NCBI GenBank assembly: GCA_964035015.1
Contig: OZ035997.1
Coordinates: 64,828,404-64,892,403, forward strand
DNA length: 64,000 bases
Direction of reading: 5' to 3'
DNA from: Corallium rubrum
Lineage: Eukaryota > Cnidaria > Anthozoa > Scleralcyonacea > Coralliidae
Part shown: positions 1-64,000 of the stretch, piece after piece
How the letters are laid out: every line of letters starts with the position of its first letter
How positions within the stretch are numbered: the first letter of the stretch is position 1
Program-made: the position numbers and the translations under genes
The notes under the pieces: model-generated
What the model was told of the DNA's origin: nothing
Seen by the model: only the letters and a program-made list of their open reading frames with translations
The model's database searches: none

Positions 1-765
1 TACAAGGGTTCCTATATTTTAATGGCTGCTGCAACAATCTTAAGCATGAAGGGATGTATAGAATTTTAAACACAGTAGCTTCTACAGTGAAATGAATGAC
101 TAGTAAGCTCACAATATATTATCAGATATTTATTGTCACACTCAGGCCAGTATTGTGTTTTGAATTATGTCATGATGTCCGCGTGTATTTAGAAACCCAG
201 ACTAAACCATGAGCTTAATTATTATTATTCATGTGGGCAGGGCTTTCAGCATTGGAGATGAGAGAAATTTTATTGAGTGGAAAAACAATATTGGATTTAT
301 TTAGAAATGTATGACTATAATTTAACTTTTATAGAAAAAACAAGTACCTTGTTGTTTTTCTTTATGATCTGATGACAATTATTCGAACAGCAACACGATA
401 TGAACAGAATTGTGATGTTTGTTTTGGCAAAGCAGTTCTCAACTGCAGTGAGACTTGAGAAAACATAATGGGTGTATACTTAACCTGACTGGTAAGATTG
501 TCAGATATGATCTACATTTTGGTAGTTCATATATAGTACATAATTTATTTATTTGCATTATCTTGGTAAGATCAGGGATAAATTTTCCTGAAGAGGGTTC
601 AATTCCCTTTTAATGCATTGTCTCTTAACATTTACATAATTCATATTCTTCAAAACATTGCATGTTTGAGATATATTCTAAGGTTGTTTTTGGCAGTTTT
701 ATTTCAATTTTTTCAAATTTTCTTAACTTACAATAATAATAATTATCATATCAAAATTTCAGTCA
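1..765. other. AT-rich intergenic sequence, no gene seen
   Basis: AT-rich sequence with stop codons in all frames. I see no coding block, splice-linked exon, RNA gene or terminal repeat. It leads into the satellite array. Confidence 0.5.
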
Positions 766-1950
766 AGTTGCCAGTTCACGACACATGACACAGCTTAGTT
801 CACATTGTCTAACATCATATTTTATTCTGATTTTTTTACCATCATCATGAAGCCCTGAGACAAGTATGATATCCAACTTTCGTCTGAATTGGTTAAATAT
901 TACTTTCACTTGTAAAATGGGGCGATTTTTGGCTATACTGCCTATGTGGGGTAGCATAATCACTGCACATTAGAGTTTAGTTAACATTCTCTAACATCCT
1001 ATTTTGTTCTGATTTTTTTACCATCATCAGAAACCCCTGAGACAAGTATGATATCCAAATTTCAGCTGAATTGGTTAAATATTTCTTTCACTTATAAAAT
1101 GGGGCGATATGCGGGGTAGCATATTCACTACACATGACAGAGTTTAATTAACATTCTATAACATCATTTTTTCTTCTGATTTTTTTACCATCACCATAAA
1201 GCCCTGAGAAAGTATGCTATCCAAATTTCAGTTAAATTGGTTAAATATTTCTTTCACTTGTAGAATGGGGCGATTTTTGGTCATACTGCCTATGTGGAAT
1301 AGCATATTCACGACACATGACAGAATTTAGTTAACACTCTCTAACATCATCTTTTCTTCTGATTTTTTTACCATCATCATAAATTCCTGAGACAAGTATG
1401 ATATCCAAATTTCAGCTGGGTTGGTTAAATATTTCTTTCACTTGTAAAGTGGGCCGATTTTTGGCCATACTGCCGGGGAGCATATTCACTACACGTGACA
1501 GAGTTTAGTTAACATTCCCTAACATCATCTTTTGTTCTAATTTTTTTACCATCATCAGAAATCCCTGAGACAAGTATGATATCCAAATTTCAGCTGAATT
1601 GGTTAAATATTTCTTTCACTTATAAAATGGGGCGATATGCGGGGTAGCATATTCACTACACATGACAGAGTTTAATTAACATTCTCTAACATCATCTTTT
1701 CTTCTGATTTTTTTACCATCATCATAAAGCCCTGAGACAAGTATGCTATCCAAATTTCAGCTAAATTGGTTAAATATCTTTCGGTTAAATATTCTTTCAC
1801 TTGTAGAATGGGGCGATTTTTGCTCATACTGCCTATGTGGGGTAGCATATTCACGACACATGACAGAATTTAGTTAACACTCTCTAACATTATCTTTTCT
1901 TCTGATTTTTTTACCATCATCCTAAATTCCTGATACAAGTATATACAACA
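766..1950. repeat. Satellite array, about 180 bp unit, about 6.5 copies
   Basis: Each unit contains the words GACAGAGTTTAGTTAACA, TTTTTTTACCATCATCA, GAGACAAGTATGATATCCAA and GGTTAAATATTTCTTTCACTT in the same order. Units begin near 770, 965, 1131, 1311, 1496, 1666 and 1861. Small indels distinguish units, including a short internal duplication near 1780. The minus strand of two units reads as short peptides beginning with a similar PHIGS..KNRPILQVK string; this is probably a by-product of repeat conservation, not a gene. Confidence 0.85.
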
Positions 1951-2609
1951 AAAGTATTAGATTTAAAAAAATATTTCATATCAAACTCTTCGTATACAAA
2001 TAGTCTATATCGTCTTACAGACAAAGATACCCCCAACGGTGCATTATATAAACTCGTCCAAAATATGCGGTTTTTCGGTTCGTGTGCCTCGTAAGTTGAA
2101 AATAATATTCACTTAGAAACGGATTATAAAATGTAGACGTATGCTACACATTCTTCATTGATTTTGATAAAGATTCGTCGCATTTTGGAGTCGGACTCGG
2201 GGGGTTGAAAGTCGCGCGCTCTATAATAATATTGCTCCAAAATCGCCGTGTACAGCGGAAGTTGCGTGAAAACTGGTTCTAGTACTTCCGCTTAAGAATA
2301 TGGCATTCACTTAGATCCGGTTTTGAAATCTACGTATTTTGGCGCGCATTTTGATACCTATTTCATACATATTCACCGCGAATTGGTCTCGGACTGATGG
2401 CCTTGTATTGTAGGTATTTGGGGATTTTGCTCTATATTTGCATATTGTTTACAACGTTAATTAATGCTGTTTCGACTGTTGGACATGATGGTGGAAAAGC
2501 AGGACCGCCGAATACTTACGAGATAAGCAAGTAAGGGAACATTTTATATTTGTACCTTGTAAATACATAGTCTCTCGTACATAGTTGTGAATATTTCGAC
2601 ATATTTTTA
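1951..2609 (+). other. 5' flank of the RAG1-like gene, possible leader exon
   Basis: No long reading frame. A GTAAGG donor-like site at about 2531-2536 follows a short open stretch, and a TTTATTTACAG acceptor-like site lies at about 2703-2713 inside the annotated ORF. The transposase may therefore have a spliced 5' end instead of starting at 2610. No terminal inverted repeat was recognised. Confidence 0.3.
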
Positions 2610-5033
2610 ATGTTGACAAATGTTGAAAACCTCAAATACATACACGGCTTGGGAATTGTGCTTGGGAATTGTGGAAATATTATAAATAAATTTTATGTTT
2701 TATTTATTTACAGTTTGTTAATTTATACGCTGACTAAAGAGAGAACCCGAGACGATGGCGAGACCTATGAGTCCTGGTTAGGCGCTGTTATTGACCACAT
2801 TTTGATTGAATCAGGAATACGTGGTGTTATCATTGGCAACCGAATATTAAATGTGTTTGGAAGCAAGATAAGCTCTCTATATTCGGCCCTAAAACGTGCA
2901 AAATGTGCAGGAGGGAAATCGGTTAGAAGGCTTGTGAACAAGTGGGAACTGGGTCCAAAATATAGTTTCACCATACATTACAACGAATTGGAAATTGTAT
3001 GTCTTCAGAATGAAAACAAGAAGCTAAAAGGGGAAAAAAGAGTTCTTGAACAGTCGTTGGAGGAAGAGAGCACCAAAAGGATATGTGTAGAAAAAAAACT
3101 CGAGACTGCTACAAACATGGTCATGCAAAATAAGGAACAATACAAGAAAAAATTTAAACAAATAGTAAATAAGGTAGCCAAACTGAGCAGCAATACGAAA
3201 TCAAGGGGCCCAGACAAAAGGAAAAAATTTAGTGAATACTCGAAACAACACCAGGCACGGATTCGAAAGCAGTTGAAGGAGCAGTGTCAAACAACATTGT
3301 CATTTCTTGGGCACTACGATTATGTACCATCACAAATTGAGCTTTACAATCATGACACTGGGATGGTTGAAAGTTTCACTTTTATCGAGGACAATGAATT
3401 GAATGAATTGCCACAAGACAATGGGAATGACAAGGAAATCAGTGAAGCCGAAATTGATAAAATGAATATGTGGCTGTACCTTAAAGATAAGTTCAACTTA
3501 TCAAATGAGGCATGGCGTGAAATTTCCATGGCATCAGATGGTCCACCATGTTTGAACAAAATTATAAAACACACGAGAAAGTTAAACCAAAAGTGGAACT
3601 TAAAATCCACCCCAGGAAAGGCAGAAGGAGTTCAGGTTAGTTTCCAGGAAACTATTGTGGAACATATCAAGAGACTAAAGGCCAGTGGTGTCATCCAGGA
3701 TGGAGAGAGGATTAAAATAAAATTGAGTGGGGATGGCACTAACATAGGAAAGCGAATAAGTGTTGTTAACATAACATTTACCATCCTAAATGAGAAAACA
3801 TTAGCAATGAGTGAAAGGGGAAACTACATATTGGCTGTACTTAGAACAACAGAAAGTTATGATACATTGGCTGAAAGTCTATCAGATATAGTTAAGGAAA
3901 TGCAAGATCTAAAAGATATATCTGTTGACAATGAAACATTTTATTTTGAATATTTTCTTGGAGGAGATTGGAAGTTTCTCGCTTGTGTTTGTGCAATTGG
4001 GGCTGCGAATGCTGATTATGCATGTATATGGTGCAAATGTGCTCGTCTAGACCGGTGTGACACAACAAAACACTGGTCAATTTTGGATCCCGACAATGGT
4101 GCCCGGACACTAAATGAAATTGAGCGATATGCCAGATCTAGGAAATTTAATTGTAAGTCTAAACCCATTTTCCCTTTCATTCCTCTTAGTCATGTGGTAA
4201 TTGATACACTTCATCTCTTCCTAAGAGTTTCTGATAACCTAATTGGACATTTAATAAGAGAGCTCAAAGTTTGTGACTCAATTGAAAAGAAAATCAAGTT
4301 TTCTGATGGTTTCTGCAGAGAAAAGTATAGGAACATGTCAAGGTATGAGACATTCTTGCAAGAGTTAGGTATCCCATTTTCTTGGTATGTTGGAAAAGAA
4401 ACCAAACAGTTGGAGTACCGAGATTTGACAGGGCCAGAGAAGGTAAAGCTTTTTCAAAACATAAAGATTTATTTTTTATTGCCAAATTCAGAAGATAAAG
4501 ATACAGTCCAGAAAGTTTGGGATGACTTTTGGAAAATTAGACAGGATTTGAAGCATGATTTTAATTCAGATGATGTGGAAGTTCTCAAAAGAAAGATCAC
4601 CTCCTGGCTAGAACTCTATCTAACTGTTTATCAAGCGAAAGATGTGACACCCTACATTCATGCACTTTATGCGCATGTGCCCGAGTTCCTGAGCTTATAC
4701 ACCAACCTTGAATATTTTACACAACAGGGCATGGAAAAATACAATGATATTACCTCTAAGAATTTTTTTCGATCAAGTAACCACAGGGGTGTTTCTGCAC
4801 TTGAACAGATTTTTCTCAAAAAGAACAGAGTACAGTATTTGGAGGCAGCTGGTTGTGCTAGGGTTAAAAAAATATATACCTGTTCTAATTGCAACAATAT
4901 AGGGCACACAATAAAAACATGCACTGCTGAATGTAATAATTGTAAAAGTACAACTTGTTGTGCACATCTTGTAAAGTATAATGGAAAATATCACCCTAAG
5001 TGCACTGTACCTATTGATACTACCGCTAGTTGA
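2610..5033 (+). CDS. RAG1-like DDE transposase, intact
   Basis: An 807-residue uninterrupted frame. Residues 132-185 are charged and coiled-coil-like. The core matches the RAG1/Transib RNase-H-fold transposase. Candidate catalytic residues are D375 (SGDGTNIG), D453 (GGDWKFL) and E709 (GMEKYND). A zinc site is formed by C472-x2-C475 (CIWC) and H684-x4-H689 (HALYAH). In mouse RAG1 the equivalents are D600, D708, E962, C727/C730 and H937/H942. The gaps D708-C727 (19), C727-C730 (3), H937-H942 (5) and H942-E962 (20) are reproduced exactly here. A CCHC zinc knuckle (C758, C761, H766, C771) and more Cys/His follow at the C terminus, where invertebrate RAG1-like proteins also have a cysteine-rich tail. 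The true N terminus is uncertain because residues 1-45 may be intronic. No RSS-like terminal repeats were found, so it could be a transposon gene or a stranded or domesticated copy. Its neighbour at 5713-6420 is convergent. Confidence 0.82.
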   Translation: MLTNVENLKYIHGLGIVLGNCGNIINKFYVLFIYSLLIYTLTKERTRDDGETYESWLGAVIDHILIESGIRGVIIGNRILNVFGSKISSLYSALKRAKCAGGKSVRRLVNKWELGPKYSFTIHYNELEIVCLQNENKKLKGEKRVLEQSLEEESTKRICVEKKLETATNMVMQNKEQYKKKFKQIVNKVAKLSSNTKSRGPDKRKKFSEYSKQHQARIRKQLKEQCQTTLSFLGHYDYVPSQIELYNHDTGMVESFTFIEDNELNELPQDNGNDKEISEAEIDKMNMWLYLKDKFNLSNEAWREISMASDGPPCLNKIIKHTRKLNQKWNLKSTPGKAEGVQVSFQETIVEHIKRLKASGVIQDGERIKIKLSGDGTNIGKRISVVNITFTILNEKTLAMSERGNYILAVLRTTESYDTLAESLSDIVKEMQDLKDISVDNETFYFEYFLGGDWKFLACVCAIGAANADYACIWCKCARLDRCDTTKHWSILDPDNGARTLNEIERYARSRKFNCKSKPIFPFIPLSHVVIDTLHLFLRVSDNLIGHLIRELKVCDSIEKKIKFSDGFCREKYRNMSRYETFLQELGIPFSWYVGKETKQLEYRDLTGPEKVKLFQNIKIYFLLPNSEDKDTVQKVWDDFWKIRQDLKHDFNSDDVEVLKRKITSWLELYLTVYQAKDVTPYIHALYAHVPEFLSLYTNLEYFTQQGMEKYNDITSKNFFRSSNHRGVSALEQIFLKKNRVQYLEAAGCARVKKIYTCSNCNNIGHTIKTCTAECNNCKSTTCCAHLVKYNGKYHPKCTVPIDTTAS

Positions 5034-5307
5034 TGTCGCTGATTTGTAAACATTTTCAAAACTTTAAATCTCAACAGGAAAGGGGATTGTACATATAACA
5101 CAAATATTGGGTAGAAAGCACATTTTTAAAAATATATATTTGGTGGTTTTAATTGTTTTATTCTACAATACTGTACAATAATGTATATATTCTACACTCG
5201 AATTTTCCTTCACCCAAAATCTTTAGAACATGCTATGTAATCGAGTGAAATGCCCAATATTACTTATAATATACAGTGTCTATTGGTATTTTACAGTAAA
5301 GTTGAAC
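5034..5307. repeat. 3' flank with dispersed repeat segment
   Basis: About 85 bases at 5180-5265 recur in reverse orientation at about 58152-58235, including GAATTTTCCTTCACCC and AACATGCTATGTAATCGAG. The match is near-identical, so it belongs to a dispersed repeat and not to the transposase gene. Its ends are not resolved. Confidence 0.6.
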
Positions 5308-5615
5308 TGACCCCTGGGAGGGCAGGCAAACACAGGGGCATTTGACATTTTCAATGTTTTTTCAAATGCCCCTGTGTTTGCCAGTATCCAGTCATTTCAC
5401 CAATGATCGCTTCGCCAACATCTTGGGTAGGGTTAGTTTTAGGGTTAGCTTTAGGGAAAGGATAGGGTTAGCTTTAGGGTTAGGATTGGTATAGGGTTAC
5501 ATTCAGGGTTAGATTTGGTGGCAAATCTATCCGAGACGTTGGCGAACTGCCTGTTGGTGAAACGACTAGTTGGCAAAACGACTGTAATTCTGTTTGCCCT
5601 CCCTCCCAGTGGTCA
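5308..5615. mobile_element. MITE with telomere-like interior
   Basis: About 308 bp with imperfect terminal inverted repeats: left TGACCCCTGGGAGGG, right end reverse complement TGACCACTGGGAGGG, both followed by CAAACA-type sequence. The interior has several TAGGGTTAG/TTTAGGGTTAG words in the TTAGGG phase, mixed with TTAGCTTTAGGG variants. No clear target duplication. It lies between the two convergent genes. Confidence 0.55.
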
Positions 5616-5712
5616 GGCGAAATATTGATTGGCGTTAAAGTTAAATAAATTTAAACATCATAGTTGCATGTATAGGAAAATAGAAAATGTTCAAATGCAG
5701 TATTATGTCTTA

Positions 5713-6420
5713 TTAATGCCTTTGCTTATATTGTATACTGTTTCCATTATTTTTGACAAACGTAAAAACTAACTGAGAACAGTCTTCTATTTCAGTCTTC
5801 ACATATTTTCCTCCAATGACTTTATACTCCACTATTGATGACTTCCGTCCCAACCAAAATTTTACTGTCCCTTCAATCACAAAGCAGTAATCACCACGGA
5901 TATTTACTATCCTTTCGTCCCATTTCTGCCCAAGAATACCATCAAACACTCGGTTTGACGAAATAGTGTAGACTAATCTACCTCTTTCCATAACACCAGC
6001 TGCAACACTGCCAAGTACACGTGTAAACACATCCTCGCTGACATCTATTTCGAGACGAACATCTGGGTCATCTTTTCGTCCAGAGTTCAAATTCCGTTTG
6101 ATACCACGATACAAAACATCAATGAAATGATCGAGCCTATCGTCTAACGACATCGTTGTCAAAACACGCGGCTTTTCATGGCGAATGAATGGAAAATATT
6201 CGCCTTCTCGGTCATATGGCCGCCACTCATCGAATCGCGAATCGTATCCTTTAAAGTGAATACGCACACGTTTATTCCCCTGATCAACCTCTTTAACCTC
6301 GACTTCGTAGAGATTGTTGTCTTTCTTCGGTCGTTTGATCCGCTCTTTTATGTTCGAAACAACGAATTCATCAGCAAAACGTTGAGGTTTTTGTAAAGTT
6401 CGCTTAGGTCTGGACGCCAT
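5713..6420 (-). CDS. Chromo-barrel (tudor-knot-like) protein
   Basis: The ATG at 6420 (MASRPKRTLQ) is the best start and gives 235 residues; the frame is open further upstream but without an ATG. After a basic N terminus, residues 35-80 (YEVEVKEVDQGNK, then VRIHFKGYDSRFDEWRPYD) form a chromo-barrel of the MRG15/MOF type, where the FKGYDSRFDEW segment lines the aromatic cage that reads methyl-lysine in known members. The remaining 150 residues are conserved-looking (DDPDVRLEIDV, KWDERIVNIRGDYCFVIEGT) but match no domain I can name. Proteins of this layout are, as I recall, multicopy in cnidarians. The gene is tail to tail with the RAG1-like gene, 680 bp apart. No intron is needed. Its role is unknown; a chromatin-binding partner is inference from the barrel and the position. 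Confidence 0.7.
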   Translation of the reverse strand: MASRPKRTLQKPQRFADEFVVSNIKERIKRPKKDNNLYEVEVKEVDQGNKRVRIHFKGYDSRFDEWRPYDREGEYFPFIRHEKPRVLTTMSLDDRLDHFIDVLYRGIKRNLNSGRKDDPDVRLEIDVSEDVFTRVLGSVAAGVMERGRLVYTISSNRVFDGILGQKWDERIVNIRGDYCFVIEGTVKFWLGRKSSIVEYKVIGGKYVKTEIEDCSQLVFTFVKNNGNSIQYKQRH

Positions 6421-6480
6421 GTTGTTATTGTATGGCGCGCGTTTTTGTTGCCAAAAAAAACTGGACCCGAGTTTGATCAA

Positions 6481-8160
6481 ACGTTCATCTTAATAGGGAA
6501 AGAGTTTGATATGTGTATTAATGCAACTCCATCGACTTTTGTGCTGAACTCTTATATATGTCACAAGATTATCTAATATTTTCTATGTTTTAGAGTGTTT
6601 TCACCATGCAATTGAATTTACAATGCTCAACTATTTATCTTACACTTAGGCTTTCAAGTCAAATACATTCCAGTATCCGCATGTACGCATTGCGTACCTA
6701 TTTTTCTCACCTCTTCCCAGCAGGACACTGGAAAGTCCAAAAATTTAATATTAATTACAATAGACAGAGTATTTACACATTTCTTCTATGTTTTTTAATT
6801 ATAAAATTGAAAACTACAAGTTACTATAACTTATCGCTTGACATAATATGGCAAGGGTTTTGACAGGATATACACATAATAATATACAAATATTAAATAA
6901 TCGTGCCTCTTGCTCTAATGCTGTGGCAAAACTGTCAATGCAATTCCAAGTGCTTAATTATGTTTTGACAAATCTAGAGCTTTAATAAAATTATACAGTA
7001 CAGCAAATTATGTACCATTGTATCTACATTGTATCAGTCAACATACAAACGCAGTCAGAATGTTGATCAGCACAAACACAATGAACCCACACCAATATAC
7101 ATTGTAAACCTAAAAATAGACGAAAACAACCATGAAATTTCCTAGCAAGGAACAGTTTCAGTTGTAGAAACGGATATCTTACCTCGACAAGATAAACTTT
7201 CCTCACCGAGATTGTAAGACAGTTCACAACTCAGTGTGTCGTGGCATTGCCATTTGCCAATTTAGAAAATCCATCGCCGCCGTGGTGTTGACAACTTCTG
7301 ATCGACATGCCTCACTGGACAAGTTATTTGGCTTGTCTAACTAACCAACGGCAACAAACAACAGTTTGTTCAGCGACAGAAATCTCTCACGAGGAATGAG
7401 ATCATGGTTGTCGAGTTCCACTCGATAGTTTGTGCTGTTAACAGCGCTGATAAACTAATGAAAGAGCACTGCTTTCCTCGAGACTGGCCACTGAAACCTT
7501 CATGACCTTGATGAATACTTCAACGAGAAAGTAAAGACATGATGTATTTGTTCTTATCGTGAATTTTCTGTCGAGGAAGAAGCTGAGTGAACGGTAGCGG
7601 AACTGCGCACTGAGTCACATCAGCTCATATATGGATGACGTAATGCCGACAGACAAACGCAAAATTCAACAAATCGAGATCTGGTCGACTATACATAGCT
7701 CGGAAAAAGGACTGGGCACGAGGCAACGTCAAGAATAGTGTGCTGCCTCGCTGACGCTCGGCAGCAACTATTTTAACTGTGTCTGTTTGTGGAGAAGATC
7801 ACAAACAAGATTTTAGTTTCTTTTAAATACGATACATGACCATGCATGTTTTAACCATTTTAACACTACAGAACCCAAACGTCGCGTGACCGAGAAAAAT
7901 CGGAACCATGCTATTAAATTCATTTATAAGATTCGTCGGGCCAAAGATTAATAGTTTAGCGTGCGGTACGTGTCACTAGACATTCATTCCCCCCACAATT
8001 AACACGATTTAACAATTCCTTGCTTACGACGGCATTCCGCAAAACCTTCAATTTTAGACCCGACAACTTTTGGTCGAAAGCAAAACAGGTCGTTCGTTCC
8101 AGTTTCAAGTAGGACAATTATATATCAAAATGCCTGTTAAGTGAAAATTAAGTCTATCTT
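6481..8160. other. Intergenic, dispersed repeat pieces
   Basis: No convincing gene. About 6680-6710 has the palindromic word GTACGCATTGCGTAC, also found near 27392 and 43548. About 6820-6960 recurs inverted near 55140-55270 (AACAGGATATACA/CAAGAGGCA type words). About 7690-7770 matches 50093-50175 in reverse and carries the terminal hairpin at 7742-7767. Confidence 0.4.
7742..7767. repeat. Terminal hairpin of a dispersed element
   Basis: TGCTGCCTCGC and GCTCGGCAGCA flank a 4-base loop. The same hairpin, inverted, lies at 50093-50118, with over 80 bp of similar sequence beside it (CGAGCTATAG / CATAGCTCGG). This indicates a mobile repeat whose tip is the hairpin. Confidence 0.5.
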
Positions 8161-8440
8161 AGGCCCAGTTTATATGAAGTGGACCAGTTGAGTGATCAGG
8201 TCAAATATTCCATGTCGTTTCTTTTTGTTGTGTTTTCCTTGTTTTGTTTACATGAAGAAGATTGAAAGTTTTGCAGATGATTGAGGGAAGCACAGAAAAT
8301 AGTATTCCAAAACCGAAACCAATGTCCAAGCAGATCGGTGTTTCCATGCAAACTAAACATGTGTCCGGATGTGATTGATTTCACTCGCGTTTTCCCCTCC
8401 GATATTGGACTGTCAATCCGCTTCATGTAAACAGGGCCTT
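8161..8440. mobile_element. MITE with 23 bp inverted ends
   Basis: Left end AGGCCCAGTTTATATGAAG; the right end read in reverse gives AGGCCCTGTTTACATGAAG. About 280 bp, no transposase. The frames inside are by-products. Target duplication not clear. Confidence 0.65.
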
Positions 8441-9593
8441 ATATTCGAAAGAACTCTTAAAATGACAAAGTAACATCGTTCGCTGTTTTGATTTTTCGAT
8501 TCGTTGTTTCGTTGTGGAGATAATTCAGTTTGTTTGAGATGCGAATTGGACATTTTGACGTTACATATGTGCATAAATGATTTATCAGAGAAAGTTATAT
8601 ATCGTTACTACTTCTGATCAAATTAAAGTTTCTAGAAAGGAATCACTCGGCTACATGTGTTTCCCCCACCGCAGTAAACATGTGGAAATTTCAGGTGATT
8701 AGAAAAGGAGTAATAATCTTCTCTGCTCTGGTTACTCATTATGCATTGCACTTGTGTCTCATGTTATAAACAAACCCTGAAATATCTCATAAACAAAGCA
8801 AACTGCGAAGAATAATTATTTATACTTTATCATATAATAAAGTGCCCTTTCAAATACGACAAACTAAATTTTTGCTTCAGTCATAGGCGCTTTAACTAAC
8901 TTCGGATGTTCGTCATTTTATTAGTAACGAGGACATTTCGCTTCATAAGTAGTTTTAAATGAGTGGTCGCACAAAAGAACGACCGAGATTAAATTCAATG
9001 AAATTTTGGGGATATAAAAAGTGTTGAAAGTAGTAGTGTAGTGTTAAAAAGACTGTTTAGATACGTCCTATGCAAATAACCCATGAATAAGCTAACTTAC
9101 CTATATAGTATAAAAACAGACCTAGCTTGATCGTTCTGTACGTCCTTATACTCTGGTGATCGACCAACGTGAGTGAACAGTACAGCTGTCTGTCGGTAGT
9201 TTCTTGGATCACACAAAAGACACCTGTTGTCTTCCCTCACTTCCCTTTTGCTATTTATATTAACATATCTACATTATATGAAACCGCAAAGTGGGAAGAC
9301 ATAAAATTCCTATATTCGCAAACAAATATGTTCTTTTTTATATCGCTAAAAATTAAGGAAATTATTTTTAAAGTATATATAGACCGTAAAAGTCAATTCG
9401 TTATCGCGGGAGTTTGTTGCATTTGCTGTTTGGAGACATAACGTTTCTCTATCTATAGTATAATGCAAATTGTCTTTCACGAACATCCTAGGATCATTCT
9501 TCCTTCTTCGTTCAATATCTGAATGACTCTATAAGTATCTCATAGCAGATTAACTAGACCGGTGACTGCATGAGCACATATAAAGGCGATTTT
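8441..9593. other. Intergenic, nothing recognised
   Basis: AT-rich. A 90-codon plus-strand frame at 9169-9441 has no recognisable domain and hydrophobic, biased composition; I do not treat it as a gene. Confidence 0.4.
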
Positions 9594-9726
9594 CCACCAG
9601 GCGACATTTGTCGACCAACTCGACATTTTTCTTTTGAGGTCTTGGCTAATTAGTTCCACTCGAGAGCTACGAGACAAAAGAAAATGTCGCTTCGCGCGAC
9701 ATTTTTCACCTAGTGGAAAACCGCCT
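9594..9726. mobile_element. Small MITE, 133 bp
   Basis: Left end AGGCGATTTTCCACCAGG and right end (reverse) AGGCGGTTTTCCACTAGG form imperfect inverted repeats of about 30 bp, continuing into ATTTGTCG / AATGTCG. No coding capacity. Confidence 0.6.
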
Positions 9727-10418
9727 CAGCAGTGATGAAATTCCTGAATTCGTTTGTTGCCTTGAGGTAATATATGAAACGCAAGAACGTGTATATCCAA
9801 ACACCGAGTCGTTGTCCAAGGTTTTTTAACCAACTTCGAAGTGTTTAGACATCAGACCGCCAAACACAAGTTTCGAGTGTTTAATATCCAGAATGGGGGG
9901 GGGGGGGGGGTGAGTGGCCGCGCTGAATTTAAAAATTAATATCTTCTAAACCATTACAGGTATGGTTCTGAAATTTTAGGACTTTTCCTAAATATGTATG
10001 GGCTATATGTGTGGGAAATGTGGTGGAAAAATATTACGGTAAAAAAAAGTTACAGCGTAGTCGTTAACACCTACCAGTACTAAATTTTAGCAGACCATTT
10101 TTTTATGTTTTCTTACCAATTATGTTTTCTGTTGCCCTTCAAAACTTACAAAACTTGTACAAAATGTGTTTATTTTCACAGATATAAAGATATGAGGCAG
10201 TTATTAACAATTCTGATTAATAGCTTATAAGTTTACGGTACTCGTGCATTATGGGTAATTCAAGATGGAGGCGCCCGTGAAAGATTGAAGATTTTAGAAA
10301 CGAACCCAACAGACTATAATAACTGTGCCAAATGGACCTCGAGAGAATGTGATTCGTTCCATGACTACGTTGCATGAGAACAGATTGTTAAAATCAGTTC
10401 TTCAGTTGTAATTTTTAA
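9727..10418. other. Spacer with poly-G tract
   Basis: No gene. A G homopolymer of about 15 bases lies near 9895-9910. Confidence 0.4.
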
Positions 10419-10540
10419 TCCCCGAGCCGGGCGTAGGGCCGAAGGCCCGGAGTCCGGTGAGGGTGCTAATCTCGACATGCGTGGAGTTCACTTTACACGC
10501 GTGTTAAAATGCGAATCAGTTTGAGCGATCTGAATATTTG

Positions 10541-10619
<79 letters not shown>

Positions 10620-11781
10620 ACGGACCAGGCGCGGTGAAGATTGTGGGGCACTGGAAACAATATAGTTCTTGACAAAACGGATTTGAAAAAGATTTGATAT
10701 TGTTCTTGACAAAAAGACTTGAGAAAGGAGTTTTTGGGATACGTATCTTTTTCAAAAGAACAGAAACAAATCAACGTTTACGTATATAAAGTCTTCAGAC
10801 TTGACTAAAAGGAAACCCGTCAAACCAAAACTCGAAAGAAACGAAGATAAAGGCCGAAAAGTTTATAAAGCTACGCCAAAAGTATAAAGCAGTCGCTCTC
10901 AGTAATCACGAACACTTAGTAGCAAAATTGTTGAGTTTCCCTGTTTACATCTATCACTGTTAATTTTGTTTTATATTTTGTGTGTCCTCGAAGTACGTAT
11001 CATATCCATTGCATGTTTTTTCTTGCCAATGCCCGTTACGTTGTATTTTTTACCTGTGGCTGCCGTCTTATCTCCTTTTAAATGGCTTTCTTATTGTAAA
11101 ACTACATATGACTTTAATAGCGGTTGTTTATAATTTAGCATAAAAATGGAGAACGAACATTTTTTCTTTTGTAAAACGTACAAAGACTACAAATGCTGTT
11201 GAAAAATTTATTAACATGTATGTGAAAATATTTTCACCAATTCAGATTTCGAAATCAAAAATTGTTTTTGTTATATTAGTTTAAATAAATTAAAAATTCC
11301 ATAAATGAATATAGTTGAGTTGTTTTCAAAATGCAAATATTTTTACATACCAAGCGATGTTTTTTGTAAACATGGGCAGAAAGAGCTGTAAAGTATAACC
11401 CTAATATTTTAACAATATTCTGATGCCTGCTTCAGTAGTGTGGTGGTAACGTCGTCGGTTTGCACGCGAACGAGATTTAGTTCAAACCCTGGAGGCAACG
11501 TGCAATTTTCTTCATCTCAATATATTTTACGAAATATCATCCTTTATTTTTTCTTTGTTCTTTATGGCATTTTTCTTCAAAAAAATAGAGTGTTCTTTTT
11601 TATTTCAAATATTCTACCATAATGAAAACTATATTTTCATCGTTCCGATCATTCGTGAGGGTCTGGGTACGAAAATGCGTTCCGACAGTAGCTATTTCCA
11701 GGCCTCCAATAAAAAAGAGCGCAGGGGGGTGGGGGTTGCTGTAAAATCGGGCGAGGGGATATTGCATTTATGTATTTCTAG
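10419..11781 (+). mobile_element. Helitron-like non-autonomous element, copy 1
   Basis: Starts TCCCCGAGCCGGGCG, ends CATTTATGTATTTCTAG, and sits between a 5' A and a 3' T with no target duplication, as Helitrons do. It contains a GGGCCGAAGGCCC hairpin near the 5' end, a (TA)n(TG)n microsatellite at 10541-10618, and a tRNA-like segment near 11435-11505. No Rep or helicase gene. About 1.36 kb, closely matching copy 2 along its length. I see no clear 3' hairpin, so the class is tentative. Confidence 0.65.
11435..11505 (+). repeat. tRNA-like (SINE-type) segment in Helitron-like copy 1
   Basis: The order AGTGTGGTGGTAACGTCG ... GTTCAAACCC resembles pol III A and B boxes. The partner at 17765-17830 keeps a better B box (GAGTTCGAAACC). 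It may be an internal pol III promoter or a SINE captured by the element. Confidence 0.4.
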
Positions 11782-13220
11782 TACATTATAATAGTTACGA
11801 TAAAAGTAAGCACTTTTTAATAAAGAGAAACTATTTTTTTGATATACCACATTTTTTATGTTAACAAAACAGCTAAAAATTACAATAAGAAAAAGAATTT
11901 TGGAAATTCTAAAAATCCGGGGCTTTTGCAATTAACGACGTCATAATTTGTTGCCATGACAACATAAGTGTAATACATACTAGGACAAGGCATACCATCC
12001 ACCTGTAAAAGTTTCGTCGGAATACACCAAATGTTTCAGGAGATATTGACCCCGGGCACTCCCCCCCCCCCCCGGCTGGATAGGGTTTTAAGGGGGTCTT
12101 ACACTCAAATTTCTTTTTTCTTTAAATTTAATTTAAACATAAGAGAGAATAAGGTTCATATTATTAGAGTATGTGAAAATGTGACCAAGAAAATACTGTG
12201 AACTTCTCTTGCGTTGCCATGGTAACCGAGATAATTGTCCATGGTGATCAAGAACCTTTATTTTCAAAAATGATAACTCATGAAGGAATGGTCAAGACAA
12301 TGTTTTTAATGGTTAATGTTATCAATGAATACATATTCAAGATGCTGAACCTAAAAAAATGGAACATTTATCAGTTTTTTAGAATTTGTTAAGATTTTCC
12401 CCAAAAATAGATTTTTTTGAAAATTAAGCAGGCATGCAGTGTATTATAAATTAAAAATTATAAATTGTCAATTTTAAGGTTCAGCTCCTATAGATGCTGT
12501 TTGCATCTTTTACTATTAAAAATTTCAGAACAATTGGTCAAAACGTAATAGAAATATATTTTTTGAAATATTCGCTTTTTGTTGAATTTCGTGATTTGAG
12601 AAAAATAGCTTTTAAGTTAAGATAAAAATGTTATGTTGACGTTCGTCCGGCAAGTCTTATGGCAGCGGTAAAATGGGTTTAAATGCCATTTAGAACAAGA
12701 AAGCACTCAGAGTAAAATGCATTGCCGCGTGAGTGTTATCCCGCAGGACTGGGAGCGCCTTATTAGCGAGAGACGTTGTAATGGCGCCAAGAAGTAGTTC
12801 TACGTCAAAGAGTGAGTCCATCGAAATAAGGTTCTATTTTAATGTTGCGGCTGACTTAAGGGACATCATGTAAAGTCCGAGTAATAGTCGATCTGCCAAT
12901 GACTTTTCAAAGAACCGAGAAGTCGAACAACGTCGGATATTCTGGCGTTGTTGTTTATGTGGTGGAGGTCACATCAAGGAACTGACGGAGACCCGAACTT
13001 TAGTCTAGCTAGGCCAAAACATTTTTAAAAAAAAATAGATTGGCATATTATTGAGATATGTTAGTTAGTCTCTCGCCTAGGATATGTTTGGCTTTTTGGT
13101 TTTGAAGTTCCCTATGTTTGAAGAATTGGGGAAGGTCCATGTCGGATTTTCAAAAAGTCGCCCAGTTGCGTGATATGACAAGCGAACACTAAACTTGTTC
13201 TCATGCAGGGTCTCACAGTT
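11782..13220. other. Intergenic, nothing recognised
   Basis: AT-rich. Poly-C tract near 12060-12073. Short frames here (for example 12198-12392) have no domain and look like chance. No RNA gene seen. Confidence 0.4.
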
Positions 13221-13227
13221 TTGCACG

Positions 13228-13497
13228 GCCCTTTCCGACCTGCGCAAGCTTCGGGGGAAAGTTGACTCTGCCAACGAACTCGATCTTCGCCCCAAGTTTG
13301 GGGCGAGTCAGTCAGGTTCTAAACTGGTCAAACAAGTTCTAGTTTACGAACACGCGTAAGCAGGAAAACAGGAAGTGGCGCGTTAGAGCTTGGGTCCAAA
13401 ATAGTATCTTGGCAACCACTCACGCATACTCAAAAAGAAAAATCGAGTTTGTTGGCAAAGCCCACTTTCCCCCAAAGCTTGCGTGGATCGGAAAGAG
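13228..13497. mobile_element. Inverted-repeat element, about 270 bp
   Basis: The arm at 13228-13284 (CTTTCCGACCTGCGCAAGCT, then GGGGGAAAG) is repeated inverted at about 13443-13497 (GCTTGCGTGGATCGGAAAG). Arms are about 55 bp with a few mismatches. Non-coding foldback. Confidence 0.6.
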
Positions 13498-13924
13498 GCT
13501 CTGACTCGCAGGGTACATCACCGAATGCCGTTGCATGTCAAATTTTACGCGAGCATACACATCTGTACCGTGTAACACTCTTCGTAAAACCATAGTAAAA
13601 CTAGTCTCACTTCCTTAGGTTCACAAACTACTGCAGTTTCCCTCAAAAAAATTGCACTTCGTCACACGCAACTCATTTGAACTTGTAGACGCATATATGC
13701 AGTGCGTATCTATGTTTAATACTAGCATGTAATTTACTTTCGCTTTCACTTTCAATCTGATGTTTTACCGTGAAGAGTCGTAATCATGTAATTCGTCGTC
13801 ATCATGTAATTCGATAAACTCAGTTTTGGTCTATAGTGTGACCAGTTATGAACCATTTTCGAGTCAAGCGTTCGTGCTCATAAACAGTACTTCTGTTGCT
13901 TGAAGCTTTGCCTGGCAATGATAA

Positions 13925-14130
13925 TTAAGAAATAGAAAACATTTTCCGTGTTTCCAAAGAATTATGGAAACACGAGTGGAAGTTTTGGAGAACGAGAAAT
14001 TGTAGTGGGAACACGAGCCCCCAGGGCGATCGAGTGTTTCCACGCTATTTCGAGTTCTCCCAAACTTCCACAAGTGTTTCTATAGTTGTGTAGGAACACG
14101 GAAAAAATGTTTTCTATTTCCTTTATAAAA
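13925..14130. repeat. Palindrome, about 200 bp
   Basis: The left arm (AAATAGAAAACATTTTCCG, GTGTTTCC) and right arm (CGGAAAAAATGTTTTCTATTT) are inverted copies around a centre near 14025. A related partial end, CGTGTTTCCATAAAGTTAT, lies near 14279. Together they may delimit one foldback element of about 400 bp. Confidence 0.55.
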
Positions 14131-14720
14131 TAACCTGTCGAAAATAGGTATGGAACGTAAAAATAATTACTGCATCAAAGCGTACATTCTCCTTACTCTT
14201 CATAATGGCGTATGATGGCGTACTGGATGGCGTATCCTACACCGTAATGATGGCGTATTGAATTGCGTGGACCTTGCCGTGTTTCCATAAAGTTATAGAA
14301 AAACGGCTTTCAACCGTTCGCCAAGGTTGTTTTCAAAATGTTATTTTATTATAGTGCATGTAAACCTACAAATTTTTATCTAAAACAATTATACTTCTGT
14401 TTATAACTCTGTCCTCGGAATTAAGTTCCACAATTTGACAGACAGATGACCAAAAGTCAATTAACACCATCGTTTATAATTCTTAAATCTACAGATTTTA
14501 TCATTGTTTTTGTTATTGTTCTATTGCTAACTTTAAGTGATTGGTTAGTTATCTTCTAAAGTAATAATCAACATTCATATTTTTTTTTATTTAGCTCTAG
14601 AGATATTTTATATCAATGAGTAATTAGTTAATATGAAAATAACCTACGTATTTCTCTCTATGTTCTACAGGTTATATCGTTGTTTCTATGCAAGCTGATT
14701 GTTCTATTGTTAATATTTAT
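14131..14720. other. 3' flank of the ACE-like gene
   Basis: AT-rich. Includes the three-fold word ATGGCGTA near 14203-14260. This is the expected 3' UTR or downstream side of the minus-strand gene. No other gene. Confidence 0.4.
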
Positions 14721-14997
14721 CTAATTGCCAAAGTAGGAAATCATGCCAACCATTGCAACGACCAACCATGTGAGACGTTTGGAGATGTTTCCAGTACTTG
14801 TTGGGCATTTCGCAGCGCTGTCACCCGGTTGACCAGGCCAGCCAATTTCATATCCTTTGCTGCACCTTTCCTTCACCATCCATTCTTGTAATGGTTGGAA
14901 ATACTCTTTGAGAGGAGCCACAGACATGCTGTTACTCCCTGTCATTTTTTCCAAAGCCAACGGCCAGGGTTTACTTTTACCCATTGACAACATGTCA
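14721..14997 (-). CDS. ACE-like peptidase, exon 5 (C terminus)
   Basis: Terminal exon of the peptidyl-dipeptidase. It starts after TTTCTATTGCAG at 14998, takes one base to complete an Ala codon from exon 4, and ends at a TAG at 14721. It encodes ADMLSMGKSKPWPLALEKMT, PLKEYFQPLQEWM and EIGWP, matching the LG.SRPWPEA / ML.YF.PL..WL / LGWP C-terminal block of ACE. The last 25 residues (ISKRLTWLVVAMVGMISYF) are moderately hydrophobic and could be a weak membrane or lipid-anchor signal, or a divergent tail. Phase agrees with exon 4. Confidence 0.85.
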
Positions 14998-15080
14998 CTG
15001 CAATAGAAACAAAATTAACATTGCATGTGAATTATCTTGTTATATAAAGATTGGGTGGCAATGATAGAAGAAATAAAAAA

Positions 15081-15672
15081 TAGAAGGAAGGAAGGAAGGA
15101 AGGAAGGAAGGAAGGAAGGAAGGAAGGAAGGAAGGAAGGAAGGAAGGAAGGAAGGAAGGAAGGAAGGAAAGAAGGAAGGAAGGAAGGAAGAAAGGAAGGA
15201 ACGAGGGAAGGAAGGAAGGAAGGAAGGAAGGAAGGAAGGAAGGAAGGAAGGAAGGAAGGAAGGAAGGAAGGAAGGAAGGAAGGAAGGAAGGAAGGAAGGA
15301 AGGAAGGAAGGAAGGAAGGAAGGAAGGAAGGAAGGAAGGAAGGAAGGAAGGAAGGAAGGAAGGAAGGAAGGAAGGAAGGAAGGAAGGAAGGAAGGAAGGA
15401 AGGAAGGAAGGAAGGAAGGAAGGAAGGAAGGAAGGAAGGAAGGAAGGAAGGAAGGAAGGAAGGAACGAACGAACGAACGAACGAACGAACGAACGAACGA
15501 ACGAACGAACGAACGAACGAACGAACGAACGAACGAACGAACGAAGGAAGGAAGGAAGGAAGGAAGGAAGGAAGGAAGGAAGGAAGGAAGGAAGGAAGGA
15601 AGGAAGGAAGGAAGGAAGGAAGGAAGGAAGGAAGGAAGGAAGGAAGGAAAGACGGACGGACGGACGGACGGA
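15081..15672. repeat. GGAA/GAAC/GGAC microsatellite, about 590 bp
   Basis: Runs of GGAA with an internal block of GAAC at about 15465-15543 and a terminal GGAC block. It lies in ACE intron 4. The 213-residue KEGR frame read from it is an artefact. Confidence 0.95.
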
Positions 15673-16271
15673 AGGTAACTAAAAGTACAAAAATTATAGC
15701 CTCTCGTAATACATATCTTACGCTGTGTTTTCTGGCTTCAAAACATAAATAACCGACATTATTATTTGCAATAAACTCAAATGTCTGTAAAAACTATAAA
15801 CAATACATTATTTCGAGCATATCATGAATTGAATAAAACATGCTAATTTAATAAAAACCGCCCTGCAAACACAATATCCTGGTGCACATGGCACTTTCGT
15901 TTTGGAACTTACCTGATGACGTCACGAGCATATTCATTCCTTCATGCGCACTACCGGCCCTTCCTTGGTAGGGGATGGGGGGCGGGGAGGCAGCGGTTCT
16001 AACCGAGTAACTGACCCAAACGCCAACATGCCACTGCAACTTTTCATGAAAACATCAGCTTGTGGAGAGATCGATAACTCACCCTATTGGAGAACTTAAC
16101 ATATTTGGAGCTTTTTTCAGGTTATCTAAAGGCATTGTTCGACTTGAACCAAGGCACTATGGTCCGGTGATGAGTGTGGACGTTAACGAGTAAGGAGATA
16201 AACTGATTAACTGACGTCTTACTACGTCCTTGCTGAAGTATTCTTACTAGGGTAACCACTATTTCACTTAC

Positions 16272-16394
16272 GCAATCTTAGCTCCAGCTTCTTTGGAATT
16301 AAAGATAGAACATTTGAACAAAGGTCCTGTAAAGTTGGCTGCTTTACAAGCAGCTTTATGGAACTGGAATTGAAGAACGCCACTCACAAAATAT
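16272..16394 (-). CDS. ACE-like peptidase, exon 4
   Basis: A 123 bp exon between acceptor TATTCTATTTAG and donor GC|GTAAGTG. Joined to exon 3 by phase it gives [20 protein letters not shown], then [20 protein letters not shown], equivalent to ACE YIRYFVSF..QFQFHEALC.AAGH.GPL..CDIY.SKEAG. The arginine created at the exon 3/4 junction corresponds to the chloride-binding Arg522 of testis ACE, and the preceding Tyr to Tyr520. Two conserved cysteines are present. Confidence 0.85.
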
Positions 16395-16728
16395 CTAAAT
16401 AGAATATATAAAGTGGAATTAGACATAGTTTAAGGCTACTCTAGCTCATTAAATGTTTTGCACAGATTTTTATGAAAGTTTGTCGAATTAGATTCATCAT
16501 AGACCAAGCCTTTCAAATTTGATTGAATTTGGTGCAGATTTGGACGAAAATTTAATTAAAATCTGACTACAAGATTCTCCTAGAAGAAATGCTTGATTAC
16601 GTCTATTATCCTTATTTTATGCAAAACTTTTGCATAATTTTGCTACGAGTGCAATCAAGTATTTTATTCATTCATGCGTAGGTCTCGTGAGCTAGCCTAG
16701 TTAGCGGGATGGCTCGTTTACTTTTTAA

Positions 16729-16848
16729 TCCCCGAGTCGGGCGTAGGGCCGAAGGCCCGGAGCCCGGTGAGGGTGCTAATCTCGACATGCGTGGAGTCCA
16801 CTTTACACGCGTGTTCAAATGCGAATCAGTTTGAGCGATCTGAATATT

Positions 16849-16927
<79 letters not shown>

Positions 16928-18076
16928 ACGGACCACGCGCGGTGAAGATTGTAGGGCACTGGAAACAATATAGTTCTTGACAAAAAAGATTTGAAGTAAT
17001 ATATTCTTGTCAAAAAGACTTGAGAAAGGAGTTTTGGGGATACGTACATTAATTTCAAAAGAACAGAAACAAATCAACGTCTTGACTGAAGGAAACCCGT
17101 CAAACCGAACCTCGAAAGAGGGAAAAATATATAGAAAACCAACGATGATAAAGGCCGAAAAGTTTAAGCTACGGTAAAAATATAGAGCAGTCGCTCTCAG
17201 TAATCACGAACACTTAGTAGCAAAACTGTTCGAGTTTCCCTGTTTACATCTATGACTGTTAATTTTGTTTTATATTATGACATTATGTGTGTCCTTGAAG
17301 TCCGTTTTAAACGTATCATATCCATAATTGCATGTTTTTTCTTGCCGATGCCCGTTGTATTTTTTACCTGTACATGTGGCTGCCGTCTTATCTTCTTTTA
17401 AATAGTTTTCTTTTTGTAAAACTACTTAATATGACTTAATTAGCGGTTGTTTATAATTTAGCATAAAAAATGGAAAAGGAACATTTTTTTAAAACGTACA
17501 AATGCTGTTGAAATATTTATTAAGGCCCATTGGCATTAACATGTATGTGAAAACATTTTCAGCAATTCAGATTTCGAAATGAAAAACTGTTTTTGTTATA
17601 TTTGTTTAAATAAATTTAAAATATCATAAATGAATACCAGCCAGGCAGTTTGAGTAGTTTTCAAAATGCAAATATTTTTAGATACCAAGCAATGGTCTTT
17701 GTAAACATGGAAAGAAATAACTGTACAATATAACCCTAATGTTTTGATGAAATTTTGACGCCTGCTTCAGTAGTGTGGTGGTAACATCGTCGGCTTGCAC
17801 GCGAACGAGATCGAGTTCGAAACCTGGGAGGCGACATGCAATTTTTTCATCTCAATATATTTTACGGGATATCATCGTTAAATTTTTCTTTGTTTTTTGT
17901 TGCATTTTTCTTTAAAAAAATAGAGTTTTTGTTTTTTATTTCAAATATTCTACCAGAATTAAAACTATATTTTCATTCCGACAGGAGTAGCTATTTCCAG
18001 GCCTCCAATAAAAAAAGAGCGCAAGGGGGGTTGCTGTAAAAGCAGGCGAGGGGTTATTGCATTTATGTATTTCTAG
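16729..18076 (+). mobile_element. Helitron-like non-autonomous element, copy 2
   Basis: Same family as copy 1: begins TCCCCGAGTCGGGCG after an A, ends TTTATGTATTTCTAG before a T. Contains the (TA)n(TG)n tract at 16852-16926 and the tRNA-like segment at 17765-17830. Within ACE intron 3, on the opposite strand. Confidence 0.65.
17765..17830 (+). repeat. tRNA-like (SINE-type) segment in Helitron-like copy 2
   Basis: GTAGTGTGGTGGTAACATCG resembles an A box and GATCGAGTTCGAAACC a B box, about 30 bases apart. It occupies the same place as in copy 1. Confidence 0.45.
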
Positions 18077-18237
18077 TTATAAAATAAGGTGTCCTCTACG
18101 CACGCTCTGATTGGCTGGGCTTCGTGCATTTATAAGAGAACATAGATCATGAATGACGTAAAATGGCGTCAGCTGGCCGGAAAAGCCCGCCAAATTCCTA
18201 AACTACCTCACTTTTAGTTTGATTTTTCCTCTTCTTA

Positions 18238-19401
18238 TCCCCGAGCCTGGGCGTAGGGCCGAAGGCCCGGAGCCCGGGTGAGGGTGCTAATCTCGACGTG
18301 CGTGGAGTCCACTTTACACGCGAGATGAAAAGCCGAAAGCAATTTTGAAACCTGTTTATATATCTATATATATGTTATCAAATCCACAACTTGCGCAGTT
18401 CGAATAGCAGGGTACTGGTAACTAACCTGTTAAATTATTCAAATTATTTAAATTTACGTCAGCAAATATATAATTTATAAGTTCGGTTGGGTTATGATTT
18501 ATGAAATAGTTTTTCAACGATCATGACGAAAGAAATCTTTGCCAGAAAAAATGGTTTCAGCTAAAATTCTAAACTGTACATTAATATTACTATGGAAAAA
18601 GACCAAAGAAAGAAGACTAACAAGAGATGTGGCGGCGAGAAAAAGACAACAATACCACTGGAAAAAGCCTAAAAATTAATGCGATAAAGACCGAAAACGA
18701 TGCCGACCGAAATGTAAAACTGAAAGAAGAAGGATGTGTCCTGAAACTGTTCAAAGCCGGTAAGGAATTTTGCTCTGGTGTATTCTACATAACTCGAGAG
18801 GGAACAATGAAGAAATTTTGAAACAAACGGCTTTTTAGATCATGAAGAGAACTAAATGATGCCTTGTCATATTTAATTTAAGTTTATGTGTCAACAACGA
18901 AAAAAAGTAAGAAACCGCGAACGAGAAAAACAATCCGAAAAGACTAGACTGAATTGCCAGTGTTTGTGGTGACAAAAGCAGAAGAAAGTTTAACGGTAGG
19001 AGATTCGTATTACTATTTACCAGTTTAGCTGTGTTAAATCGGAAGAAATCTTGAAAATGAAAATTAATATAAATAATATTTTGTCTAGAATTGTCTTTGA
19101 ACGCTAGGACGTTGACATTGTGTCTTCTCTTGGCCATTGTTTATATATTATATATTTTTGAATGAAAATTTGTCATTTGCTTCATCTCGTTTTTTTTTAA
19201 TATTGACTTTGCATGTTCTTTCGGTGTGTCAATACATGACTACAGATGAACCTTGCTAACTAATTTTCAGGGATGTTTTCTGATCTGTGTGTCATTTTAA
19301 TAATACAACAAAAAACAGAAATTGGGGGGGGGGGGGGGGGTAGGGGGGTTAAAAAATGCATATAACGCGGGCGAGGGGTTGTTGCGTTCATGTATTTCTA
19401 G
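18238..19401 (+). mobile_element. Helitron-like non-autonomous element, copy 3
   Basis: Begins TCCCCGAGCCTGGGC after an A, ends CATGTATTTCTAG before a T. The interior differs from copies 1 and 2 and matches copy 4 (37042-39443): TTGCGCAGTTCGAATAGCAG, GCTCTGGTGTATTCTAC, ACGTTGACATTGTGTC. A G homopolymer lies near 19324-19341. Only about 160 bp separates it from copy 2. Confidence 0.65.
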
Positions 19402-20339
19402 TTTTATAAAACAATCGCTCCTGTGCATATGTACTCTTATAAAGGTATAGCAAAATCCAAAATTCTTATCAAGAATAATATTCTTGCTATTTACTTGTTT
19501 CAAGCAATGAATTACTGAAAATAAGAAATTGAGTAAAAATTTTCTTGACAAGAATTGTAATTTTCTTAAAACAAGAATAAAAGTACTTATGAAGAAAAAT
19601 CATTTCCCGCCCTTTTCTTATTTCAAGCAATAAATTTCTTGAAATAATAAATCAAGTAAAATTTTTCTTAGCAAGAAAAATAATGTTCTTAAAACAAGAA
19701 TAAACGTACTTATCTAGAAAAAAATATTTTCTTGCCACTTTCTTGTTTCAAGCAATAAAGTACTTGAAATAAGAAATCAAGTAAAAATTTTCTTAGCATG
19801 AACTATAACATTCTTAAAACAAGTCATGTCAATTTGTTTATACATTCTTCTCACAATATCTTTTCAGTTTTCACTATATTTTAAACACAAACTATAGAGC
19901 AATTAGCAAAAACTGATTTTAGATCTTCGGCCACCACTAACGCAATCTCACAGCCTGCGATCCTTTTGGCCAGAATGGACGAGAATGCGCGCCGTTGCCT
20001 GGCGATGAACCCGCAGTGCATCATGGTAATGTGTCACCTTAGTATTCCCTCGGCGACGCCGTGTTGTTCTCGTTTATTTAGCTGTTTTATTATACAACTG
20101 CATTAAAAACTGTCCAAATAACGCTAAAAATGAGTACAAATATACAGCGATATTTGGATAGTTAGTTATTTGGATAGTAGAAAACTTGTAGAAAACCGGT
20201 TTGACAGATTTTGTTAGCCAATCAAATTTATCACTCAGGAACTACTTCATGTATGCTTATTATTTTGTCTTGGTTTTGTCCTGGTGCAAGTCACGCCACT
20301 TCTCTGGCCTTTTTAGAGTTTTCTTTTTCCATAAAAATT

Positions 20340-20478
20340 TGTTGATCAGAGCAGTTGTATAATAAATCTCTTATAAGATGTTTTGGTGTGTAGTATCGCT
20401 GTATATTTTTACTCGTTGTTTGTATAACAGCACAACTCGTAAAAATATACAGCGATACTACACACCAAAACATCTAAT
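20340..20478. repeat. Palindrome, arms about 60 bp
   Basis: ATGTTTTGGTGTGTAGTATC ... GTATATTTTTAC is mirrored by GTAAAAATATAC ... GATACTACACACCAAAACAT. Centre near 20420. It lies just upstream of the first candidate exon of the plus-strand gene. The word AATATACAGCGATA also occurs at 20139, so this may be a duplicated leader segment. Confidence 0.55.
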
Positions 20479-20522
20479 AAGATATAATTATTGCTTATTT
20501 GACTGAATCTTTTTCGACTAAA

Positions 20523-23500
20523 ATGAGTTCATTACTTGAGAGTATTCGTCATGCCGCTGGTCAACAGGCAGCTAAAGTATTTGAAGGTACGAATATCGAG
20601 ACTTGTCTTGACTAAACATTGTTTTCTTGGCTGTCCATTTGTGATTTGTCGACATATATTTGACATGTTGTCTTGAGATTGTTGTTATTTTGTTGTGGAC
20701 TGATTTATTTTATACCTCAATATAGATGCTTAATTTGCCAAGGACGAAGAAATTCAAGAGCTGTGTTACGACAGCCTAAAGGAGCTTTTTCCAGGATGCG
20801 GTGCGAAAACGTTGATCATCAGGTCCAAAATTTGGAAAATAATCTCATCATCTCTTTGGTAAGTCTATAAAGTCATGGCCACTCTTTGGTTTACACTTTG
20901 CAGCTGTACTTTGCTAATTGTCTTCCTTGTGAAGTTACTTAATTACTACTGTTTAGTAACAATAATTTTATGATAGAGTAGTTTTATTTTTCAACTATTA
21001 CATAAAGAGGACTGTATTTTGAATGCTTAGTAAAGGGGCAGTGCCACGCTATATTAAGCATTTTTTACATTCACCAAACTTGTCCTAAAACTGCAAAAAA
21101 ACAAAAAGAACACAAGATAAACACAAAAGTAATACAATAAACCTGCACAGAAGTTTGGATGGTCGAGATTCAGCGAGGATTGAAACGGATTGCAAATGTC
21201 ATTTTGATTTCTTGTTAGGCTAACAAATTCAAGCCTGATCAAATTTAGGTAATTTTGCCAAAACTTGGTCTTTATTGTTCGGAAATCCTCCATAGTTGTT
21301 TTGTGACTCATAATTGGACCGTTTACAATTTTAACTTTTAAGTTCACAGCTCGAAACGTGAGGAAAAGACATTTTTGACTTACACGAGCAAGTTTTATTT
21401 TGCAAATTTCTTGCCAAATAAACTTGCTCGTGTAAATGAGCAACAATTTTTTATAACAACATTTTATGTATGAAAAATAATAAAATAAGCAAAGAAACTC
21501 AAAAAACAAAACGTTTGGCAAAAGTCTAATTTCCTAACAGCACAGCAATCATGGTTTGAATCAACAGTGTGCAATTTGCACATTATTTTGGTCAAAACAA
21601 AGAAAACTGCATTATCACTTTGCAAAAAAATGTGCTAAAATCCTCGATAAGTACATGAACCGGCTAAGGCCATGCAAGTCTCCTCAGATTCAGTGTTGTC
21701 TAAAGGCCCGTTTACACATGTGATTTATGATGCGAGGAATATTGCAAATGTCTAATTTAGATGCATGTTAAGTAGTAAAATAGTCAGAGGATCAGTGCTG
21801 TGGCAAACCTAGCTCATGTAGTCATATAGATATGAAATAGTTAGGAAGTAGCTAGTAGAATAAGATTCTATGCATCTGGTACAGTATACATAATAACTAT
21901 TTTTCAATTTTCTTTTTACATTATTAGATAGTGACGATGATGATGAATATCCTAGTGAGGTAATGGCACGTCGTTACAATTCCTTAAAAAAGGAGAGCCA
22001 AAAAACCAAACCAAATGTGCAAGTGATTAACAGTTATTTGAATAAGGAATTTCGGAGCAGACGAAATTGGCTTCGCTCTACTACAGCCCAACATCGGTGT
22101 CAAGAATTTTTTAAAACATATCCATGCTTCAAGGATCATGTGGAGGTATTGAATACATGTGTACTTTTGTTTGGTTTTCTTTTTGTTGTAGGTTGTTTTT
22201 TCCCCTCGCTCATGCAGAGGCTCTTCCAATGAAAGACTGAACAGCTAGACAATAAGATATAGTTTTGTTCCCATGCTCAGTCTGTTTCATTGAAAGATCC
22301 TTGTGCAGTCAGTGTTTGATAATGTTCTTGTGCTAACACCGTTTTTAATATAAATAAAGTATTATGGTTAAATATTAATTTTAACAAATAACAAGTAGAT
22401 ATCAAGTCCCAGTTTCTCTTAAGCAGACATTCAATGATGACTGTTGCTCCTAGAAAACTATGGGGCTGCTACTTAAGTACGTAAGGTGGCCGAGGCCAGA
22501 AAAAAAAGGCCACTTTAATTTATGCGTGCAAAGGGTCTATTACTGATTTTGGCATGTTTGTGAGTTAAAACAGAAATATATTCACTTAAATCCCTTGAGA
22601 TTTTATCTGACTTGAGGTTAAAACAGAAAGATATTCACTTAAATTCCTTGATATTTTATCTGACTTGAGGTTAAAACAGAAAGATATTCACTTAAATCCC
22701 TTAATATTTTATCTGACTTGAGCCTTATAAATAGGAATGCAATTGGGAATGAACCTTTAGTTATTTGTTTCCGTTCTGTTTTTTTGGGGTCACAGATTGT
22801 CGAAGAGATTCGCAGGTGTTTAAAGCAGCCAGAGAGCAACAACCGAACTGCTTTTTTAGAAGAGTGTGTGGAACGGCTTGGTTTAAAAATGGAGTACATA
22901 CTGTACTATGGAATATCGAAGAAAATATACAGCATCTTATGAGCCCTAGTCTGAGTAAGTTACTTTTTTTATGAATATATACATGGTATTTATTCTTCCG
23001 GTTTTGGAGATATTTTAATATTAATTTTTACTGCAGTGCTAAGCAAGGGTATAATTATCTTTTTTTTAAGATACTGTATATGGTGAAACACTCAAGTTTG
23101 TTTCATTTTCTTTCTCCTTTATAGATGCTAAGATTCTTCACATGCTGAAAAATATTGCTTTGATTTTCTCTGGAAAGCAAGGAAAAGCTTCAAAAAAAGT
23201 TGCTGAAGTTGTTTATAACATTAAGGTAAAGCGCTCGAATTTCTTTTGTCAGATTTGAAATAACTGTTTAATCCTCAAGGGGCCCCAGAATCATTTTATA
23301 AGTTTTTTAGAGTACAAATTCCTGTATTTTGTCATGCACAAGACATGACTTAAATACTGAATAACTGTGGACATTATTATGGTCAACTAATCACTCTCTA
23401 CTTGGTAGGACCATGAAGATCCAGAGGAATGGTCAGTAGGGAGAAAGAGTGATTCACCTGTGATGCTTTTGGCCAACGAGTGTGTGCATCTGATTGTTGG

Positions 23501-23726
23501 TCAACAAATTGTATCAACAGTCGAAACTAGAAATATGAAAGAAGCAGTGGTGGCGTATATTGCTTTATATTACTTATTGGATTTCGACTATCCTTCCTCA
23601 CACGAGCTTGCTTTTATTTTGCTGCAGTTCTTATTTTTTGACGATCAAGTGACACCTACAGATTTGAACAAATCCTTTAATTCTGTACTTTCTGACTTCC
23701 AGATATTTGAAAAAAGCCACGAATAA
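20523..23726 (+). pseudogene. Multi-exon gene of unknown function, model incomplete
   Basis: Candidate exons with consensus splice sites: 20523-20586 (MSSLLESIRHAAG), 20743-20858 (DEEIQELCYDSLKELFPGC), 21932-22145 (DDDDEYPSEVMARRYNSLKK to CFKDHVE), 22796-22954, 23125-23225 (AKILHMLKNIALIFSGKQG), 23409-23726 (to FQIFEKSHE stop). Exons 2-3 and 5-6 join in phase. Exon 4 reads well in one frame for its first half (EEIRRCLKQPESNNRTAF) and another for its second (NIEENIQHLMSPSLN), so it has a frameshift; exon 1 to 2 does not join in phase. The last exon has a hydrophobic IALYYLLDFDYPSSHELAFI stretch that faintly recalls multicopy vertebrate and invertebrate proteins of unknown function. It lies antisense inside ACE intron 3 within a repeat-bounded insertion, so a transposon-borne gene is possible. 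Confidence 0.5.
22562..22722. repeat. Tandem repeat, about 61 bp unit, three copies
   Basis: Repeated GTTAAAACAGAAAGATATTC and TTTTATCTGACTTGAG words at constant spacing, within an intron of the plus-strand gene. Confidence 0.8.
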
Positions 23727-24423
23727 TCATTTAAATAATCTTTTTAGTGCTATGTTTACTTTTTATCATTATATGCATGACTACAGTTAAAATATTTAAT
23801 TAAAATCGGTATTTAATATTATATATATATGTTAATTTATAATATATTGATAAGAATAAAATTTCTAATTCTAAGAAAATTATTACTTATATACTATAAG
23901 TAATTTTTTTCTAACTAAGTAAAAATGTACTTGCCATTCTGACAAGCAAATTTTTACTAAGCAAAATTATTCTTAAAACTAGCAATAATTTTCTTAAAAT
24001 AAGTAATTTTATTCTTGCGAAGAAAAAAATTCTTGACAAGAATTCTTGCTAAGAAAAAAATTCTTAACAAGAATTCTAATCAAGAATATTTTACTTGCTA
24101 TTCTGACTATCAACAATTTACTTGTTTTGAGCAATTTCTTGCTCAAAACAAGTATTTTTTTTCTTAAAATAAGAATTGCAATTTGCTGTGTACATATATG
24201 ACGTGATTTGAACGCGAACATTTGATCGTGTTCAAATGACGCCAAACGTGCCTTTATAAGAGTACATATGCACGGAGCTTTATGTTTTATTTGTTAAATA
24301 TCAATAATAATAACCCGCTCGCAGAGGTATATGCAATCTCCGAGTGCCTACTTGTTCTTAATATTTTACTTTGCTATAATTAATTCTATTTTTCACTAAA
24401 AAGTATCGAATTTACTAGCTAAC

Positions 24424-24666
24424 CTGATGTAAGGTGTGTCAGCAGGGATGTGATACTTTGCGCCAGGATCAAAGTCGTTTTCAGTTCTCGGAACAGGAGG
24501 TTTAATTCACTGGTACTTTTGCCTTAGCTCCCACCATTTTTGGTTATACTCTGTGTCTTTGATCTCACCACTGAATACTTTCCATCGCCACTGGTCAACG
24601 AGGTAGCCGACGGTAGGAATGCTATATGGCGCATTGCCATCTTCATCAGGGCGTTGATGTCAGTTT
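24424..24666 (-). pseudogene. ACE-like peptidase, exon 3, with two lesions
   Basis: Acceptor CTAATCATATAG, donor ATCAG|GTTAGC, phases agreeing with exons 2 and 4. It encodes [19 protein letters not shown], then [29 protein letters not shown], then [20 protein letters not shown]. These match ACE, including the Lys511 and His513 positions in AKYHIP. Two breaks are visible. One base is missing between LPS and YLVDQW (near 24607), where the family needs one more residue and where adding exactly one base brings the whole five-exon CDS to a multiple of three. A TGA at 24507-24509 replaces a residue that is Gly in mammalian ACE (KYQG). Either this allele is damaged or the sequence has two local errors; conservation elsewhere in the exon favours a recent event or error. 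Confidence 0.8.
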
Positions 24667-24782
24667 CTATATGATTAGAGTAGGTCGTTAGTATTATAGC
24701 CTTTCAAGTTCATCTGGTTTGAATACTAATTGATGGCACTGTATGCAACACAATAATCTCGCTATTTTACGAACTTCACTAA

Positions 24783-24890
24783 AGTAAGAAGCTTCAAGAG
24801 CGTCAGACACAGACAGACAAACAGACAGACAGACTGCAGACGGACGGACGGACGGACGGACGGACGGACGGACGGACGGACGGACGGACG

Positions 24891-24944
<54 letters not shown>
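24783..24944. repeat. GGAC/GACA microsatellite
   Basis: Long runs of GGAC then GACA repeats in ACE intron 2. Confidence 0.95.
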
Positions 24945-24946
<2 letters not shown>

Positions 24947-25172
24947 CTTTTCAGTTCAATTGATATATGAAATAAAAAAGAAGTCGGTCACCAGCTTAGT
25001 TTTCAAGTTACAGCAGATTTTAAGCTAACTAAGATATCCATATCAACGCTAAAGTAGGTATAGCTTATATTATAGTACAATATTGAGGGTCGCCAATTCG
25101 GAAACTATAATCAGAAATAATTGTAATGGTATTTTAGACGTATAAAAATACCAAAAATATATATATATATAT

Positions 25173-26268
25173 GTTATTTACCGGCTGGGAGGTCCATATA
25201 GAGAAATATTTCCCGAGGTCTCAAAAACTGCCCGAGGCCGCAGGCCGAGGGTCGTTTTTGAGACCGAGGGAAATATTTCTCTATACGGACCGACCAAAAC
25301 GGTAAATAACATGTTTATTTTTTTTATTAATCGTACGATTTAGAATTTACATAATTAAGTAAATTAACATAATTAATTGCGTAATCGACGTGACATTCAC
25401 GTGATATTCAAAAGTCCAAAGTTTATCGTTCGACAGTAAACAACTGCCGACATGCAGTCTGACAGGGAAGCTTGGAACGTCTTTTGTGATAAAAAAACAG
25501 TCAAAACTTGAAGATCCAGTGCTTTTAAAGTTTAGTTGATAAAGATTCTTCGCCTTCTTCGTCGCTTGCTCGTTTTTGGCTGTTCGTTTGAAAAATCGTT
25601 TTCAATACTCGGCTGACTGCATGGAAATTGAAAGGAGTGGGTCGTTCGAGTTTGAAGACGAAAATGCTTGTAGGAAGCCATTTGAAACTTTTTTCAAAGA
25701 CATGACACGATACGAGGTTGGCATGTGGAAAATATTTGACTAAAGGGTAAAGACTTGTAGCGGTTTTGTTGTTGGGCAACAGAAGAATGACAGTTTAGTA
25801 TCAAAAGGTTTCAGCTTTTCTGTCCTCTCGTGGTATGTCTTTTTAATATATACTTCTATATAGTTTCATTTAGTGAAAAATACTGTGTTCACAAGTTTAT
25901 GTATGTTTTGCCTATTGTTTTAAACTGTTTTCATACGTCGTTGAGCAATAATACTTTAAAACTTTATAAATGTCGCTGGCTGAAATTTTGCTTTTTCACG
26001 GCATTCTCGCTTTCTTTTAAAATTCGCTGTTTTCACACGAAGTTGTCAAAGCGATTTGGATAATAAAACTCATTTGTATCCCCGTAGCTCTCTGTTGAAT
26101 ATATTTTTTCTGTGGCAAGCGAAATAGTTATGAAAATCGATCAATTTTACGGCCTATAAAACACATTAAAAAATTATCTCGAGCGGTCCGTACGGGCTCA
26201 TACGGACCGCTCGTTAACCAATCAGAAAGCAGGATTTGGTAGGATACGGACCGAAAAAAAATAAGTAT
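25173..26268. mobile_element. Foldback element with one palindromic tip, copy A
   Basis: The left 138 bp (25173-25310) is a palindrome: GTTATTTACCG at the outside and CGGTAAATAAC at the inside, around a GAGGCCGCAGGCCGAGG centre. The body of about 950 bp has no recognisable gene. The right end carries CGGTCCGTACGG/CATACGGACCG repeats and CCAATCAG at 26218, then AAAAAAAATAAGTATAT, inverted relative to ATGTTTATTTTTTTT after the palindrome. Copy B follows immediately. Confidence 0.65.
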
Positions 26269-26270
26269 AT

Positions 26271-27372
26271 GTTATTTACCGGATGGGAGGTCCGTATAGA
26301 AAAATATTTGCCCGAGGTCTTAAAAAAGGCCCGAGGCCGCAGGCCGAGGGACATTTTTGAGACCGAGGGCAAATATTTTTCTATACGGACCGACCAAAAC
26401 GGTAAATAACGTATTTATTTTCTTGTTACATAATTAGATAAATTAACATAATTGAATTAAGTTGCGTAATCGAGATGACGTTCACGTGATATTCAAACGT
26501 CCAACGTTTATCGTTCGACAGTAAACAACTGCCGCCATGCAGTCTGACAGGGAAGCTTGGAACCTTTTTTTGTGATAAAAAAAAAACATTCAAAACTTGA
26601 AGGTCTAGTTACGAAGGGAAGTCAAAATGCAGTCCAAGTGTTTTAAAGTTTAGTTGACAACGATTCTTCGTCGTTCTTCTTCATCGCTTGCTCCTTTTTG
26701 GTTGTTCGCTTGGAAAGTCACTTTCAATATTTGGCTGACTGCATGAATATTGAAATTGTGGTCCTCGAGTTTGAAGACGAAAATGCTTGTAGTAAGCCAT
26801 TTGTAATTTCAAGTTTCAAGGACATGAGACAATGAGGTTGGCGTGTGGAAAATATTTGACTGAAAGGTAAAGACTTGTAGCGGTTTTGTTGAGTATAGTG
26901 GTTGGATAACAGAAGAAAGACAGTTTAGTGCCAAAAGGTTCAGCTTTTCTATCTTAATCTTGTGGTATGATTTTTTATATATACTTCTATATAGTTTCAT
27001 TCAGTGATTCAAAATACTGTGTTCACAAGTTTATGTATGTTTTGCCTACCGTTTTAAGTTGTTTTCTCGTTTTAAGTTGTATCGCTCGTAAATTTTGCTT
27101 TGTCACAGCTTTCCGCCAGCGTTTCTTTTAAAATTCGCTGTTTACACATGAAGTTGACAAAACCATTTAGATTATAAAACTCATATGCATCCCCGTAGCT
27201 AGCTCTCTGCTGAATATATTTTTTCGGTGACAAGCGAAATAGTTATGAAAATCGATCAATTTTAAATGACAGAATGTAAAAAAATTACTTTTTAGACCGC
27301 GGTCCAAGATATCGTGAAATACGTCCCGCTCACGTAGCCAATGAAATTGCAGGAAAGCCTAGGATTCCGCCC
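26271..27372. mobile_element. Foldback element with one palindromic tip, copy B
   Basis: Repeats copy A at an offset of 1098 bp: the same palindromic tip at 26271-26409, then the same body words (GTTTATCGTTCGACAGTAAA, CATGCAGTCTGACAGGGAAG, GCGAAATAGTTATGAAAATC). The right end has diverged, with GCCAATGAAATTGCAGG where copy A has CCAATCAG. A tandem duplication or two insertions. Confidence 0.65.
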
Positions 27373-27668
27373 GCTCACGACTAATAAAAAAATAGGTACG
27401 CAATGCGTACATGTGACTACCGCGGCTAAGCACAGAAAGAGATATAGACTTAAGAAGCAATGCATGACAATGCGTGAAAAGCACACACAAAACAAACTGA
27501 TAGTTATTTTAAATCATTTTATACATGAACTGCTATTTTGAACATGGCACATACTATACATACATCTTCACTGGCTGTTTCCAAAACATAAGATTGCTAC
27601 CATATTATATTAGCATTATAAACATGCCCCCAAGTTTTACATGAAGTGAACTTGTAAAATTCAGATTT

Positions 27669-27899
27669 TTGTACAAAGCGCGGATAGCTTATCTGGTGGA
27701 TAAATCCTAGCTAGAGAACCACTCTAGTGGTGCTTTGAACAACCCAATTTAACTTTTATCCACTAAACAGCACTATCAGATACTGTACATAACTAAATAT
27801 TCAGTGGATAAAATTTTATATTAGGTTGTTCAAAGCATGATTAGTGCTGTTCTTTAGCTAGAACTTATCAACTAGATAAGCTATCTTGGCTTTGTACAA
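27669..27899. mobile_element. Foldback MITE, 231 bp
   Basis: TTGTACAAAGC at the left and GCTTTGTACAA at the right; the inverted match continues through ATAGCTTATCT, CTAGCT and GTTGTTCAAAGCA, so the arms cover nearly the whole element. Confidence 0.75.
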
Positions 27900-27925
27900 C
27901 TCACCCCCAATCATATACATCATGT

Positions 27926-28047
27926 AGATTATTTTTGTGGAAACACCATGTAAAATATTTATTTGCTAAGCTTTCAGCCTGTTGACTCAGGCCGAAAGCT
28001 TAGCAAATAAATATTATTTTTTCATGGTGTTCCCACAAAAATTATCT
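27926..28047. repeat. Palindrome, GTGGAAACACC family, copy 1
   Basis: TTTTTGTGGAAACACCATG ... TATTTATTTGCTAAGCTTTC mirrors GAAAGCTTAGCAAATAAATA ... CATGGTGTTCCCACAAAAA. A second member is at 34719-34821. Confidence 0.7.
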
Positions 28048-28654
28048 ATATTACATTATCATCATGAAAACTTTCATAGAATTAATCACCCCAGATAATC
28101 AACATTGTGTTTCAAAACAACATTTTACCTGCCATAAATATGCTGTCAGTGGCATTCAAGTGTAATGCACATGTATCACTAATATTTTGTGATTCTGATA
28201 GTATGTTAAATAAGACAGTACAACAATACTCAGTATTGTAGTGTCAACAGATATATTTCTTCATTTCAAGGCTTTCAACATATTCAAGGCTTTAAGTTTC
28301 CCAACAGTTCACAATAGCTTTACAACAATTTATCAAAATATACAATTGGTGGCACTTAGACACTAGATTATAGAATGTTTTAGTACTTTCACAAGAGTCA
28401 GACTTCTGGTGTATCTACTATTCTATGGTCAGACCATTGTACCAGCTCTGGTGTGCACAAACTTTGGTTTCTTAATTTCAGTATACAGGATATTGCACAA
28501 GACCTAAAACAAGTAAACAAAGCACCAAGTCAAGGTTTTGTAATGTCTATGTAACAGCCAACATATTTTGTTTAAATTAAACTACATTAAACTAACCTTA
28601 TTTATACTGGATAACTCTATCAGTTATATCTAAACTGTTATCCTCAGAGGTCCA
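28048..28654. other. ACE intron 2, nothing recognised
   Basis: AT-rich intron sequence with no coding block, RNA gene or element ends that I can define. Confidence 0.4.
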
Positions 28655-28871
28655 GTAACGGCCCACCCTCATTGGTCCAGTGTTACTACAGGAGGAAACC
28701 AGAGTACGGAGTACCCAGAGGAAACCTGTGGTGTTTGGTAGAGTCAAACTGGAAGCACTCCTCACATGCGGCCGAGGTGAATTATTTTAATCAGCTGCAC
28801 CGTGCAGTATCGAACCCAGCTCGCAGAGGTGAAAGGCACGTGCACTAACCACTGTGCCACCAACACCCCAT
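28655..28871 (-). mobile_element. tRNA-derived SINE
   Basis: Read on the minus strand, the 5' part has a pol III A box (GTGGCACAGTGGTTAGTGC) and a B box (CTGGGTTCGATACTGC) at tRNA-like spacing. The body contains GGTTTCCTCTGGGTACTCCG and CTGGTTTCCTCCTGTAG words of the kind shared by many animal SINE bodies. I do not assign a SINE superfamily. Confidence 0.6.
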
Positions 28872-29684
28872 AGCATAAAGCATAAATTTCTTATAGACGA
28901 AATCGGAGTTTCGACTGCTCATACAAACTGAGTCGGGATAAAACATAGTTCATTTATAACACGAGGCTGAAGCAGCCGTAGTAAACATAACATTTCTGAT
29001 TTCAGAAACTTTTTAATGTTTAGGTATTCGATAAGGATAAACTTTGCTTATCGATTATCCTTGACAATAATCCTAAACGTAGTATCTAAAAATAATGAAC
29101 TCAAAACATGAAAAAACAGTCCCAGCCTATGTTATCTTCCCGTTATGCTTTAATGGACATGATGTAATTTGCATAGGGGCCCAAATTGAATAGGAAACTA
29201 ATTTGCATGTGGGCCTAAATGAAACTACGATTTGGTGTATAAAATGTACATGTATATAGTGTAAATACAGGGCACTGTGATATATACTTCTCAAACTCAT
29301 TAATAATTCATAAACCAAACACATAGGAAAACATAAGCGAGACAAAGGTTTGATATGTGATTAATAAGCCAACTCTTACATCAAACTTATCTTAAAATAC
29401 TGGTTCATTTGGCAACTGATTCATTTCCTTATTTGTTTGATCATGAAAAACTTGAAAGTTGTGTTGGATCTAATATCAAAACACCGAGCTCGAAGTTGGT
29501 TAAAACACACTTCTCACTCTTAGTGTATGCACTGGTGTAATAGTGTATGATATATACATGTACATGCAGTAACCTGAGTCACTGACCAGTGAGCACAACA
29601 CACAATTCAACCAAAATTAAACTTAAACTCATAAAGCAATTTTATCATTATAAATCATTTATATCAAAGACTTTGGCGTATATT
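28872..29684. other. ACE intron 2, nothing recognised
   Basis: No gene. A few short local inverted repeats only. Confidence 0.4.
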
Positions 29685-29989
29685 GACAATTTCTTCGATA
29701 AAAGAAGGTTGAAGGCCCAACTTTATAAGCGAACTTTATAAACTGAATATTTCTAGTAAGTGCTATAAGTACGAAATACGAGGTTAAGAGGTTCGGAGGT
29801 TGGCTTTGAGATATTAAATTTGTTTCCGATCAAGTATTTACGAAATCTATAAATACTTGATCGGAAAAAAAATTAATATCTCAAAGCCAACCTCGTACTT
29901 CGTACTTATAGCACTTACTAGAAATATTCAGTTTATAAAGTTCGCTTATAAAGTTGGGCCTTCAACCTTCTTTTATCGAAGAAATTGTC
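29685..29989. repeat. Palindrome of 305 bp
   Basis: Outer GACAATTTCTTCGATAAAAG mirrors CTTTTATCGAAGAAATTGTC. The arms continue through AGTTGGGCC/GGCCCAACT and GGTTGGCTTTGAGATATTAA to a centre near 29845 (CCGATCAAGTATTTA / TAAATACTTGATCGG). The arms differ by small indels, one near AGAGGTTCGG in the left arm. Confidence 0.8.
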
Positions 29990-30414
29990 TATATATAGTA
30001 TATAAGATAAACAACGTCACAGTTTTCAAACTATTTCTTACCTTGTATAAGCTGATCAAGGACAGAAACCGTTCCAAGAAGAAAAGATTTGCAAAGTAAT
30101 AATTAACACTTTTCAAAAATCAAAACAGTCATCGAGAGAGCAACCAAAATGCAAAGACGAGATCACTTGATTCGCTTCAGTGCGTATTCCTCGCGAAAAC
30201 AACTCGAGTACTTCTCGAATACGTCGCGATCTTCCCGACTATATGGCGATCGTGCCGAATATCTTGCGATAGCTGTCGAGTATGACGTAGGGGGGTCCAA
30301 AACACTCAAGCAATCAAGCAAGGAAGATTTCGCCGACATTATGGCTACCGCTGACAGGTCAGCGGTAGTCACAAAAATAAAAGGTGATATTTTATGTGTG
30401 AATTTTTAATTTTG

Positions 30415-30605
30415 TGGCGCCACCATTAAAGTGGCCGAGCTTGAGAAGAATGAGTCGAGGAAGCTTATGACGCCAAAAAATAAATAACAGCAATGACCCT
30501 TTTGTTGACAAGAACAATGATCTTTTGTTTTTGTTGAGTCTATGACGCCATAAGCTTCCTCAACTCATTATTCTCAAACACGGTTGTCAATTTAATGGCG
30601 GCGCT
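30415..30605. repeat. Palindromic foldback, about 190 bp
   Basis: Left CGAGGAAGCTTATGACGCC and right TATGACGCCATAAGCTTCCT are inverted arms; the outer parts (CCATTAAAGTGG / CAATTTAATGG) also pair imperfectly. It borders a GGCGGCGC word. Confidence 0.6.
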
Positions 30606-30935
30606 CCAAAATACAAATTTCGCACGTAAACAACAACCTTGTTTATGAAAATTTCAAGATAAGACTTTGCACAAATAGCAAGTACCATAATATATTTAGG
30701 ATTATGCAGAAACATTACCAACAATATTTTCCATCAGAGAACCACTTTAAAAGCTGTCGTTATATCGCATAGCAATAGTTGTGTACTAAATAGTGTCTCA
30801 AAAATTTAATTAAATGTTTGAAGGTCATGAGGTCATGTTGAAAGCAATAATAATTTGTTGTGAGTGATAATTTTCTTTAAAAAAGAACTCTTTTAATTCA
30901 ACAACAATTATACAATAAGCAAAAACTAACTGTAA

Positions 30936-31443
30936 GGGGGTGTTTATTTGGAGGTAGAGCTGGCCCTTCTAAGGAGGGTTGGATTTAATCTAGCATTTAC
31001 ATGAGCTTTTTTGGTGGGGCTAGCCCTATAGTAAGATGGCTGGAATTTACCTCGCGTTGGCTTGTTTACTGAATTGTACAACTTCCCCACCAAGCCCGAA
31101 ATCATGTTTTCGCGAACACGATTTGAATTTATAACAAATGATGTGTTCGTTGAAACAAACAAAAACACATGTAACAAACACAACTTGTAAAATAAAAAGT
31201 TGACCAAAAAATATTAGTAAAGGCAAACTTTAACCATGTATACTGAGCTTCGATTTACTAGCCCTCCTAGGCGAGATCTCGCTGTTGACAACCCAGAAAT
31301 TTCCCATGTGAACACACTCGAGGGCTGGCTCTCTTCTCATGTAAACGCAAACACATTTTTACAAGAAATTAAGAAATGCGGGGTCTCGGAAAAGAGGGCT
31401 AGCTCTACCAAGAGGACTGGCCCTCCTCCACATAAACACCCTC
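30936..31443. mobile_element. Harbinger-type MITE with TAA target duplication
   Basis: Flanked by TAA at 30933-30935 and 31444-31446. Inverted ends GGGGGTGTTTATTTGGAGG and (reverse) GAGGGTGTTTATGTGGAGG. The TWA-type 3 bp target and MITE size fit PIF/Harbinger. No transposase. Confidence 0.65.
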
Positions 31444-31451
31444 TAATTTAA

Positions 31452-32050
31452 GCCGCGTTCACACTACCGACCAAGGCCTAAGTCAGGGTCAGGCCGGGCC
31501 TGTGTAAAACCTGCCGCGTTCACACTGGCTTTGGCCCAGGAGAAATTAGGCTTCGTGTACCCTCGTTATTGCGAGCTTACACGAAGTAGCTTCACAAGTA
31601 ATGGCGGATCCTCGTGTATTATCAGGGTTATAACCCTTATTATTTCCAACGTTGAAGTTATCCAGTTGTTCCTGGATGTTCTGATCACTCCACATCGTGA
31701 TTAGATACTCTGCATGTCTCGTCATCCGTCCAATGATTTTCCATGAGCAATACAAAAATTTAAACTAATCGAAGCCTAGAACCGATCGAGAAGCTGTTCT
31801 GGCGCGTATATTATTATAATTTTGTGCCTTAAAACCTACCAACGTTTATTGCGGGCTCCCATTACCATGGCATTGAGGCCAATCTCAGGTCAGGCCCAGG
31901 TAAAACCCGTTCACACTAGGCCAACTACTTTCGTTGCCTGGTTTGCCGGGCCCAGGTCAGGCCTAGGCCAGGTAAAAGTCGTTCACAGCATCAAAAATCT
32001 AGGCCCAGGTCAGGGTCAGGCAGGATCTAGGTCGGTAGTGTGAACGCGGC
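31452..32050. mobile_element. TTAA-target MITE
   Basis: Flanked by TTAA at 31448-31451 and 32051-32054, with near-perfect inverted ends beginning GCCGCGTTCACACTACCGAC. Several internal CAGGTCAGG/AGGCCCAGGTC words lie near the right end. The TTAA target suggests piggyBac-type mobilisation. It stops 35 bp from ACE exon 2 and starts 8 bp after the preceding MITE ends. Confidence 0.7.
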
Positions 32051-32085
32051 TTAAGAGAGCCACATTACGTAATTAAGCTACGAAC

Positions 32086-32309
32086 CTTTATCGCTTTTGT
32101 AGTCTTTCAAAAGACCAAGTCGTTGCAAGTGAGTTGGTGTATCAACAGAAAGTGACATCAGATCTCCAACGGCCTCATGAAATCCTGCGTTTGCTCCTGC
32201 ACGATAAACCTTTGGCAAGTTCCAGTACTGAAGAAAATACTGAACGTGACCAAGCTCATGATGTAGAGTCACCAGATGGTTGTGTGTTATTTGAATACAT
32301 TGCTTGATC
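32086..32309 (-). CDS. ACE-like peptidase, exon 2 (zinc site)
   Basis: Starts after TTCTTACATAG and ends at AAAG|GTTCGT. Joined to exon 1 it gives DVRIKQC, then the gluzincin motif HHELGH: by my numbering H369 and H373 bind zinc with E370 as general base, and E397 in GFHEAVGD is the third ligand, exactly 24 residues after the second His as in ACE. The catalytic centre is thus complete. Phase 1 at its 3' end agrees with exon 3 (codon G|AA). Confidence 0.9.
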
Positions 32310-32550
32310 CTATGTAAGAAAAGTTAGAGCCAGTTACTTGCTTCAAAGGAACTGATTTCTTTCGTTTGTTATAATATGTTCTCAAACTCATTAATAATTC
32401 ATGAGCTAAATTGCTAATTAGCCAATCGGAGAAAAATATTTGGTCATGTGTATAAATTTTGAAACCCGAATGTCGCGCAAACTGAATTCATAATTAAGAA
32501 TTCAGGTAATAAACGGCACAAACAAAGAACCGTTTATTACCACATTTCTT

Positions 32551-33504
32551 AATACACCTTTTCGATAATTACGTCACGCTGCATGAAAACGAGGCTCCCA
32601 GGCCAAAGTTTCACAATCTTGATAATCATGGTAATCCTGCCATATTTGTTTATGCAAGAAGATGTCTAATAACGTCCAAACTATATATGGTAGAAACACA
32701 TCGTGTACGTATGTTGTTAGGCATTTCATAAGCTTTCTTTTGATGTATATTTTCAGTTTCTGTGTTGTGTGTAACTTTTTAAAATGTCCAAAATGTTCGT
32801 ACCATTGCTCGTCAAGTAGTAAATATGATATGGACTTCTCACAACTGTTGTAGAATTTCGAATACCGTTTTTAAAATATTTAACGTACAACTTTGAAATG
32901 TATATCAAACAGAAGATACTGTAAAATGCTATTTGTGGTAGAACTGTCAAGTTTCTAGCTTAAGGGGAAGTATTTTAGAAATGGGAAAACTTACTATTAT
33001 CTTGGTCTGATGGATGAATTGTTAAATTTGTTTTGTTTACAACTCAGACCAAGATAATAGTACGTTTTCCCATCAGTCTTAAAATACATTCTCTTAAACT
33101 AGAAACTTGAAAGTTGTACTGCAAATAGCATTTTACAGTATCTTCTGTTTCAGTGATATATGTTTCAAAGTTGTGCGTTATTTATTTTAAAAACAATATC
33201 AGAAATTCTACAACAGTTGTGGGAATCCATTATTATTACTTGACGAGCAATGGTGCGAACATTTTGGACATTTTAAAAAGTTACACACGTCACAGAAACT
33301 TAAAATATACATCAAATGAAATCTTATGAAATGCCTAACAACATACGTACACGATGTATTTCTACCATATATAGTTTGGACGTTTTTAGCCATCTTCTTT
33401 CATAAACAATTAAGGCGGGATTGCTATGATAATCAAAATTGTGAAACTTTGGCCTGGGAGCCTCGTTTCCATGAAGCGTGACGTAATTATCGAAAAGGTG
33501 TATT
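32551..33504. repeat. Very large palindrome, 954 bp
   Basis: The outer AATACACCTTTTCGATAATT mirrors AATTATCGAAAAGGTGTATT, and matching continues nearly to the centre at about 33028 (CTTGGTCTGA / CTCAGACCAAG). Arms are about 460 bp with scattered mismatches and small indels. One arm resembles about 300 bp at 56840-57135, so the arm is a dispersed repeat unit. It lies in ACE intron 1, 240 bp from exon 2. Confidence 0.85.
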
Positions 33505-34718
33505 ATAAATTCAACGTGAAACTCATTGTCTAATCCAATTTGCACTAATATCACCAAATCCCTCTACTATGATTGACAAATGAGAAATCTCATAAACTTG
33601 TGTATCGTGTATTACCAATGGTTGCAAACACTCGAGAACAACAAAAATCACTAGGCCTATTACTTCGTAATTTTCAATGTTCTCTCGTGTTTGTAAAACA
33701 TTCGAGAAAAAGAAAAATCACTCGGCCTGCAGCCTCCTGATTTTCATTATTCTCTCATGTTTTACAAACACTCGAGAACAATGAAAATTACTCGCTTAAC
33801 GACTCCGTGATTTTGTTGTCCTCTCGTATTTGTAACCCCTGGTAAAACACACACTCGTTAATGAAATATTACTTGATCGACACGAATTCATGCTTATGAA
33901 ATCCTTACCAATTCTTAACCAAATTCAACTAAAATTTTAAAGTACTTTTTGACAAACAGGCGTGTTGTGTATAAGCAGTGCTGAAACACAAATCGAAATA
34001 TATAGTATATCCGGAAGTCTAGCGGGTTTTTTATCTCGGACTCTATTATACACAAAGGTAATTTTAAGCTGCTAGCTTTCAATTCTACAATTGCAAAACA
34101 TGTATGCATAGGGAAGCCATGTATGTTATTATTTTTTTGCCACAATAAAGATTTATGTCACATATAAAGACATTGATTAAACTTGAATTTTCCTCATGAA
34201 TTATTAATGGCTTTTTGAAGACGAAATAAAGATATAGAAAGTACAGTCCCCGGGTGTTGATTATTGAACCAGCAACGAGTATAAGACCAAACGCAGGGTT
34301 TCTACTACAATGATGTAACTGAACTGCACGCGAAATGGAGAAGTTGAGAAGCCGATTCGCTTTGCCGAATTGAACGGAGAAAAAAATAGGTAAAAAGTCA
34401 ACTCTGAATATCGAAAAACAGTGAAAGGTATTTGCAACTACCGTAGTCAGCCATCTCAGCGTCTGGATCATGTTCAAAACATCGTTGGGCCGTAAAAAGC
34501 TACTCAGTGTGCATGAAAACTCCGAAAAAGAAAAGCAGCTTTTTCATCCGAAAAATATTCAGTTTGGATTTATGTTGAGAGCTCGTGGGCATTCTTCTCT
34601 ATTACTCTATTAGTATAGTTGGGTTTTTTTACCAAGTGCATGAGTTTATCAGGCAAGAATACAAGAGGTTAATTGATTTCTTTGGAAAGTTTTCATGGCG
34701 ATAACGTAATATAAACGA
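33505..34718. other. ACE intron 1, tandem and inverted short repeats
   Basis: 33620-33850 holds repeated ACACTCGAGAACAA / TTCTCTCGTGTTTG words in both orientations. The rest has no gene: the 130-codon minus-strand frame at 34085-34477 has no domain and repeat-like flanks. Confidence 0.45.
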
Positions 34719-34821
34719 CTTTTGTGGAAACACCACGTAAAATATTTGTTTGTTAAGGGTAAGAGTCAACAGGCCAAAAGCTTAGCAAATAAATCATTTT
34801 ACGTGGTGTTTCCACAAAACT
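34719..34821. repeat. Palindrome, GTGGAAACACC family, copy 2
   Basis: CTTTTGTGGAAACACCACGT ... mirrored by ACGTGGTGTTTCCACAAAA; same family as 27926-28047, and both share GCTTAGCAAATAAAT in the arm. Confidence 0.7.
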
Positions 34822-35261
34822 TATTTATAATACTTTCTTGTATTTGCACACAATTTTCTTTCGTTAAGTCGCATTTAAAATATGAACTGATCACACCTTT
34901 ATCGCTTTCCCTTAATTAACACTACTAATTCTGTCCAATTGCTTGTCAAGATGAGCTCAGTTTTCTGTGCTTGAAGAAATAAACCAGACAAAGACTGTTT
35001 GGAATAATAATGGCTATGTGCGTGAGCACAAAGCCGGTTTAAGTTTGTAATCAATTACGTAATAATTATTATGACAAAATATTAAGTAAATTAATTTAGA
35101 GTTGGCACAGAAAAGGTGGGAGTATTACAACGCCACAAGTCTCCTTGGCGTAAACGAGACAAACCCCACCCCATCGTGACAAGCAATCCACAGAAGGAAC
35201 TATGGACTATATATATACAACCCATGAAATTCGCATAAAATTAAGTAAGAGTAAATTAAAT
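34822..35261. other. Spacer before the DIRS-like element
   Basis: No gene or element end recognised. Confidence 0.35.
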
Positions 35262-36496
35262 TCATTTAAAGCAAACCATAATGCTCCATTTCTTGACGGC
35301 TAAGAAGCTCTTCTTGCCAGCTGACAAGTCTTGCCCCTGCGTCGACTTGTCGGACAACATCAGACCTAGCTGCGAACTGCGAGCCTTGCCCCTGCGTCGG
35401 CTCAACGGTGAACAGCTACAGACTGCAGACGTATATGAAAATAAATTCACCGTCAAGTCTTGCCCCTGCATTGACGTGATGGAAAACAAGTATAGTTTAA
35501 AGAGGATAATGCAGGAAATTTTTACAACCATCATCAATACCCGTTTTTTATCAGACTTGACCCAGCTAGGCACGCGAACCAAGACGGGTGTACGAATATA
35601 TTTTCGAAATGCGTCGGATTTCCAGCGACCCATCAGCCGTATTTGCGCATCTGAAAAGCCGCATTCCGCTGCGTAAGTCGCTGCACCAATTCGAAAGCTA
35701 TGGCCCTTATATTTGGATGAATCCAACCCACACCGCCGAAACACTAAGGCGAGATGGGTTGTGAATAGTTGCCGCGAAACAGCCTGGCCGTCAATGGTTC
35801 GAAAAAGTGGACCATCAGAATAGCCACGCTGAGAAAAATAGTGTAGTAGGATCTGCACTGGACAGATATCTGGACGACGAGTAAGAGTGATGGATACCCC
35901 AGGTTGATTATAGGAATGTTTGAAATTACAGAAAGTAATCTTCAAACCAGTTATAGCGCCAGAGTTGTCTACAACTTGAACAACCTGATTAAGATGAAGC
36001 ACGGACGTTGACCGAGGGCAACTCGGGATTTCACGGCCGACACGTAGAAATGCAAAAAATGCAGTTGTGCACATCGCCCGGAATAAATACGACCTGTACT
36101 GGCTTGAACATAATGACGATGTTCGTTCTAATATATATATTACGAAGGATAGGAAGTGTTACAGGCAAACGTGTATCAACACGTGAGCCAAGTTTCCATA
36201 TTCTTTCAACATTTCAAGGACCCAAAATACTTTAGTTGGGTCGTCAAAGCCAGCAAGTCGATGACAATAACCAAGAGCAGACACATATGTATTAGTTGTA
36301 GAGGGCGCGTAATTATGTTGAAACATATATAGGCTATAAATAGTCCTAAATGCGAAGGCGGTATAGGAAGATGAACGACAGCCGATTGAAAAACATTTTG
36401 AGAAAATTGGCTATAAAGTTTCCAAGCCCGGCGATAAGTAGGGATTGATGATGGCTGCAAACTAGATTTTAAGAGTTGGGATGTTATAGTGGCCAA
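35262..36496 (-). pseudogene. DIRS-like tyrosine recombinase, frameshifted
   Basis: The first part, MATITSQLLKSSLQPSSIP with YRRAWKLY, reads from 36496. The frame then shifts near 36330 and again before 36074. The catalytic half is intact: REIPSCPR, then HSFRIGAATYAAECGFSDA, LMGRW and FRKYIR, giving the His-x-x-Arg, Trp and Tyr of the tyrosine recombinase fold. In life it would integrate circular retroelement DNA. The extra C-terminal 70 residues look like read-through of terminal repeat sequence. Confidence 0.7.
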
Positions 36497-36599
36497 TTCT
36501 GTGGCAACAGATGGTCTGGTATAACTGTTGGTGACATGTGTACCCCCACCGGCGCTAGCTGTTTGAACTTCGAAACCTGTAATCGAGATAAAGGATCGC

Positions 36600-37041
36600 T
36601 AAGACATTATTGATACCCGGGATATGGCGTGAGCGAAATAAAATATTAAACTTCAAACAGGCAAGCACCAGTCAGCGAACAAAGATCATAACAGTTGGAT
36701 CACGTGAAGTTGCTTTGTTAATAATATCAACCAATGCCGCATTATCTGTAAAGAATGTGATACGCTGATTTCTCGTCCTATCGCCCCAAAGAAGTACACT
36801 AAGTACAATGGGGTAAAACTCTAAGATAGTGATACTCAAGTTTTCCACCGTGGTCGTGGAGGCCAAGCTGCGTAACACCATTCATTACTGGAAATGGCCC
36901 CGTAGCCCAAACTAGCCGCCGCATCAGTATAGAGATTCAAACTAGCCGAATCAAGCCATATATCACTAAGAAAAAACGCGCGTCCGTTAAAACCCGCTAT
37001 AAAAGACTGCCAAATCTCGAGGTCTGCCTTTACTGATTTAG
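36600..37041 (-). pseudogene. DIRS-like RNase H region, frameshifted
   Basis: KSVKADLEIWQSFIAGFNG at the 5' side, NLYTDAAASLGYGAI, then in another frame LEFYPIVLSVLLWG and ITFFTDNAALVDIINK, with further decayed sequence to about 36560. The Asp residues in YTDAA and FTDNAA fit RNase H. The 5' edge abuts the inserted Helitron-like copy 4. Confidence 0.65.
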
Positions 37042-38295
37042 TCCCCGAGCCGAGGGTGCTAATCTCGACACGCGTGGAGTTCACTTAGGCCACACGCGAA
37101 ATTATACGCAAGTGGGAAAGAAATTCTGCGAGATGTTTGTATATATATCAACAAATCCACAACTTTCGCAGTTCGGATAGCAGGGTACTGGTAACTCTTA
37201 CGACGAAGACCGTGGCCAAAGCTAGCCTGTAAAGAATTCTGCTCTGGTGTATTCTACTTAACTCGAGGCAAAACGATGAAGAAATCAGTTTGAAACAAAC
37301 GGCTTTTTAGATCTTGAAGAGAACTGAATGATGCCTGGTCACGGAAAAAGTAAGAAAGCGAAGGAGGAAAACAATCTGAGTTCTGAAAGAGTATAGACTG
37401 AATTGGCAGTGTTTATGGTGACAAAAGCAGAAGAAAGTTTAACGGTAGGAGATTCATATTTACCAGTTTAGCTGAGTCTTGAAAAAGAAAATCATGCAGT
37501 ATAAATAATATTCTTGTCTACAGTTGCCTTTGTACGCTAGGACGTGGCATTGTGTCTTTTCTTGGCCACAATTGTCTATTTTGAATGAAAATTTGTTATT
37601 TGGTTCATCTCGTTTCTTTTTTAATATTGACTTTGTATGCTCTTTCGGTGTGTCATCACATAGTTTGATATTGGTCAGTAATGTTGCTAGCTGTGTTGAT
37701 ATTTAATACCCGAAGAGACTCGACATATGAACGCTGTGTACATGTGTGGAAATACGTTACAGGCAATCGTGTTTTGTGTATTGCAAATTGCGTTTTCTAT
37801 CGGAGATTGGATTGTGTTTTGACTTTTGTCTGTGACCTGAATGTGTTTAGACGGCGGCTTTAGATCTTAGCACTGCATGTGACAACCTGCGCGTGATTTT
37901 GCAGTAGCCCGAGTGAACGCCTGACCAGGCGTCTTGTTTAACAATTAGATTATGAGCTCGAAATTTCTATGAGTGAATAGTTGACGAGAGCGGAGCTCGA
38001 GTCAACTATCATCTCATAGAAATTGAGAGCGAATAATCTAATTGTTTTAGTAGAAACTAACTTGTGTACCTTAGTTCGTCCAAATTATTTCAAAAAACGA
38101 AGGATAACCATTGTTTCTGTGTGAAAACCAAGGCAAAACAATCTTTCACTCCTCCTGTCCTCCATGTTGTTTTACTGCATGGCCGCGCGAGTACTGGTAC
38201 TCAATTTGCTACTCGCTATCTATTGACGAATAGATGTCGAGTAGAGTAGCCAATCAGATTGCAGCATTTGCAATAGAATACTAGTAAGTTTCTAC

Positions 38296-38356
<61 letters not shown>

Positions 38357-39443
38357 GTCGTAGGGTGTCATGCGGTAAGAATTGTTGTACTGGTGACTGA
38401 CAATGAAGCACCACAAAATTTTAAACTAAATCTATGGCTATATTTTGCGAAACGAAAGAAACGAAATGGAGCCCGCTCCACAAAAACAACAAACGGCGGC
38501 GGTTTAATATATGTTGAAGAGAAACCAGAAAACCTGAAGATACTAAAGACACTAAATGCTGTATGGTAAACAAAATGTCGATCTGAATTGGCAGTGTTTG
38601 TGGTAACTCAGGTAGAGGATTTGTTTATTTATTTTGCTGATTGGATTCATTGTATTAAGTTCCAAGACCGGCAATACGTTTAAATAAAAGCCCTTTTATA
38701 GTCACTCGTCCGTTAAACTTAATCCAGCATCTATTATATAAAGTTTAATACATTGTGTTGTTTTAATGTTTTCGCTTAAACCTAAATAATATACAGCTCC
38801 ACTTATATACGTGCTTACCTTTTTAAAAACTTGCAAAACTTATCTGGACGTGGTGTTTTTCATTGACTGTGTATATGCACTTCTTATTATTTATAATACT
38901 CATGGGCCGACTTTGCCGATTTTCTAGGCAGTATTTCCAAATTTTCGCCAGAAACGTTGTCTGTTTAATATTTCTTTCTGGAATCCGATTCTACTGAATT
39001 GTTTTTATCTCAGACTTTATATTATAAATGTAGTTTTGGAGCTGTTAACTTTTAATTCTGCCTTTACAAACATGTATGCAGAACAGCAGAGGGAAGCCAT
39101 TTAAAGACTTGCTAAAAATAATTCCCTTGGAAACCTATAAACAATGAATATATGTTTTACAGCTATAGTTCAATTAATGAAACCTAAGTTTTGCTTTCAT
39201 ATGTTCAATTTTCAAATCAGAAATCTGAAAGTAAACAGTTAGTCACCCTATAAATGCATATCAGGAGGGCTTTAATATTTTAATCAGGGTGTGTGTGTTT
39301 CAAAAATACATATAAAATTTAAAGATGATCTGTGTGTCATTAATACAACAAAAACAGAAATTAGGGGAGGGGAGGGCGGGCGGAGTGGGGTTAAAAAATG
39401 CATATAAAGCAGGCGAGGGGTTGTTGCATTCATGTATTTCTAG
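37042..39443 (+). mobile_element. Helitron-like element, copy 4, inserted in DIRS
   Basis: Begins TCCCCGAGCCGAGGG and ends CATGTATTTCTAG followed by T. Removing it joins the DIRS protein in frame as HFIRL-TKSVKADLEIW, so the insertion was exact and left no duplication. The 5' neighbour is G here instead of A. It contains a foldback element (37940-38298), an AT microsatellite (38299-38355) and G-rich sequence near 39365. Body words match copy 3. Confidence 0.7.
37940..38298. mobile_element. Small hairpin-tipped element, possible Crypton relative
   Basis: 37940-38046 is a palindrome (AACAATTAGATTAT outside, ATAATCTAATTGTT inside). It is followed at once by the inverted end TTAGTAGAAACT, whose perfect mate AGTTTCTACTAA closes the element at 38287-38298. 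CCAATCAG lies at 38250. The tip (AACAATTA) and end (TTAGTAnAAA) resemble those of the recombinase-coding element at 45406-47340. Confidence 0.6.
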
Positions 39444-40638
39444 TAAGGCGAATAAAGTGATGAGCGGACTTCACACCCTTAGTTAGATCAATGAGACGAC
39501 GCAAGAAGGCCCGTCCAGGGACAACCACTGAGCATGCAAAATTAAAATAAACCAGTTAAAGATTGAATTTCACGTAAAGAGACCTTTTTGCGGCGTCTAA
39601 ATGACGAGATTAAAAATATGCATTTCTCAGTTTTATCGGCTGGTAAACGGGCCTCCATGCGCAGGGTGTCTAGCTCGATGCCGGCAAACGAAATAATATT
39701 TTGTGGACCGACGGTTTTTTCCGGCACCATAGGTACGCCCAAGTAATCACATAACGAAAGAAAGCAGCAAAGTTAATGCGGCATTGGTGATAAGAACTAG
39801 CTGCAATAAGATAATCATCAAGTATGTGGATGAGATTCGATATCTTTAGATGTTTCCTAGCAACCCATTCGAGAGCAGTGCTAAACATTTCAAAAGTGCG
39901 ACAGGAAGACGCGCAGCCCATTGGCATAGCGCGGTCATAATAGTATTTTCCCTGCCAGGAAATACCTAGGAGATCATAATCTGAAGGCTGAATCGGGATA
40001 ATCCGAAAAGCACTCTCAATATCTGTTTTGGCCAAAAAACTACCTCGTCTTGTTCGTTTGATTAATGCAATTGCATCGTCCACCCTGGCGTAAGTGACTG
40101 TTGTGTGCTCTTGAGCAATACCGTCATTAACAGAATCACCATTTGGGAACGACAGATGATGAATCAAACGATATTCCCCAAAGGCCTTCTTTGGAACAAC
40201 ACCCAAAGGTGACACACGGAAATTGTCGAAAGGAGGTTGATCAAAAGGGCCAGCGAGTCTATTGGCAGCCAACTCCTTCGAAAGTTTAGCACTAACAATC
40301 TCAGGGTTTTGTTGCGCGGACAAGAGGTTTTTCGCAAAATATGAGGTACGTGAACCTTCAAAATGAAGGGGAAAACCAAACTTAAAACCATAATACAAAG
40401 ACGAAGTCAATCTCGAATCGTATCCACATAGTAAGGGTAATAACTTATCAATTTGAACTGGTGTTGGTAGGTCGAGACTTGGCCGCGGATGGCGATGGTT
40501 TGCTGAGAGGCCGTGAGGAACGAAAAGTACATCGAATTGACGGGTGTACTGCACCACATTTGTGGCATTGATGTTTGAAATTGCAGCCTTGGCAATCAAA
40601 CCCTCGATGAAATTTCCGGCAAAACCCTTTAGGAACAA
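39444..40638 (-). pseudogene. DIRS-like reverse transcriptase, frameshifted
   Basis: Intact from about 40638 to 39770: GPFDQPPFDNFRVSPLGVVPK, KTDIESAFRIIPIQ, RAMPMGCASSCRTFE and the active-site ILDDYL. A one-base loss near 39767 moves the frame, after which LGVPMVPEKTVGP and FAGIELDTLRMEARLPADK follow; another shift near 39550 precedes VVVPGRAFLRRLIDLTKGV. It ends at the Helitron-like insertion. Confidence 0.75.
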
Positions 40639-41053
40639 ATGGTCTGGCTAGAGTAGACTGAAAACTATTGCGAGCAGCCTGAGGTTTTGGAGGCCGCGAA
40701 TTATTGAAGTGTTGCGCACGAATCCACAGTTCCCAATGAGTTGTACCCCAAGGCATCCCAGCTGGGTTGTTTTGATGCAAGAAACGAAATTGCGTGTCGT
40801 AAAATCGCCAATCGCCACCGCGCGCGGCCAAGTCCCGAACCACTTCGCCGTATTTCATTAACGCTGGCGCTTCCATGGGATATTTACCCGTGTAAACCTC
40901 AACGAAAATCTGAAACGCGGATGTCCATGTTTCAATGTTGGAAATTTGCCGGGTTTTTTGAGTTGGTTCCAAAGATAAATTAGGCATCGAGGAACCTGTT
41001 TCAGCGCTCAAAGACAAGTGATACCGGATATCACCTGTCCCCAAGCTAAGCAA
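40448..41053 (-). CDS. DIRS-like gag-type ORF with zinc knuckle
   Basis: About 200 residues, overlapping the start of the RT frame. It has a C-rich segment, CQGCNFKHQCHKCGAVHPS, close to a CCHC knuckle, and a region (WTSAFQIFVEVYTGKYP, GGDWRFYDTQFRFL) typical of the first ORF of DIRS-like elements. It probably binds nucleic acid. The upstream start is not defined by an ATG I can defend. Confidence 0.55.
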   Translation of the reverse strand: MLSLGTGDIRYHLSLSAETGSSMPNLSLEPTQKTRQISNIETWTSAFQIFVEVYTGKYPMEAPALMKYGEVVRDLAARGGDWRFYDTQFRFLHQNNPAGMPWGTTHWELWIRAQHFNNSRPPKPQAARNSFQSTLARPFVPKGFCRKFHRGFDCQGCNFKHQCHKCGAVHPSIRCTFRSSRPLSKPSPSAAKSRPTNTSSN

Positions 41054-42600
41054 TAAGCCAAAAAGGCCAAAGGGGTGTACGGAAATTTTTCCGCTGGGGG
41101 GTGGGTGGGGGTATGACTAGTTATTAATACCCACAATAGATCTTTTTCGGGATTTTCGATAAATAAAACGTGAGGTGCAAAAATGACTGTTTCGCCCAAT
41201 ATCAGGGCTCATCAGCATGCCTAGAAAACACATAATACCACACGGCAAGCTTGTGATTCCAACATGGACAGCCTTTGGAAGGCCGAAAAAGAGCAAACTG
41301 GTTTTAAATCAATTTATTTAAATAAATTATTATCAAATCACAATTTATCACATCTGAACTAGAGATCGTATTACACCAAGCCATGTCAACAAGACCAGAC
41401 ACTGACACAGTCCATATACATTACGTGGATAATAGATATCCAAATCAAAATCTTAAACTAATATCAGGAGACAAAAAGCATAAACAAAATGCCTACACTA
41501 CAGTATATATTGGTTCGGCTGGGTTCGCGGTATATAAGTGAAATATTTAATATTAATAAACTTTTGACCGCAGCCGTAATATGCTAATTTCATAAACGAT
41601 CATGCCAGCCGGTCATGGCGCACAGATTGTTCGGTTAATACAAGTCCAAAACTATTATAATAAGAGTCAAATTTAGTCAAAACAGAATATATTTACGTTA
41701 TGGCTGTACAAGACTTGTTTTTCCTTTCTCGAACATACTTCGGGATGAAAGATTCGGCACCAAAATTTCTACTGAGGCAGAATTAGCTCGTGTTGTTGAT
41801 AGCACTCAACAGCTCTTCAACGGAACTCTTCGGCAAAGCGTCGATTCGCTTCATCAGATCAGCGTAAACATCTTGAAGATATGGCCGATCGTTTCTCTCA
41901 AACGCGGACTGCACAGTCTCGTAAATACTACAAGACATTGCAGTATATTCACTATTTCGCTTTTATATTTCTGTGGCACTTGAAATTGAACCTTCGCCGC
42001 TTCGCGTTCAAGATGCGATCAGAAGGCTGATGCATATGATCGATCAAAAAATGTAGCCAATGAGAATTCAGATATTTTTTTGAATTAGCCAATCGGGTAG
42101 CTTGTATACGAGCCCCTGATCCACAAACCGATCAGAACTCCCCACAGATCGATCAAAAAGCAAATTGGCCAATCGGATGGCTGAAATCAGACTACAGAGC
42201 GATCAAAACTCACGCGCAAGACCGCTGTTCTGTGACTTGATATATTATATCGAAGGCCTTGCCGCTGTATGAAACTTGATAACTGGACTACAAATTTTGA
42301 ATATTAATGTCTTTGCTATGGACTGCAGTTTGAATTAATTAACTTAATTAATTAACTGCGCAATTTTTCTATCTGCGCAACGCGCAGATATATTGCTATC
42401 GTGTTGTGTGTTTGTGTGTTTGTGTGTTTGTGTGCGAGTTAACTTTTTGGTGTAACCGCTGACCTGTAATGTGTGCAGTAGTGTGACTGTTTATATTTCC
42501 TCGCCATGTTGTATGAACTACGGAGTGAGACGAAGAACAACATTATTTTCGAAGAAAGTCAATTGCAATGCTGTATGATTGGAGTAGTATGATTCAGGGA
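41054..42600. other. Repeat-rich spacer
   Basis: 41197-41290 shares CTCATCAGCATGCCTAG with 44398-44416. A CTGCGCAACGCGCAG hairpin lies near 42376-42390. Three GCCAAT words (42055, 42090, 42166) precede the exon at 41697-41938. Confidence 0.4.
41697..41938 (-). pseudogene. Transposon-type first exon, copy 1, with stop
   Basis: MSCSIYETVQSAFERNDRPY then DVYADLMKRIDALPKSSVEE, a TAA at about 41785, then FGAESFIPKYVRERKNKS. Spacing and residues resemble the exon at 47485-47733 (MATMQERVRSALIRKDEA ... AEIFIPDYAKQS). No known domain. Probably the N terminus of a transposon protein. Confidence 0.4.
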
Positions 42601-42609
42601 TACTTTAAA

Positions 42610-43440
42610 ATGATTGCGTTTGACCGTACGCCAAGTAAATAGCGTAACAATGCAATTTGATATTTGCGCTCATGTCCGTTCAAATAGCCTTTTCTCCGTT
42701 GTTATTCTATACCATGTTCTCTAATTCACATATGTTGTACAGAATTTAACGCTCTATCTAACCGTACAAGTTTCCCAAATGGCACAAACCTACAGACGAT
42801 TGATTTACTTTAAATATGACCGCGTTCGACCGTACGCCAAGTAAATAGCGTAATAATTCAATTTGATATTTGCGCTCATCTCAGTTCAAATATATTTTTC
42901 TCCGTTGCAATTCTATACGATTTTTCTAATTCACATATGTTGTACAGAATTTAACGCTCTATCTAACCGTGCAAGTTTCCCAAATGGCACAAACCTACAG
43001 ACGATTGATTTACTTTAAATATGATCGCGTTTGACCGTACGCCAAGTAAATAGCGTAATAATGCAATTTGATATTTGCGCTCATGTCAGTTCAAATAGAC
43101 TTTTCGCCGTTGTTATTCTATACCATGTTCTCTAATTCACATATGTTCATTGTTGTACAGAATTTAACGCTCTATCTAACCGTACAAGTTTCCCAAATAG
43201 GACAAACGTACAGACGATTGATTTACTTTAAATATGACCACGTTCGCCCGTACGCCATCAAGTAAATAGCGTAATAATGCAATTTGATATTTGCGCTCAT
43301 GTCAGTTCAAATAGCCTTTTCTCCGTTGTTATTCTATACCATGTTCTCTAATTCACATATGTTGTACAGAATTTAACGCTCTATCTAACTGTAGAAGTTT
43401 CGTGAATGGCACCAACCTACAGACGATTCAGGGGTATACT
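42610..43440. repeat. Satellite, about 205-215 bp unit, about four copies
   Basis: Repeats of GACCGTACGCCAAGTAAATA, CACATATGTTGTACAGAATT and CTACAGACGATTGATTTACT starting near 42619, 42824, 43026 and 43240. Confidence 0.85.
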
Positions 43441-43924
43441 TCAAACACGCGGTATCCGGCTCAACTGCAGTGAAGATATATCCCAATACGTTTGTTATCT
43501 TATTAGATGTCGCTAAAATCTTATAAGATGTTGTACGCAGATAATGTACGCATTGCGTACCTTTTGTTACCTTAGTCGCGTGATCGGTTTGACTACCCCT
43601 AGATCCGCCCCTGGGTGGCAGGCATGGTTCTGAAAGAAAAAAACTAAACCAAAACGGGGACGGGCAAGGCAAGTGAGTAATCATAATTTTCACATAGACA
43701 TAGTAACCATAATGTTCACACAGACATAGCGACAAACACATAACACAGAAACTGAACAAGGCAGCAGGATAATCATGGCATACAAGGATGGTAGCCGCCA
43801 GGGGCGGATCTAGGAATTTTTCTGACTTAGTCAAAGTTATGGTCCACATATCTAGGGGGGTCCGGGGGCATGCCCCCCCGGAAAATTTTTGAAATTTGGG
43901 TGTCTGAAATGGCATTTCCTGCAT

Positions 43925-45405
43925 TCTGACAACACTTTTAAAGAAAATCTAAAGTTTAAAATTGTGTCTTTAATAGCACATTTTATCACTTTTTTGAAGA
44001 AAATTTTTGTCCAAACTGAAAAAATGGTTTTGCATATAATTATTTTTATCATTGTCTGAATGACCTTTTTGTTAGTTAGTAACTGTATAACTTTCCCCAA
44101 AAACAATAATTATAAATGGGGTAACATTTTCATATCAAAATTTCCAAATCTGAGATTCCAGCAATGCCATTTTCTGCATTCTAGGGCACTCTTGCAGGGC
44201 AAAATGCAAGTGTCTCAATGCACATTTTTAATAATCACTACCATCTTTTTCAAGAAGTGTTGCCATTTTATTTCATCTTAATTTGATAGGGATAAAAATA
44301 TCTCATTATACATGTACGTCATGCAATTGCTTCAACCTAAAACAGATTACAAACAAAACTAATGACCATAAGTCAGACTGTTTTGCTCCATGTCAGAGCT
44401 CATCAGCATGCCTAGGAAACATTGGAAACACCTTGCTGATGTAGCCAATGATTCTGACATGGGCGGCTTGGCCAATGGACAGGGCCTTCGGACCAGTTCT
44501 TGAAATTTCTTTGTAGTTCATCACCATTCAAACCACCTTGCTTCACAGATTGAATATCGTGTGTAATTAAATGCTGATTATTAAGTAAGCAAACCCTTGC
44601 TGAACAAAAGCATGAAGAAATCCCCTGAAAACCACCCCTCCAGTCTGAGGAATATTTGTTCAGTATATGTAGTTAGGAAATAGAAAGTAAATAAGAACCT
44701 TATATGTTACATTTACTAATGTCTTGTCTTGTCGATGACTTCACAGTGACAGTATCCCTGGCATGGGAGGCTAGGGTGTACTATCACATGCCCAAGGTGA
44801 ATACCCAGACTAGTGGAGGGAAGGAGTCACCTTACTTCTCCATTCTAGGCTGCCATAAGCAGAGCCTAACCACTGCCCAAATAATAAGAAACATGTATGT
44901 AATAAGGAAAGTGAAACAGATTTTTATCTGTTTAGTCATTAAGTCATCAAGTTTATTTATTCAATTATTTTAAGTTAATTTTAGGTTAATTGTTTAGTTA
45001 TATTAGGAATATCACCCATTGGTACAACCCTTACATGTACATGTACCACAAAAATTGCCCTCCACAAGTCAAATGAACAAAAGACAGCAAAGATAACACA
45101 CTCCCCTCCTCTTCACAATGACAAACAAGAATTTCAGACAGGGAATACAGTAACCTACTGTATGTATATAGTAGGTGCAGTGTAATATTTCATAATATTA
45201 TGTTACATTATTAATAAAAATCTGAAATGTAATATAATACATGTATATATAATAATAAATATAAATCTGAAATATACAAAACAAAATGTGCACTGCAGAT
45301 AATAATGGACTGTTAAAACTAGGGATAACTGGGATTGCAACTTAGAAAACTAATTCAATCCTCCTTTTATCCCTGGCAAAAACATCAATGACCTTTTCAA
45401 TATTT
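43925..45405. other. hAT element left interior
   Basis: No recognisable transposase exon. It contains the CTCATCAGCATGCCTAG repeat at 44398 and AT-rich sequence. Confidence 0.4.
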
Positions 45406-45768
45406 AACAATTATTCGCCGAAGGCGAAGTGAATATCGGTGAATAATAACCGAGACGAAGTCGAGGTTATTATTCACCGATATTCACTGAGCCTGAGGTG
45501 AATAATTGTTTTAGTATAAATACACAGGTGATTATTTGAAAAAATTAAAAATATGCACATTAATTTCAATAAACAGAATATTTTAATAAATTTAAAAGCG
45601 GCATGCGTGATAATGAAGGCGCACGCAGCCATCGATCACGTGAAGATCGAAGTCGAACAGACATTTTTAAACATTCAACCAGATCAGTGCACTCAACTGT
45701 CAATTTCTTCGTAAACAATGCTAAACATGGCAATATTGAACGTTCAAACAGTCTACAAATGCAAAAAA

Positions 45769-47241
45769 TCAACGTCCATGGTTTACATTAATATTGAACG
45801 TGAAAGAACAGTTTTCAAATGTTCCTGATGGCAGAAGAGCTCCAGGATTACAGCCGTTTTCAATCAGAAAATTCTCTTGTTGTGAACTGAGGTAGCTTTG
45901 GCCAGAAGAAGCTGAAACCAAGGCGTTTTGTGGTCTGGACAAAGTGGCTGCAGGAGGACTAATATTATCAAGCTGAGGCTGTGAGATTTCATCGCCTTCG
46001 ACATAAGAAGAAAGGACCTTCGACATATCTTTGAATTGGTTGAGTGTCGGCCGCTCACAATAGCTCTCAATGCTTGTGTCACTTCGATGGCCTGTAATCG
46101 CTTTGATTTTACGCGTCTCGATGTTATTTGACGACAGAACTGTTACGGTTGTAGCCCTCAGCGAGTGGTTTGTGAGATATGGAGAGATTCCTGCTCTGGT
46201 GGTGATGATTTTTAACATATTCTCGAGAGTGTTGTGACCAAGCTTTCGAGCGCTATACCACACTATGCAGGTCTCAGGACTAAACTTGCTGGACAATTCT
46301 TTTGGTCTCTGGAAAAGAGCATCATTTTCTGGATTTAGATGCGAAAGATATGCCTTTATCAAAGCTACTGGACAACGCGGTGAACCTGGCCTGGAAAAAA
46401 TTTTGCCATCTGAGTGATCTTCGGTAGCTTCAAGTCCTCCAGGATGGTTTTTGCTCGTGAGGACGGTTCCTGCCTCCTTCTTATTTAACTCGAAGTATTC
46501 TTCGCCATTGGCCGTCGTTACTAGACGAAGCATTGATTTCTTCATGAGAGCTTGGTTTTCTCTTCCTCTTTTGCCGAAATACAACGAAGTAAAAAACCAT
46601 GCAGTTTGGATCAAAGCGCGAGGGTCGTGTGTTGTTGCTTGTGCTAGTTCGCCTTTCTCGTACAACTTTTGAATTGTTTCACTTGTCAATGGCGTCTTGT
46701 GGATAATCCCTGCAATTTTCCCAGTACTGCAAAGATGCTTAAGGTAAGAATTCAGTGTTTTGTTAGATTCACTGAACATGTTGTTGTCGCAAATGCTGAA
46801 TTTCTTGTTGTATGGCGGCGACTTCAGGTGCCTATCCAGAGCAGCTCTTATCGACAACAACGTTGCTTTTTTATAATAATTCCCGTCATTTTTTCTTATG
46901 GAGACGTAGAATTTGGACAAGCACTTATTCATTTCTGCAACATTCATCTCTTCGAACTCAGTAGTAAATTCTGACTGTTGTTGAAACCACTCTGTTGTGA
47001 AAAAGATATTTTTGACAATTGTAAACAATGTGTAGACGATTGTAGCGTATTTGACTTTTCGCGTTGATAAAATGATGTTTTTAAACGAAATAAAGTTCAC
47101 CAGCATTCTGCAACGTAGTTACTTACCTTTAAACAATTTTAGACCAAATTTTGTTGCTTCTTTTGTGCTTTTTGGTATAGCATTTTCTTTGAAATTGTTT
47201 ATTTCCTCATCTGTTACCTCTACAAAACGGCTTGCCGCCAT
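45769..47241 (-). CDS. Crypton-type tyrosine recombinase, two exons, intact
   Basis: Exon 1 47127-47241 (MAASRFVEVTDEEINNF to KLFK), donor GTAAGT; intron of 135 bp; exon 2 45769-46991 after TTTTTCACAACAG, beginning EWFQQQSEF. Together 445 residues. The protein matches the Crypton/DUF3504 family (relatives: KCTD1, ZMYM and QRICH1 C-terminal domains). N-terminal SAM-like DNA-binding part with FYVSIRKNDGNYY; catalytic part with R180/R182 (GKRGRENQ), H314-x-x-R317 (NHSLRATT), H340 (GHRSD) and the nucleophile Y349 (IESYC). All expected residues are present with no stop or shift, so it could be active. The CCAATCAG box and the GCCGCCAT around the ATG may be its promoter. The C-terminal 95 residues are low-complexity and not recognised. 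Confidence 0.82.
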
Positions 47242-47310
47242 TTTTAAAAAACGCTGTAGGTGATTATCGCGAAATAATCCGAGGTAGCTCGACCAATCAG
47301 CATGCGCTAT
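47127..47310 (-). promoter_or_regulatory. Candidate promoter and start region of the Crypton gene
   Basis: CCAATCAG (read on the plus strand at 47293) lies about 55 bp upstream of the ATG, and the ATG itself is in a GCCGCCATTTTT word (plus strand), a YY1-like context. The same two words recur together near the right end of the element at 61908-62607. No TATA box seen. Inference from motif only. Confidence 0.3.
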
Positions 47311-47484
47311 TTTCAATAATCACCTATGTATTTATACTAACAGGGCATATTTCCTGATGTACAAACAACAATGCAAGTCCATTTAAACGGGCACCAGCCA
47401 TTGTCCTTCTGGTGTATTAATCCTTAAGTCTTCGCATAGCAGAATTGAGACTAATTACCATAATAAAGCCTTCTTAGTTCTTAC

Positions 47485-47733
47485 CTCAAAGCAAACAAAA
47501 CATTCTCCTTTCTTCTTTGGATTCTTCCTGTGGCTTTGCTTTGCATAATCAGGAATAAAAATTTCAGCATTGATATCCCTGAAAACACTCGTTCCAATGC
47601 GGTTGATAAGATCAGCTCTAGCGCATAAAGTACTTGACGAAAATCTTGCAGACATTTCATCGTAAATGATGTCTCAAACTGCTTCATCCTTGCGTATTAA
47701 AGCACTGCGAACTCGTTCTTGCATGGTAGCCAT
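47485..47733 (-). pseudogene. Transposon-type first exon, copy 2, with TGA
   Basis: MATMQERVRSALIRKDEAV, a TGA at 47674-47676 (one change from CGA), then DIIYDEMSARFSSSTLCARA, INRIGTSVFRDINAEIFIP and CFVCFE at a GTAAGA donor. Exon length is 83 codons, phase 0. Position near the right end of the hAT element and similarity to 41697-41938 suggest the N terminus of a transposon protein. No domain assigned. Confidence 0.4.
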
Positions 47734-48157
47734 GTTCAAGCAATCGAGCGGGAAGAAATTTGCATGATTTGCGTATGAAACCGCCAACCATGATGGACCA
47801 TAAACTAGTCAAAACAGGCTCAAATTAGTCAAAATGGCGTCGGAGTCTCTGCACCAATCATAACTCGCAATGGTAGAGAAATTAACTAATCAGAAACACT
47901 GTATTAACATTACCCCCACGAGAAACTCGTCAAAATGGCTGAACTTAGTCAACTTAGTCAAAATTCCTCGGGATCTAAGGACTTCCTGTGTCAAGCCTGC
48001 GCTCAGGTTGCCTGCTTTCCCGGCCCCGGGTCCTTTGGCAGTATTTTCGAGCTCTGGATATTGCGAAACAGCGAAGAATGGATATTACTTCCTTTGAATT
48101 TTTTCACTTCGTCGCGCGACTTAGTTGACGTAGTCTAAATCCGCCCCTGGTAGCCGC

Positions 48158-49310
48158 ATATTGAGAATCCCTTATAAATGCTGCAAAATATCTATATACA
48201 AAGTGGGCAATCTGAAAACAACATATAACCGCACCAACCCAACAATATATTGATTTCAATGTGGGCATCTGAAAACATTTGAAACGTCCTATCCCACTTA
48301 GGTATACATAGTCTCTAACACAAGAACAGTGGCAAAATAGATCATCGCATAAACACTGAATGTATTGCGCGACAGTTTAAGACAAACAACTAGTTAATGC
48401 AGCCACGAATTCATGAATAAGTCTTGTGCAGAAAAAATGCAATGTATTGAAATCTCAATGTGGGCAACTGAAAACAGTTATGTTGCTCTAGCACAAAACA
48501 AACAAGACAAGCACAGACATCGCCACAATTATGTAGGCATGGGGAATACACAATATTCACATACCGTTATAAATTAGCATTTTCATGTAACAGATTATCA
48601 AGATCATTCGCTAATGCGCAAAACAGGGGTAACACATTGCCTCTATATGTCAACGCTAAAATCACAATTGTCGCGACTGCTTGAAAGCAGGAACTTCCTC
48701 CTTCAAGTTTGATAAGCCGAATGACGCACGACTTCATGGCGTCACGCAATTTAACCTGCACGAAATCAAATAAGTATAATAATTCTATATATACGGAGAT
48801 GAATAAAAACCATAATATATCGACTGGGAAAGTACGTCAAAACATGGCAAGCAAGAAATCATGTATAAACAAAATAACAAAATATCACATGATAACAAAT
48901 TAGTCAGACCTGGCCGTAAGTATTTGGGCAGGCGCGCGGCATATCGCGCGCCATATTAACGTCAGGCGCGCGATTAAAAAAACGGTATACATTACGCTTA
49001 TTGGCTATACAGACTAGAATAACATTCACAAACTGAGTAAAAATTTATGTAGAACAAAACAATTTTAACATAAACATTGTCCAGAGTTCAGACGAAATTA
49101 GTATAGGTACTATATAAAATGTTTGTACCAGTGAGTACGTGTATTTACAATATTTACAAAGTCATCGTACTTTAAACGTCAATGAAAACGTCCACATCGC
49201 TGTCCTCTGACTCGCTTTCCGACGAGCTTGACGAATCTTTTCCGTATTTTTTAAATGTAGTTTGCTCAATTGATTGACCTTTCGGCGACGAACCTTTCGA
49301 ACAGCTTGCC
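48158..49310. other. ACE intron 1 spacer with short repeats
   Basis: Repeated GTGGGCAATCTGAAAACA / GTGGGCAACTGAAAACA words at 48207, 48262 and 48460. A GGCGCGCGGCATATCGCGCGCC palindrome lies near 48932. A 64-codon minus-strand frame at 48567-48761 has no domain. I cannot define a gene. Confidence 0.4.
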
Positions 49311-49311
49311 A
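49171..49311 (-). CDS. Short acidic/serine ORF, uncertain
   Basis: A 46-residue frame starting MASCSKGSSPKGQSIEQ and ending SESESEDSDVDVFIDV. The composition (Ser runs and acidic residues) resembles the disordered N terminus of a larger nuclear or transposon protein. No splice donor is obvious before the stop. Could be chance. Confidence 0.2.
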
Positions 49312-49379
49312 TCGGAATATTGAAATCCCACTTACTCAAATTTCATTTATCAGATAAAATGAGTCTCATTAGAATGTTT

Positions 49380-50091
49380 ATGTATGTCGTGTATCATCAT
49401 TGGCAGTAAGAAATATTGGTCGTGTTCGAAAGTACCTCTCCAGGTCTCAAGTTGAGAGATTGATACACGCTTTCATATCATCAAAGTTGGATTACTGTAA
49501 CAGTCTCCTATATGGCCTTCCTGCTAGTGATATAAATAAACTACAGCGAATCCAAAATATTGCAGCCAGGCTAGTAACTGGTGCCAAACGCAGGGATAGT
49601 ATATCAGCAATTTTCGAGCAACTGCACTGGCTGCCAATAAAAGAACGGATAGTTTTTAAGATTTTATTGATAACGTTTAAAGCTATGCACAACATGGCTC
49701 CTGGTTATATATCTGACCTACTTACGAAGTACATTCCACGGAGAAACCTAAGATCTGCTAGCAAATCACTCCTACAAGTGCCTGTAAAAGTGAAGACACA
49801 AACCTATGGACAAAGATCGTTTTCGTGCGCTGCTCCACATCTATGGAATTCCCTTCCTGAAGAAATTAAAGACTTAAATAGTTTAGATTCGTTTAAATCA
49901 GCTCTTAAAACATTTTTATTCGTTAAACATTTTAAGGACACATAGATATACATTACATTAATTAATTATATATATATGAACTATTTGTTTAAACCATAAA
50001 CTATAGTTTTTAGCATGTAGAACCACTGTAAAAAGCATTGAGACTTATGTTAAATGCGTTTTTAAGAACTTATTATTATTATTATTATTTA
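49380..50091 (+). mobile_element. 5'-truncated non-LTR retroelement
   Basis: The 3' part of a LINE-like ORF2 followed by a short 3' region ending in a TTA-repeat tail at 50070-50091. 5' truncation is normal for such copies. No target duplication was identified. Confidence 0.7.
49400..49945 (+). pseudogene. Non-LTR ORF2, C-terminal part only
   Basis: About 181 residues open to a TAG: FISSKLDYCNSLLYGLP, NKLQRIQNIAARLVTGAKR, LHWLPIKERIVFKILL, TYGQRSFSCAAPHLWNSLP and SLDSFKSALKTFLF. These are the conserved thumb/C-terminal blocks of CR1/L2/Daphne-type non-LTR elements. The endonuclease and RT active site are missing. There is no ATG, since the copy is truncated; the frame simply opens upstream. 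Confidence 0.8.
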
Positions 50092-50486
50092 TTGCTGCCG
50101 AGCGTTAGCGAGGCAGCACACTAATCTTGGTGTGTCTTGACTTGGGTTCGCTGTGTCTCATGCCCAGACCTCTTTACCGAGCTATAGTCAAACGAAATCT
50201 CGATTTTGCGAGGGATGTTTATATATTTGTGTGTTGAATTTTTTATGACGTTTTGTGACGTAGAGTTTATTATGACTTATATACATACGCCAGGTGGATC
50301 TTCGTTTGTCGGAATGTATCGGAATCAATTTACATTGAATTCGTCAATACCACGACGGCGATGAAGTAAAAGTTAGGTAAATGTGTAGTTACTGCAACAA
50401 CTGGAAAAGCTGCGTATAGTATAAGAGGTATAACTGTACACTCGTTGAAATTGCCCATTGGTTCACGGGGTAGAAAAGATCTAACA

Positions 50487-53400
50487 CACTGTTAATTTTA
50501 AGGAGTTGATACTACTCCAAAAAAGGAGTAAAAAAAAGGTACCAGTTGACTCTGTTTTGGGAGTATATTTTACTCCATCATTTTAACTCCATTTTTAGAG
50601 TACTTTCTACCTCACTAATGGAGTAATATTTACCTTTGCAGGAGTAAAAAATACTCTAGTTTAAAACTTCACGCTCATTTTGGAGTAAAAAATAACCCAA
50701 TAGTGGAGTAAATTTTATTCCTATGGGGGTTAAAAATACTCTGATTTAATTTTATTCTCATTTTGGAGTAAAAAATATACCAAAACTGGAGTAAATTTTA
50801 TTCCTTATGGGGGTGAAAACTACTCTAATTTAGAATTTTACTCTTATTTTGGAGTCAAAAATATACCAAAGGTGGAGTAAATTTTATTCCTTATGGGGGT
50901 GAAAATTACTCTAATTTAGAATTTTACTCTCATTTTGGAGTCAAAAATATACCAAGGGTGGAGTAAATTTTATTCCTTATGGGGGTGAAAAGTACTCTAA
51001 TTTAAAATTTTATTCTCATTTGGGAGTCAAAAATATACCAAAGGGGGAGTAAATTTTATTCCTTATGAGTGTGAAAATTACTCTCATTTTGCTCTCATTT
51101 TGGAGGCAAAAATAGTAAAACTGCAACAAATAAAGGATGAAAATTTTAATAAACATAACACTTTGGTCATAGGTACAAGGTCAAGGATTATAATATCTAT
51201 AATTATTTATGCTGGTTAACGGTATACAAAAACTTACATCCATTACGGTATTACTAATACTGCATGTCAATTACATACTAGATAATCACCCAGGAATACA
51301 TTCTTAAGGTTGCTAGCATATTCAATATTAAATATATAATAACAAGCAATTAACAATACAGTCAATACTGTTTGTGACACAGGCATTCCAGAGTTCAGCT
51401 TCAGCACCACCTTTCCTTCCGCAGCCAGATATAATGGCACAATGTCACCAACATGCCCCCCTCCAATTAGTTTTGGGGCAACCGTATCTTCGATGATGGC
51501 ATCGATTGAATCATCATCCTAAGGGAAAAAAAAATTCTAAATTTCACAATGCTACAATGTATCTACCCTTCGTCATAGACGCTGGCAGGTGGGCGAAATG
51601 TGGGAGGGGGGCTAATTTCAAAAGATGGGCCTGTAGTTATCAACATTAACTACAAACACGTAGTCTATAATGTATCCCACAGTGCTTTTTTAAGAATTCA
51701 TCAGTGGATGGGGGGCATCAAGGGAAATTCTCCCCTGGAAATTTTCGTATCTTCGAGCCTTGTGTTCTTGACTTTCTGCATTTTCAGATGGCATACTGTA
51801 TTGAATATCATGCAACCAAACACTTACCAAACAAATTTTCAGTAGCTCGCCAATTCCTTTACTGCTCATTAACTTTGGCAAAAGGATGATTGGTGTGGCA
51901 TCTTCAATCAGAACAATACTTTTGATTGGTTGGAACAGTGCTGTTTAACAATATTCTTTTGCAACTAGGTGTATCAACCAATATGGCTATGTACTGTAAT
52001 GTTACTGTGAATGCAGCTAGAAAATCAACCAGTTGAAGAATAAGCCCTTTACTATTATTTCACAAGGCCCTTCCTTTGATGAGCAACATTGTTTGGGATT
52101 AGACAGAGAAAAGTAACAAAGTAGGGTGCAGTTGGGGCATTCCAGCTTGTCCTGTGTCATGTAGACTGGGTCTTATAATTCTGGACTCAACACATTAAGG
52201 TGCAATGCGCCCTGATGCACCATACAGTACTTTGTTATTTTACTCTAACGCCAGATGATTTTACTCATCAAGGGGAGACTCTTGCACCTTAATGGGTTGG
52301 ACAAAACTATCTGCCAAGGTCTCTTGTTAACCCATTGTGCACCCTACTTTGTTATTTCACTCTGTCTAACGCAAGACAATTTTGCTCATCAAGGCTAGAC
52401 TCTTGCACATTAATGGGTTAAAGCACTAGTATATAATAAAGATGTTGAGTGCATTAAAGATGATGTATATAAATTACCACAGTTACATGTCATGTACAAA
52501 GGGTCACACTACAGTTTATAGTTTAAAAGTAAAAACTGCTGCACCCATGCACCCATATATAATTACAGTATATGCTTTGTTGGGTACTAGGGTACATGTA
52601 TTTTAATATAAACCCGGTAAATAAAGTTATATTTAAGATTATTAGACTTTACCAATATGAGGCATAAATGTTCGTGAAATTATGTCCACTCGTTTCTAAG
52701 TTTTTTGCTTCTCTGCATTAATGCATTATAGAATATCTCCATATTCGTCCTTTGGCAGCTTTATGTATTAACACGCAAAGTAAAGTCTTGTTCACACGAC
52801 TTGTATAGCCTCCAGATACAAGCAAATCAGTATGCTCATTCAGTAAACAATTTGGTTGAATAGCCGCCATTTTGAATTCTACATGTAAAAGCTATTACGG
52901 GGGGAGTTAAATTTACTCTTTTTGGGAGTCAAAATGACTCCTGGAGTAAAACATGGCGAGAAATAATGGTCACGCATGCGCGTAATGCATGCCCACTTAC
53001 AAAAATTTTGACTAGAAAATTTCTGCAAGATGAGTGAAACAATCGTCGTAGCAGTGTCAATTTTTAAATTATTTCAAATGTTTCAATCTGAATCGTGCAG
53101 TGCGACACATCTGCGATATAAATATCATGAGCGATATGCCACAGATATTAAATCCGTTGCGGTTTTTGATATACTATTTTGAGCACAAGTCTAACATAAG
53201 CCAATATGGCGAATACACAAATTGTACCAACCTTGCTGCTCACGTTATCGAAAATCAAACAGAGGTATACTATTTCCGTACAAGTTTCGATCTGATTCGG
53301 CTACTATAAGGATCTGTCTTTTCGATGATATTCTTCATTTCTAGCCTGGATTTGTCGTTGTTGCGGTTTTCAATCTCAAAGCTTCAGTATTTTCTGATCA

Positions 53401-54052
53401 TCGAGTGAAGATTTCATCCAACATTGCATAAATTAGTTGTTCTCTTTTCTTCTGAACCACGGAACTGTGACGACCGCACGACATAGCCGGTACTAGTTTA
53501 ATAGGGCTTTAGCTCCGCCCCTATGTCCACCATTTCTCGCCATGATTAGGGAGTAAAAATTACTCCGTTATATTTACTCTTTTGGTGGAGTTATTTTTGC
53601 TCCTTTGGGGGAGTCAAAATTACTCCTGGAATAAAAATTAGGGAGTAAAAATTACTCCGTTATATTTACTCTTTTGGTGGAGTTAAATTTACTCCTTTGT
53701 GGGGAGTCAAAATGACTCCTGGAGTAAAAATTAGGGAGTAAAAATTACTCCGTTATATTCACTCCTTTGGTGGAGTTAAATTTACTCCTTTGGGGGAGTC
53801 AAAATGACTCCTGGAGTAAAAATTAGGGAGTAAAAATTACTCCGTTATAGTTACTCTTTTGGTGGAGTTATTTTTACTCCTTCGGTGGAGTTAAATTGAC
53901 TCTCAGTGGAGTAAATTTTGGAATGTATACCAAAGTGGAGTAGTTTTAACTCCATCTTGGGAGTAGATTTTACTCCAATTTTTGTACTCTCCCGAGAGGA
54001 GTTATTTTAACTCCTATGGTGGAATTAAAATGGCTCCTTGAAATTAACAGTG
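50487..54052. mobile_element. CACTA-like element with subterminal repeat arrays
   Basis: Ends CACTGTTAATTTTAAGGAG and (reverse) CACTGTTAATTTCAAGGAG, flanked by a 2 bp CA duplication. Removing it and one CA restores DLTGKSL in the helicase frame. Dense GGAGTAAA/TTTACTCC words in both orientations occupy 50500-51110 and 52890-54050, like the subterminal transposase-binding repeats of EnSpm/CACTA. About 3.57 kb. A minus-strand exon-like block at 51374-51520 (DSIDAIIEDTVAPKLIGG, HVGDIVPLYLA) is the only coding hint. No transposase was recognised. Confidence 0.7.
51370..51521 (-). CDS. Exon-like fragment inside the CACTA-like element
   Basis: After a TTTTTTCCCTTAG acceptor the minus strand reads DDDSIDAIIEDTVAPKLI, GGGHVGDIVPLYLAAEGK and LKLNSGMPVSQT. 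It has a protein-like composition but no family I can name. It may be a captured host exon or part of the element's own gene. No linked exon was found. Confidence 0.3.
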
Positions 54053-54660
54053 CAGGTAAAAGTCTGTGTAGACTGCAAGAAAGCTTAAATGGAGTTTATT
54101 ACGTTCTTATTGATGAATATTCTATGCTTGGTCAAGTTGCTTTTGGCTGGATATAGATAGGCGTTGCAAACAAGCAACAGGATTTCATAACAAAGTTCTT
54201 GGAGGAAAGTCTCTGATTTTAATTGGTGACCCAGGTCAGTTACCACCCGTAGCAGATAAGCCTCTTTATCACGCTAAACCATCCAGTGCTAATGGTGAAC
54301 AAGGCTATCAAACTTACAGAATGTTTGATAAGGTTGTTAAGCTCACTGTAAATCAGAGAGTATAAGGTATAAGGTATGAGTTCTGAACAGGTTAACTTCA
54401 GAGATTTGTTGTTGCGACTTTGTAAAGCTGAGTCAACAGTTAATGACTAGGTGCAATGTCTACTGGCTACAAGTAACTACAAAGTATCCTCAAAAGAAAG
54501 GAATTATCAAACTGTTCTTCTTCAAGGGAAACTAAGAAAAGTCCTTGATTCACTAAAGACAATGGATCTGTTAAATATCAATCGCCATGGATTGAACTAT
54601 ATACAAAATACCATCTCTTTGACTGCTGTACAGTATATCTACAAGAAGTAATTGCATACA

Positions 54661-55620
54661 GTAATGAATATAAACTACACATTTGGTTTCAATGATGGAT
54701 TTCCACACAAAAATGTATATGGATACACAGCATCTGCACAGTACTGTATTAGTTTATTACAGAAAGATACATTGAAACCTGAGAAGAAATGGATTATGAT
54801 CTACTTCCAACAGAAGTATTAGTGTATCCTGGATAACCATGTTTGCAAAATAGTAAATACAGTATTTATGTTCTCTTAGAAAATAAACTATGTTTTAATG
54901 ATGAATTACTACACAATAATTATGTGCAGACATCTTGAAAGTAATACTGAGATTGTTACCAAGGACTAACAAAAGTCAGAAATTATAAACAATGGGCAAC
55001 TCCAAAATGCTAGCCCACATCTTGGAACATAATTATTTTACTTATACAAATTCTGCAAAATAGTCTGATGTACTCGATGGTATATTGCTGTATAATTTTT
55101 CAGCTGTAGATTTGTCATAACACGAGACACTTTCAATTGCATTTACAGCTTGGCCAGAGCAAGAGGCATGGTTATTTATTATTTCTATACTATAATAGTG
55201 TATAAGCCTTGTATATCCTGTCAAAACCCTTTCCAATTATATCAAGAAATAAGTTGTAGTATAAATATGTAATTTTAAATCTTATAATTAGAAAATTAAA
55301 AATACAGTAGATCTGTAAATACTTGCTGTGTCTGTTGCAATTAATAATATCAGCTAGCCCAGGGGGTTTTGGGGCAATTTCGTAAAACATGAGAAACTAT
55401 AAATCAGGAAATTCCTGCCATTTGAGGCAGCACGTCAGTAATTCTAGTTTAACTTATCTTACATTATCTTCAACACCTGTGGCTAGATAACAACTTGTTT
55501 TTCTTTTATAACTAGTCTAATGAGGATTTGTTCCGGCAAAAATTCATTTAGAATAAAAAAAACAGACGCGCGATTTCGTACTCTTAAAACAAACGAGGCG
55601 CGCGTTAAAAGGCGCGTCTC
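54661..55620. other. ACE intron 1 spacer, repeat fragment
   Basis: 55120-55290 matches 6820-6960 in reverse. No gene seen. Confidence 0.4.
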
Positions 55621-55627
55621 GAGGAGT

Positions 55628-55689
<62 letters not shown>

Positions 55690-55690
55690 C
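55628..55690. repeat. TA microsatellite
   Basis: About 60 bp of TA. The flank CGCAACTTTGTGTCTTATTTC recurs inverted next to the TA tract at 58102-58149, so both tracts belong to one dispersed repeat. Confidence 0.9.
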
Positions 55691-55825
55691 TCGCAACTTT
55701 GTGTCTTATTTCTACGAATTAACCGCGGGATATATTCATAATCGATAACAAAGCTTTGAGCTATTCACTAAAAACAGAGGGAAAGCGACCACTTTCACGA
55801 ACGGCTTATATACGCGTCACTGTTT

Positions 55826-57413
55826 AGCGCCAGAGTAATTATGCGGAGTAAAATATTTTAATACAGTATTTTACTCTGCGTAACGCCAGGCGCCGTTTTG
55901 TTTGTGAAAAGGAAAGGATAATTCGAGAGGTTTGATTTCCGCCCGTGCGGTAAACGACGCATGCTGATTGGTTCCCGAGAGGTCGGTATTTTACGATATT
56001 GACCGACCGCTCAATACGCTTTTTTCTCGGCCCTGTAAGTTTTGGCGAGAAAATTTCTGAGCTGATTTGAATACAAATAAAAGAGAACTAGGTATCTTTA
56101 TTCAAATATTCTGAACAATTAAATGCGCTGGAACATTCTTGCTGGTTTATCTAAAAACACGACAAATAAAAGCCGAACTGGTGTAAACAAGAAGGTCAAG
56201 TAGCGACACGAAAAAGTAGACAGGTAAGGTGAACATACTCCGAAGTCGAAAACAACGCTCGAAACTTAAAAAAATGACGCAAAAGCCACATAATTAATTC
56301 CTTATTAACCTCGTTTGCTCGGTCTGTACGGAAAAGTATTTGCTTTCGGTTTTATCGCACAAACCTCGCTCCTTCAGTCCTTCGTAGCTAACGGTCTACG
56401 TCGCACTCAGTTAATAAGTCCTTCAGTTACGGCATATGATATTCTACCCGAATAATTGAAAAAATATAATGCAGATTGCAGATAGTATTCTGACATAAAT
56501 AGTGACGTCCCTGACGTGGGTAGTTGTTGCAATATTTTACTCTGGCTAATGCTAAACGTCAATGGAAAAGCTACAGGACAAGAAGAAGTTATTTTGAGGC
56601 TAGCGACGCAATTGCAATAACTCGGTTTTACGCAGAGTAAAATACTGTATTAAAATATTTTATCCTATGGAAGCAGCGCCGAGAGGTCCGAATACGGAAA
56701 TCCTGTAATTTGATTGGTTCATACGCGGTCGGATATTTCCCGTATCCGCCCGCTCAGAGCGGAAGCTGCCGTTCGGGACTTTATAAACAAAATGGCAGTC
56801 ATGTCAGTATATCTGCAACAAGATGGATTATAATTTTAAAACTACTCATTGTGGAAATATGATATGTTGTTAGACATTTTATAAGATTTCATTTGATGTA
56901 TAGTTCGAGTTTCCACGTTTTGTGAAAATTTTTAAAATGTCCAAAACGTTCGTAACATTGTTCGTAATAATATAACATCTACTTCTCAGTCATAAGTATT
57001 AGAATTTCAGATGATTTTTTATTCAACTACTTAATGTACGATCTTGAGCAATATGTCAAACAAAGGCAATTTAAAAATACTACTCGGGGTAGAAACTTCA
57101 GAATTCTAGCTCAACGTAAAGTACTTTAAAATGGGAAAATGTCTGCCATTTTCGCAATTTAGTTCGCAAGAACGATGGCTCGAATTTTCACAGGATGTTC
57201 ACAACATTTATGGCCATATAATAAACTACTTATTGACCTCGCTTGTTTGGTCTGTACTAGTGAAATATCGGACCTCTGTCTTTTGCACAGACCTCAACTT
57301 GCTGCGCTCGTCTCGGTCCGTACTAAAAAAACATCGGTCCGATATTTCACTAGTACAGACCTCACGCTCGGTCAATAAGTATTTAATACTCCGCATAATT
57401 ACTCTGGCGCTAA
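55826..57413. mobile_element. Inverted-repeat element with about 30 bp ends
   Basis: TTTAGCGCCAGAGTAATTAT at the left is exactly mirrored at the right (ATAATTACTCTGGCGCTAAA), and the match continues through GCGGAGTA. It contains internal palindromes (57225-57380: TACTTATTGACC / GGTCAATAAGTA), a segment like the arm of the 954 bp palindrome (56840-57135), and repeated ACTCTG(G/C) AGTAAAATA words. No gene recognised. Confidence 0.6.
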
Positions 57414-57439
57414 AAAGCGAGGGTGTAGATAAAAGGCGA

Positions 57440-57515
57440 GCGCGGACTCGCGGACTGGCGGACCGCGTACTGGCGGACTGGCGGACCGTGGACTGGCGGA
57501 CTGGCGAGTACTTTT
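57440..57515. repeat. Short GGACTGGCGGACCG minisatellite
   Basis: GACTGGCGGAC words repeated with variation. Confidence 0.8.
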
Positions 57516-57519
57516 AACC

Positions 57520-58098
57520 GGGGTTTTATTTTGCCGGTAGAATTCAAGGAAATTTACTCCAGACAGACTCGCGGAATGGCGACAGAGTTATTTGTGGTGT
57601 CTTTTTAACCGGGGTATTTCCTCCGGCGGACTGACGAAATGTTGGGATTTTGTCGCGAGTTGTGTTTTTTTTTTATTTTGTGTTTTTAATAGCATTTCCG
57701 TAGTTCTCCTTGGAACAACAAACTCGGATAATTTTTGCAGCTTTTTCTCCCGGCTGGTTTTCGTATCTACTGCGATGCAGTAGATATATTGTTGTTAATC
57801 TTTATCAGTGCTTTCATTTTTGTAAACGAACAGGTTTTTTATTTGGTGTCTGCCTGAGATTACAACGAAGCTCGCACCTCAAGTGCTATAGATTAAAAAT
57901 CGTGGGTCGGAAATGAAAATATGCACGATAAAAAGCTGTATAAGAAGTATATACGATAGCCAAGGCAAATAGTACTTGTTGATGGAGTAAAACACGTCTA
58001 ATAAGGCCGCTTTCCCCCAGTTTTTAATGAATAGATCAAAGCTTTGTATACCGATTATAAAAATATCCCGCGGTGCGTAGAAATAAGACACAAAGTTG

Positions 58099-58101
<3 letters not shown>
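57520..58101. other. ACE intron 1 spacer
   Basis: No gene. The right part belongs to the TA-containing dispersed repeat shared with 55690-55780. Confidence 0.4.

Positions 58102-58149
<48 letters not shown>
58102..58149. repeat. TA microsatellite
   Basis: TA tract joined on its right to the repeat also seen at 5180-5265. Confidence 0.9.
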
Positions 58150-58152
<3 letters not shown>

Positions 58153-58280
58153 GATATTGGGCATTTCACTCGATTACATAGCATGTTCTAAGGATTTAGG
58201 GTGAAGGAAAATTCGACTGTAGAATATATACATTTTAAGACCAAACCGGGAGCAGTTGCGAAAAATGCAACTACACAGGC

Positions 58281-58350
58281 CCTCCGGCAGGAATTGAACC
58301 CACGACCTTGCGATTCTAGTGCAACGCTCTGACCACTGAGCCACGGAGGC
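58281..58350 (-). repeat. tRNA-like sequence (SINE head or tRNA pseudogene)
   Basis: The minus strand starts GCCTCCGTGGCTCAGTGG, with A box TGGCTCAGTGGTC, B box GGTTCAATTCC and a closing CCGGAGG that nearly pairs with the start. The D stem is good, but the T stem is poor and the loop would present AGA without the long arm expected of a serine tRNA. It is therefore more likely a SINE head or pseudogene than a working tRNA. Confidence 0.5.
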
Positions 58351-58746
58351 CGTTGCCGAGAGCTTGATCGCGAGTTCTGTATATATAATAAGGTGGTAAT
58401 GCCAGGAGAGAATTGGGTATATTATAAATGATATTGGGCCCCGCCCGTGTTTTTTGGTATTTTCTGGTCAATTTATCAACTCTCGACTTTGACCCTCGAC
58501 TTCGACTCTCGGACTCACGACCCTCGACTTTTTATAGTTACACTCACCTGGAAATAGTTGATTGATGAAAACCAGTGGAAACTTCCGAACGTTGTGGATT
58601 TGCTAATTAGGTTGTAGTTGTGAATTTGTCATTTTATACCACTGGGGCTTTTTGTGATTGCCGCCAAACTGAAACAAGACGTGAGTTACTACCGTTTCTC
58701 GTAACAGACAACCTTGTCCTTGTATTCTCGCTGTATAACTAATTGG

Positions 58747-58750
<4 letters not shown>
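58351..58750. other. ACE intron 1 spacer
   Basis: Contains repeated CTCGACTTTGACCCTCGAC words near 58490-58530. No gene. Confidence 0.4.

Positions 58751-58821
<71 letters not shown>
58751..58821. repeat. TA microsatellite
   Basis: About 70 bp of TA with single-base interruptions. Confidence 0.9.
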
Positions 58822-58822
<1 letters not shown>

Positions 58823-59122
58823 CTGTATATATCGCTAATCCAATGCGTCCCCCTTCCCCCTTCCAAGGGGTCTTCCCTTGACGAGTAAAATCGTCTGGCG
58901 TTAGCCAGAGTAAAATACTAAAGGTGCGTCTACATGTTATTGCGCTCTTATTTAGTACGTCCGAAAATATCGTCATGGAATTTTATCAAGTCAACTGTGA
59001 CAAAACTGAATCTCTGACCGCTGCAACTGATTGGGCCCCCCGGAGTCGCACTAGCGAGTAAACTACATTATTTTTTTGCGGTTGTCTTCAATCCGGTTTG
59101 ATTAGTTTGAGAAGATATATAT

Positions 59123-59282
59123 GTTATTTACCGGCTGGGAGGTCCGTAGAGAAATATTTCCCTAGGTCTCAAAAACATCCCCGTAGCTCTCTGTTGAATA
59201 TATTTTTCTGTGGCAAGCGAAATAGTTATGAATCGCGTGATATCGGACCGCTCGCCAAGCCAATCAGAGCGTGCGAATCAGA
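59123..59282. mobile_element. Deleted relative of the 25 kb foldback element
   Basis: Begins GTTATTTACCGGCTGGGAGG like 25173, then jumps to CCCCGTAGCTCTCTGTTGAA as near 26082, and ends with CGGACCGCTCGCCAAGCCAATCAG. An internal deletion derivative of about 160 bp. Confidence 0.65.
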
Positions 59283-59285
59283 TGG

Positions 59286-59728
59286 ACACCGGTGTGACGG
59301 TCTGAGATTGTCACCGTGCTGAGATTGTACATCAATATCTGTAATCAGCTTTATGACCACAATAATCAAACTTTTTGCAATGAAATGACTGATTTATAAA
59401 CACTGCTTGAATGAAATCGAATACTTGAGATGAATAATCACAGTTTTAATGAAAAAATATTATATCCGCTCGTGCACTAGAATGCATGATGAAAGTTTCG
59501 GACGTTAACTAACTGATTAAGATGTCTTGTATCGATCATTCCATTGAATTATTAAATATATCCTAAGTTTAGAAGATTAACAAACCATAACCCACAAACC
59601 ATAAACCATTTGAATTTTGAAGGCAAAAACTTTGAATGTTTTGAACGTCAAACATTTGATAACACAAATCGATATACAATCTCAGCACCGTGACAATTTC
59701 AGACCGTCACACCGGGTGCTTTCCAACC
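59286..59728. mobile_element. Inverted-repeat element, about 440 bp
   Basis: CGGTGTGACGGTCTGAGATT ... at 59290-59340 is mirrored at about 59672-59722 (GACAATTTCAGACCGTCACA). Arms are about 50 bp. No gene. Confidence 0.65.
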
Positions 59729-59962
59729 ACCTACTAAGAATCTTACTGAGAGCCCAGGAGGGTTTTATCTATCGCTCAAAAATGAACTTGGCGATCGCAG
59801 CGATCGTAGCGGTCATATGGAATCCACTGACGCCACAATCGCTATCGTGGCGATCGTTGCGTTTTATATGGTATATAGAATAAATCATTATCTCAAATAC
59901 TGATCATGTGTTATCTACCCGCACCGCAGTAAAGCAATTATATTTAGATAAATCACACGAAC
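59729..59962. other. Intron 1 start, CGATCG-rich patch
   Basis: 59790-59865 has several GCGATCG words in both orientations, forming an imperfect palindrome. The ACE intron 1 donor is at 59961-59962. Confidence 0.4.
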
Positions 59963-61017
59963 CTGACATCCTTGTACAGACCGAAATCCCAGGCCGAAGC
60001 ATGGCACACGACGTCGCGATCTTTGGGTTTTTCGAGCAACGAATTTTCGTAGAAGCGTGAAGGCAAACTTTTCAAGCCAAGAGAAACGAAGAAGGATTCG
60101 GCCAATTTTGTCAGCTTCTTTGGCGTGTTATAGCGCGAGTCTTTCTTTAGATTTTTTGTCACATCCAGACTAGATTTTCCTTTGAACGGTATGACAAGAT
60201 CAAATATATCTACCCAGCTTTGCGCCCACATATTGCCCAGCAAGTGCGCCTCGATGTAACCGTTCGCAGAGACCTTTTCCGCATAGGCTTTCGTCAGTTT
60301 GTGACGAACATAAGCGTGCAGTTCAAGGTATAGCGGCCTCAAATCATTCCAGAGGCCCTCGACGATTGCACCCAGATCGTCAACTTCGTACCAAGAGCGC
60401 CACCACTCTCCGCGATCTTTGAATCCGTTTTCTTTGGCGCCTTTGTTGGTCAAAGCCACGAATTCTTTGTAGAGCTGTCGGATATTACGGCCCGACTCGT
60501 TCCGCCATCCCCACCAAGCGCGAAGCAACTCGTTGTAGTCTCGCGAGTCAGCCATGGTGTTCGTCAGTTCGGGACTCAACGAGTCGTTTCCTACTTTGGC
60601 CGTGCTGTAGATATTCTCCATTTCGGATCCAATGTCTCCCACTTTTGCCCTTTCGCTCTCGTTCTTTAATTGAGCGTTGGCCGTAATCAATCGAAGTTGT
60701 CGGGCGGTGTCATAGCTGAGTTTAGGCAAGTCAAACTTCGAAGCGTTCTTGACGATCTCGGCAACAAATTTTCCATAAGCCAAGATGACGTTGTTTTGTA
60801 CCTTTCTGTTGTACTCGGTCAGGTTGGTCGCGTAAGCCCAGGAAGCCAGGCTGTACTCATAATTCTTTGTTAACACCGTTGCGTTGTAATGGTCCAGAAA
60901 GGCTTTGGCTTTGACTTCTTCGTTTTGGTCAATCCCTCTGATTGTGCACACTTGGAGTTCCAAGAGCAAAAACGAAATTAGCAAACGAACAATGGAGAAG
61001 TTCTCGTTGACCTTCAT
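59963..61017 (-). CDS. ACE-like peptidyl-dipeptidase, exon 1
   Basis: First coding exon of an M2-family metallopeptidase that would remove C-terminal dipeptides from extracellular peptides. Starts at MKVNENF with a signal peptide (about residues 1-27, hydrophobic SIVRLLISFLLLELQV), then 351 codons and two bases to the donor AG|GTTCGT. Family blocks: EYSLASWAYATNLTEYN, SPELTNTMADSRDYNEL, WWGWRNESGRNIR, LLGNMWAQSWVDIFDL (with the Gln281-equivalent) and VVCHASAWDF. Several N-glycosylation sites. With exons 2-5 the protein is about 640 residues, the length of single-domain invertebrate ACE. The gene covers 46.3 kb; an AG acceptor-like TATATTTCAG about 37 bp upstream of the ATG hints at a non-coding 5' exon. 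Confidence 0.92.
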
Positions 61018-61708
61018 GTTACTCTAGACTGCGAGTGACTGGTGTTTAAGCTGAAATATATAATAAGACTTTTGGGTTAGGAGATTATATAAATAAGCGA
61101 CAAGCATCTGTCGCATGTGTCACCACTTCATTACACAGCGCGCGGGTGGCCGTGGTACGGGAGGATGCGGAAGATAGAAAGAATAATATTCTGCGTTTAT
61201 ACTTTTGATGAGAACAAGACGCCTGCGCAGGCGTTCACTGATTCCTGAAAGCTTCGCGTAGCGTGTGCGTATTCCAGCAAGACTACATGGCAATGACAAA
61301 GCATAACAATTTCATAGATATTCACAAATAGAGTCTATGGTCTTTAAGAACTGCTGCGGGCAGGAAACGTCGAAGGTTTGCTAATGTAGTATAAATGTAA
61401 ACAAGGCCGTTTTCCTGAAAATTAAACAACGGATCTAATATATTTAGTAGACAAAACCTATAGTGTTGGATTCGGTGGATTTAAGCGATCATTTTAATAT
61501 AGAATTTATTTAACGTTTCCATATGTAATACGACACGCAATAGCTTATCTTTAATACCGGTATTTGCTCCATTCGGTGCTTATTATTATACTTGCATTTT
61601 GTACTTGTCGGACTATAAAGCAGCAAGGTGAGGACCAACCTGTTTTGAAATAGATCATCATCTTTTACGTACTAGGTCTACCGCGATCGCTCGCGTGTGC
61701 ATTTGCAA
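61018..61708. other. Upstream region of the ACE-like gene
   Basis: Expected to hold the 5' UTR and possibly the promoter. No clear TATA box. I see no other gene. Confidence 0.35.
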
Positions 61709-61711
61709 AAT

Positions 61712-61778
<67 letters not shown>

Positions 61779-61839
61779 TTAATTAATTAATTAATTAATT
61801 AATTAATTAATTAATTAATTAATTAATTAATTTATTTAC

Positions 61840-61898
<59 letters not shown>

Positions 61899-61900
61899 TT
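61709..61900. repeat. TTTA / TTAA microsatellite
   Basis: TTTA repeats interrupted by about 60 bp of TTAA repeats. It abuts the hairpin-tipped element. Confidence 0.95.
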
Positions 61901-61907
61901 TGTATAG

Positions 61908-62607
61908 GTAATCATATGATAGCGAGTGCAATTAATGATTTTACACTACGAGTGATATTTGAAAATTGATCCAAAATTGCACGAGCCGTAGGCGAGTGCA
62001 ATTTGGCTCAATTTTCAAATATCACGAGTAGTGTAAAATCATTAATTGCATGAGCAAAATCATATGATTACTTGTTTATTATATGCATGACAAAATTACG
62101 ATATCTACCTTAATTACAGTCAAAAAATTTTGTCTTAATTTGAATGTTTATTGGCCATACAACCACAGACAATCTTAAAACGTTATTCAAAGCAGTGAAT
62201 TAATTTTTCTTTCTGGCAACTAAGTCTAACTATAAGTAATCACAAACTTCAAAACCAATTTACAATTACCTGAAGTGTCAATCCTTGTCGTACGCTTCGT
62301 AGTAATTCGCGCGTTTGAAAACATCTTGTTTCGTTACAACTGGTCAACAAACAGTTTCACTTATGGTGAGCAGATGTTACCTGTATTGATCTTCAAATAT
62401 TTACATGAAATTTTCAGTTGAAAGTGTTCCACAAGTCGTTGGAAAAGTCAAAATCTTTCAAATTGAAAATACGCCGCCATTTTGAATTTTATTTCTTACC
62501 ACTGTTCATGGTAACATTAATTTGCCCTCCGAAGAGTGCAATTAACGATATAATTGCACTCCTCTTAGCCAATCAGATTGCAGTAATTTTGTCATGCATA
62601 TAATAAA
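61908..62607. mobile_element. Hairpin-tipped element between TTTA tracts
   Basis: 61908-62071 is a palindrome (GTAATCATATGA outside, TCATATGATTAC inside). It is followed by a 24 bp inverted end beginning TTTATTATATGCATGAC (62075-62098), matched perfectly at 62584-62607. CCAATCAG at 62569 and GCCGCCATTTTG near 62474. About 700 bp, no recombinase gene. Confidence 0.7.
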
Positions 62608-62632
62608 TTTATTTATTTATTTATTTATCTAT

Positions 62633-62683
<51 letters not shown>

Positions 62684-62684
62684 C

Positions 62685-62771
<87 letters not shown>

Positions 62772-62790
62772 CTTATTTATTTATTTATAT
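62608..62790. repeat. TTTA microsatellite
   Basis: About 180 bp of TTTA starting at the right end of the hairpin-tipped element. Confidence 0.95.
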
Positions 62791-62964
62791 TATTAATAAA
62801 GATTTTGAAACACTGCTCAGTTTTTTAGTCAATTAATTAAATGAACAAGTCATATAGATACACCAAATAGTGTAATAAAAGTAGCGTGCTGCGTAGGCAG
62901 TGTAGAAACAACAATCGAAATGTAGTAAGGTTCGATATACTGCCGAAACAGAGAACGTAGGAGT

Positions 62965-63229
62965 CTAACGTTTCGAGCGAAGGCCCTTCGTCAAAGAGAA
63001 ACGTAAAGAGTGTAAACAAACAATGAGCTCATATACGAAAGGTAATCACGTGACCAAAAATAGGCCAATCAGATAAAAATGACAATAACAAATTGATAAC
63101 GAGATGCGAAAAATTAGCCAATCAAATCAAAATAACAATAACAAATAGATAATGAGATGCGAAAGACATTTGCTATTCATTCCGTCGATGAGCAAGAAGG
63201 AGGGGGTGTAAAAAGGATGAGTGAGAGTA

Positions 63230-63305
<76 letters not shown>

Positions 63306-63654
63306 CGAAGATGTTCAGCAAATTGTCAGATAAACGTCTGCCAGTTTCACCGATGTAAAGCACGCAACATTTATTGCAAGAAATACAGTAAATGATGTTG
63401 GAAGAGATGCAAGTAAAATTATGCTGAATAACAAAATTAGATTTAGGTCCCAAAATACATGTAGCGGAGTTAAGAAAGGAACACGTGTAATAACGGGTAC
63501 GGGAGCAAGAAAAAGTACCCGCTGGTGCCAATAGATTTTTTCTAAGGGCACTACGCACTAAACCATCACGAATATTTTTATTACGCCGTAAAGAGATTAT
63601 ATTCAGTGCTATATTCAACAGGCGAAGAAAAGGAAAACCACTCGCAAAGCGCAA
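62965..63654 (-). pseudogene. Penelope-like element, GIY-YIG fragment
   Basis: The minus strand reads SLRRNKNIRDGLVRSALRKN, PAGTFSCSRTRYYTC, ILGPKSNFVIQHNFTC, NIIYCISCNKC and LYIGETGRRLS. This is the linker and start of the GIY-YIG endonuclease of Penelope-like retroelements. The frame then runs into a TA microsatellite (63235-63301), so the rest of the endonuclease is lost. Further on, TTGACGAAGGGCCTTCGCTC with GAAACG (62966-62993) is the kind of 3' sequence that follows such elements. RT is absent. Confidence 0.7.
63235..63301. repeat. TA microsatellite inside the Penelope-like fragment
   Basis: About 65 bp of TA. Read-through gives an artefactual YIYIY peptide. Confidence 0.9.
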
Positions 63655-64000
63655 TCGGACATGAATGATTTAGTAGATGATGAGGCGGACGTAGGGGAAG
63701 AAGCCAGCGACGACGAAGGCGAAGATTCCAAAGAAGGTGGTAATAACCAATTATTTTTCTTCGATTTTGAATGCGTGCAAGAAGGCGGCGAACACGTACC
63801 GAATTTATACGTTGTTCGCGACGAAAGCGGGAAAGAGTGGGTGTTTAGCGGCACAAATACACTGGACGAATTTTGTGAATGGTTATTTCAAGACCACAAT
63901 TCTAACAGTCTAGTGATGGCTCATAATTTACAGGGATATGACGGGTATTTCATCCTACAATATCTCCATAAGAATGGTTTGGTACCGGAAGTTATTATGA
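63592..64000 (+). CDS. Family-B (protein-primed type) DNA polymerase, partial
   Basis: Open from after a TAA at 63589 to the window end, with an ATG at 63661 (MNDLVDDEADVGEEASDDEG, an acidic linker). Exonuclease motif I is FFFDFECVQEGG (Asp and Glu ligands), followed by HVPNLYVVRDESGKEW and motif II AHNLQGYDGYFILQYL. This is the 3'-5' exonuclease start of a DNA_pol_B_2 polymerase, as in Polinton/Maverick elements and linear plasmids. The 63592-63660 part may not be coding since it overlaps the Penelope fragment. Truncated by the window; the polymerase core and any neighbouring integrase or capsid genes would lie beyond. Confidence 0.75.

Follow-up and report, generated by a model that had tools for sequence, protein, structure and literature searches.

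Gene content of the window

The window analyzed here, the whole stretch of 64,000 nucleotides (64 kb) of Corallium rubrum DNA, carries near its left end a transposase gene followed by a shorter gene in convergent orientation (Table 1). In the open reading frame listing of the window, the transposase occupies an uninterrupted, ATG-started frame of 807 codons on the forward strand (positions 2610-5033), which a previous reading based on the letters only (hereafter the sequence-only reading) had regarded as intact. The frame is indeed present, but its codons 1-34 are probably not protein-coding and belong to an intron, because a splice acceptor (TTTATTTACAG/T, last base 2713) lies inside codon 35, a donor (CAA/GTAAGG, with the upstream frame open into exon 2) is found directly after position 2530, and homology sets in at about the same place. 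Three donors are preceded by a frame that stays open into exon 2, and only the one after 2530 has a GTAAGG-type site. Where the 35 aligned rows extend that far, the N-terminal likeness begins at approximately 'LLIY', and several homologues have a similar pyrimidine-tract reading directly ahead of this conserved block.

The neighboring frame on the reverse strand has relatives in Paramuricea clavata (92%, covering 57% of the query) and Stylophora pistillata (51%), among others, and is probably an unnamed host gene of the chromatin type. These relatives point to a cnidarian host, perhaps an octocoral. Other reverse-strand features in the window include a 445-aa frame at 45772-47106 that matches DUF3504, Phage_integrase and, weakly, QRICH1 and resembles a Crypton-type tyrosine recombinase gene; a reverse transcriptase fragment at 39673-40638 (RVT_1, E 3e-6, just under the cut-off); and, at 59956-61017, an exon or part of a gene with a strong Peptidase_M2 (angiotensin-converting enzyme) match (E 4e-100).

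Repeated sequences were also observed. A tandem array of seven copies (717-1942, start spacings of 167-198 nt) stops 35 nt short of the candidate left end listed in Table 1. Positions 5307-5616 form a foldback or MITE-like element, in which inverted repeats are nested and one stretch is rich in GGGTTAG. A SINE-like element headed by tRNA-Ser is located at 58140-58350 on the reverse strand, where Rfam recognized only a tRNA, and the tail is repeated by itself a short way downstream of the transposase gene (5180-5273; 93.7% identity, 95 nt). This repeat (5180-5273/58140-58234) was considered as a transposon end and rejected; it looks like a SINE tail, since the second copy follows the tRNA-Ser-like head.

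Table 1. Features of the transposase gene and its surroundings (window positions)
Feature	Position	Strand	Basis or remark
Left end, weak candidate: exact 14-nt inverted repeat CATATCAAACTCTT	1977..1990	+	
First coding exon, candidate, inferred	2397..2530	+	Translation ...GHDGGKAGPPNTYEIS-N; sole GTAAGG-type donor among three
Intron, candidate	2531..2713	+	CAA/GTAAGG ... TTTATTTACAG/T; pyrimidine-tract reading of homologues
Main coding exon of transposase	2714..5033	+	Last base of codon 35, residues 36-807, stop
Long helix, probable coiled coil, residues 128-194	2991..3191	+	Model m82f125d3326a; Pfam leucine-zipper
Conserved basic helix and beta hairpin, ~residues 199-258	3204..3383	+	Candidate DNA-binding part, role inferred
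RAG1-core-like region, ~residues 276-755	3435..4874	+	
D375, first catalytic Asp (RAG1 D600)	3732..3734	+	Alignment
D453, second catalytic Asp (RAG1 D708)	3966..3968	+	Alignment
C472-x2-C475, ZnC2 pair (RAG1 C727, C730)	4023..4034	+	Alignment
H535 in IDxLH, aligned with RAG1 IDALH	4212..4214	+	91/93 non-gap rows
H684-x4-H689, ZnH2 pair (RAG1 H937, H942)	4659..4676	+	Alignment
E709, catalytic Glu (RAG1 E962)	4734..4736	+	Alignment
C-terminal zinc knuckle Cx2Cx3GHx4C, residues 758-771	4881..4922	+	As in RAG1L CTT*
235-aa frame MASRPKRTLQ...	5713-6420	-	38 relatives; weak MBT-repeat match, E 0.014
Right end, weak candidate, partner of 1977-1990	6500..6513	-	Would enclose conserved cnidarian gene

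Evidence for a RAG1-like core

In a search of approximately 5.8 billion proteins, at least 96 relatives of the window protein were found at E ≤ 0.001 among at least 7996 scored candidates. The closest shares 86% identity and the others less. None of the 96 homologues carried an nr or UniRef source tag or a precomputed Pfam domain, and no relative was confirmed in viral contigs or in contigs of prokaryote genomes.

Used alone, the window protein matched neither Pfam RAG1 (PF12940, whose curated cut-off was passed by homologue P0084) nor any RAG1 sequence in PDB up to E 10; the link to RAG1 is one of family profile and fold, not of the window protein alone. When a profile of 35 members was compared with PDB, the top 13 of 43 sequence matches were RAG1 or RAG1L (best E 4.2e-4), and in the best match the D-C-C and H-H-E blocks were in register, the first block alone scoring poorly. 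The top 10 of 34 matches of the 97-row profile were again RAG1 or RAG1L, with slightly weaker scores (best E 0.0035). When 15 vertebrate RAG1 sequences were used for profile-profile comparison, the probabilities were 89-90% and the E values 1.4e-6 to 2.1e-6 over 327-328 columns, and one reversed control gave 0.5% and E 0.12. Among the 25 of 95 and the 25 of 70 families listed in two member scans, Pfam RAG1 matched 4 of 35 members (E ≤ 1) and 19 of 62 others (E ≤ 0.1), the remaining 74 of the 97 members having no such match. The RAG1 core fold was evident both from the profile-profile comparison and from structural alignments of the predicted fold, in which identity was 14-17% to RAG1/RAG1L and 12-14% to Transib. 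The RAG1-like catalytic core suggested by the sequence-only reading is therefore upheld by profile, profile-profile comparison and fold, the leading PDB matches of the family profile being RAG1/RAG1L, and the gene is a genuine RAG1-fold transposase gene.

Frame translation and alignment confirmed D375, D453, C472, C475, H684, H689 and E709 at the positions given before. Across 97 aligned rows (including the window protein), D375 was present in all (97/97) and D453 in 93; among the non-gap rows, C472 and C475 of the ZnC2 pair were found in 95/96 and 94/96, H684 in 76/77, H689 in 73/75 and E709 in 72/75. Spacing was constant in every row that keeps both residues concerned, namely D-x18-C (92/92), C-x2-C (93/93), H-x4-H (73/73) and H-x19-E (71/71), and both spacing patterns occurred jointly in 22 of 20,000 composition-matched shuffles. 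These gaps are equal to those of RAG1, as had been noticed, but they had also been presented as a trait of vertebrate RAG1, to which they are not peculiar; the RNase H DDE core and both spacings are likenesses to the RAG1 core and to ProtoRAG RAG1L. Two more pairings proposed earlier were recovered in the profile-profile alignment, in which D375 is paired with the Asp of RAG1 CDGMGD (D600) and ESYDTLAESL with RAG1 DESDHETLTAIL. In the same alignment, the Asp of GYDEKLV stands opposite D453, CTLC opposite CIWC, the two His of HKTLAH opposite H684 and H689, the Glu of GNES opposite E709 and the His of IDALH opposite H535. The window protein also possesses the trait of the CMCT group, a DDE triad whose second Asp and Glu flank C(2)C and H(3-4)H motifs. 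By RAG1 numbering, the gap between the first and second Asp is 108 in RAG1 and 78 here (shorter by 30), whereas the interval from the second Asp to the Glu is 254 and 256, respectively.

Regions outside the active site

In the predicted structure, a small alpha/beta domain (approximately residues 28-127) lies N-terminal to the core. The N-terminal coiled coil that had been read from the sequence corresponds to a long helix in the model, probably a coiled coil, and the window protein has a Pfam leucine-zipper match (E 1.9e-4) below the cut-off of that model. The conserved basic helix-hairpin region starts approximately 75 residues ahead of the core by our own count, like the nonamer-binding domain of RAG1, and this position suggests that it may be a DNA-gripping part. 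The N-terminal piece gave no match above noise in PDB. In a fold search, the helix and hairpin of residues 194-272 (3189-3425) appeared faintly MADS-box-like (SRF, MEF2), at a level that was not significant.

The absence of RING and nonamer-binding domains, also part of the sequence-only reading, was borne out by all eight Pfam matches of the window protein up to E 10, and no N-terminal RING or zinc dimerization domain was found at this threshold in the 807-codon frame. In lacking a RING and a recognizable nonamer-binding domain, the protein differs from RAG1 and RAG1L. On the other hand, its C-terminal CCHC, which had been regarded as a departure from RAG1-like proteins, has turned out to be a likeness. 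Of the 61 rows reaching this stretch, 58 have the exact knuckle (C758-x2-C-x3-GH-x4-C771 in the window protein), and a passage of PMC7204232 describes the same Cx2Cx3GHx4C motif for CTT* of deuterostome and protostome RAG1L. The knuckle agrees with that description of the invertebrate tail and supports common descent without proving it, since it is also a common generic zinc-knuckle pattern.

Proposed mechanism

The protein is highly likely to be a DDE transposase from the RAG1/Transib/Chapaev group, with a RAG1-type metal site, a zinc insert and a cut-and-paste mode of working. On the basis of the fold and the alignments to RAG1, D375, D453 and E709 would form a metal site carried by an RNase H fold, and, as in RAG1, C472/C475 and H684/H689 might hold a zinc by which the long insertion separating the second Asp from the Glu is pinned in place. 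Dimerization and the grip on the transposon ends could be the work of the coiled coil and of the basic region preceding the core, and the C-terminal knuckle may read terminal bases like CTT* in ProtoRAG. RAG works by a hairpin mechanism; by analogy with RAG and Transib, the enzyme would nick at the inverted ends, leave the flanking DNA in hairpin form and insert the element at another site.

Relationship to RAG1L, Transib and Chapaev

RAG1L cores and Transibs combined have an average identity of 26% (PMC9435367), and a passage of PMC7204232 gives under 22% between Transib and RAG1/RAG1L. The identities of the present family lie below the former value and near the latter. Considering this low identity, the family probably falls outside the RAG1/RAG1L clan as far as sequence can tell. 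As had been suggested, it may be a distinct lineage outside ProtoRAG/Transib. It is near both Pfam RAG1 and Chapaev, and by curated score the window protein is in neither; in the Pfam copy scanned, no model accounts for its core. Among the matches listed from open-licence PMC papers, no published name for the family was found. When RAG1 itself was used as the query, the 120 listed of 280 matches were all vertebrate RAG1, as judged by their names or by identities of 77-99%. Our tree comprises 35 family members and is silent on the branch point from RAG1.

A further difference from RAG1 and RAG1L is that no RAG2-like gene was identified beside the transposase: the convergent neighboring frame (5713-6480) matches MBT weakly and neither kelch nor PHD, and no kelch or PHD match at E ≤ 0.01 was observed in the 10 frames scanned, the convergent one included, of the 11 other uninterrupted window frames of at least 150 aa. 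Helices 11-12 of the region from the second Asp to the Glu are reported to be missing from subgroup II Transibs and kept in RAG1L, bacterial and subgroup I Transibs, and the CTT1 tail is present in RAG1L and subgroup I Transibs (PMC9435367); by length alone, the present family would retain this region. Tentatively, the family may be a deep lineage sister to Transib and RAG1L, with an RAG1L-type knuckle, a zinc insert of RAG1 length and a coiled-coil grip in place of the nonamer-binding domain. If this is true, the knuckle and the zinc insert are older than both Transib and RAG.

The CMCT group, as outlined in a passage of PMC12730594, comprises EnSpm/CACTA, Mirage, Chapaev, Transib and RAG1 and has C(2)C and H(3-4)H as its trait. 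ESTA and other fungal CMCT transposases are, by the description in that passage, likewise RAG1-like by remote homology with the same C(2)C and H(3-4)H, and are set apart by fungal hosts, TA target duplications and TET/JBP cargo. A doubtful alternative is that the family is Chapaev, a known superfamily of the same group, which was compared here through the Pfam model DUF1280. A match to DUF1280 was obtained for one of the 35 members (P0072, E 9e-5) and for three of the 62 others (best E 0.0099). This model corresponds to Chapaev, in one clade with RAG1, according to a passage of PMC3985635, and a passage of PMC4411706 records Chapaev in the genomes of lancelet and sea anemone. However, the P0072 match reached 22.6 bits against a curated cut-off of 25, the window protein had no DUF1280 match up to E 10, and Pfam RAG1 matched more members than DUF1280 did (23/97 vs 4/97). 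In addition, the frame has no Chapa-like cysteine-rich finger: the cysteines of residues 1-280 (21, 99, 131, 159 and 226) include no CxxC.

That the family is a deep, subgroup I-like branch of Transib and no separate lineage appears unlikely. Structural alignments did not rank Transib above RAG1 or RAG1L, and inspection by eye did not reveal a nonamer-binding domain of the GRP type known from reports on Transibs, an RGP basic region lying at a similar distance. HzTransib (PDB 6pqx) resembles the window protein in fold, in core length (residues 280-767 here and 21-484 there) and in having no RAG2 partner, whereas the 12-14% identity and the N-terminal coiled coil of the window protein are differences from Transib; its RAG1-like interval from the second Asp to the Glu may be another.

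Element ends and mobility

Comparison of positions 1700-2420 with 5034-7200 revealed one exact 14-nt inverted repeat (1977/6513), which has CA..TG ends and no convincing target duplication alongside; the target duplication of Transib is 5 bp, and elements of the CMCT group have 5'-CA..TG-3' ends and target duplications of 2-5 bp. An exact 14-mer was also found in 4 of 300 resampled flank pairs, and the repeat was rejected as proof of ends because resampled flanks give as much. It could also be read as C-ATAT-CAAACTCTT, in which a 9-nt end adjoins an ATAT duplication, but this reading has no independent support, since ATAT is a palindrome and complementary to itself.

It is also rather improbable that the gene has been domesticated by the host and has lost its mobility. 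The identity of the closest relatives steps down (86, 70, 70 and 58%) much as that of the neighboring gene does (84-92, then 68 and 66%), and the single intact copy seen in the 64-kb window, the probable intron and the lack of convincing ends would all be in keeping with domestication. Against this are the many divergent family members, the near-universal catalytic residues, clusters of up to 463 member sequences and the 46 of 96 family members under 600 aa. A transposon family fits these divergent and shorter members and large clusters better, although the signs are ambiguous, since short matches can arise from introns or contig ends and the family of the neighboring gene has a cluster of 143.

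A RAGL-like element of two genes, with the transposase and the MBT-like 5713-6420 gene together inside the 14-nt repeats, would account for their convergent layout, the exact repeat with CA..TG ends around both and the weak MBT-repeat match (E 0.014), but is very improbable and was rejected, because that repeat is without a convincing target duplication and the 38 second-gene and 96 transposase homologues (13/38 and 47/96 on contigs of at least 10 kb) have no common contig as judged by the printed sizes of their longest contigs, not by the contigs themselves.

Implications

The gene probably belongs to a broad transposon family with a RAG1-like core. The absence of nr and UniRef tags in the 96 homologues may be the reason why surveys started from RAG1 left this family unnamed. 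The origin of V(D)J recombination, by which RAG1 puts antibody genes together, has been traced through RAGL and Transib elements. The family is possibly a deep outgroup to Transib and RAG. A large and distant family with intact active sites and an RAG1L-like tail offers a way to ask which parts of RAG1 are ancestral and which were added, and may help to date when these parts arose; it also provides a further enzyme for tests of hairpin-forming cut-and-paste transposition.
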